A DNA stretch of 36,781 bases from Candidatus Poribacteria bacterium. Its GTDB lineage: Bacteria > Poribacteria > WGA-4E > WGA-3G. A model generated the notes under the pieces. That model made no database searches. It worked only from the letters and a program-made list of their open reading frames with translations, and was not told the origin of the DNA. Position 1 is the stretch's first letter. The number at the start of each line of letters is the position of its first letter. Below are positions 1 through 36,781 of this stretch, piece by piece. Made by a program: the position numbers and the translations under genes. The stretch is taken from NCBI GenBank assembly GCA_026702755.1, contig JAPPBX010000016.1, forward strand, positions 1 to 36,781. The letters are read 5' to 3'.

Positions 1-110
1 GTATCACCAGAAACGCCCGCATTCGGCGTTAGGGTATTTGACACCTCTCGAATTTGAGCAAAAAAACTTGTCTTAACTTTACGGAATTGCGGCCCTAATT
101 AGCGTTGGCA

Positions 111-254
111 CTACATGTCGTCGGCGTTTTCGGAGTTGATCTTGAGGATTTTGATAGAGGTTTTAGCATCGGGTTGAATTTTCATTGAAGGTATCCCAAG
201 AGTTCCGATGGTAAGTACTGTCTGTCCGCTGGCGAGGTTTCCTTGGGAAACACC
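111..254 (-). pseudogene. 3' remnant of an unrecognised gene
   Basis: On the minus strand an open frame of 47 codons ends at TAG (111-113). Its last half reads like real protein (IPSMKIQPDAKTSIKILKIN, ending NADDM). There is no credible start: upstream the frame closes at a stop (255-257) that lies inside the palindromic repeat at 231-273. The most economical reading is the 3' end of a gene cut by that repeat or by a rearrangement. I do not recognise the family. The rest of positions 1-365 holds a small stem-loop (AACGCC 12-17 with GGCGTT 25-30) and the promoter zone of the next gene; nothing else is visible. Confidence 0.4.
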
Positions 255-273
255 CTATCAAAAACACCTCGCC
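231..273. repeat. Small nested palindromic repeat
   Basis: The outer arms GGCGAGGT (231-238) and ACCTCGCC (266-273) pair perfectly. The inner arms GTTTCC (237-242) and GGAAAC (246-251) form a second hairpin. The sequence ACCTCGCCAGCG recurs inside the MITE copy at 13052-13171 and, as a variant, in the copy at 9470-9588, so this belongs to the same repeat vocabulary. Confidence 0.6.
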
Positions 274-328
274 AATCATGTTCTACCATAAATAGCCTTG
301 ATTCAAGAACAGAATTTGATAATCGCTA

Positions 329-347
329 TGAAGTATGTTATACTTCA
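329..347 (+). promoter_or_regulatory. Palindromic operator at the MNT-HEPN promoter
   Basis: TGAAGTAT-GTT-ATACTTCA is a perfect inverted repeat with 8-bp arms and a 3-bp spacer. Its right arm contains a TATACT hexamer (339-344) that fits a -10 box. The palindrome ends 5 nt before the ribosome binding site AAGGA (353-357) of the gene starting at 366. Placement over the -10 box and just before a toxin-antitoxin-type gene suggests autoregulation; that role is inference. Confidence 0.6.
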
Positions 348-365
348 ATTAAAAGGACGGATCGT

Positions 366-1145
366 ATGGTTACCCGACAGGAAATCCAGGCGACATGTGA
401 TGATATCGTGCGCGAATTCGCGCCGCTACAAGTTATCCTCTTTGGTTCTTATGCGTATGGCACTCCGACAGAGGATTCGGATGTAGATCTGCTTGTTGTG
501 ATGGATATTCCGAAGTCGGAGTTTCTCAACAAAGCTATAGAGATCCGGCAACGTATTTCATACTCATTCGGTATGGACCTGTTAGTCCGTTCACCGGAAG
601 AGATTGCGTATCGGGTCTCGTATAACGATTGGTTTCTTCGTGAAATTACTGAAAAAGGGGAGTTGCTCCATGGATCCGATGCGGACTGCAATGTTAAAAA
701 CCTACAAGGTCCTGATTACAGAACAGGTCTTCTCAAAAAGAGAGAGGACGACATGAACCCATTGACGCTGGAATGGATAGAGAAAGCTGAAGGTGATTAT
801 AGAGCAGCAAAGTGGCTTCAGCAAGCCCCGGATCCCGTGCATGACTCTATCTGCTTTCATGGACAACTGTGTATTGAAAAGCATCTCAAAGCTTGGCTGC
901 AAGAGGCAAATATTCCTGTTCAACGGGCGCATAACCTTGAAGAATTGCTGGCGTTGATTATACCTACCCTGCCTGTTTCGTCCGATTGGCGGCCTGACTT
1001 TAAGAGAATAACAGGGTATGCAGTGGATCCCCGCTATCCCGGGGATTCAAGAACAGCTGAAGATACAGAGCATGCGATGCGCATCTGCGATGAAGTGCGT
1101 CAAGCAGTTCGCACGCAGCTAAAACTCGCGATGCCTGTGAATTGA
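366..1145 (+). CDS. MNT nucleotidyltransferase-HEPN fusion protein
   Basis: The product has 259 aa. Residues 1-120 are a minimal nucleotidyltransferase (MNT, DNA polymerase beta superfamily): GSYAYG (27-32) followed by SDVDLLVV with metal-binding Asp39 and Asp41, and a third acidic residue in GMDLLV (Asp71). Residues 130-259 match the HEPN domain (PF05168 type), with CFHGQLCIEKHLKAWL, RAHNLEELLAL and RYPGD. MNT and HEPN are normally separate adjacent genes acting as antitoxin (AMPylating) and RNase-like toxin. Here they are in one frame, but Met130 (753-755) has its own GAGGA four bases upstream, so a separate HEPN could also be made by internal initiation. I do not see a clear Rx4-6H nuclease motif. 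Start 366 is chosen for AAGGA at 353-357 and because the codons upstream do not look coding. Confidence 0.8.
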   Translation: MVTRQEIQATCDDIVREFAPLQVILFGSYAYGTPTEDSDVDLLVVMDIPKSEFLNKAIEIRQRISYSFGMDLLVRSPEEIAYRVSYNDWFLREITEKGELLHGSDADCNVKNLQGPDYRTGLLKKREDDMNPLTLEWIEKAEGDYRAAKWLQQAPDPVHDSICFHGQLCIEKHLKAWLQEANIPVQRAHNLEELLALIIPTLPVSSDWRPDFKRITGYAVDPRYPGDSRTAEDTEHAMRICDEVRQAVRTQLKLAMPVN

Positions 1146-1243
1146 TATTGAAGACAAAACTGTTCCTGTTATAAAAAGAAATTAAACTTTTGTTGTAAGT
1201 GAAGGACAATTCAAACTCGTAATTCTGTTAAGGAGAAATACAG

Positions 1244-1657
1244 GTGAAAATAAAATCAACATTTCATGTTTTCGTGTTTTTGATGGCAGTACTGACCCTT
1301 AGTATGCCCTTTATCGCTCTCGCGCAAGAAGATCAATGGGAACTTGAAGCCAGAGTCTCTGCTAAACAGGATGCTGAAGCAAATACCAATCAAGTTTTGT
1401 GGATCGGTGGTAACTTTCTTTTGGGTTTGGCTGGTGGATGTGTGCTGGGTTCGGTTGGACTCCTGGGTGCTCATCTCTATGAACCTCCTGTTCCTGCCTC
1501 ACGGCTCGTCGGAAAATCACCTGAGTACATCTCAACTTATGCAGATGCCTATAAAGCAAAAGCCCGAGATCTTCAGATAAGGTCTGCATTTATAGGATGT
1601 CTGGGAGGATCTGTCGTATCAGGCTGCGTGTTGGCTTCTTATCTTAATGACCAATAG
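1244..1657 (+). CDS. Small exported or membrane protein, unknown
   Basis: 137 aa. A signal peptide or first membrane segment spans about residues 5-27 (ending ALAQ-ED). A Gly-rich hydrophobic stretch (about 50-72) and a C-terminal one (about 113-132, with several Cys and Gly) are probably membrane segments. Between them lies a hydrophilic stretch with SPEYISTYADAYKAKARD. GTG start at 1244 behind AAGGAG (1230-1235). The family is not known to me; the Gly-rich helices resemble small inner-membrane proteins found beside envelope biogenesis genes, and the next three genes are envelope related. No function is claimed. Confidence 0.7.
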   Translation: MKIKSTFHVFVFLMAVLTLSMPFIALAQEDQWELEARVSAKQDAEANTNQVLWIGGNFLLGLAGGCVLGSVGLLGAHLYEPPVPASRLVGKSPEYISTYADAYKAKARDLQIRSAFIGCLGGSVVSGCVLASYLNDQ

Positions 1658-1669
1658 TGAAACAGGTAT

Positions 1670-1696
1670 GGTGATAAGTGCCAGAAGTTTATCACC
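1670..1696 (+). terminator. Stem-loop after 1657, possible terminator
   Basis: GGTGATAA (1670-1677) and TTATCACC (1689-1696) form a perfect 8-bp stem with an 11-nt loop, 12 bases after the stop codon. No U tract follows, so intrinsic termination is uncertain; it could instead stabilise a 3' end. Confidence 0.4.
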
Positions 1697-1716
1697 ACGC
1701 CATTCCTAAAAAATAG

Positions 1717-2436
1717 ATGTTTAAAAACCTCCAATTCTCCATAACGCTTTTGTTCACGCTTCTTTTTGTCAGTGTGCTCTACGCTGCTCCGTTAAAGACG
1801 CTCTCCTTAGACTTTACGCGTGCGTTAACCGAGAACAACAAAACGGAGCACATTGCAGGCATACTCCACTACGATGTAAAGGCAGCGAGAGTTGTTGTTG
1901 AAGTCACCCAACCGCTCAAACAGATAATGGTTGTAAAGGAGAAGACGTTGGAAATCTATTATCCTATAGAAAAACAGGCGTTCCGTTTTATTTCCAAAGG
2001 ACGCATTCCGCTTCCGTTTGTTGAATCTATCATCCAATCCACGCAAGCAGAATATGGGTTGACAGCGATCGGGTATTCTTTGGAAAAGCACGATATTGTA
2101 GATAAGGTGCTCTATACCTATTGGGCACCGCCTGAAAAAGCGAAAGAGAAACTCGGCACCGTCATCCTCGGCATGCGGGATGACCGACTTATCTCTGCCG
2201 AGGTCAAAAACCCAAAGGGGTATGTCATCGCCAGATCACACTATCAGGATCACAGCAGAATCGGCATTAACTATATTCCGATGAAGGTCACCTCGAGCGC
2301 GTATGGACCGAAATCTGAAGTGCTTCAGTCTGAACATATCCTTTATAGCAACCCACAAGTAAACGTGAATTCGCCGAATCCGATGCTAAATTTCAGAATC
2401 CCTGAATCCGTGGAGGTTAAAGAGATCAAATGGTAA
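1717..2436 (+). CDS. LolA-like periplasmic lipoprotein-carrier family protein
   Basis: 239 aa with an N-terminal signal peptide (about residues 1-23, cut after VLYA). The mature part is rich in alternating beta strands: LSLDFTRAL, GILHYDVKAARVVVEV, LEIYYPIEKQAFRFI, and a second half with VILGMRDDRLISAEVKNPKG and GINYIPMKVTSS. This pattern fits the LolA/LolB half-barrel fold (outer-membrane lipoprotein sorting proteins); I assign the fold, not the exact function. It overlaps the yidD-like gene by 7 nt and is followed by a TPR protein, so these three probably form one envelope operon. Confidence 0.55.
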   Translation: MFKNLQFSITLLFTLLFVSVLYAAPLKTLSLDFTRALTENNKTEHIAGILHYDVKAARVVVEVTQPLKQIMVVKEKTLEIYYPIEKQAFRFISKGRIPLPFVESIIQSTQAEYGLTAIGYSLEKHDIVDKVLYTYWAPPEKAKEKLGTVILGMRDDRLISAEVKNPKGYVIARSHYQDHSRIGINYIPMKVTSSAYGPKSEVLQSEHILYSNPQVNVNSPNPMLNFRIPESVEVKEIKW

Positions 2437-2858
2437 ATCGTCTCATTCTTTTCTGTGTGTCTTGTTTATCCGCCATTATTTTCGTTTTCCCAGCGTTTTC
2501 GGGTGAAGCCGCCGATCTTGCATTCATCCGAAAGGTCAACCCAATTGTGAAATCGAAACCGCAGGAGATTGTCCGTTTTAATCCACAGGAAACCTCGGAA
2601 TTGAAGTTAGTCGCGACGGGACTGATTCGTTTCTATCAGAAATTCATCTCCAGTCAAGACGTACCGGCATGTGGTTTCCACCCGTCCTGTTCGCGTTTCG
2701 GCATGGCGTGTATACAGAAATACGGTATGGTGCGCGGTTTGCTGCTGACTGCTGATAGATTAATCCGGTGCAACGGGTCGCAATGGCAGCATTACCACAA
2801 AGATAGCGTAACGGGTAAATACATTGACCCTGTTTTGGACTATGCAACCGTGAAATAG
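2430..2858 (+). CDS. yidD: YidD-family protein with N-terminal signal peptide
   Basis: 142 aa. Residues about 58-110 carry the YidD signature: LIRFYQKFISS, then ACGFHPSCSRFGMACIQKYG and a closing DRLIRCNG, with the conserved Cys residues. YidD helps YidC insert membrane proteins. Typical YidD is about 70-100 aa and lacks a cleavable signal. Here a hydrophobic leader (about 5-24, ending PAFSGEA) and about 35 extra residues precede the domain, so this copy may act on the periplasmic side or be anchored. The start codon overlaps the 3' end of the LolA-like gene, suggesting translational coupling. YidD assignment is firm; location is inferred. Confidence 0.85.
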   Translation: MVNRLILFCVSCLSAIIFVFPAFSGEAADLAFIRKVNPIVKSKPQEIVRFNPQETSELKLVATGLIRFYQKFISSQDVPACGFHPSCSRFGMACIQKYGMVRGLLLTADRLIRCNGSQWQHYHKDSVTGKYIDPVLDYATVK

Positions 2859-2904
2859 TTCAGCCTTAGTAAAGGAAGTTGGGTTTCACTTTATTCAACC
2901 TGGG

Positions 2905-2990
2905 GAAATACACAGAAATACGCGGAAACACGCAGAGACACCCAAGCAAAGACCCCAAGCAATACGCAGAAATACCCAAGCAAAAACACC
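2905..2990. repeat. Degenerate 10-bp tandem repeat
   Basis: Four contiguous decamers run GAAATACACA, GAAATACGCG, GAAACACGCA, GAGACACCCA (2905-2944). They are followed by partial units containing CCCAAGCAAA and another GAAATACCCA (2969-2978). It lies between the yidD-like gene and the TPR gene and ends 10 nt before the start codon, replacing any clear ribosome binding site. A fragment TTGGGTTTCACT (2880-2891) just upstream is shared with the palindrome at 9301-9350. Confidence 0.6.
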
Positions 2991-3000
2991 TACGGACTTT

Positions 3001-3927
3001 ATGAACACTACGCAAATATACAGATTCCTGCTCATACTTTTCCTCACTGTTACGTTTCTCCCCTTCGCAGCCGCCGAAGAACCCATTGAATATTATACGT
3101 CCGAAAACGTCCGTAAATTCGCCGATTTTCTATATGAAGAAGGCGATTATCTCCGCGCAGCGGGTGAGTACCAGCGTTATCTTTTTTATAGTTCAGGTTC
3201 AAAGGCACGCTTAGAAAGCGAGCGTACCGGAGAAGGGACAGACAGCGATCAGATTCGCTATAAAATTGCTGTCTGTTATCGCTTTGCTGGTCAAACCGAA
3301 CAAGCAATTCGGAGTTTTGAAACGCTTCTGAAAACGCACCCTGAAGGTCAATTTGCGAGCCGTGCCTACTATCAGATCGGTGCTACCTATTTTCTGACGG
3401 ATCAGTTTGAGCAATCTGTGCAGTTTTTACGTGGCGCACTGCCACGCATAACGGATACACGACAACATGCCGAAGCCGAGCAACTTATTGGACTCTCTTA
3501 TCTGATGCAGAAACAGTGGTCTGAAGCAGGCGAGGTTTTCAAGGTACTACAGGGATCAGATATGCTTATGGTTAGCGAAAAAGCGAAAGTATATCACAAG
3601 TATGCGGAGGCAGGGGCGCGTCTACCCACCCGAAGTCCTTTTTTGGCTGGCGTGCTCTCTACAATTCTCCCGGGAGCCGGGCGATTCTATACGGGTAGGA
3701 TCGGCGATGCCCTCAACTCTTTGTTCGTTATTGGTATTACAGGGTGGCAGGCTTACGATGGTTTCCGTAGGGACGGTATATCATCGGTGAAGGGATGGAC
3801 GATCGGCACGCTTAGTGGTATCTTCTATGTCGGCAACATCTACGGCTCGGTCATTTCAGCCCGCGTGTACAATCGCAACGTAGCGGACGAGTTCTTGGCG
3901 ACACTGTCTGTAGAAATACCGTATTGA
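3001..3927 (+). CDS. Exported TPR protein with DUF5683/TM2-like C-terminus
   Basis: 308 aa. Signal peptide about 1-25 (cut after AAA). Residues about 30-210 are TPR-like helical repeats (YLRAAGEYQRYLFY, QIRYKIAVCYRFAGQTEQAI, YYQIGATYFLTDQFEQSVQ). The C-terminal 90 residues start with LPGAGRFYTGRIGDALNSL, the PGxGxxYxGxxxxG pattern seen in TM2/DUF5683 regions, and contain two or three hydrophobic segments. The gene at 18150 is a paralog with the same layout. With the LolA-like and YidD proteins upstream it suggests a cell-envelope assembly role. There is no clear Shine-Dalgarno; the start follows the decamer array. Confidence 0.7.
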   Translation: MNTTQIYRFLLILFLTVTFLPFAAAEEPIEYYTSENVRKFADFLYEEGDYLRAAGEYQRYLFYSSGSKARLESERTGEGTDSDQIRYKIAVCYRFAGQTEQAIRSFETLLKTHPEGQFASRAYYQIGATYFLTDQFEQSVQFLRGALPRITDTRQHAEAEQLIGLSYLMQKQWSEAGEVFKVLQGSDMLMVSEKAKVYHKYAEAGARLPTRSPFLAGVLSTILPGAGRFYTGRIGDALNSLFVIGITGWQAYDGFRRDGISSVKGWTIGTLSGIFYVGNIYGSVISARVYNRNVADEFLATLSVEIPY

Positions 3928-3946
3928 TTGCGGAGCTCTACATATC

Positions 3947-5338
3947 CTACCTTCTTTTTTCTCTCAAGAGAATCTCGCCGTCAAAGTCTGCAATTTCATG
4001 ATGCAGATGGCGATTGCCACTGTTGACCCCGACAGTGCTTTCACTGAAAGTGAGAGTTTGTTGAGAACCGCTACGGTTGTAGACCGCCCAACCGTTTTCA
4101 AAGGCGCGGACAAAGAGACCAGCGATGCCTTGATATTGGACCGCTTTTTCTTGGATAGGTTGCCCCATATCTACGTCCCAGAAGTCATACCAATTGTGGA
4201 GATGGTCAGGGACTGGTATAGCATTGTCATCGCCAAACAACACATAACCGTCAGAATGCGTTAAACTAAGCGCGGTAATCATACGCATCCACTGCTGGTT
4301 TTCTTCGCTATTTCGTTCTGCAACTCGTGTGTTGAGGTTTCCCATATAATCCGTTACCACGCGCCACCCCTCTAAGCAGTTGATTCGTGGTTCTCTCAGA
4401 TGCTGTTCCGCCCACAGTAGCGTCTCTTCTATCTGCAGGATCTGATCAAGGCTATATCCTTTGGCGTATTCTCGCTTGTAACACTCCATAAAGATACCGT
4501 TTACGTACGGTGCTGATTTTGGGATTTGACGCGTATTCGCGTTGACGAGGATTAGGAAATCGTCATCTACCTGCGCTCGTATTTTGTGCAAGATAGACAA
4601 TCGCGCTTCTAATTCAGCTTCCGGCGTGAGAATGGTGTCTGACCAGTCATCAACACCGATTGAACTGGTCGCACCATCCTCGTTCCACCAATCCAGCATG
4701 ATGCCATCAAAGAGACCAGACGCGTTCAATGCCATTGCTTGATTAGCTATCAGATTCTGCACTTCTGGATTCGTGAAATCTATGAGGTAGCTAAGGACTG
4801 TATCGTTTTCGTCAATCTTTCCATCCCCGTTGGTATCCTCACCCCAACCGATAACCGGTTCACCGTTCTTGTCCCTGAGCCAGTAAGGTGAGTCCGGCGG
4901 GTAGAAGCCAACCTCCCACCAATTTTCCACGTGCGCTTCATTTTCCCGCGAGAGATATTTCCCATCTCTACATCGGATTTCAACAAGCATTAAAAGATGA
5001 GGATTTAAGGATAGAAGTTCCACTTTTCTTTGACCAGCAACATTGAGTTGGTTCGGATTCAAATCTGTTGCTATACCTTGATAAGGCTGCTGTTCTGATA
5101 TATTCCAAGGAATTCTTAACAACGAATACGGGTCGTGGAAAATGAGATCGTGTCGGGCAAGACGATGGAGTTCGCCTTCATTAGGTCTATTTTCGATGTC
5201 GTTCCATGCCTGAAAGATTGAAGGATAATTTCTCATATATTTTTTCGCTTGAGGGTGCTTTTCTGCGTCCCCGGTATTTGACGCTATTGTTCCAAGAACG
5301 AAGAAAAGCATCAGACATTTGGCATTAAAAGTTTTCAT
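3947..5338 (-). CDS. Exported putative glycoside hydrolase (GHL15-like TIM barrel)
   Basis: 463 aa from ATG 5338, two bases after the stop of the LamG gene; a signal peptide follows directly (MKTFNAKCLMLFFVLGTIA). An ATG at 5374 would give 12 more residues but spoils the signal peptide. The body resembles hypothetical glycosyl hydrolase family 15 (PF14885): LFDGIMLDWWNEDGA contains a likely catalytic-site Asp at the end of a barrel strand, and later strands read FLILVNANTR, GIFMECYKREY and GWRVVTDY. An insertion DTNGDGKIDEND matches an EF-hand/dockerin-type calcium loop. Substrate unknown. It is probably cotranscribed with the LamG gene. Confidence 0.6.
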   Translation of the reverse strand: MKTFNAKCLMLFFVLGTIASNTGDAEKHPQAKKYMRNYPSIFQAWNDIENRPNEGELHRLARHDLIFHDPYSLLRIPWNISEQQPYQGIATDLNPNQLNVAGQRKVELLSLNPHLLMLVEIRCRDGKYLSRENEAHVENWWEVGFYPPDSPYWLRDKNGEPVIGWGEDTNGDGKIDENDTVLSYLIDFTNPEVQNLIANQAMALNASGLFDGIMLDWWNEDGATSSIGVDDWSDTILTPEAELEARLSILHKIRAQVDDDFLILVNANTRQIPKSAPYVNGIFMECYKREYAKGYSLDQILQIEETLLWAEQHLREPRINCLEGWRVVTDYMGNLNTRVAERNSEENQQWMRMITALSLTHSDGYVLFGDDNAIPVPDHLHNWYDFWDVDMGQPIQEKAVQYQGIAGLFVRAFENGWAVYNRSGSQQTLTFSESTVGVNSGNRHLHHEIADFDGEILLREKRR

Positions 5339-5340
5339 CG

Positions 5341-6123
5341 CTATTGTGGAAGATTTGACTTCAGTTTTCCCCATGTTGTTGCTAACTTATCTTGTGGTTT
5401 TACTGCCAACACACCTTCAATGCCTTTGTTCATCAATTCCTGAATCTCTTGCTCGGAGCGCGCAATGTTTGAAATCCTGACCTCATCCATTCGTCCCTCT
5501 AAGAAAGGACCGGCACCGCGTCCGAGCCACAAAACATCGTCGTTCGGAGTGATATTACCGCCGATATTGCCTTCGCCGTCTAAGACCCCGTTGATGTAAA
5601 TCTTGGCATCGCCGGACTTGGCATCGTAGGTTCCAGCGATATGCGTCCATTTCTTCAGTGGCATATCCGTTTTACCGGCAGCGACTGCAGCTCCCCAGGC
5701 ATGCTTATCCGTAGTCATCCGGATTAGTACCTTCTTATCGCTCCGAGGTCCCACTTTGTAGGTTGTCTCTTTCGTGGCACCTGTGCCGCCAGCGGTTGAC
5801 CATGCCTCAAGATAGAGCCACATTTCGACAGTGAGACCCTCAACCAGATCTAAACTGTCGCTATCGGGAATTTCTACAAAATCTCTGGGGCCATTTCCTC
5901 CAAAAACCAATCCACCACCGGGATTTCCCTCTCCCCATTTCGGACCCATGAGTTCACCATCGTTCTTATGTTCAGAGAGGTCTTTGACGACCTTCCCTGC
6001 GCCTGACTCAAAGGTATAGAGGAGGACGGTATGTTCATCTTGTGCAAAACCGGGTAGACTTCCGACAAATATTAGCAGGGAAGCGAATGTTAGCCAGCAT
6101 AGGGTGTTTACAGCGTTTCGCAT
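5341..6123 (-). CDS. Exported LamG/concanavalin-like protein with TTW tail
   Basis: 260 aa with signal peptide (about 1-27, cut after GFAQ). One LamG-type jelly roll: LLYTFESGAGKVVKDLSEHKNDGE, then VEIPDSDSLDLVEGLTVEMWLY, KWTHIAGTYDAKSGDAKIYING, and MDEVRISNIARSEQEIQEL. Such domains bind carbohydrate or act as adhesive or structural modules. After the fold comes AVKPQDKLATTWGKLKSNLPQ-stop, the C-terminal motif shared with the proteins at 8457, 11997, 35543 and 36467. AAGGA lies 10 nt before the start. The promoter at 6156-6184 carries a palindrome in its spacer. Confidence 0.8.
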   Translation of the reverse strand: MRNAVNTLCWLTFASLLIFVGSLPGFAQDEHTVLLYTFESGAGKVVKDLSEHKNDGELMGPKWGEGNPGGGLVFGGNGPRDFVEIPDSDSLDLVEGLTVEMWLYLEAWSTAGGTGATKETTYKVGPRSDKKVLIRMTTDKHAWGAAVAAGKTDMPLKKWTHIAGTYDAKSGDAKIYINGVLDGEGNIGGNITPNDDVLWLGRGAGPFLEGRMDEVRISNIARSEQEIQELMNKGIEGVLAVKPQDKLATTWGKLKSNLPQ

Positions 6124-6155
6124 GGTAAATCGTTCCTTCTTAAGTATGGTTTGTC

Positions 6156-6184
6156 ATTTTAGCATGGATTGATTCAATCCGCAA
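6156..6184 (-). promoter_or_regulatory. Promoter of the LamG-GHL15 genes with operator palindrome
   Basis: On the minus strand TTGCGG (6179-6184) and TAAAAT (6156-6161) are 17 bp apart. The spacer contains GGATTGA-T-TCAATCC (6166-6180), a perfect palindrome with 7-bp arms that overlaps the -35 edge. A repressor bound there would block this promoter. Promoter and operator are sequence-based predictions. Confidence 0.5.
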
Positions 6185-6220
6185 TTTTAAAATGGGCATG
6201 CCGTATTAACAGGATTGTTC

Positions 6221-6248
6221 TTGCATTATTTTTTTTAAGCGTTATACT
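6221..6248 (+). promoter_or_regulatory. Predicted promoter of the GH-D-like glycosidase gene
   Basis: TTGCAT (6221-6226), 16-bp spacer, TATACT (6243-6248), 45 bp before the start codon at 6294. It is divergent from the promoter at 6156-6184. Confidence 0.45.
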
Positions 6249-6293
6249 GACTTTCAGAGAGCACATCACATTTTAATCGAATAGGGACTCAAC

Positions 6294-8345
6294 ATGCAGT
6301 ACACATCACAACAAAATGATTGGTTGGTTCAGCCTTTTCGTCAACCCGCTTCGGTGGAGGAAAAGGACAATCGGCTTATTCTTGATAACGGACTCATCCG
6401 GCGAACGTTCGTCACCTCACCTAATTTCGCGACAGTTGATTATACTAATCAGATTACTGATAGTGGTCTTCTTCGTGGCATCAAACCGGAGGCGGTGCTT
6501 ACGATTGACGGACACCAATTTGAGGTCGGTGGCTTGAAAGGACAGCCCGACTACGCCTATCTTGATTCGGATTGGATTGTGGACTTGACCAGTGACGAGA
6601 ACGCATTTCAATTTCACGAGTATCGAGTCGGTGAAACTGAAATCCGCTATCCGTGGGTCCGCAGGCGTTCTTCGACATCATCAGTATATCCACCGGAAGG
6701 TGTGACACTAACGGTTGCGTTTTCACCGCCGCCATCCGTTGACTCCCTTCGGGTTTATGTGCACTATGAACTCTACCAAGGCATTCCGGTCCTGTCCAAG
6801 TGGATCACTGTTCGCAATGAGGGTCAAAAACCTATTCTATTGGATGCCTTAAGCTGTGAAATCCTTGCGATCAACGAGCAGGAGAAGCATCGGCTACAGG
6901 TCGAAAGCGATTACGCCTTCAGTGGAATGGAAACGACACAGTGGGGTCCAGATGCGGATTACAAGACGCAAGTCGATTATCACTATCAGATGCCACTGTT
7001 GATGAGAAGTTTCTATCCACTCGGTCCGGGAGTATCCCTTCAACCGGGAGAGACTTTCAGGAGTTTTCGCACCTTCGAGATTCTGCATGACAGTGATGCT
7101 CGTGAACGAAAAGGACTTGCGCGTCGTAAAATGTATCGCACGGTCGCGCCACAGGTCACCGAGAATCCTATCCTCATGCACGTTCGGAGTGCTGAACCGG
7201 ACGCGGTCCGTTTGGCAATCGATCAGTGCGCCGAAGTCGGATTTGAAATGGTGATTATGACCTTTGGGAGCGGCTTCAATATCGAGAGCGAAGACCCGGA
7301 ATACATCGCCACGATGAAGGAATTGACCGATTATGCCCATCGTAAAGGTATTCAAATCGGTGGCTATACGTTGATGTGTGCCTCGCGGGGTGTGGGCGAA
7401 GACTTCAACTGTATTGACCCAGACACTGGACAACCTGGAAGTCGGTTTGGACAGAGTGCTTGTCTGGCGAGCCGCTGGGCAGACGGTTATTTCCAGCGGG
7501 TGCTGAATTTCATGGATGCAACTGGGATGGATATCATTGAGACTGATGGTCCTTATCATGGTGATGTCTGTGCATCAACGACGCATGAATACCATAACGG
7601 GTTGGCGGATTCGCAGTTGCGCCAGTGGGAAGCGTGCGTTCATTTTTACCACGCATGCCGAGCACGCGGTATCTATATCAATTCGCCAGATCAGTATTAC
7701 CTCAACGGTTCAAACAAATGTGGTATGGGCTATCGCGAAACAAATTTCAGCTTGCCCCGCGAGCGGCAAATTCTAATCGCTCGGCAGAATATCTACGATG
7801 GAACTTATGAAAAGACACCGAGTATGGGCTGGATGTTCGTTCCGCTGGTGGAGTATCACGGTGGTGGGCAAGCCGCAACGTTTGAGCCGCTTTGTGACCA
7901 CCTTGATGACTACGAATCACATTTAGCGCAAAACTTCGGCAGCGGTGTAATTGCGTGCTATCGCGGTCCCCGGCTTTTTGATACGGAACAGACGAAAGCA
8001 GTTGTTAAGAAATGGGTTGACTTCTACAAAAGGTATCGCCCAATATTGGATTCTGACTTGATTCACGTGCGCCGTCCAGATGGGCGTTCTATTGATTGTG
8101 TGCTCCATGCCAACGCGCAAATCAGTCCGTGTGGACTCGTGATGCTCTATAACCCTACACGGACGAGACAACAGATGACTTTGAGGTTGCCGCTCTATTA
8201 TACTGGATTGTCTGAAATTGCCAAGATTCGTGCAGGAGAAGGTGAACCTAAAAGGTACAAAATCGACCGGAATTACAATGTTGAGATTCCTATTAAGATG
8301 GAAGCCAAGAGCGTTAACTATCTCGTTATTGAACCTGAAGTTTGA
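6294..8345 (+). CDS. Putative clan GH-D-like glycosidase (alpha-galactosidase-like), cytoplasmic
   Basis: 683 aa, no signal peptide. Residues about 20-270 form a beta-rich N-terminal domain (NRLILDNGLIRRTFVTSP; VLSKWITVRNEG; SLQPGETFRSFRTFEIL), as in GH36-type enzymes. Residues about 300-600 look like a TIM barrel: GFEMVIMTFGSGF, GIQIGGYTLMC, GMDIIETDGPYHGDVC (the Asp of ETDG sits where clan GH-D enzymes carry the nucleophile) and GIYINSPDQYY. A short beta domain ends the protein (CGLVMLYNPT to NYLVIEPEV). Predicted role is hydrolysis of alpha-linked sugars; exact family and substrate are unknown. It is divergent from the LamG-GHL15 pair and followed by another LamG gene, so the locus looks like a small glycan-use unit. 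Confidence 0.6.
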   Translation: MQYTSQQNDWLVQPFRQPASVEEKDNRLILDNGLIRRTFVTSPNFATVDYTNQITDSGLLRGIKPEAVLTIDGHQFEVGGLKGQPDYAYLDSDWIVDLTSDENAFQFHEYRVGETEIRYPWVRRRSSTSSVYPPEGVTLTVAFSPPPSVDSLRVYVHYELYQGIPVLSKWITVRNEGQKPILLDALSCEILAINEQEKHRLQVESDYAFSGMETTQWGPDADYKTQVDYHYQMPLLMRSFYPLGPGVSLQPGETFRSFRTFEILHDSDARERKGLARRKMYRTVAPQVTENPILMHVRSAEPDAVRLAIDQCAEVGFEMVIMTFGSGFNIESEDPEYIATMKELTDYAHRKGIQIGGYTLMCASRGVGEDFNCIDPDTGQPGSRFGQSACLASRWADGYFQRVLNFMDATGMDIIETDGPYHGDVCASTTHEYHNGLADSQLRQWEACVHFYHACRARGIYINSPDQYYLNGSNKCGMGYRETNFSLPRERQILIARQNIYDGTYEKTPSMGWMFVPLVEYHGGGQAATFEPLCDHLDDYESHLAQNFGSGVIACYRGPRLFDTEQTKAVVKKWVDFYKRYRPILDSDLIHVRRPDGRSIDCVLHANAQISPCGLVMLYNPTRTRQQMTLRLPLYYTGLSEIAKIRAGEGEPKRYKIDRNYNVEIPIKMEAKSVNYLVIEPEV

Positions 8346-8456
8346 ACGCTCCCTAATTTTTCGATGTCAGCGGATTTCTGACATGTTGGGTGCCTGAGTT
8401 AATGAAACAGATTTCCTCACGTATGTTGAACCGTTCATTCATAAATGGAGGTAAAA

Positions 8457-9224
8457 ATGAGAGTAATCCAATTAGCAAAAGCGATTTTAGTATCCGGAAC
8501 GCTGATCTGCATCAGTTTCATGATCTCAGATCTAAGTTCTGCCAAGCTCGATCCGGACGCAGCTTTGGGAATATGGTTTTTTGATGAAGGTAAAGGTGGC
8601 GTGGCAAAAGATTCTGCCGAAAATGGGAATGACGGAGAGATTGTTGGTGCTAAATGGGACACTGGCCAGTACGGTGAAGCTCTACAGTTTGAGGGTGGAG
8701 CACATGTTGCTGTCGGTGATTTTTCTGATTATGAGGATGAAGTGTCAATCGTTGCTTTGATTAAAACGCCTGCAGCCCCAGCATGGTCTGACATCATTGT
8801 AGGTCCCTGCAGCGACGTTATCTTGACATTGCAGAACCACAAATTAAATTTCGCTGGACAGTGTGGACAACCAATTCCGCATAACACATGGTCGACAACC
8901 TTATTGAACGATGATAAGTGGCATTACATCGCAGGGACTTATGACGGTAAAAAAGTGAATGTCTATGTCGATGGTGAATTAGAAGCATCTAATGCTGCCG
9001 CAGGTCCATTTGTAGCGGGACCGAAGTATATTGGCTCCAGAGACGACAAACAGGAGGCTTTCACAGGTCTCATTGATGAGATCGCATTTTTCAATGCCGC
9101 GCTCTCAGAGAATGATGTAAAAGCGATTTCCGACAGTGGATTATCTATCGCACTCGGTTTTGCAGCGGTTTCTCCGCAAGCGAAACTTGCCACGACTTGG
9201 GCGAAATTGAAAACAGAACCCTAA
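8457..9224 (+). CDS. Exported LamG protein with TTW tail
   Basis: 255 aa. ATG 8457 is chosen because GGAGGT (8447-8452) lies four bases upstream; the ATG at 8445 overlaps that site. Signal peptide about 1-30. LamG jelly roll: AALGIWFFDEGKGGVAKDSA with ENGNDGEIVGAKW, HVAVGDFSDYEDEVSIVALI, KWHYIAGTYDGKKVNVYVDG, and LIDEIAFFNAALSENDVKAI. The end reads AVSPQAKLATTWAKLKTEP-stop, near-identical in sense to the tail of the minus-strand LamG protein at 5341 but with different codons. Cys residues in the mature part (PCSDV, QCGQ) could form a disulfide. Confidence 0.8.
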   Translation: MRVIQLAKAILVSGTLICISFMISDLSSAKLDPDAALGIWFFDEGKGGVAKDSAENGNDGEIVGAKWDTGQYGEALQFEGGAHVAVGDFSDYEDEVSIVALIKTPAAPAWSDIIVGPCSDVILTLQNHKLNFAGQCGQPIPHNTWSTTLLNDDKWHYIAGTYDGKKVNVYVDGELEASNAAAGPFVAGPKYIGSRDDKQEAFTGLIDEIAFFNAALSENDVKAISDSGLSIALGFAAVSPQAKLATTWAKLKTEP

Positions 9225-9300
9225 TTCGCTAAAGGTATCAACTGCGCTATTACACCTGAGTTCCGCTTTGCTTTAGTGAATCAACGCCGAATTATCCGAA

Positions 9301-9350
9301 TGAAACCCAACGCTTCATTGCACCCCAGCTGGTGAAAGCGTTGGGTTTCA
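9301..9350. repeat. Long inverted repeat
   Basis: TGAAACCCAACGCTT (9301-9315) pairs perfectly with AAGCGTTGGGTTTCA (9336-9350), a 15-bp stem with a 20-nt loop. It could terminate transcription of the LamG gene from 77 bp downstream, but no U tract follows. The fragment TTGGGTTTCACT also occurs at 2880-2891, so it is likely a dispersed palindromic repeat. Confidence 0.65.
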
Positions 9351-9469
9351 CTGTAACGTTTCACATAGCAACTTGCGAAAAAAATACCGTTTTTTTAATA
9401 CTGGTATGTCTTGTATTTCCCCATTCAACCCAACCTATAAGAATCTGGTTCTTATGTATCGGACTCATC

Positions 9470-9588
9470 TTATAGTAAAGCCCACAATTACTTGGACATT
9501 GAGGGAGGCGAGGATACAATCCTCGCCAGCGGCAGTGAGGATTTCTTTCACTAACCGCCTATTCACCTATTTTCGGGCTTTACTATAA
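9470..9588. mobile_element. MITE-like element, copy 1 (119 bp)
   Basis: Perfect 14-bp terminal inverted repeats, TTATAGTAAAGCCC (9470-9483) and GGGCTTTACTATAA (9575-9588). The interior has a palindrome GGCGAGGAT-aca-ATCCTCGCC (9507-9527). There is no coding capacity. Ends in TTATA/TATAA fit TA-targeting IS630/Tc1-mariner-type elements (inference). A diverged second copy lies at 13052-13171. Confidence 0.75.
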
Positions 9589-9627
9589 ATAAATTTTGAA
9601 GTTTCATGAAACGCACCCTTGTAGAAG

Positions 9628-9660
9628 AAGCCCGCGTTGCGGAAGGGCTGCTATTTTTTT
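9628..9660 (+). terminator. Terminator-like hairpin with T tract
   Basis: AGCCC (9629-9633) and GGGCT (9645-9649) enclose a small CGC/GCG inner stem, followed by a run of seven T (9654-9660). It sits 400 bp after the LamG stop and before the next start, so it may end read-through from the MITE region. Confidence 0.4.
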
Positions 9661-9740
9661 CTGAACAAATCCAGTCGTTATCTGCCTAATCTAACAGAGG
9701 AAGACGTACCAAAAACTTCTAACCGTTAGTGAGGAAATCC

Positions 9741-11891
9741 ATGAAACAGAAAAACTTTATCGTAGCACTTTTCGCTTGCATGCTAATGCTTTCAACCATA
9801 GTTGTACTAAATACTTGGACACAGAGTAAACTGTCGGTAGACGAGAAACGGTTCGACTTCGACCAGAATGATGTGCTCAGCGAAGCTGAACAGCAGCTCA
9901 TGTTTAGGGTGATGCGGCTTGAAGCTGCCAGAGGAAACAAATTCAGTGAGAGCGAGATCCGTCAGATGCAAAGTGGAGAACGAGATAGATCTCGTAGAAG
10001 GGGAGGATTCGGTAGAGGACGTGGTTCCCGAGAACCTTCAGGACCTCGTCTTGATCCAGAGCAGGTCGCATTCAAAGATGGCGCAGCCACAATTCCGGAC
10101 CGCGAGACCTTCAAAAAACTCTCATATCAGGGCACGGATGTCCGTATTGATACGCAACTGACCGGAATTGAATTTGTAAAGTTTCAGATTGAGAGGACAC
10201 ATACAGAAAATCCGCAGCTTTATTTCATGAACACGGTGACCCATCGCTCCCATGGCAGCTTCATGGGGGCTGCGGGTTTGGGACGCGGGCAAGGACAGAT
10301 GCGCGGTGTGCTGAGTTATCGTCCACTTTTCACTTCTCCGAATGGTGAACCCGGTGTTTATACCTTTGAATTTAATCCAAACGATGCCTTCCCGTTTGAG
10401 GAAATTAAGCTTGCTCACGATCTGCTCGTTGCTAAAATGCCGATACTGAAAAATCGCCTCGGCTATTGTCCGTTATGGGGAGCCATCGGTATTTATAATC
10501 GTGAAAAAGCACTCTATGACGCAGCGGAATTCCCTGTCTATTTTGAAGATGACCTTTACGCCAACATCGGCTACCTTCCGCTGAATCAGGCAGCGTCATT
10601 CGGTCGGCTACGTGTATTGGCGGTGGATGAACGTCCTACAGTTCGGGATATTGTCATCTGCAAAACGTTGCCAAACGAGATGCCGCGTGTCGCTGGGGTT
10701 ATCACGGGTGTCCAGCAGACGCCGCTTTCGCATGTTAACCTTCGTGCTATTCAGGACAAAGTTCCGAACGCCTTCATCGCTGAGGCATGGAAAAGCGCAA
10801 GGATTGCACCACTCATTGGCAAGTACGTCTACTATAAAGTGAACGCAGACGGTTTTGAAATTCGGGAGGCAACACTCAAGGAAGTGGATAGCCATTTTGC
10901 CGATTTACGTCCCCCGAAAGCGCAGAAACCGGAGCGCAACCTCTCTCTTAGGGAGATTCTACCGCTTGATAATATCCGCTTCACAGATTCATCTGGCTTT
11001 GGTGTCAAGACCGCTAACGTAGCAACACTCCGCACATTTGGATTTCCAGAAGTCACGGTGCCGAACGGATTTGGTGTTCCCTTCTACTTCTATGACGAAT
11101 TCATGAAGCACAACGGTTTCTATGAGGAGCTTGAGAGTTTGCTCAAAGATCCAACGTTTCAAAGTGGACAAGACACAAAAGTCGCAGAGTTGAAGAAGTT
11201 GCGGGCAGAGATTAGGAAGGGCGAAATGCCGGCGTGGATGATGGAGGCACTTTCGGAATTGCAAAGCGCATTTCCAGAAGGGACATCTCTCCGGTGCCGC
11301 TCCAGCACAAACAACGAAGACTTACCTGGTTTTAGCGGTGCAGGTTTATACGATTCCTTCACACATAACTCGGACGAAGGGCATCTATCAAAGTCGATTA
11401 AGCAAGTGTTTGCAAGCCTCTGGAACTTCCGGGCATTTGAGGCGCGTGATTTCTATCGGATCGACCATTTTACTACAACTATGGCGGTGCTTGTCCATCC
11501 TAATTTTGCAAACGAATTGGCGAATGGCGTTGCTGTAACCGATGATGTTGTCTATCAAACAATAGGGAATTACTATCTCAACACGCAGGTCGGTGAGGAC
11601 CTCGTGACAAATCCTGAAGAGCAATCCGTTCCGGAAGAGATTTTATTGGATTGGTGGGACAGTAGTAACTATAGGGTTGTGAAAACTTCCAATCGCACAG
11701 TAGACAACGAACGCATTTTGACGGATGCCTACCTACGTGAACTGAGTCGTTATCTTGGTATGATACACAATAAGTTCAGTCAGCTCTATGGACCCGTTGG
11801 GCGGACGAAGGATTTCGCTATGGAGATTGAGTTCAAGATTACGAGCGACGGGAAACTCTCGATCAAACAAGCGAGACCATGGGGATATTAA
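9741..11891 (+). CDS. Membrane-anchored or exported PEP-synthase/glucan-dikinase-like protein
   Basis: 716 aa from ATG 9741 (GAGGAA at 9731-9736; a GTG at 9729 overlaps it). N-terminal hydrophobic segment about 5-25 without a clear cleavage site. Then an EF-hand-like loop DFDQNDVLSEAE (about 39-50) and an Arg/Gly-rich linker (about 80-105). Around residue 331 TPLSHVNLRA matches the phosphohistidine motif of swivelling domains. The C-terminal 290 residues are a PPDK_N (PF01326) nucleotide-binding domain: FGVKTANVATL, LRCRSSTNNEDLPGFSGAGL (about 517-536), IEFKI and IKQARPWGY. The order His domain then ATP domain is that of glucan and phosphoglucan water dikinases, opposite to PEP synthase and PPDK, and no PEP/pyruvate TIM barrel is present. 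Phosphoryl transfer to a glycan is therefore plausible but unproven. Confidence 0.65.
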   Translation: MKQKNFIVALFACMLMLSTIVVLNTWTQSKLSVDEKRFDFDQNDVLSEAEQQLMFRVMRLEAARGNKFSESEIRQMQSGERDRSRRRGGFGRGRGSREPSGPRLDPEQVAFKDGAATIPDRETFKKLSYQGTDVRIDTQLTGIEFVKFQIERTHTENPQLYFMNTVTHRSHGSFMGAAGLGRGQGQMRGVLSYRPLFTSPNGEPGVYTFEFNPNDAFPFEEIKLAHDLLVAKMPILKNRLGYCPLWGAIGIYNREKALYDAAEFPVYFEDDLYANIGYLPLNQAASFGRLRVLAVDERPTVRDIVICKTLPNEMPRVAGVITGVQQTPLSHVNLRAIQDKVPNAFIAEAWKSARIAPLIGKYVYYKVNADGFEIREATLKEVDSHFADLRPPKAQKPERNLSLREILPLDNIRFTDSSGFGVKTANVATLRTFGFPEVTVPNGFGVPFYFYDEFMKHNGFYEELESLLKDPTFQSGQDTKVAELKKLRAEIRKGEMPAWMMEALSELQSAFPEGTSLRCRSSTNNEDLPGFSGAGLYDSFTHNSDEGHLSKSIKQVFASLWNFRAFEARDFYRIDHFTTTMAVLVHPNFANELANGVAVTDDVVYQTIGNYYLNTQVGEDLVTNPEEQSVPEEILLDWWDSSNYRVVKTSNRTVDNERILTDAYLRELSRYLGMIHNKFSQLYGPVGRTKDFAMEIEFKITSDGKLSIKQARPWGY

Positions 11892-11897
11892 CGGCAA

Positions 11898-11921
11898 GGG
11901 CGCGATCTTCCAACCGCGCCC
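11898..11921. repeat. Small palindromic repeat (CTTCCAA loop)
   Basis: GGGCGCG (11898-11904) and CGCGCCC (11915-11921) with loop ATCTTCCAAC. It lies between convergent genes and may act as a bidirectional 3' end. Loop and layout match the palindromes at 31227-31276 and within the 13052 element. Confidence 0.6.
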
Positions 11922-11996
11922 ATTGTATGTCCGATTCGATAATCACAGCATCGAGTTTGGGAACCTCACCCTCGGTGCCAAGTGTGCATAGTAATG

Positions 11997-13037
11997 CTAA
12001 TTCGTTTTCTTAATTTTTCCCCAGACCGTAAGAAATCTATTTAGGACTGTTACACTCAGACCGCTCGGAACGAATTGCTCAACAGTTGGAAGAATCGCGG
12101 GCCCCAATCCTTCTGCAACGCCTCCGACAGCATAGATTTTATTCGCAATAGTGCCAATGCCTAAGAAAACCCTCGCCGTTGGCATCTCGGGGGCTTCTGT
12201 CCATGTGTCATTATCAGGATCGTATATTTCAACGTTCGTTAGCCCGGGACCTTGCACAACAGATGTCCCTCCAACGGCGTAAATTTTTCCGTTCACAACG
12301 CCCACTGCCAAAGCGGTTCGGGGTGTTGGCATATCTGCTTTCTCTGTCCATGTATCCGTTGCAGGATCATATTCTTGAACCGTTTCGAGTACAGGACCTT
12401 GCACCGCAGGTGTCCCGCCGATGAGGTATATTTTTCCATCAATGCTTGTAGCAGCCATTCCTGAAACCGGTGTTGGCATATCTGCCTTTTTGCTCCATGT
12501 ATCAGCTGCTGGATCATATTCTTCAACGGTCGGCAGTATAGGTCCAACATTTTGTGCGACACCCCCAATTGCGTAAATTTTACCGTCTACGGCAGTCGCG
12601 GTAAAAAAGGAGCGGGGTGTTGGCATATCCGCTTTTTGGGTCCATATATCGGTTGCTGGGTTATATTCTTCAACGCTTCCGAGGGCTGGAGCTTGCGCGC
12701 TCCACCCACCGATAGCGTAGATCTTCCCACCAACGACGCAAGTTACAACACCGGCACGTGCCGCTGGCAGAGGTGCCTTCTGAACCCATTTGTCCGCATC
12801 TGGGTCATAAGCATCAACAAAGTCAACGGGTTCAGCGAGCATTCCACCGATAGTGTAAAGTTGGTTGTCAACAGTGGATACGGCGAAAAACAGTCTCGGA
12901 ATTGGCATGTCTGCTTTTTGATTCCAGTTTTCAGCTGTAGCATTATGTATCAAATAGAAAGTGAGTGAGATAGCCAATAGCCATCCCCAATTAAAAAACA
13001 AAGATCCGTTTGATTTTATTTTAAATTTTCTTTTCAT
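11997..13037 (-). CDS. Exported six-kelch beta-propeller protein with TxW tail
   Basis: 346 aa. Hydrophobic signal peptide about 15-35 (cut after TAE or ATA). Six kelch repeats of about 48 residues, each with W-x-x-KADMPTPR and a G-K-I-Y-x-I/V-G-G strand (GGKIYAIGGW, DGKIYAIGGV, DGKIYLIGGT, NGKIYAVGGT, NKIYAVGGV), giving a six-bladed propeller, usually a ligand-binding or structural module. After the propeller comes LNRFLTVWGKIKKTN-stop, the same tail motif as the LamG proteins despite an unrelated fold. GGAG is 8 nt before the start. A MITE copy ends 15 bp upstream and its end supplies TATAAT. Confidence 0.85.
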   Translation of the reverse strand: MKRKFKIKSNGSLFFNWGWLLAISLTFYLIHNATAENWNQKADMPIPRLFFAVSTVDNQLYTIGGMLAEPVDFVDAYDPDADKWVQKAPLPAARAGVVTCVVGGKIYAIGGWSAQAPALGSVEEYNPATDIWTQKADMPTPRSFFTATAVDGKIYAIGGVAQNVGPILPTVEEYDPAADTWSKKADMPTPVSGMAATSIDGKIYLIGGTPAVQGPVLETVQEYDPATDTWTEKADMPTPRTALAVGVVNGKIYAVGGTSVVQGPGLTNVEIYDPDNDTWTEAPEMPTARVFLGIGTIANKIYAVGGVAEGLGPAILPTVEQFVPSGLSVTVLNRFLTVWGKIKKTN

Positions 13038-13051
13038 TGAAAATCTCCATA

Positions 13052-13171
13052 TTATAGTAAAACCTACAATTAATTAGACATTATGGAAGGGCAAGGTTCC
13101 AAACCTCGCCAGCGATGGTAAAGTGTTTTGTGTTTTCCAAAGTGCCCTTTTATTTTTGGATTTTACTTTAG
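13052..13171. mobile_element. MITE-like element, copy 2 (120 bp, diverged)
   Basis: Starts TTATAGTAAAACC (13052-13064) and ends near GGATTTTACTTTA (13158-13170), matching the ends of copy 1 with several changes. The first 60 bp align well with copy 1, including ACAATTA, GACATT and CCTCGCCAGCG. The inner palindrome is AGGTT-cca-AACCT. It occupies almost the whole gap between two minus-strand genes and reaches the 5' flank of the kelch gene. Confidence 0.7.
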
Positions 13172-13182
13172 TTTGAAAGGTA

Positions 13183-15423
13183 CTAAGGATGCCACCAGTA
13201 CGTAAGTTTCCCGACAACCGTCCAACCGAGGCGTTTGATGCCACCATCACGGGTATCGTAACTCTGGTCGAAGACGAGGTAAAAATCGCTACCGGGACGA
13301 TAGATGTAGTTCACCAGAAAATTGGCGGAGAGCACATCCGTATCCGTACTCCATTGTGTAAACAGCTTCGTGAAAAGTATTGTTGAGAAGGAGTAGCTGA
13401 CACGTCCGCCGAAAGCGTTGGCATCGAATTCTTCACCGGGTAGCGTGATGCGGTTAAATTCGATGAACGGTTCTATACTAAGCTTGGCGTTGGGTCTAGC
13501 GGTTGCGTCTATTGAAAAGCCTCGTCTCGTACCGCTATAAAACTCACCGAATTCCACTTGCAATTGTCCAGAAATCATCCGACTGCTGCTGGTCCGACCT
13601 GATACCTGAAACGAAGTAAAATTGTAATCACCTTCTGGAATTTCCTCCCCTTGAAGATTGAACCCTACATCCAAATTTTCGGTTGTATTCTTGACTTCAA
13701 ACCCGATGTCGTCTCCGGTTTCAAATTCAAATTGGGTCTCGAAGGTTATCTCCTGAGTTTCCAATTCGTTTGCTTGTGTCAGCACGAGATCGATTTCCGG
13801 TCCGATCTGAATTTCGCGGATGCCAAATTTGTCGGGCCAAGGTGTATAACTTCCTCCACCGCGAAAACGACGCACATCTCTCCGTTGAATATAACCGACT
13901 TCCGGATTGAAATCCTCGCCGATGTCTGTGTATGAGGTATCGAGTCGAAACAGATTCGTGCGCCAATCGCCCCCAATAAAGAAGGCGTTGCTGTTTCCAG
14001 AGACATCTGCTTCAAAGGTGCGAGACCATAATCCCTCAATATTAATCTCGCGCGTGGGACGGTAAGAAAAGTCAAGTCCTGCCGTACGGTTATATGCATC
14101 AGCGTCTTGCTTATTGATAAGGATCCCACCAACAGTTGACCCTGCTAAGATGTCTCGGTTCACTCGCACCACTGAGTAGTTCGTGCGCGGTTCACTAAAC
14201 ATGTCTTGTTCGGGAATGCCTATTTCTTCCTCTTCAAATGTGTTTGTCAACACGTTCAGGATTCCTATACCGTAGGGTCCGATTTTCCCTGTCATTTTTC
14301 CACCACCGAGAATCGGAATTGCGCGCCCTTCCGCAAGCCCAATCTGACGGCTATAAAAGAGCAATAGTGGAGGCGGTCGACGGAAACTTGGGCGTGGAAT
14401 CCCGACATCGAAAATACTGGCACCTTCCAAGAAGAACGGGCGCTGTTCTGGGAAAAAGAGGTCGAAACGTGTGAGGTTCACCTGCTCCTGATCTGCTTCT
14501 ACTTGTGCAAAATCGGTGTTAAAAGTTAAGTCAGCGGTTAGATTCGGGGTTACACCGTATTTAAGGTCCAAACCGGCATCAAATACTCCGTCAGTTTCCT
14601 CCATTGAGGATTCATAACTCGCGCCGGGTAAAACATAAGGGAGCAATTCCAGATGTCTTGAGGGCGAAATTCCCTCTAATCCTTCAAGCGTGCCGAAGTA
14701 GGCGGTTCGATATTTTGCCAGTCCACCATAAGTTTTGGGTGCTTCATTCCATGCTGCAATTTCTCGTTTTCGTGCGATTTCGCGCCCGAAATTTAATCCC
14801 CAATTCATCACGTCGCTTTGTTCAAAACGGAGTTGACTGAACGGAATTGCGATTTCCACTGTCCAATTGTCTTCATTGATTCTACAACGGCATTCCCAAA
14901 CAATATCCCAACTTGTGTTGAGACTCCCGCCACTGTTGGAGACCGCTGTGTCTTCCATCCCACCCACTGGGGTGAATCGAAAGAAAACGGCGTTCCGTCG
15001 GTCATTGTAAGTGTCCAGCAGCAGAAAACCGTAATCGTTGGAACGCAAGCCGGAGGAGTCCCGGCGCATGTCGTTCGCGACAATCTTGTCCATCTCATCA
15101 AAAAAAACGAATCCAAAGTACAACTTTTTGTCATCGTAAAGAATGCGTATTTCGGACTGTTCTGTGGCGGGATCGCCTTGGTCAGGTTGGATCTGGTATA
15201 GCTGCCGGATCGGTTCTACACTTTGCCAAACGGATTCGTCAAGCACCCCATCCACTTTGATTTCCTCAGAAGTCCGGTGGGCTGACATGCGCGGTAGCTC
15301 GCGTTCGGTCTGCGCATCGACTCTGATGGAAACGGATAGAATACACACCCACAATAGTGTTAAAATTCCTACCTTTCTCCAACATTGTTGAAATTCAAAA
15401 TCAGTGATAAAGTGTGACATCAT
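13183..15423 (-). CDS. CBM9-like/DUF5916 outer-membrane protein
   Basis: 746 aa. Signal peptide about 15-38 (cut after VDAQ). Residues about 45-245 are a carbohydrate-binding family 9-like domain: EEIKVDGVLDESVWQSVEPI, EIRILYDDKKLYFGF, NWTVEIAIPFSQLRF. The rest fits DUF5916, an outer-membrane beta-barrel type: FNTDFAQVEADQEQVNLTRF, LFFPEQRPFFLEGASIF, and many amphipathic strands to the end (LTYWWHP). Probable role is surface glycan binding or uptake; this is family knowledge, not shown here. GGAGG lies nine bases before the start. The gap to the O-methyltransferase gene upstream is 73 bp, so cotranscription is possible. Confidence 0.75.
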   Translation of the reverse strand: MMSHFITDFEFQQCWRKVGILTLLWVCILSVSIRVDAQTERELPRMSAHRTSEEIKVDGVLDESVWQSVEPIRQLYQIQPDQGDPATEQSEIRILYDDKKLYFGFVFFDEMDKIVANDMRRDSSGLRSNDYGFLLLDTYNDRRNAVFFRFTPVGGMEDTAVSNSGGSLNTSWDIVWECRCRINEDNWTVEIAIPFSQLRFEQSDVMNWGLNFGREIARKREIAAWNEAPKTYGGLAKYRTAYFGTLEGLEGISPSRHLELLPYVLPGASYESSMEETDGVFDAGLDLKYGVTPNLTADLTFNTDFAQVEADQEQVNLTRFDLFFPEQRPFFLEGASIFDVGIPRPSFRRPPPLLLFYSRQIGLAEGRAIPILGGGKMTGKIGPYGIGILNVLTNTFEEEEIGIPEQDMFSEPRTNYSVVRVNRDILAGSTVGGILINKQDADAYNRTAGLDFSYRPTREINIEGLWSRTFEADVSGNSNAFFIGGDWRTNLFRLDTSYTDIGEDFNPEVGYIQRRDVRRFRGGGSYTPWPDKFGIREIQIGPEIDLVLTQANELETQEITFETQFEFETGDDIGFEVKNTTENLDVGFNLQGEEIPEGDYNFTSFQVSGRTSSSRMISGQLQVEFGEFYSGTRRGFSIDATARPNAKLSIEPFIEFNRITLPGEEFDANAFGGRVSYSFSTILFTKLFTQWSTDTDVLSANFLVNYIYRPGSDFYLVFDQSYDTRDGGIKRLGWTVVGKLTYWWHP

Positions 15424-15496
15424 AGATAAATACCTCCCTTTTAGCAGCTTCCGTGAGGTGAGCCATAAACGCCGCCATCAGTTCATTCTTTTTCCA

Positions 15497-16063
15497 TCAA
15501 CGGCGATAGATGCTAACCTCCATGCCATCGCGCCTACCGGGTCGCCGCCGACTCTCAAACCAGTGTGTTTCGGAATCGTACTGTGAGCGAACATGTTCTA
15601 AGTAATCTGCCATCTGCTCTGCTCTACCGACGTTGTCAGCGACGAGCGTTGCTGGATTCGTTAGCCGGGATTCAATGGCTTGGAAACAGGAATAGTAGCC
15701 ATCTTTGTTATTGTCAAGAAACAGAAAATCGACAGGTTCTTGGATGGTTTTGAGAACTTCTGCGGCATCTCCGATACGGGAATCCACAAGATCTGCCACA
15801 CCTGCGCTTTCAAAATTTGCGCGTGCTCGCTGTGCGTTGGCATCCTCTATTTCCACTGTTATCAAACGTCCTGTGCCTAAAGTTTTCAGTACGCGTAATA
15901 TCCACAGTCCAGAATAACCGATGGCAGTTCCGCATTCTACAATTAGGGAGGGTTTTGCCTCTTCAACACAACTCGCGAGTAGTTTTGCCTTGTCGGGTCC
16001 GAGCATCGGCACTCGTTCTGCGCGACACTGTTCTTCGACTTCTTCTAAAACTTGATCTAACAT
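15497..16063 (-). CDS. Class I SAM-dependent O-methyltransferase
   Basis: 188 aa, cytoplasmic. SAM-binding motif I VECGTAIGYSGLWIL (about 42-56), acidic residue ending strand 2 in ITVEIEDANAQ, and the metal/substrate loop FLFLDNNKDGYYSCFQ followed by LVADNV, as in the catechol/caffeoyl-CoA O-methyltransferase group (PF01596/Methyltransf_24). Length is a little short of the usual 210-220. The start ATG overlaps the stop of the DUF3500 gene by one base (TAATG), so translation is coupled. Substrate unknown; the chorismate-lyase-like gene two genes upstream could supply 4-hydroxybenzoate-type phenolics (speculation). Confidence 0.8.
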   Translation of the reverse strand: MLDQVLEEVEEQCRAERVPMLGPDKAKLLASCVEEAKPSLIVECGTAIGYSGLWILRVLKTLGTGRLITVEIEDANAQRARANFESAGVADLVDSRIGDAAEVLKTIQEPVDFLFLDNNKDGYYSCFQAIESRLTNPATLVADNVGRAEQMADYLEHVRSQYDSETHWFESRRRPGRRDGMEVSIYRR

Positions 16064-17244
16064 TATGGGATCTCCGTATTATCCGCGTCTTGCGGACCAG
16101 CGATGTGATAATCAAGCAATTCGAGCATTACTTTGTGATGATCGGCGGAAGCATAGTGTTCCAAGAGCGTTTTGGGACCGTGATTCAAAGCGAAAATACC
16201 GTAGTCATTTCCGTTAGGCGATCGGGTAATGGTATGGATATGGTCCAAACCACCACCTTCGTTATTGAATTCGATCCAGACAGCAGGATTAAAAACGCGG
16301 TAGTAAATCGGATCGTTAGAAGTCATACCACCGATCCAAACGAAATAGGTATCGTCAAGTCCGGCATTGATATCAGCCATCCAGAGGTCGGCAAACTCGG
16401 CTTCAAGATTATAGACATAGGTTTTGATGATATCCCGAAGTTTCTCTTTTTGGAGGTCATTCATCTCTGATGCCTTCAAACCTACTCCTACAAAATCGGA
16501 ATAGTCGTAATTCAGAAAAGGGTCTGTCGTTCTGCCAGCACCCACTCGGAGTCCGCGACGACCTGTTTGAGTCACTTTCTCTCTTTGACTTACGTCAAGG
16601 CTATTAAGTAAGGCGAAGGCTTTGCCTCTTTCATCCCCAAGTACTTCAATACCGCTGATAACTGCCGGTCGAGTTCCAATGAGGTTAGGAACGATAGAAA
16701 CGGCATCACCGTGCACTAAAAAGTTGAGTGCCAAATGATGTCCATCCAATTGGAAACCCCATGAACCGTCCGTCTCAGGATTTCCAAATAAGGCGATATG
16801 GTAAGGGTTTGATGCCCAGAAACCGGAATTGATATTGCTGAGATCTGTTTCAGCATCTTTTGTAATGAGAGAGATTTTGGTATAACCGTCGTCACTCAAG
16901 AATACGTTTAGAACTTCATAGAAGCGTGTCAATTGATCTATAGACAACTCACCGAAACGGATACCTCCGCGATCTTCATCCCTACCTGGCGGTAAATTAG
17001 TCCAAGAATAGGATTCCTTATGTCCGAGTGGATAAGATGCTGCGTCAAGGAGTTCGTCGCTCAACGATGCGCGGAAGTTCTTCATGACAGTAGCCAAATT
17101 TACAATTGACGGATTGGTAGAGATTTCGGCGATTCCGTCTGTCTTTTCTGCTTCAACGGTGGGCGCATCGAAAATGTTGAGTGTAAGTGCGGCTGTAATC
17201 GAGGCGGTGAGTACAATAAATGTGATTAAAATTTTGTGTAACAT
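16063..17244 (-). CDS. Exported DUF3500 protein
   Basis: 393 aa from ATG 17244, which follows AAAGGGA and opens with a signal peptide (MLHKILITFIVLTASITAAL); the ATG 30 bases upstream has no binding site. The mature part matches DUF3500 (PF12006): TNLPPGRDEDRGGIRFGEL, a stretch with SGFWASNPYHIALFGNPETD then WGFQLDGHHLALNFLVHG, and a His-rich end GGGLDHIHTITRSPNGNDYG. Conserved His residues suggest metal binding, but the family has no settled function. It is coupled to the O-methyltransferase downstream. Confidence 0.8.
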   Translation of the reverse strand: MLHKILITFIVLTASITAALTLNIFDAPTVEAEKTDGIAEISTNPSIVNLATVMKNFRASLSDELLDAASYPLGHKESYSWTNLPPGRDEDRGGIRFGELSIDQLTRFYEVLNVFLSDDGYTKISLITKDAETDLSNINSGFWASNPYHIALFGNPETDGSWGFQLDGHHLALNFLVHGDAVSIVPNLIGTRPAVISGIEVLGDERGKAFALLNSLDVSQREKVTQTGRRGLRVGAGRTTDPFLNYDYSDFVGVGLKASEMNDLQKEKLRDIIKTYVYNLEAEFADLWMADINAGLDDTYFVWIGGMTSNDPIYYRVFNPAVWIEFNNEGGGLDHIHTITRSPNGNDYGIFALNHGPKTLLEHYASADHHKVMLELLDYHIAGPQDADNTEIP

Positions 17245-17294
17245 GAAGATCCCTTTGGGGGAATTGCCCCGCACATTATCGGTTGTCAGTTATT

Positions 17295-17355
17295 GGTTAT
17301 CAGTCAAAGGCGAGTCTGTTCAATCAGAGGCAGCTTTAACTGAACATTGATAACC
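17295..17355. repeat. Inverted repeat, GGTTATC/GATAACC family
   Basis: GGTTATC (17295-17301) and GATAACC (17349-17355) frame partly paired inner arms (TCAGT and TAACTGA). Just upstream GGTTGTCAGTTATT (17281-17294) is a near direct repeat of the left arm. The ends resemble the element at 27855-27961. It lies between the DUF3500 and chorismate-lyase-like genes. Confidence 0.5.
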
Positions 17356-17356
17356 A

Positions 17357-17959
17357 TCAAAGTGGAAACTTTTCATTAATCAACATGAGCGGGACTTCGT
17401 CCGCGAACACCCGATATGCCCGACTGATAAATGTCTTACCTTCGAGATGTTCAACAGCAGAGGGTAGATCGGTCAAGGTTTCTGTCCCACACCAGAGCAG
17501 TTCACGCCGAGTTTCTAAACCACTGCACCGTAAAAGTCCACCGAGTCCCTGTTTGTCGGATTCTAACCCGTCCAAAAGCGACTGTGGCAGACGTTGTGGT
17601 ACAATTAGCGAGTCTGCATAGACATGAATTATCGGAGATGGTTCGTCCCGCGGGTGGGTTTGAAGAATGACTTGTCGTGAAATGATTTCTTCACCGGCGG
17701 GTAGTTGAAGCCAAGTGTGTTCGGTAGATAATGTCTGTTTTGTTTGTTGTAGCAGCACGACTTCTATTGGAACAAGTGTGTAACCTTCGATGAATCGTGT
17801 AACTGTTCCGTCTGTAACGAGCAAGCCGCGTTGGAAGGGTGTGAGACGTGCGAAGTTGATTTCTTTTATTTCTTTGGGTTTAGCATCTTGTGCAACAAAT
17901 AATGCTTTCATACGCGTATTAATGAAATTGCCCGAATGCTCATTGAGGTTTATTTTCAT
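17357..17959 (-). CDS. Chorismate pyruvate-lyase-like protein (DUF98)
   Basis: 200 aa from ATG 17959. Upstream codons are open to 18136 but AT-rich and not protein-like. The core fits the DUF98/Rv2949c chorismate lyase family (PF01947): LTPFQRGLLVTDGTVTRFIE, then ISRQVILQTHP, a stretch IHVYADSLIVPQRLPQSLLD, GLGGLLRCSGLETRRELLWC and a final FISRAYRVFADEVPLMLINE. Known members convert chorismate to 4-hydroxybenzoate and pyruvate; substrate here is assumed. It sits upstream of the DUF3500 and O-methyltransferase genes on the same strand, separated by a small inverted repeat. Confidence 0.7.
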   Translation of the reverse strand: MKINLNEHSGNFINTRMKALFVAQDAKPKEIKEINFARLTPFQRGLLVTDGTVTRFIEGYTLVPIEVVLLQQTKQTLSTEHTWLQLPAGEEIISRQVILQTHPRDEPSPIIHVYADSLIVPQRLPQSLLDGLESDKQGLGGLLRCSGLETRRELLWCGTETLTDLPSAVEHLEGKTFISRAYRVFADEVPLMLINEKFPL

Positions 17960-18086
17960 ACTCGAAATCTCTTTCTTTTGTGGTAGAAGCTCGTTGCTCA
18001 AAAATGACATGCAATTATTGAGGTTTGTTATGCAATTTAGACATATTAGTTTGATAAAGGTTCGTGAATATAAGACGGCTATAAGA

Positions 18087-18115
18087 TTGACAAACGAATT
18101 ATGAAGATGTATACT
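18087..18115 (+). promoter_or_regulatory. Near-consensus sigma-70 promoter
   Basis: TTGACA (18087-18092), 17-bp spacer, TATACT (18110-18115). It lies 35 bp before the start codon of the gene at 18150. Confidence 0.65.
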
Positions 18116-18149
18116 ATGGATAAAGTTACATCTCAATGAGGTAAACGTT

Positions 18150-19064
18150 ATGGTTCGTGATAATGTTTACGTTCAGAAAGCAATAGCCGGTGATGAGGCG
18201 TTCGGTGAATTGATCAAACGTCATCGTCTAAAGATTTATGAGGTTGTCATCACCCTTTTACTCTTCAGCAACTTCGCGGCAATCGCAGAAGAACACCCTT
18301 TATCTCTCAGTAGACATTTCGCCGCACAAGGCAATTACGATGCTGCCATCACCGAGTATAAACGTTTTCTCTTTTTCCACCCAGACGATGCACGTGTTGG
18401 CGAGGTATATTACAACATCGGGCTTGCCTATAGAGCACAGGAATTGTGGTCGGAAGCAATCACTGGTCTCCAGACGGCAATACATCTCGCCGCGAATAGC
18501 GAAGCGAAATCAGAATACCAACTGGAACTCGCTGTGACGTTGATCGCCGCGCAGGACTATGATCTTGCGCGGTTGGAATCGATTAAGGTCATGATGCGTT
18601 CCCCTTCCATAGGGCTGTATCGGCGTGCGCTTTTCTTGCAGGGTGTTGCCTGTATCTATCAGTTCAAATGGGAAGAGGCGCGCGAAGCACTGCAAACGTA
18701 TACCACGGATGAAGGACTTCAGGCACTTTTTGACGATGCTCTTAATATGCCGCAGAAATCCGTCAGAGTCGCCAAAGTATTATCGCAGATTCTTCCTGGG
18801 ATGGGGCAGATTTATGTAGGTAATTGGAGGGACGGGTTAAATGCGCTGGTGCTGAATGGCGCGCTCGGTTTTCTCACTGTTGATGCGGTGTTGGATGGTC
18901 ATTATGTGGACGCAGCACTGTGGGGCACATTTATTTTCTGGCGTTACTATCAAGGTAACACTTTCCGTGCCGAGCAAGTGGTTGAGCAGTTCAACTTACG
19001 CGCGTCTCGTCAGATGGCAGATAGTCTCCTGCAGCGACTCCAAGAAATCATTGGCACGCCTTGA
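18150..19064 (+). CDS. TPR protein fused to an ECF-sigma-like N-terminus
   Basis: 304 aa. Residues about 7-33 (YVQKAIAGDEAFGELIKRHR then LKIYEVV) read like region 2 of an ECF sigma factor, whose usual start is VQKAIAGDE-xAF-x-ELxxRH; one residue is missing. At about residue 34 the sequence switches to a hydrophobic segment (VITLLLFSNFAAIAEEH) that looks like a signal peptide core, then TPR repeats (YDAAITEYKRFLFFHPDD, EVYYNIGLAYRAQELWSEAI) and a C-terminal LPGMGQIYVGNWRDGLNAL with membrane segments, as in the paralog at 3001. An in-frame TTG at 18210 would give a shorter protein with a basic n-region. Either the sigma-like part is translated or it is a relic. Confidence 0.65.
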   Translation: MVRDNVYVQKAIAGDEAFGELIKRHRLKIYEVVITLLLFSNFAAIAEEHPLSLSRHFAAQGNYDAAITEYKRFLFFHPDDARVGEVYYNIGLAYRAQELWSEAITGLQTAIHLAANSEAKSEYQLELAVTLIAAQDYDLARLESIKVMMRSPSIGLYRRALFLQGVACIYQFKWEEAREALQTYTTDEGLQALFDDALNMPQKSVRVAKVLSQILPGMGQIYVGNWRDGLNALVLNGALGFLTVDAVLDGHYVDAALWGTFIFWRYYQGNTFRAEQVVEQFNLRASRQMADSLLQRLQEIIGTP

Positions 19065-19074
19065 AAAGTGCTTC

Positions 19075-20970
19075 CTATACCTCTGAACGTTTTTGAAGGA
19101 TATAGATGACTGCAACTATTACGATGGCGAGAATGAACGTCCAGATGTTGTAAATGTATGCAAGGAACGCCGCGAGCGCAAGCAGTATCCATTCATACCA
19201 GTGGGTTTTACGGACGAAGTAACCCATCGTGACCATTGAAAAAATAATCGTTCCGACAACAGCACTCGCCACAGACAACATGTATTCAACCGCTGTGCCA
19301 TCTGTGAAGAGGATATGTGTATACGCAAATAGCAGCGGCATCACGTAAAGAAGTTTGGCGAATTTGAAACACGCCCACCCCGTTTTCCATGGATCGGCGC
19401 GAGCGATGGCGGCACCTGCGTAAGCACCCAATGCGACTGGAGGCGTGATGTTTGAATCTTGGCTCAGCCAGAAAATGATTAGGTGTGCTGCAATAACCGA
19501 TAAACCCATCTCTGGAGTTGTCAGAACCGGCACAGCGAGTTCGGAAGTAATGAGATAGGCGGCGGTCACAGGAATTCCCATCCCTAAAACTAAGGAAGCA
19601 GCGGCGAGGAATAGTATTGCAATGGCCTTGTTATCGGCTGCGACAGATAGCACTAAATCTGGAAATATCCGTCCTAATCCTGTTAGGTCTATCACGGCGA
19701 CAATGATGCCGATCGTGCCAACAGCACCGCCAATAGCGAGCGAATTCTTCGCGCCACTTACCATCGCTTCCCAGATACGTTTCGGTGTTAGTCGTGTCTC
19801 TGGACGGAAATAACTCACCCCGATTGTGACAAGAATCGCAAAGAACGCCGCTTTGTAAGCAGTATACCGGGCAATGAGCATCCCGATCAGGGTAAGCAGT
19901 GGCAGCAAGTAATACCAGCCGCTTTTAAGGAGCGGAATGAATTTCGGGATTTCTTCCTCAGATAGCCGTTCAAGTCCTTCCTTCTTCGCTTCAAAATGCA
20001 CCATCACCCAGACGGATAAGAAATAGAGAATCGCTGGCATGATGGACAAAAGTGCGATTTTGCTGTATGGCAAGCCTGTTCGTTCCGCCATCAGGAAGGC
20101 ACCTGCCCCCATCACGGGGGGTAGGAATTGTCCGCCTACGGAGGCGGAAGCCTCTACTGCTCCAGCGACGTGCGGACGGAAGCCGGTTCGTTTCATCAAG
20201 GGTATGGTGAACGTCCCAGTGGCGACTGTGTTTGCGATTGCGCTTCCGGCGACAGACCCGAAAAAGCCGGAAGTCATGACGGAAACTTTCGCCGCACCGC
20301 CTATTGAACGTCCCGCTAAGGACATCGGCAGATTGATAAAGAATTGCCCGACCCCAGATTTCTCCAAAAATGCCCCAAAAAAAATAAAGAGGATCACATA
20401 GGTCGCCATCACGTTTGCCATGATGCCGAAGACACCGGCTTGACTGAAGAAGCAGTATTCGATAATCCGTCGGATTGGAAAGCCTTTGTGGGCAATAACG
20501 TCCGGCATAGACCTGCCGAAAAGAGCATATAGGATACCAATTACGGCGATGATTGGGAGTGCCAAACCTACCGTCCGACGGCTCACTTCAAAACTAATTG
20601 CTATAGCGACTGCCCCTACGAAAATATCGAGTCGGTTGTAGTTGCCTGCCCGATTAACGAGATCTGGATACTCTACAATCCAGTAGCCGATTGTAAAAAT
20701 GCTAAATCCGATCAGGAGCAGATCCAGTATGGATGGGCGGGAGGCGGGAGAGTTTTTACGACAGCGGTAAAACATACCGATGAGTGAGAAGGTTAGCAGA
20801 AGATAGAAACCGAGATGGTATTGTTCATTGGCACTACCGAACCCTGCGCTGTAGATATAAAAGATAACAAGCACAGCTGCGCCGAGTTCAAAAATCCATT
20901 TATATACTTTTTTCAGTTCAGTCCGCTGGGTGTCAATGCCAGTGATTTTTTTCGTTTCAGTTTGTTTCAT
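19075..20970 (-). CDS. TRAP transporter permease, fused 4TM/12TM
   Basis: 631 aa, strongly hydrophobic, about 16-17 membrane segments. The N-terminal 140 residues form the small DctQ-like part, the rest the large DctM-like part: GAFLEKSGVGQFFINLPMSL, then MTSGFFGSVAGSAIANTVAT and a Gly-rich VGGQFLPPVMGAGAFLMAER, a second repeat with LGMGIPVTAAYLI, and SQDSNITPPVALGAYAGAAI. This is the 4TM/12TM fusion class that pairs with TAXI-type binding proteins for sodium-driven uptake of carboxylates or similar solutes. No binding-protein gene is next to it in this window. GGAGGAAAG precedes the start; it is convergent with the TPR gene 10 bp away. Confidence 0.9.
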   Translation of the reverse strand: MKQTETKKITGIDTQRTELKKVYKWIFELGAAVLVIFYIYSAGFGSANEQYHLGFYLLLTFSLIGMFYRCRKNSPASRPSILDLLLIGFSIFTIGYWIVEYPDLVNRAGNYNRLDIFVGAVAIAISFEVSRRTVGLALPIIAVIGILYALFGRSMPDVIAHKGFPIRRIIEYCFFSQAGVFGIMANVMATYVILFIFFGAFLEKSGVGQFFINLPMSLAGRSIGGAAKVSVMTSGFFGSVAGSAIANTVATGTFTIPLMKRTGFRPHVAGAVEASASVGGQFLPPVMGAGAFLMAERTGLPYSKIALLSIMPAILYFLSVWVMVHFEAKKEGLERLSEEEIPKFIPLLKSGWYYLLPLLTLIGMLIARYTAYKAAFFAILVTIGVSYFRPETRLTPKRIWEAMVSGAKNSLAIGGAVGTIGIIVAVIDLTGLGRIFPDLVLSVAADNKAIAILFLAAASLVLGMGIPVTAAYLITSELAVPVLTTPEMGLSVIAAHLIIFWLSQDSNITPPVALGAYAGAAIARADPWKTGWACFKFAKLLYVMPLLFAYTHILFTDGTAVEYMLSVASAVVGTIIFSMVTMGYFVRKTHWYEWILLALAAFLAYIYNIWTFILAIVIVAVIYILQKRSEV

Positions 20971-20986
20971 CTTTCCTCCGCTAATA

Positions 20987-21015
20987 ATTTTACATCAAAT
21001 TGGGGCAGAAGGCAA
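20987..21015 (-). promoter_or_regulatory. Predicted promoter of the TRAP permease gene
   Basis: On the minus strand TTGCCT (21010-21015) and TAAAAT (20987-20992), 17-bp spacer, 16 bp before the start codon. The rest of 20971-21217 shows only half of a GTGCGGTTTTC repeat (about 21048) and a TATAAT (21098-21103) possibly serving the plus-strand gene. Confidence 0.45.
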
Positions 21016-21217
21016 TAGTTTTCAGGTGAGTAAACGCTCTGTGTGGTGGGTGCGGTTTTCTATAAAGTCATTTTTAGTCTAATACGGTCGGTATGTCTAT
21101 AATGCTTCCATTTTTTTTCAAAGAAACCAGAACGATCAGCAACTAACTTAACATTAGAAGGCAATCGGTAACGCCTAAACTTACAACTGGAATCCCAACT
21201 GTGGAAAGGAACAACTT

Positions 21218-22894
21218 ATGAAACGTCCTACTAAATTTTTACTCAGTTTCTTTGTTTTGGGGCTTGCCCTTTCATGTGCGCGGACACCCGATCATCAAGT
21301 TGGTGAAAAGTTCTTAACACGCACATCAGAACTTGACTTGAAAAAATCTATTGAACTGCACCCTGTATACGCTATGCCGCGCGGGACTCCAGAAGGCCCC
21401 GGCCTACCCCTTGGTGTGGCTGAAGGTTTAGATACCAAAAAGGTAAAAGCGTCTACGGTCCGTGTGGCTTACGGAGAAGAGGATTCAACGATGATCGGTA
21501 GCGGCTTTTTCGTGGCAAATGACAAGATTGTTACTAACATTCATGGTCTTGCAGATGCTGATCTTGCGTCATTACACGTGAGGACCGATAATGCAAACTT
21601 TACAATTCGAGGTGTTACGGCGTTTGATACCCAAAATGATCTCGTCATTCTACAAATATCTGGCACTGGCGTACCGCTTGTCCTCGGCAATAGTGACGCA
21701 GTTAGCAGTGGTGAGACTGTTTTCGGTATAGGCTATCCTGCTGATAGGTTTAATATCATGGAGAACACTGTCCTTTCGGAGCGGCTTAACGGTGTGTGGC
21801 TTCGTGTAACACCGAACAGTCCGGGGGGTAACAGTGGCGGTCCTGTGCTGAATACCAAAGGCGAAGTCGTCGGTATTACTGTTGCTGGTAGCGGTGCTAT
21901 CGGTTATGCCGTTGGGTCAAACGTACTCAAAGGACTACTTAACCGCTCAGGAACAGTTGAACCTTTGGCAAAATGGCAGAACAGAGGCTCAATACGCGCC
22001 TATCTCTATCTCTATCAGGCATCCAGCAAATTCTATACCGATGACTACGCTGGTGCGATAGAGGCAATTGATAAATTTGTTACGATAAACCCTACATTCA
22101 CAGGAATAAGCATGAGATATGAGAATCGTGGATATGCCAAAGCCCATCTTGGTCGCTCTAAATTTGACAAAAATGCGCCGGAGGTAGCACAGCAATATTA
22201 TCGTTCAGCGATTCAGGATCTTGATAAGGTCATCAGCATTACTCCCAAGAATACTCCCGCGTATTTCAAGCGCGGATATACGAGAACCCTCCTTGGTCAC
22301 GCTGAATTTATCAAGGGGTACACAGAGGTAGCACAACAGTACTATCGGGCAGCGCTTGAAGACTTTGATAAAGCCATCGGTATCTACCCAAAGTTTCCCG
22401 CATACGCGGAGCGTGGAACGGTGAAGGTCGCCTTGGGCATCTCTGCAACCAACCAAGGACATACCACGGAGGCGAAGGAGCACTATTATGCAGCAATTGC
22501 AGACTTCGATAAGGCAATCAGTTTTGATCGGAATGATACTTATGCCTATATCGTCCGCGGGTATACAAGAATTTGCTTGGGTAACTATGAGTCAACTCAA
22601 GGGAATATGGAAGATGCGCGAAGCCTATACGAAGCAGCAATAACTGATTGTGATTCGGCTATCAAATTTGACGTAGAGAATCCTTATTACTACCACACGC
22701 GTGGTGTTGCGAAAGTTGCCCTTGGTGACTACAATGGCGCGATTGATGATTTCGATAAAACCGTTGATCTCAAGCCTGATTTTGCCAGAGCCCACTACAA
22801 TCGCGCCATTGTGAAAGTGTTACTTGGGCAAAAAAGGGAAGCGAAGGCGGATTTTGAAAAGGCGAAGGAACTCGACTCAAATATAGAAAAATGA
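21218..22894 (+). CDS. Lipoprotein: trypsin-like serine protease with TPR repeats
   Basis: 558 aa. Lipobox LALSC at Cys20 predicts a membrane lipoprotein. Residues about 75-245 are an S1C/DegP-like protease fold with the full triad: His109 in NIHG, Asp141 in QNDLVIL, Ser206 in PGGNSGGPVL. No PDZ domain follows; instead residues about 255-555 hold about six TPR-type repeats (AIEAIDKFVTINPTF, YRSAIQDLDKVISITPKN, YRAALEDFDKAIGIYPKF, YAAIADFDKAISFDRND, AITDCDSAIKFDVEN, AIDDFDKTVDLKPDF). The TPR part probably recruits partners or substrates in the periplasm. AAGGA precedes the ATG. Confidence 0.85.
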   Translation: MKRPTKFLLSFFVLGLALSCARTPDHQVGEKFLTRTSELDLKKSIELHPVYAMPRGTPEGPGLPLGVAEGLDTKKVKASTVRVAYGEEDSTMIGSGFFVANDKIVTNIHGLADADLASLHVRTDNANFTIRGVTAFDTQNDLVILQISGTGVPLVLGNSDAVSSGETVFGIGYPADRFNIMENTVLSERLNGVWLRVTPNSPGGNSGGPVLNTKGEVVGITVAGSGAIGYAVGSNVLKGLLNRSGTVEPLAKWQNRGSIRAYLYLYQASSKFYTDDYAGAIEAIDKFVTINPTFTGISMRYENRGYAKAHLGRSKFDKNAPEVAQQYYRSAIQDLDKVISITPKNTPAYFKRGYTRTLLGHAEFIKGYTEVAQQYYRAALEDFDKAIGIYPKFPAYAERGTVKVALGISATNQGHTTEAKEHYYAAIADFDKAISFDRNDTYAYIVRGYTRICLGNYESTQGNMEDARSLYEAAITDCDSAIKFDVENPYYYHTRGVAKVALGDYNGAIDDFDKTVDLKPDFARAHYNRAIVKVLLGQKREAKADFEKAKELDSNIEK

Positions 22895-22902
22895 TCTCCT
22901 AT

Positions 22903-22931
22903 TTGCCAGCAAAGGTGAATTATGATAGAAT
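22903..22931 (+). promoter_or_regulatory. Predicted promoter of the oxidoreductase gene
   Basis: TTGCCA (22903-22908), 17-bp spacer, TAGAAT (22926-22931), followed by a strong AAGGAGGAG before the ATG at 22968. Confidence 0.5.
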
Positions 22932-22967
22932 GGCAGCACGTCAACTGACTCAAGGAGGAGACACGAA

Positions 22968-24020
22968 ATGGCAATAGGATTGGGCGTTATTGGGATGAAT
23001 CCCACGAATATGGGTTCAACTGCGACACTTTTGAAAGATGTACCAGATCTGAAATATGAACTCCGCGGCATCTGTGCAAAGCGGGCGGATGTCCTTGAGA
23101 ACTATGCTAACCAAATTGGTGTGGACTTTTGGACGACAGATTATCGAGAATTGGTGCAGCGTGATGATATTTCTGTTGTCGCGATCTATTCCCCGGACCA
23201 CTTGCATGCTGAACATTGCGTCGCTGCGATTGAGGCGGGGAAACATATCATCTGCACAAAACCGATGGTGACCAAGTTAGACGACGCACAACAATTGGTG
23301 GATCTGGTGCGCGAACACAAGGTCAAATTCCTTGTGGGGCAATCGATGCGGTTTGACCTCCAATTTTTGACGATGAAACAGTTCCTTGACGATGGCGATT
23401 TAGGCGAGATTATGTTAGCAGATGCCTATTATGTCCACGACATGCGCGAGGTCTACGATTTCACGCCGTGGCGACTCCATGAACCGCAAGATTTGATGTT
23501 CGGCGGTATTGTGCATCCTGTTGACTTATTGCGCTGTCTCCTCGGTGATGTAGATGAGGTGCACGCTTATGGGACGAAAGGCTTACTCACACCGGAATAC
23601 CCTATAAAGAACAATTTTTTTCTCAACCTGAAGTTTAAGAGCGGACAGATCGCGAGAGCGATGGGACTTTACGATATCGTCCATCCTCCGATGCCGATGC
23701 AGCAGATCTCCGTTTTCGGAAGTAAAGGGACGGTAATTGGGGACTTTACGGACAACAAAGAGGGACACGTCAAGTTGATGCTCGATAAAATGGCCACCAG
23801 AGAACCTTTTGAAGTGATCTGTCCTCCTGAAATAGATACAAGCGTTTATGGACACGGACAGACGGTTATCCGATATATGCGCCATTTTCAGCAGTGTCTT
23901 GAGGAAGATTTGGAACCCTCGCCTAATGTGATTGACGGCGCGAAATCTATTGCTGTTGGTGTCGCGGCGTGGGAGTCTATTGAGACAGGACAGCCTGTGA
24001 AGGTATTCAACGAGTTTTAA
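22968..24020 (+). CDS. Gfo/Idh/MocA-family oxidoreductase
   Basis: 350 aa, cytoplasmic. N-terminal Rossmann fold with a modified nucleotide loop (GLGVIGMNPTNMG), VAIYSPDHLHAEHCVAAIEA then GKHIICTKPM (EKP-type motif as TKP), and C-terminal alpha/beta domain with FGGIVHPVDLLRCLLGDVDE carrying the conserved GG-x-x-HxxD. Such enzymes are NAD(P)-dependent dehydrogenases of sugars, inositols or related compounds; several are common next to sugar genes. Substrate is not deducible. It has its own promoter and looks monocistronic, ending before a palindromic repeat. Confidence 0.9.
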   Translation: MAIGLGVIGMNPTNMGSTATLLKDVPDLKYELRGICAKRADVLENYANQIGVDFWTTDYRELVQRDDISVVAIYSPDHLHAEHCVAAIEAGKHIICTKPMVTKLDDAQQLVDLVREHKVKFLVGQSMRFDLQFLTMKQFLDDGDLGEIMLADAYYVHDMREVYDFTPWRLHEPQDLMFGGIVHPVDLLRCLLGDVDEVHAYGTKGLLTPEYPIKNNFFLNLKFKSGQIARAMGLYDIVHPPMPMQQISVFGSKGTVIGDFTDNKEGHVKLMLDKMATREPFEVICPPEIDTSVYGHGQTVIRYMRHFQQCLEEDLEPSPNVIDGAKSIAVGVAAWESIETGQPVKVFNEF

Positions 24021-24040
24021 GAATAACCCGTCTGGTAGTG

Positions 24041-24059
24041 GGCACCCACAAGGGGTGCC
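24041..24059. repeat. GTAG-type palindromic repeat
   Basis: GGCACCC (24041-24047) and GGGTGCC (24053-24059) with loop ACAAG. Read on the minus strand it begins GTAGAGGCACCCC, the same leader (GTAG-R-GG) as the repeats at 33349-33373 and 36420-36445. It may also terminate the oxidoreductase transcript. Confidence 0.6.
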
Positions 24060-24114
24060 TCTACAATCATAATTCACAATAGTAGTGTATCGTAAAATCA
24101 ACTATAAATTTTTC

Positions 24115-24143
24115 TTGACAATTTTCTTTGCATTGTATATAAT
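24115..24143 (+). promoter_or_regulatory. Consensus sigma-70 promoter of the metal operon
   Basis: TTGACA (24115-24120), exactly 17 bp, TATAAT (24138-24143): both hexamers are perfect. The transcript would start near 24150, inside the operator at 24143-24158, and carry a leader of about 120-135 nt. Confidence 0.85.
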
Positions 24144-24158
24144 TTAGGTATGCCTAAA
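24143..24158 (+). promoter_or_regulatory. DtxR/MntR-type operator
   Basis: TTTAGG-TATG-CCTAAA, an inverted repeat with 6-bp arms, overlaps the last base of the -10 box and the expected start site. It has the TTAGG/CCTAA core of DtxR/IdeR-type boxes. The half-site TGCCTAAAA recurs at 24196-24204. Position predicts metal-dependent autorepression by the regulator encoded at 24274. Confidence 0.7.
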
Positions 24159-24186
24159 ATAATTTCTCAACACTTCTAACAATTCT

Positions 24187-24272
24187 GGCACATAGTGCCT
24201 AAAACTGGATGGGTGAAAAGCCCGTATATTTACCGCAGGGGAAACAGAGAGCGTTACCCGTTTCTCTTGCGG
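24187..24272 (+). ncRNA. Structured 5' leader of the metal operon, unclassified
   Basis: Three potential RNA hairpins follow the promoter. GGCAC-ATA-GTGCC (24187-24199); GGGU-x-GCCC (24211-24223); and a 13-bp stem, CCGCAGGGGAAAC (24233-24245) with GTTTCTCTTGCGG (24260-24272), which includes two G-U pairs and so favours an RNA rather than a DNA role. The last stem ends one base before the TTG start at 24274. It could be a riboswitch or attenuator. I could not fit it to the yybP-ykoY manganese or the cobalamin consensus. Confidence 0.4.
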
Positions 24273-24273
24273 A

Positions 24274-24957
24274 TTGGATGAGGCGATGCTTACACATGCA
24301 GCTGAGGATTATCTCAAGTCGATCTACAAGTTACAAGAGAAGGTTGGTAAGGTTTCGACGGGTATTTTAGCGGAATATCTCAATGTGAAACCTGCATCGG
24401 CGACTGGGATGATCAAAAAACTAAAGGCGATGCAATTAGTGAGTCATGAACGCTATCAAGGTGTGACGCTCACAGATGCCGGTAGAGCGATTGCGCTCGA
24501 AATTATCCGGCACCATCGTTTATTGGAACTTTATCTGTTCAAGGCACTCGGTGTGCCGTGGGATGGCGTTCATGACGAAGCCGAAAAGTTGGAACATGTC
24601 ATTTCAGAAGACGTGGAAGCACGGATGGACGAGTTTCTTGGTTATCCAACAGCCGATCCACACGGTGCGCCGATCCCCGATAAAAACGGTGTTGTGATAA
24701 AGACAACACGTATTCCAATGACGGATTTACGTGAAGGACAATCTTGCGTTGTCGCTGAAGTGAGTGATACTGATTCTGCGTTGCTCCGACATTTGGGGAG
24801 TTTCAATCTTTACCCGGGCACGGCGTTCCGAGTTGTGGAGGTCGCTCCGTTTGAAGGTCCCTTTACAATTGACATTGCGGGACAACAGGTTGTCATTGGA
24901 CGCGAAGTTGCGAAACATGTTTTTGTTGATAATGTGCAAGATCCAGATAATGTGTAG
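24274..24957 (+). CDS. mntR: DtxR/MntR-family metalloregulator
   Basis: 227 aa from TTG 24274, or 223 aa from ATG 24286, which gives the usual family start (MLTHAAEDYLKSIYKLQEK). Winged helix residues about 5-65 (TGILAEYLNVKPASATGMIK then KLKAMQLVSHERYQGVTLTD), dimerisation domain with HHRLLELYL and EAEKLEHVISEDVEARM, and a C-terminal FeoA/SH3-like domain (about 145-223). From ATG 24286, Asp8 and the E-x-x-E-H motif fit the manganese-type site; iron-type DtxR has Cys in that motif. The residue equivalent to MntR Glu11 is Lys. It heads an operon with an exporter and a Mn/Zn importer and lies behind its own box at 24143-24158. Confidence 0.85.
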   Translation: MDEAMLTHAAEDYLKSIYKLQEKVGKVSTGILAEYLNVKPASATGMIKKLKAMQLVSHERYQGVTLTDAGRAIALEIIRHHRLLELYLFKALGVPWDGVHDEAEKLEHVISEDVEARMDEFLGYPTADPHGAPIPDKNGVVIKTTRIPMTDLREGQSCVVAEVSDTDSALLRHLGSFNLYPGTAFRVVEVAPFEGPFTIDIAGQQVVIGREVAKHVFVDNVQDPDNV

Positions 24958-24976
24958 GCGCGCTGTGAAAGCGCGC
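24958..24976 (+). other. Intercistronic stem-loop
   Basis: GCGCGCT (24958-24964) and AGCGCGC (24970-24976), loop GTGAA, starts on the base after the mntR stop codon. It could lower expression of downstream genes or protect the upstream mRNA. Confidence 0.5.
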
Positions 24977-25002
24977 TTCTTACCGCCGAAAGGAATCTAA
25001 AA

Positions 25003-26139
25003 ATGGAACAGCAAGAACGGGTTCGACCGGATAATAAGACGGTCAAAGTATGGAAAAATCATTTACAAGATGAAATTGACGCGAGTTTCCTTTATGGCGT
25101 TTTCGCGGAGCTTGAACCGGATACCCAGCGGAAAGGAATCCTCAGTGAGCTTGCCGAGGTAGAGAATCAGCATGTAATCCGTTGGCAAAAGATGCTTATG
25201 GCATACAATGTCGGGGTCAGGAAACAGCAGCGACCAACGGTGAAAGCGCGGTTGATGGCGTGGTATGCTCGCCAGTTTGGTAGTGCGTTTCCGCTCTCAC
25301 AGATGCTGAACGAGGAGGCGGGCGAAGTCAAAGACTATCTGGAGCTCCATAGAAACAGCACACTCGAAGAAGCGAAACAGACGGCACTTGCTTTAGCCAA
25401 GGAATCTGCGCAGCATACGGAGAGTTTGCAGGAACTGACTGGCACCGTTGGAGAGCCTTGGCACAAAACCGAATCCGGGGGTATGATAGGCAACATCGTT
25501 TACGGGTTTAACGACGGTTTAACGGCGAATTTCGGCTTGGTCGCTGGTGTCATCGCTGCGACATCGGATCTCTCCACAATTCTTGTGACCGGTATCGTTG
25601 GGACAGTCGCAGATGCGCTCTCTATGGGGGCTTCAGGATATCTTGCCGCAAAAAGTGAACAAGAGGTCTATGAACATGAGATTGAGGTCGAAAAAGAGGA
25701 GATCCGCCTCATGCCCGACCTTGAGGAGGATGAGCTCACACTCATTTATACGGCGCGCGGTGTGCCAAAGGATCAGGCTCGGGAACTTGCGCAGGAGGTG
25801 ATGAGCGACCCGGAAAGAGCATTGGCGGAAAAAATCCAGACCGAACTTAAAATCGGGGAAGTCTATGCAACACCGCTTAAAGAGGGCTGGATTACAGGAT
25901 TCGCGACCGCTATCGGTGCTTTCATTCCTGTCGCGCCGTTTCTCTTTACAGAAGGTATGCTTGCCATGTGGATCTCGTTTACATTGGCGATGGTGTCTCA
26001 CTTTGCTGTTGGTGCGACACGGAGTTTCTTCACTGGGCGTGGGTTGGTACGAAGTGGTATCGACATGTTTGCTGTGGGGCTTGGTGTCGCGGGGGTTGGT
26101 TATCTCGTCGGTGAACTTTTAGAACGTTTTTTCTTTTAG
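25003..26139 (+). CDS. MbfA-like ferritin-domain/VIT1 metal exporter
   Basis: 378 aa. Residues about 10-145 are a rubrerythrin/ferritin-like four-helix domain with metal-ligand motifs DEIDASFLYG, EVENQHVIRW, NEEAGEVKDY and ESAQHTE. Residues about 155-378 are a VIT1/CCC1 transporter: GNIVYGFNDGLTANFGLVAG, then ALSMGASGYLAAKSEQEVYE (the DxxSMxxGxY-type motif), a Glu-rich cytoplasmic stretch EHEIEVEKEEIRLMPDLEED, and C-terminal membrane segments. Known fusions of this type (MbfA) export iron, and VIT1 relatives move Fe or Mn out of the cytosol. AAAGGA precedes the ATG. It lies between mntR and the importer genes. Confidence 0.85.
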   Translation: MEQQERVRPDNKTVKVWKNHLQDEIDASFLYGVFAELEPDTQRKGILSELAEVENQHVIRWQKMLMAYNVGVRKQQRPTVKARLMAWYARQFGSAFPLSQMLNEEAGEVKDYLELHRNSTLEEAKQTALALAKESAQHTESLQELTGTVGEPWHKTESGGMIGNIVYGFNDGLTANFGLVAGVIAATSDLSTILVTGIVGTVADALSMGASGYLAAKSEQEVYEHEIEVEKEEIRLMPDLEEDELTLIYTARGVPKDQARELAQEVMSDPERALAEKIQTELKIGEVYATPLKEGWITGFATAIGAFIPVAPFLFTEGMLAMWISFTLAMVSHFAVGATRSFFTGRGLVRSGIDMFAVGLGVAGVGYLVGELLERFFF

Positions 26140-26150
26140 GAATTTAAATT

Positions 26151-27116
26151 ATGCAAAGAATATACATTTTATTATGCTTGATGATTTTACTCGCTGGAAC
26201 GGGTTGCGATCCAAAGGAGCAACCGGATGCATCGGTCACTGGAAAATATCGCGTCGTCACAACGATTGGGATGATTACCGATGTCGTCAAGAACGTTGGA
26301 GGGGATCGCGTTGAAGTGGTAGGGTTGATGGGACCCGGTGTAGATCCGCACCTCTATAAGGCGAGTGCGGGTGATGTCCAGAAGCTTGATTCTGCAAGTC
26401 TTATTTTCTATAACGGATTGCATCTTGAATCGAAAATGGGCGATCTCCTTAATGTCGGAAAATACCGGGATAAAACCTTTGCTGTGACAGATGCCGCTGA
26501 CCGAAGCTTGCTGTTAACACCACCGGAATTTGAGGGACAATATGATCCGCATTTGTGGTTTGATGTGACGCTTTGGATGCAAGCGGTGGGAAAGGTTCGC
26601 GATGTTCTCAGTGAATTTGATTCGGATAACACACTAATGTACTGGAGCAATGCCGAACGTTATCTCGCGAAACTCGCTGAGCTGCACGAATACGTGAAAG
26701 CACAAGTGGAACGCGTGCCGTCCGAGCAACGAGTACTCGTCACAGCACACGACGCTTTTAACTATTTCGGAAAGGCTTATGGATTTGAAGTCCGCGGGCT
26801 GCAAGGGATTAGCACCGCGACGGAGGCTGGTATCGCTGATGTGCAGGCGTTGGCGACCTTCATCGCAGAGCGACAGATACCCGCAATTTTTGTGGAGTCA
26901 TCCGTCTCTACGAGGAGTTTGGAAGCAGTAAAAGCCGCTGTGAAGTCAAAAGGGTTTGAGGTGAAAATTGGTGGAGAACTTTTCTCTGATGCGATGGGAA
27001 GCGAAGGGACACCTGAAGGCACCTATATCGGGATGGTTCGCCACAATATTGATACAATCGTGAAGGCATTGGTAGGGAAATCGACAGCAACCTCATCTTC
27101 CACAACGGAATACTAA
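26151..27116 (+). CDS. troA: Mn/Zn ABC transporter substrate-binding lipoprotein (TroA/ZnuA family)
   Basis: 321 aa. Signal peptide with lipobox LAGTGC (Cys19). Cluster 9 binding-protein fold with two lobes and a long connecting helix. Metal ligands are visible as His67 (DPHLYKAS), His134 (DPHLWFD), His200 ([10 protein letters not shown]) and Asp280 (LFSDAMG), the His-His-His-Asp set of TroA. There is no His-rich loop like that of ZnuA, which favours Mn or mixed Mn/Zn, but specificity cannot be read with certainty. It is 11 bp after the exporter gene and one base before the ATPase gene. Confidence 0.9.
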
Positions 27117-27117
27117 A

Positions 27118-27855
27118 TTGCAAGCACTTGAAACGAAAGCCATTGAGGTGACTGATCTTACGGTTGCCTATCAGGAAAAACCTGTCTTATGGGACGTCGA
27201 TCTTGACGTACCGCCCGGCGTGCTTTTGTCGATTGTCGGTCCGAATGGGGCAGGCAAAACGACGTTAATCAAGGCGATCTTGGGGTTAGTGCGCCCTGCC
27301 GCTGGCAACGTCTTAATTTATGACAAACCGTATGAGGCACAACGTCGGATTATCGGCTATGTTCCACAGCGAGGCACCGTGGACTGGGACTTTCCGACGA
27401 ATGTTTTGGATGTTGTCATGATGGGACGCTACGGCGCGCTCGGATGGATAAGGCGACCGCGGAGGCAGGAGCGGGAACAGGCGATGAACGCATTAGAGAA
27501 GGTCGGCATGGAAGGCTATGCGACTCGGCAAATCAGTCAACTCTCCGGTGGTCAGCAACAACGTGTTTTTCTCGCACGGGCACTCGTTCAAGATTCTACA
27601 GTTTACTTGATGGATGAACCCTTTCAAGGCGTTGATGCTACTACTGAACGCGCAATTGTAGATCTCCTGCAAGAACTCCGGGCGAATGGCAAAACGGTCG
27701 TCGTGGTGCATCACGACCTGCAGACTGTAACCGACTATTTTGATTGGGTGATGTTGTTGAACATTCGCCGGATTGCGAGCGGCCCCGTTGAGGAAACGTT
27801 CACACCCGAAAATTTACGTGAGACTTACGGCGGACGTATCGCGTTCGTGAAATAG
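27118..27855 (+). CDS. troB: Mn/Zn ABC transporter ATP-binding protein
   Basis: 245 aa. Walker [11 protein letters not shown]-loop in [13 protein letters not shown] (the sequence typical of Mn/Zn importers), signature [15 protein letters not shown], Walker [10 protein letters not shown] and switch His in VVVHHD. It energises uptake through the two permeases downstream. Start codon TTG at 27118 is one base after the troA stop; an in-frame GTG at 27145 is a possible alternative, and neither has a strong ribosome binding site, so coupling to troA is likely. Confidence 0.9.
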
Positions 27856-27961
27856 TTATCAGTTAAAGAGGTTTTCTGTAACAATTTACCACTCCTTAGA
27901 ATGCTCCAAGCGGGGAGAATTGTTACCAACATCTCCTAACTGGAAACTAAGAGCTGATAAC
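27855..27961. repeat. Nested inverted repeat inside the metal operon
   Basis: Outer arms GTTATCAG (27855-27862) and CTGATAAC (27954-27961) are perfect; inner arms GTAACAATT (27878-27886) and AATTGTTAC (27918-27926) are perfect too. The element fills the 120-bp gap between the ATPase and first permease genes and starts on the last base of the troB stop codon. Ends match the 17295-17355 repeat in style. Confidence 0.65.
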
Positions 27962-27975
27962 CGACACCCCTTAAA

Positions 27976-28899
27976 ATGGAAGTTTTGAATATCCTAAATC
28001 ACTTTGATTATACGCTCATGGTTGTTACCATCGGTGCAGCACTGCTCGGTGCGGTAAGTGGTTCGCTCGGCACTTATGCCGTTTTGCGTCGGCAGAGTCT
28101 TCTCGGTGATGCTATTTCGCATGCTGCGCTCCCCGGTATCGCTATCGCGTTCCTGCTTACAGGAAGCAAAGCACCTCTAATTCTGGTACTCGGTGCAGCG
28201 ATTGCGGGGTGGTTGGGGACACTCCTCATTACGAGTGTTGTGAGGTTGACGCGTATCAAATACGATAGCGCGCTCGGCATCGTGCTCTCCACTTTTTTCG
28301 GATTCGGTTTGGTACTGCACACACTGATTCAGCGGACCGGTAATGCGAATCAGGCGGGGTTGGATACGTTTCTTTTCGGGCAAGCTGCTACAATTCTGGC
28401 TCGAGATATTTTGACGATAGGTGTCCTCGGTGGTGTTGCAATCGTCATCACGTTTATTTTTGGGAAAGAGTTAAAGTTGCTTGTTTTCGATGATGGTTTC
28501 GCCGCGTCGCTTGGGTTCCCGATCCGTGCGCTGGACATTCTGTTGACCAGTCTCCTTGTTATCGCAATCGTTCTCGGTTTGCAAGCCGTTGGTGCTGTAT
28601 TGATGAGTGCGATGTTGGTCGCGCCAGCAGTCGCGGCACGGCAGTGGACGAATAAACTCAGTGTAATGATGTTCCTCGCTGCGTGCTTTGGTGCACTCGC
28701 TGGTGTGAGCGGGACTATCATTAGCAGTACTGCTTCACGCATCCCGACCGGTCCGACGATTGTGCTCTGTGCGACGGTTGTAGTAGGATTCTCGATCGCT
28801 TTTGCCTCGAATCGCGGGTTATTGTGGAATAGGCTACGGCAGCAACGGAATAGACGTAACCTGAAGATGACAGAGCAGCCACAGCAAGGGAACGATTAA
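27976..28899 (+). CDS. troC: Mn/Zn ABC transporter permease 1 (ABC-3 family)
   Basis: 307 aa, about 8-9 membrane segments. ABC-3 family marks: SLGTYAVLRRQSLLGDAISH then AALPGIAIAFLL near the N-terminus, DSALGIVLSTFFGFGLVL, FDDGFAASLGFPIRALDILL (the ATPase-coupling loop) and GAVLMSAMLVAPAVAARQW. It ends with a basic cytoplasmic tail. It forms the channel with the second permease, five bases downstream. Confidence 0.9.
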   Translation: MEVLNILNHFDYTLMVVTIGAALLGAVSGSLGTYAVLRRQSLLGDAISHAALPGIAIAFLLTGSKAPLILVLGAAIAGWLGTLLITSVVRLTRIKYDSALGIVLSTFFGFGLVLHTLIQRTGNANQAGLDTFLFGQAATILARDILTIGVLGGVAIVITFIFGKELKLLVFDDGFAASLGFPIRALDILLTSLLVIAIVLGLQAVGAVLMSAMLVAPAVAARQWTNKLSVMMFLAACFGALAGVSGTIISSTASRIPTGPTIVLCATVVVGFSIAFASNRGLLWNRLRQQRNRRNLKMTEQPQQGND

Positions 28900-28904
28900 A
28901 GACA

Positions 28905-30014
28905 ATGTTCCAAAGTCAGTTTGAAATCCAACTTATTGCGATTGTCACAGCGGTGGCGTGCGCGCTCCCCGGCGTATTCTTAGTACTACGACGGATGACC
29001 CTAATGAGCGACGCGATTAGCCACGCCATTCTTCCGGGCATCGTGCTCGCCTTTTTTGTCACGGAGAGCCTATCATCGCCACTCCTGATTCTTGCTGCTG
29101 CAGGGACTGGTGTACTTACCGTTGTTTTCGTTGAATTGCTGCAACGGACGAAACTCGTGAAGGAAGATGCCGCAATCGGTTTGACGTTCCCTGCCCTTTT
29201 CAGCATCGGTGTGATTCTGATTTCTCGGTTTGCTGGGAACGTGCACCTCGACATGGATGCAGTCCTCCTCGGTGAACTTGCTTATGCACCGCTCAACCGA
29301 CTGGAGGCTTTCGGGTACGACTGGGGTCCCGCATCTCTGTATGTGATGGGTACAATTCTTTTGTTAAACTTGGTTTTTATCCTGTTGTTCTACAAAGAAT
29401 TGAAGTTAGCAACCTTTGACGCAAGTTTAGCTGCCACATTAGGGTTCGCACCTACTATTATCCACTACGGATTGATGTCGTTGGTATCCGTAACGACAGT
29501 CGGTGCGTTTGACGCGGTCGGTTCTATATTGGTCGTTGCGCTCATCGCTGGACCGCCCGCGACGGCTTATCTCATGACAGACAAACTTTCGCGGATGCTT
29601 ATCCTGAGTGCGGTTGTTGGGAGTGTCAATGCCGTGAGTGGATATTGGCTCGCGTTCCTTTTTGATGTGTCTATTGCTGGATCGATTGCGACGGTGACGC
29701 TCCTTGTGTTCGGACTGGTTTTCATGGTTGTTCCGAACCGTGGACTTATTGCTATTGCGCGTAGACGTTCTCGCCAAAAATGGGAGTTTGCGCAGGCGAT
29801 GCTGGTCATCCATCTCTTTAATCACGAAGGGCTTCCGGAAGCAGAAGCGGAATCAGAGATCGCACACCTCCATGAGCATCTCCGTTGGGATCCGGCGTTC
29901 GCAACTCAGGTTGTGAAGTATGCATTGAGTAACCGCTGTGTTTTAAAGAAAGAGACGCAGCTAACCTTAACACAGCAGGGACGTACGCTCGCGCAGCAGG
30001 CACTTGTGCAATAA
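28905..30014 (+). CDS. troD: Mn/Zn ABC transporter permease 2 with C-terminal helical domain
   Basis: 369 aa. Residues about 1-285 are an ABC-3 permease (VLRRMTLMSDAISHAILPGI, FDASLAATLGFAPTIIHYGL, GSILVVALIAGPPATAYLM). The last 80 residues (from RRRSRQKWEFAQAMLVIHLF to LTLTQQGRTLAQQALVQ) are soluble and look like a winged-helix module with a terminal GRTLAQQA helix, as in TroD-type permeases carrying a DtxR/MntR-like tail. It may sense metal or contact the ATPase (inference). Last gene of the operon. Confidence 0.85.
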   Translation: MFQSQFEIQLIAIVTAVACALPGVFLVLRRMTLMSDAISHAILPGIVLAFFVTESLSSPLLILAAAGTGVLTVVFVELLQRTKLVKEDAAIGLTFPALFSIGVILISRFAGNVHLDMDAVLLGELAYAPLNRLEAFGYDWGPASLYVMGTILLLNLVFILLFYKELKLATFDASLAATLGFAPTIIHYGLMSLVSVTTVGAFDAVGSILVVALIAGPPATAYLMTDKLSRMLILSAVVGSVNAVSGYWLAFLFDVSIAGSIATVTLLVFGLVFMVVPNRGLIAIARRRSRQKWEFAQAMLVIHLFNHEGLPEAEAESEIAHLHEHLRWDPAFATQVVKYALSNRCVLKKETQLTLTQQGRTLAQQALVQ

Positions 30015-30367
30015 TTAATCTGATATTTCTCAAAACCTTCAGATGTCAATATATATCGGTGATCTCTAAATATGTGCTTATGAGAATGCGGACTGAAAAG
30101 TATCTGTCTTCTGAGGGAACATCCTTATTTTCACCGCACAAGGGTGTTAGATTGCAAATTAGAAGGGGAATCTAACAGAACGAATATCAAAAATCTTCAT
30201 AGTGAATCCGTATTTTCATGTACGCATAGGTGCTTTATGTCGGTAGTTAATGGGTGTGGAAGTCAATGAATATTTTGATATCCCTCAGATTATCTTTACT
30301 TTCTCTATTGGACTCATCTATGAATTTTGATAGAAGTACGATATTGACAGGGAAGTTGTGTGAAGCG
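30015..30367. other. Gene-free 350-bp stretch between convergent genes
   Basis: Contains a 9-bp perfect stem TGTTAGATT (30145-30153) with AATCTAACA (30169-30177), possibly the end of the metal-operon transcript although no U tract follows, and a broken barrel-like reading frame at 30202-30330. Base composition is more AT-rich than the operon. Confidence 0.5.
30202..30330 (+). pseudogene. Possible 3' remnant of an outer-membrane barrel gene
   Basis: One plus-strand frame reads NPYFHVRIGALCR, an in-frame TAG (30244-30246), then MGVEVNEYFDIPQIIFTFSI and GLIYEF before TGA (30328-30330). Alternating hydrophobic residues and a final Phe are typical of the last strands of outer-membrane barrels, and the GVEVN start recalls GVEINIGEM in the intact barrel gene at 30368. 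The upstream part cannot be traced, so this is tentative. Confidence 0.3.
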
Positions 30368-31084
30368 TCAAAGTTTGGTATTCCATGCAATTTGAAAAAC
30401 CATATACCTTGCATCGAAAGGAACTTCTATACTACTCGTCATATTTAGCATTTCTCCAATATTAATTTCAACGCCGAATTCACCAATAGTAAAAGTTTCT
30501 GTACCTTGCAGGTTACGCGATTCGTCAAATGGAAAGTGGTATCTCCGTACGTGTTGAAAGAAAAAACCAACAAAGGGTCGAACGTCAGGAAATCTCCTAT
30601 AGAAAATTCCTACTCCAACACGAGGTATATACGCTTCCTTGCGGACAGTAAAACCGGATCCATAATCAGAATCATAATACTGCTGTCCAAACATACCGGT
30701 TATTGCCCCTTTTCCGAAAAAACCGAAATTGTTTTCTGGTGGTGAAATTTTATATAGTACCGTGCCTTGAGAAAAAAATACTCGCTCTGGAATATAAAGT
30801 CTATGTGTTACCTCGGAATTCAAACCTACGGACACAGAAAATGTGAAATTATCGTGACTTGAGTAGTAAAAGATACCCTTGATGTTTTGTCCACTGTTGT
30901 GGATATCTAGGGAAACAACGGAAGGGTCATAGTGGTAGTCATCGGAAATGTAAAAGCGTTGGTATCCGAAACCGAAAGCCTTTCCATTAAGTGGTAACTG
31001 GAGAATACTTGTTTGGGAATAAGCAGGCTTAGCGAGATAGATAGTAATGAAAGCCAAATAGGCAAAAGTTGTGATTCTCTTCAT
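30368..31084 (-). CDS. Putative outer-membrane beta-barrel protein
   Basis: 238 aa from ATG 31084, which opens with a signal peptide (MKRITTFAYLAFITIYLAKP, cut after AYS); 13 further upstream codons lack a start context. The mature part is rich in aromatic, amphipathic strands (GFGYQRFYISDDY, NFTFSVSVGLNSEVTHRLYI, GFTVRKEAYIPRVGVGIFYR, VRPFVGFFFQHVRRYHF, FTIGEFGVEINIGEML), consistent with a small 8- to 12-strand barrel. No family recognised. A good promoter lies directly upstream. Confidence 0.6.
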   Translation of the reverse strand: MKRITTFAYLAFITIYLAKPAYSQTSILQLPLNGKAFGFGYQRFYISDDYHYDPSVVSLDIHNSGQNIKGIFYYSSHDNFTFSVSVGLNSEVTHRLYIPERVFFSQGTVLYKISPPENNFGFFGKGAITGMFGQQYYDSDYGSGFTVRKEAYIPRVGVGIFYRRFPDVRPFVGFFFQHVRRYHFPFDESRNLQGTETFTIGEFGVEINIGEMLNMTSSIEVPFDARYMVFQIAWNTKL

Positions 31085-31094
31085 ATTAAGTGTA

Positions 31095-31123
31095 ATCATA
31101 TCACAGGTACTCTGTAAAATCAA
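31095..31123 (-). promoter_or_regulatory. Promoter of the barrel gene
   Basis: On the minus strand TTGATT (31118-31123), 17-bp spacer, TATGAT (31095-31100), ten bases before the ATG at 31084, implying a very short leader. Confidence 0.5.
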
Positions 31124-31226
31124 CGAAAAATTAGGGTTGCAACAATCAGGAATAGTGAATCACAACAACAGAAAGGATACAAGACTATGGATATATAGGT
31201 CAAAGGCGTTCAGTTCTCCCTTAGGA

Positions 31227-31276
31227 GGGATTTCCAAATCCCGATATATAGTAGTGGGAACGATCTCCAAATCGTT
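31227..31276. repeat. Tandem palindromic repeats with TCCAAA loop
   Basis: GGGATTT-cc-AAATCCC (31227-31242) and AACGAT-ctccaa-ATCGTT (31259-31276). Both share a (T/C)TCCAAA centre with different arms, and the second is preceded by GTAGTGGG, like other GTAGGGG-led repeats in the window. Confidence 0.6.
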
Positions 31277-31339
31277 ATTTACTGAATAAAGACGAAAAAA
31301 GACGAAAATTGAATAATTCTGTTTGATGTCCAACAGTCC

Positions 31340-31368
31340 TTGACAAATGAGTTTCTTTGGGATAAAGT
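31340..31368 (+). promoter_or_regulatory. Promoter of the T5orf172 gene
   Basis: TTGACA (31340-31345), 17-bp spacer, TAAAGT (31363-31368), 40 bp before the GTG start at 31409. Confidence 0.5.
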
Positions 31369-31408
31369 AAAGAGACTATTTGTTATTGCACCAAAGTAGG
31401 AAACAACA

Positions 31409-32140
31409 GTGCAGCATGACACTGAATATAAAGGATCCCTTTTGAACTACGACGAAAGGATAAGGAGTATGGGATTACAACAATTGATTTATAAAGAGAC
31501 TCTGAGATGGATGAAGGAAGAGTGTCTTTCTATTCAAAAGTGTAATGGTGACTTATACGTTCCGTTATGTGAATTATCCAGTTGGATAGATGATTCAGGG
31601 AAAAAAGATGTTACGCTTAAAGGTTTCATGGAAAATTGTCCTGAATATGGTATTCAATCGGAATGTTCTCAATGGATGATCCGCATCAAGTACCTACCAT
31701 ATCTAATAAGTCGTTTTGGTATTGGTAGAATTAGCAATCCTGCGGAACGAGACAAAATCCGTGGACTCTTAGAAAGGTTTGGATTTCAGATTCCTAACCA
31801 TCCTTCGCATCAAGTATACTTTGTAAGATTTTGCAGTGAGGCGGATAGGAAAGAATATTGCAAAATCGGAATTACTTCCACGGCAATGAAGACGCGCCTA
31901 ATTTCGCTCCGTCAACAAATTGGTAAACTTGCGGTTGATCGTGAGCTTGAAGTGTTAGGTGTCATTGAAGATAATGATGCAGCTGCCTTGGAATCCAAAA
32001 TCAAAGAGAAATTTGCTTCGTTACGTGTCAATAATTTTGAGAATGGGTCTACGGTCGGGAAAAAGGAAATTTATCAGATGACCTCTGAATTGCATGAGTA
32101 CATCAAATGCAAGTCTACAGATGCAGAACAAGAAATTTAA
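31409..32140 (+). CDS. T5orf172/GIY-YIG-like domain protein
   Basis: 243 aa, GTG start behind AGGAAA. Residues about 1-130 are unrecognised and rather acidic, with paired Cys (MENCPEYGIQSECSQW). Residues about 140-235 match the T5orf172/MUG113 branch of GIY-YIG-type domains: VYFVRFCSEADRKEYCKIGI, TRLISLRQQIG with a central Arg, LEVLGVIEDNDAAALESKIK with the likely catalytic Glu, then KEIYQMTSELHEYI. Such proteins are common in phages and mobile defence loci; nuclease activity is possible but unproven. Surrounding DNA is AT-rich and the next gene is an antitoxin, so acquisition by transfer is plausible. Confidence 0.65.
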   Translation: MQHDTEYKGSLLNYDERIRSMGLQQLIYKETLRWMKEECLSIQKCNGDLYVPLCELSSWIDDSGKKDVTLKGFMENCPEYGIQSECSQWMIRIKYLPYLISRFGIGRISNPAERDKIRGLLERFGFQIPNHPSHQVYFVRFCSEADRKEYCKIGITSTAMKTRLISLRQQIGKLAVDRELEVLGVIEDNDAAALESKIKEKFASLRVNNFENGSTVGKKEIYQMTSELHEYIKCKSTDAEQEI

Positions 32141-32181
32141 TGATGCTGGAAAGACAAACAACCATAAATATGTTGAGGTAG

Positions 32182-32210
32182 TTGATTGGCTCTTTTTTCA
32201 ATAATAATAC
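32182..32210 (+). promoter_or_regulatory. Predicted promoter upstream of hicB
   Basis: TTGATT (32182-32187), 17-bp spacer, TAATAC (32205-32210), 70 bp before the ATG at 32280. Confidence 0.4.
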
Positions 32211-32279
32211 CCCTGAAATATTTTTGGTAACATAGGGGCGGTGGGCACAGCGTTTTCTACAAGAAGCAGGAGTAATACC

Positions 32280-32510
32280 ATGAATACAATGACATATAAA
32301 GAATATACTGCTCAGATCGTCTATAGTGAAGAGGACGGTTGTTTCATCGGAGATATTGTGGGTATTCGTGATATCGTCTGTTTTCACGGCGATTCTCTGG
32401 AAGAGATCCGCATCGCTTTTGAAGAATCCGTTGATGATTATCTCTTAACGTGTCAAGAATTCAACCGTTCGCCACAGAAGCCTGTTTCCTCGGAAGAAGC
32501 GGCGGATTGA
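32280..32510 (+). CDS. hicB: HicB-family antitoxin without HicA
   Basis: 76 aa from ATG 32280 (AGGAG at 32269-32273). HicB fold: EYTAQIVYSEEDGCFIGDIV, GIRDIVCFHGDSLEEIRIAF and EESVDDYLLTCQEFNRSPQK, ending in a short tail without an added DNA-binding domain. HicB normally neutralises the HicA mRNA interferase. No intact hicA is adjacent. A 15-codon frame ending in TGA that overlaps the hicB ATG (32236-32283, RFLQEAGVIP) could be the 3' end of a lost hicA. Confidence 0.8.
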   Translation: MNTMTYKEYTAQIVYSEEDGCFIGDIVGIRDIVCFHGDSLEEIRIAFEESVDDYLLTCQEFNRSPQKPVSSEEAAD

Positions 32511-32546
32511 CAGGGCAATTGAGATATTCTTCCGGCACAATGGGAC

Positions 32547-34886
32547 ATGAAAATAAACAACAAAGCCATGAAACAAATCAACTGGAAATGGTTTTTAGGC
32601 TGTATTCTCCTTCTCAATTTTGTGTGGATAGCAGGAGCCGATGAAGCTGCACTCAAGAACCTGGATGGCTCGTGGAAGTGGACCAATCGACTCGTCCATG
32701 AGACCAGTCCTTATCTGCTGCTCCATGCACACAATCCCGTAGACTGGTATCCGTGGAATGATGAGGCGTTAGCACTGGCAAAGAAAGAAAACAAATTGAT
32801 TTTTCTCTCTGTTGGGTATTCTACATGTTATTGGTGCCACGTCATGGAGCGGAAGGTCTTCTCAAACCCAGAAATCGCTGAGATGATGAACGAGAACTTT
32901 ATTAATATCAAAATTGATAGAGAAGAACGCCCCGACCTTGATGAGATCTATATGACAGCGACGCAGCTGCTGATTCAACGTGGTGGATGGCCCAACTCCG
33001 TCTTCCTCACCCCTGATTTGAAGCCTTTTTATGCTGGCACCTATTTCCCACCTACTGATATGCCGGGCAGACCGGGGTTTCCAACGATCCTCGATGCAGT
33101 ACACGAGGCATGGGTAACACGAGAGGCAGAGGTCATTGAATCCGCAAACCAGATCTCAAAAACAATTGAAATGGCAATAAGTCGAGGGTTCACCGCCCTG
33201 AACGCCAGAACTCTTGACAGATCGCTTACGACTGCTGCGTTAGACTACCTCCAAACCAGTTATAGCCGTGACTACGGTGGATTCGGTCGGGCCCCGAAAT
33301 TTCCAAGTCCTGCCAATCTCGAATTCCTGCTGAGTGAGTATGAACGAAATTCGGGGTTACAAGCCCCTCCTACAAAAAAAGATGAAGCGTTGTTGAAAAT
33401 GATAACACATACGCTGGATATGATGGCTTACGGCGGGATGTATGATCAGGTGGGCGGTGGGTTCCACCGGTATTCTGTTGATGAGAAATGGCTTATCCCT
33501 CATTTTGAAAAGATGCTTTATGACAACGCACAACTGGCGAAGGTGTATCTCCACGCGTATCAATTGACACGAGAATCACGCTACGAGCGCATTGCTGAAG
33601 AGATTTTCGGTTTCATTTTCCGAGAGATGACGGCACCCGAGGGTGGATTCTACGCCGCTTTGGACGCTGAAACGGATGCTGAAGAAGGGAAGTATTACGT
33701 CTGGACTGCCGATGAAATTAGGCAGATTCTCGGCAGAAAGGACGCGAATCGTTTCAACGATGTTTACGGCGTGGATAAGGGACCCAATTTTGAGGGTAAA
33801 AGCGTTCTTTACGTTCCTAAAGCGTCAGCAGTGGAAGATTCTGTGAAAGACTTATCAACGGCACGGGAAAGGCTCTTAAAGGCACGTGCTGAACGTGAGT
33901 ATCCTTTGCTGGATACAAAAGTCATTGTCAACTGGAACGGTTTGATGATAGACGCGCTTGCCTACGGCTACCATGTTCTCGGTGAGGAGCGGTATCTTAC
34001 TGCAGCGTCGAAAGCTGCACAGTTTGTGCTTGACACCTTGCAGAAACCCAATGGCGAATTGTGGCATACCTATACTGCTGGTGTTGTGAAGCAGGATGCT
34101 TACCTTGACGACTACGCCTTTTTTGTGCGTGGTTTGCTTGGCTTGTATGATGCCACAGGCGAGGAAAAGTGGCTGGATTCAGCAAGAACGCTTACCGGTA
34201 CGATGATTCAACTTTTTTGGGACGATAAAAACGGCGGATTCTATTACACGAAGGCGGATGCGAAACACCTTATTGTGCGGACTAAAAAGCCTTATGATTC
34301 CGCGATTCCGTCTGGCAATGCTGTTGCAGTCAAGAATCTTTTAGCGTTTGGAGGAGATTATCGGGATTACGTAGAAAAGACGTTGCGTATTTTTTCTGAT
34401 TCTATGGCACAAAGCCCCTCATCTTTCATGCATCTGCACTTCGCACTGAACCACTACTTGATGGTCACAGAGAAAGGGGTTGACGCTGCAACGCCGTCAC
34501 TCGTGACTGCCTCCACTACAATTAAAGCCGAAAGCGACGAAATATTTGAAGTGGAACTGCAACTCGAAATTGCTGCCGGTTGGCACATTAACGCAAACCC
34601 AGCGGGGCAAGATAATCTGATTCCGACAACCCTTGAAGTAGATAAGGATACGCCGGTCGAGATTGTTGATATAGCGTATCCAAAAGGCAAGTCTATGCGT
34701 TTTGAATTTAGTGACGAATCCTTGAATGTTTATGAAGACAGCCTTATAATTCCAATAAAACTAAAGCAGAAATCAAATTGGAAGAAAAACGCTCAAATCA
34801 CACTGAAACTCACTTACCAACTCTGTAATGAAGCAGAGTGTTTATTACCACAGACGTTGGACGTTCCGCTAAAGTTATTCCAGTAG
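32547..34886 (+). CDS. Exported DUF255 thioredoxin/six-hairpin protein fused to a DsbD-alpha-like domain
   Basis: 779 aa (ATG 32547; ATG 32568 also possible). N-terminal hydrophobic signal about 12-32. Residues about 45-205 are the DUF255 thioredoxin fold of the YyaL/SSP411 family: [25 protein letters not shown] (Cys94, Cys97; usually CHWCH), [25 protein letters not shown]. Residues about 225-640 are the six-hairpin glycosidase-like barrel ([20 protein letters not shown] with [38 protein letters not shown]). The last 125 residues resemble the N-terminal domain of DsbD, ending [12 protein letters not shown] (Cys760, Cys765). A thiol-redox role in the envelope is suggested. A palindromic repeat lies inside the coding region at 33349-33373. 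Confidence 0.8.
33349..33373. repeat. Palindromic repeat inserted in frame in a coding sequence
   Basis: On the minus strand it reads GTAGGAGGGGCTTGTAACCC followed by CGAAT, with GGGG/CCCC arms and the GTAGG leader of the family. It encodes about residues 268-277 (SGLQAPPT region), where other DUF255 proteins usually have a shorter linker between two helices. Confidence 0.5.
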
Positions 34887-34916
34887 TTGACTGTAAACAT
34901 TTTTATAGGATATAAT
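34887..34916 (+). promoter_or_regulatory. Promoter of the HicB-like/RelE-like pair
   Basis: TTGACT (34887-34892), 18-bp spacer, TATAAT (34911-34916), starting right after the stop codon of the DUF255 gene; AAGGAG (34937-34942) precedes the ATG at 34949. Confidence 0.6.
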
Positions 34917-34948
34917 AATACAAGAGAATTAAAGGCAAGGAGACACAG

Positions 34949-35251
34949 ATGAAACAACTTCAGACTTTCAAATTCCAGAATCCTGACTATGGAGACATCT
35001 ATACCGCCCAACTGCAAAGAAACGGCAACGGGTGGATCGGCTGGATACGGGAGTATCCTACCGTGAAATGTGAAGAACGCACGAAAACAGCATTGCTGCA
35101 AACACTCGAAGATAAACTCTATAAAACCTTAGAAGCTGACTGGGAAGCATGGGATAGGCAGCTAGAAGAAGACGTGAAAGCAGGAAAGCTGGATCAGCTT
35201 GCTGAAGAAGCCCTTGAAGATCTACGTGCAGGTAGGTGCACCGATTTATAA
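34949..35251 (+). CDS. HicB-like antitoxin of a toxin-antitoxin pair
   Basis: 100 aa. The N-terminal half (YTAQLQRNGNGWIGWIREYP then TVKCEERTKTALLQTLEDKL) has the beta-sheet plus helix pattern of HicB-like domains. The C-terminal half is a charged helix (EADWEAWDRQLEEDVKAGKL, ALEDLRAGRC) likely to wrap the toxin. It is followed by an overlapping RelE/ParE-like gene, so it is most likely the cognate antitoxin. HicB-like proteins usually pair with HicA rather than RelE. Confidence 0.7.
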   Translation: MKQLQTFKFQNPDYGDIYTAQLQRNGNGWIGWIREYPTVKCEERTKTALLQTLEDKLYKTLEADWEAWDRQLEEDVKAGKLDQLAEEALEDLRAGRCTDL

Positions 35252-35495
35252 AACACGCCGAGATTTTTGGACATATTATCAAAGGCTTCCAACTGAAATT
35301 CAACAACTCGCTGATGAGAAATTTGAGCTGTTGAAGCGGGATCCGACGCACCCATCCCTGAATTTCAAAAAGGTCGGTAGATATTGGTCTGCACGGATCA
35401 GCCAGCAGTATCGCGCCTTAGCACTCGAAGATGAAGGTATCTTCGTTTGGGTATGGATCGGAAAACACGACGAATATATGAGGCGTGTTCATTGA
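35226..35495 (+). CDS. RelE/ParE-family toxin
   Basis: About 89 aa. The core reads RRDFWTYYQRLPTEIQQLAD, then HPSLNFKKVGRYWSARISQQ, YRALALEDEGIFVWVWIGKH and DEYMRRV: two helices followed by a beta sheet with basic residues, as in RelE/ParE/HigB ribonuclease or gyrase toxins. The start is uncertain. In-frame candidates are TTG 35199, TTG 35214, GTG 35226 and ATT 35244; the last has the best binding site (AGGTAGG) but an unusual codon. All overlap the antitoxin gene, so translation is coupled. Confidence 0.75.
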   Translation: MQVGAPIYKTRRDFWTYYQRLPTEIQQLADEKFELLKRDPTHPSLNFKKVGRYWSARISQQYRALALEDEGIFVWVWIGKHDEYMRRVH

Positions 35496-35542
35496 TCAAT
35501 TAGAATTACCGTAATCTTGATTCACTTTAGGAGGAACCTTAA

Positions 35543-36373
35543 TTGAAAACTGTTATATCAATCTACATCACTCTATTTTTCTTATCAATAGCGTGCTCTC
35601 TTGCATTTGCCAATGTTATTCCAGACCCCGTGCTCTATCTCGATGCCGCTGACAATCCTGCCGACCCCAAGGCATGGAAGAACCTCGGTACTGAAGGCGG
35701 TGAATTGCTCGCTGCAGACAAACCAATGGTACTCGAAGAGGGCGAAATTAAGATTCCTGCCCTCGGGATTGTTCAACCGAATGCGAAGTATTACACAGCC
35801 AAGGAATCCCATTCAACCTTTGGCGGTCCGCCACAGAAAAATACGCCTCTGTTTTTTGAGGACTGGACGTTGGAATTTCTTTGTAGACGCAACGGCGATT
35901 TCTTCGTTGAAGAGCATCACTTCGCCGGTTTCCAGAACAGTCCAAGAGAAGGCAAGCAAGGAATTCGGCTTTGGATCGTGGGTGGTCAGAATTTGGACAT
36001 CTCCGTCCATGCCGGTGGTGGTAAGCAGGGCGTTCAACCGCTTAACCTCAAACTTGAGGAAGGGGTCTGGACCTGGATAGCGGTTGTCGGCACGAGTGGC
36101 AAGTCTATTGTGGCGTATCAAGACGGTAAAGAGGTCAGCAAACAAGCCGGTTTTGAGTTCGACAAGAAGTTACCGATAAATGACATCTCAATTGGTGCTA
36201 ATTCTTTCGATGAACGCCGTCGGACGTTTAATGGCTCATTCGCGATCGTCCGTGCTTATGACAAAGCTTTGACCGAAGCAGAGATTAACCAAAACATCTC
36301 TGGCACATTTGCTGTCGATCCGGCAGGTAAACTCTCAACGACTTGGGCAAGAGTCAAGCACGGCTATAGATAG
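35543..36373 (+). CDS. Exported LamG-like protein with TTW tail
   Basis: 276 aa, TTG start behind AGGAGG (35529-35534). Signal peptide about 1-23 (cut after AFA). Concanavalin-like jelly roll: DPVLYLDAADNPADPKAWKN, FEDWTLEFLCRRNGDFFVEE, GVWTWIAVVGTSGKSIVAYQ with DGKEVSKQ, then FNGSFAIVRAYDKALTEAEI. The end is AVDPAGKLSTTWARVKHGYR-stop, the tail motif shared with four other proteins here. An insert with a His-rich HHFAGF loop distinguishes it from the other two LamG proteins. Confidence 0.75.
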   Translation: MKTVISIYITLFFLSIACSLAFANVIPDPVLYLDAADNPADPKAWKNLGTEGGELLAADKPMVLEEGEIKIPALGIVQPNAKYYTAKESHSTFGGPPQKNTPLFFEDWTLEFLCRRNGDFFVEEHHFAGFQNSPREGKQGIRLWIVGGQNLDISVHAGGGKQGVQPLNLKLEEGVWTWIAVVGTSGKSIVAYQDGKEVSKQAGFEFDKKLPINDISIGANSFDERRRTFNGSFAIVRAYDKALTEAEINQNISGTFAVDPAGKLSTTWARVKHGYR

Positions 36374-36419
36374 TGAATACACCTTGAACGCTATACGCCT
36401 CAAGTGAACCTTTCCAGTC

Positions 36420-36445
36420 GGTGCGGTTGTGAAACCGGACCTACC
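36420..36445. repeat. GTAGG-type palindromic repeat
   Basis: GGTGCGGTT (36420-36428) and AACCGGACC (36433-36441) pair with one mismatch. On the minus strand it reads GGTAGGTCCGGTTTCACAAC and onward. It lies between convergent genes. Confidence 0.6.
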
Positions 36446-36466
36446 AATTTTGGATTAAAGTCCTAA

Positions 36467-36781
36467 TTATTGTTTTTTGAGATCTGCCCAAGTGCCAACG
36501 ACGGTCTTTTTGACGAGAGACGGGGCAGCAGGCACAGGAACGGGAACCGTCCACTCACTTCTGATGTAGGTCGCCGCATCCCAGTCGAGACTCTCAAGCA
36601 GCACGTTCCGTAAAACTCTTGGATCCTCCATCTCCTTGAGTGCTTGGAAAATACCACCTTGCTTGTAGCAGGCGATGCCAAAGTCTATCTTGCGACCTGT
36701 GTCATCATAGAGCCGATAATCAAAGCCTGGAACGGTTGCTCCCGTGAAGCCCATTCCTATCATCGGGAAGGGTGTCTCTTC
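36467..36781 (-). CDS. Partial CDS, unknown, with TxW tail
   Basis: The reading frame runs off the window edge; 104 codons are visible (the Met at 36763 is probably internal, since EETPFP continues upstream). Visible part: MGFTGATVPGFDYRLYDDTG, KIDFGIACYKQGGIFQALKE, a Trp before a Val/Pro-rich spacer (VPVPVPAAPS), then VKKTVVGTWADLKKQ-stop, which matches the C-terminal motif of the LamG and kelch proteins. No fold recognised. Confidence 0.6.
   Translation of the reverse strand, partial: EETPFPMIGMGFTGATVPGFDYRLYDDTGRKIDFGIACYKQGGIFQALKEMEDPRVLRNVLLESLDWDAATYIRSEWTVPVPVPAAPSLVKKTVVGTWADLKKQ

Follow-up and report, generated by a model that had tools for sequence, protein, structure and literature searches.

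A putative exported histidine-relay phosphotransferase of Poribacteria that shares its leader with a CotH kinase

Most of what is known about phosphorylation beyond the bacterial cytoplasm comes from CotH. A gene at positions 9741..11891 (+ strand) of the window, the 36,781-nucleotide stretch of Poribacteria DNA analysed here, raises the question of what a phosphotransferase with a phosphohistidine motif and an ATP-grasp domain would be doing behind an export signal. The 716-residue product is, on balance, probably an exported, active phosphotransferase of the GWD (plant glucan water dikinase) type, in which phosphate would be relayed through a histidine and delivered, in a CotH-like job, to an extracytoplasmic acceptor. 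The case is built from domain order, residue conservation, export signals, a shared leader and gene neighbours, and the catalysis, acceptor, donor and role are read from these.

The coding part (9741-11888, +) starts with ATG; a GTG lies 12 bases upstream as a possible alternative, yet homologues align from the same ATG. The protein consists of a leader, a domain at residues 106-300, a phosphohistidine domain and a C-terminal PPDK_N ATP domain, in that order. Within it, a Pfam search finds PPDK_N at residues 421-713 (E=1e-27) and GWD1_pHisD at residues 316-378 (E=0.015; 15.4 bits, under the cut-off of 27). No other family is matched at E<=10, which argues that there is no pyruvate (TIM-barrel) domain, and in the PDB, searches by sequence and by fold match nothing but ATP-grasp domains, those of PEP synthase, rifampin phosphotransferase and related enzymes. 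The AF2 model of the protein is graded good (pLDDT 86.8). A missed pyruvate domain or a split PEP synthase is ruled out by the Pfam result together with the gene next door, which runs on the opposite strand and encodes a kelch protein. A sequence-only reading of this DNA had proposed the GWD-like order, with the phosphohistidine motif (residues 326-336) ahead of PPDK_N and the pyruvate domain absent, and both points hold; the PEP synthase fold with an overlooked TIM barrel, which that reading had named as the case against itself, is not what the searches returned.

The protein shares with PEP synthase and pyruvate phosphate dikinase the PPDK_N ATP domain, at about 14-21% identity in fold alignments, and differs from them in lacking the pyruvate barrel, in carrying its His motif before the ATP domain, and in its predicted export. 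The best NCBIfam matches are to PEP synthase, all far under cut-off, as would be seen with a degenerate PEP synthase that has no activity. However, the position of the His motif, the presence of separate PPDK_N enzymes in the window genome, and catalytic residues that are invariant over five phyla make such an origin hardly credible.

These residues lie in two places. The phosphohistidine motif QTPLSHVNLRA (residues 326-336; 10716..10748, +) contains the predicted phospho-acceptor H331 (10731-10733, +), and QTPLSH..LRA is invariant in 33 sequences save for V332. The LSHV core of the motif lacks the Gly-Gly seen in PEP synthase, and the His motif of GWD is of the same type. The GWD1_pHisD profile is matched by 18 of the 33 members at E<=1 (best E=7.8e-5), this Pfam profile being the sole formal test of likeness to GWD. 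The PPDK_N ATP-grasp domain (residues 421-713; 11001..11879, +), which matches 5hv3 by Foldseek (E=6e-16), carries K423, R520, E526, E697, Q710 and R712 and has the Lys/Arg/Glu/Gln/Arg nucleotide site of its superfamily. When the domain is aligned by profile with rifampin phosphotransferase and with PEP synthase 2ols, K423 falls on the GGK lysine and R520 on the RSS arginine, while E697, Q710 and R712 pair with residues of the PEP synthase MDIEW and QARP motifs. H331, K423, R520, E697, Q710 and R712 are unchanged in 33/33 aligned members, and two broader alignments (15 and 23 sequences), which take in distant exported subfamilies, keep the same six save for one Q710D. In rifampin phosphotransferase, Lys22Ala kills all activity, Arg117Ala stops the second half-reaction only, and Glu297Ala does not abolish activity (PMC4844700). 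By our reading of the motifs, Lys22 and Arg117 would be the aligned partners of K423 and R520; E697 is given less weight because the Glu297Ala enzyme was still active. Since the tested ATP-site residues and H331 are invariant, loss of activity is unlikely. The ATP-binding residues that the sequence-only reading had wished to see checked are all in place (K423, R520, E697, Q710, R712), its option of an inactive protein is contradicted, and a degenerate enzyme is rejected on the invariance among the 33 members. Nor is the feature a product of chance, because one genome collection holds 209 relatives, and H331 does not vary among members from five phyla.

The region between leader and phosphohistidine domain had been overlooked in that reading, as had the breadth of the family and the link to CotH, VTC and DUF4956. 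It forms a separate, conserved N-terminal domain (residues 106-300; 10056..10640, +; AF2 pLDDT 87), in which K147, N164 and H171 are invariant in all members that have the domain; the three residues are missing from a form linked to an SxxK protein (see below). No PDB fold match was obtained for this domain at E<=0.001, and APOBEC/cofilin-like folds (best E=0.04, probability 0.2) were taken as chance. It is probable that the domain, with K147, N164 and H171, is the site for the acceptor substrate.

Where, then, would this enzyme act? Its first 28 residues (9741..9824, +) form a signal-peptide-like segment with a positive n-region and a hydrophobic core (about residues 5-24), and a canonical EF-hand calcium-binding loop, DFDQNDVLSEAE, follows at residues 40-51 (9858..9893, +), just as had been noticed from the letters. 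The loop is present in 41/42 Poribacteria relatives, the sole exception being an N-terminally truncated fragment. An ideal AxA-type cleavage site is missing from the window protein, which has Thr at -1 (NTWT/QS, the slash marking the cleavage position); aligned relatives have TWA/EE, IFA/QN, ILA/QD or ALA/QN. Because NTWT/QS is a poor site, a surface-anchored form of the protein is possible, and its signal segment may be cleaved inefficiently or serve as an anchor. By a simple heuristic rule rather than a dedicated predictor, a signal-peptide-like start is seen in 72/76 members as against 0/36 PEP synthases and related controls, and an AxA-like site in 60/76 relatives. In addition, 7/33 members, several Bacteroidota among them, carry Por_Secre_tail, the type-9-secretion (T9SS) sorting domain, some of them together with CARDB or SprB; TSP3-like domains occur on some relatives and a dockerin on one (L113). 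The Thr at -1 and a continuous AF2 helix from residue 2 to 26 would suit an uncleaved anchor holding a membrane-bound dikinase toward the cytoplasm. This arrangement is very unlikely, because most homologues have cleavable-looking signal peptides, because the T9SS tails, CARDB/SprB, TSP3-like and dockerin domains of relatives belong outside, and because an N-in/C-out orientation is the one favoured by a helix that comes after a positive n-region. Thus, the suggestion that an enzyme with an ATP site is exported or anchored agrees with the family as a whole, and its cytoplasm-facing variant does not. (A lipoprotein was also considered and rejected; LFAC at residues 10-13 is too early and is not conserved.)

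Insight into the possible role comes from the leader. The leader module, residues 1-100 (9741..10040, +), comprises the signal, the EF-hand and an Arg/Gly-rich linker, and in the entire 5.8-Mb genome a single further place matches it (E=2.9e-10). There, a CotH kinase of 817 aa, which has LTD and EF-hand domains, carries the matching sequence at its N-terminus (blastp, 38% identity across 78 aa), and its gene adjoins a DUF4956 gene. When the leader was used to scan 60 relatives, nearly all genus-mates gave two copies, one on a frame of ~720 aa and one on a frame of ~820-860 aa; all six of the longer frames that were checked are CotH, and the four from the window's genus adjoin DUF4956. The CotH copy of the leader is found alone in other genera and in the one genus-mate without the enzyme. 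The enzyme gene itself is present in 35/36 genomes searched of the genus (its own genome counted), and a full-length copy in 0/24 more distant Poribacteria relatives, which suggests that it was gained by transfer and then kept within the genus. From the distribution of the leader, the leader was most likely acquired from a CotH already present at the time when the enzyme core came in.

Several observations belong beside this comparison. The window genome has two DUF4956 and two CotH genes (L199:2092-5266 and L200:2552-3382, contigs C107 and C40; L201:2654-4885, contig C45), with one CotH-DUF4956 pair side by side. In one genus-mate the enzyme gene is broken into two frames (G030:C39:55453-57529), a possible frameshift or assembly error. 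L054:9612-12062, taken for CotH by a home-made profile, was discarded, as Pfam finds ankyrin repeats and an acyltransferase there, and L130, a real CotH, was left out of the leader-sharing evidence because its EF-hands are C-terminal to the kinase domain.

A second, independent line leads from gene neighbours in other phyla to the same module. VTC is the next gene downstream of the enzyme in three loci (L051, L062, L065), and DUF4956 follows VTC in the latter two; about 0.015 such VTC neighbours would be expected, a rough estimate that takes 5000 genes per genome. A more distant Bacteroidota subfamily of ~630 aa has DUF4956 beside the gene in 7/7 loci, several of them close relatives. CotH-VTC proximity is present in the same data, and published work has described CotH and a VTC domain in one locus (PMC2879425) and gene sets of CotH, polyphosphate polymerase and DUF4956 (PMC7112168). 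CotH is missing from 4/6 genomes with the VTC/DUF4956 arrangement (G079, G081, G114, G681) versus 1/35 others (Fisher p=7e-4 over all of them and 0.013 within the close family, from few genomes, some of them related and some of unknown completeness). The window locus has no VTC, DUF4956 or CotH neighbour, and its link to the module is the shared leader. Taken together, the leader and the neighbours argue for a tie between the enzyme and the CotH-VTC-DUF4956 module. We tentatively propose, at somewhat less than an even chance, that bacteria have, besides CotH, another class of extracytoplasmic kinase with no structural kinship to it, namely exported histidine-relay dikinases. In an envelope module with VTC and DUF4956 these would stand in for CotH and transfer phosphate to a protein or glycan of the surface, with polyphosphate or exported ATP as a possible supply.

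Alternatively, the protein could be an exported ATP-grasp enzyme whose substrates are glycans or small molecules and whose work has no connection to CotH, the leader being a surface tag and VTC and DUF4956 incidental. Most relatives do have unrelated neighbours (close relatives outside Poribacteria lack an adjoining VTC in 36/39 genomes), EF-hand/Gly-Arg leaders occur on other Planctomycete proteins (L129, and a stand-alone leader-like ORF at L048:9556-10041), and the partner of one exported subfamily (L148, L166) is a beta-lactamase-like SxxK protein. However, the one other match of the leader in the genome is a CotH kinase, a pattern that recurs across the genus, and the same DUF4956/VTC partners recur in Proteobacteria, an unclassified bacterium and Bacteroidota. 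We regard this alternative as clearly less likely.

The window protein has no match to CotH (PF08757) at E<=10, and the CotH fold is protein-kinase-like, whereas the window enzyme is an ATP-grasp plus phosphohistidine protein of unrelated fold. What the two have in common is the leader within the window genome, the VTC and DUF4956 neighbours in other phyla, and, as published for CotH, ATP-dependent phosphotransfer outside metabolism.

Beyond the cytoplasm little ATP is normally available, so that phosphate might come, as the sequence-only reading had also allowed, from a donor other than ATP, such as polyphosphate made by VTC, pyrophosphate or released nucleotides. The VTC neighbours in three loci, and a VTC somewhere in 24/39 genomes having the gene, are in keeping with this. 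Yet the enzyme keeps a complete ATP-grasp nucleotide site, and polyphosphate is not favoured because no recognisable VTC is found in the window genome; moreover, CotH works with ATP in vitro, and the source of its ATP in vivo, equally puzzling, is called an unanswered question (PMC7821199). A non-ATP donor thus appears improbable.

With ATP as the donor, the proposed pathway, drawn by analogy with GWD and rifampin phosphotransferase, would proceed as follows. After Sec export, the leader and its calcium-binding EF-hand would tether the protein or place it at the surface. The C-terminal ATP-grasp domain would bind ATP and pass the beta-phosphate to H331, releasing AMP and Pi; by swivelling, the His domain would then bring its phosphate over to the N-terminal domain, and there, at K147/N164/H171, an acceptor outside the cytoplasm, either a glycan or a protein, would be phosphorylated. 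Such a job would parallel that of exported CotH kinases, and the enzyme could take the place of CotH beside VTC, a polyphosphate polymerase domain, and DUF4956.

Rifampin phosphotransferase has its ATP domain first, its His domain last and a rifampin-binding domain, and is not known to be exported; in the window protein the domain order is reversed and the rifampin-binding domain is absent. What rifampin phosphotransferase and small-molecule dikinases (HpeHI) share with the window protein is the ATP-grasp fold, the catalytic residues and the His-relay logic (PMC4844700, PMC12167813). GWD1/PWD of plants are similar in placing the phosphohistidine domain ahead of a C-terminal PPDK_N, with the weak GWD1_pHisD match, and GWD transfers the beta-phosphate of ATP to His and the gamma-phosphate to water (PMC7569903). 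Unlike GWD, the window protein is bacterial and apparently exported, with an EF-hand leader and another N-terminal domain, and it contains no starch-binding or other carbohydrate-binding module at E<=10 (Pfam).

The scan of genome contigs that gave the 209 relatives left 80 for analysis, from Poribacteria, Planctomycetota, Verrucomicrobiota, Bacteroidota and Proteobacteria; identity to relatives outside Poribacteria is about 48-61%. The carriers include two culturable species, Neolewinella agarilytica and N. persica (L074, L075). Besides the ~630-aa Bacteroidota form, a distant exported subfamily, Planctomycete forms of ~1000-1850 aa join an exported phosphotransferase core to repeat and dockerin-like C-termini (L111, L112, L113, L114, L132, L133, L134). 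An exported PPDK_N/phosphohistidine form of ~970-1000 aa, with ATP-site residues and His conserved, occurs in Flavobacteriales and Proteobacteria and directly adjoins the exported beta-lactamase-like SxxK protein (L148:38-4236, L166:116-4323; also L167-L169, L172, L184). Exported PPDK_N proteins have no specific family model at present, and no paper on them was found among open-licence papers; a CotH-like role of the present enzyme, if true, would hint at what a wide range of these proteins do. Since relatives in five phyla keep the catalytic residues and an export signal, a second kind of extracellular kinase, next to CotH, may have been overlooked. A widespread, unrelated enzyme type with the leader and partners of CotH and a full ATP site would open the question of the ATP source from a second side, and it suggests that VTC and DUF4956 serve exported kinases in general.

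Finally, the surroundings of the gene were considered. No functional link was seen that would make an operon with the window neighbours (LamG, kelch, DUF5916), which differ outside the genus, and a phage-defence role was dropped when PADLOC gave no match. At 6294-8345 lies a gene for a 683-aa protein without a Pfam or NCBIfam match, syntenic beside the enzyme gene in about 24 Poribacteria loci. It is flanked by genes for two exported-looking LamG-domain proteins (5341-6123 and 8445-9224), relatives of which lie beside the enzyme gene in about 36 loci.
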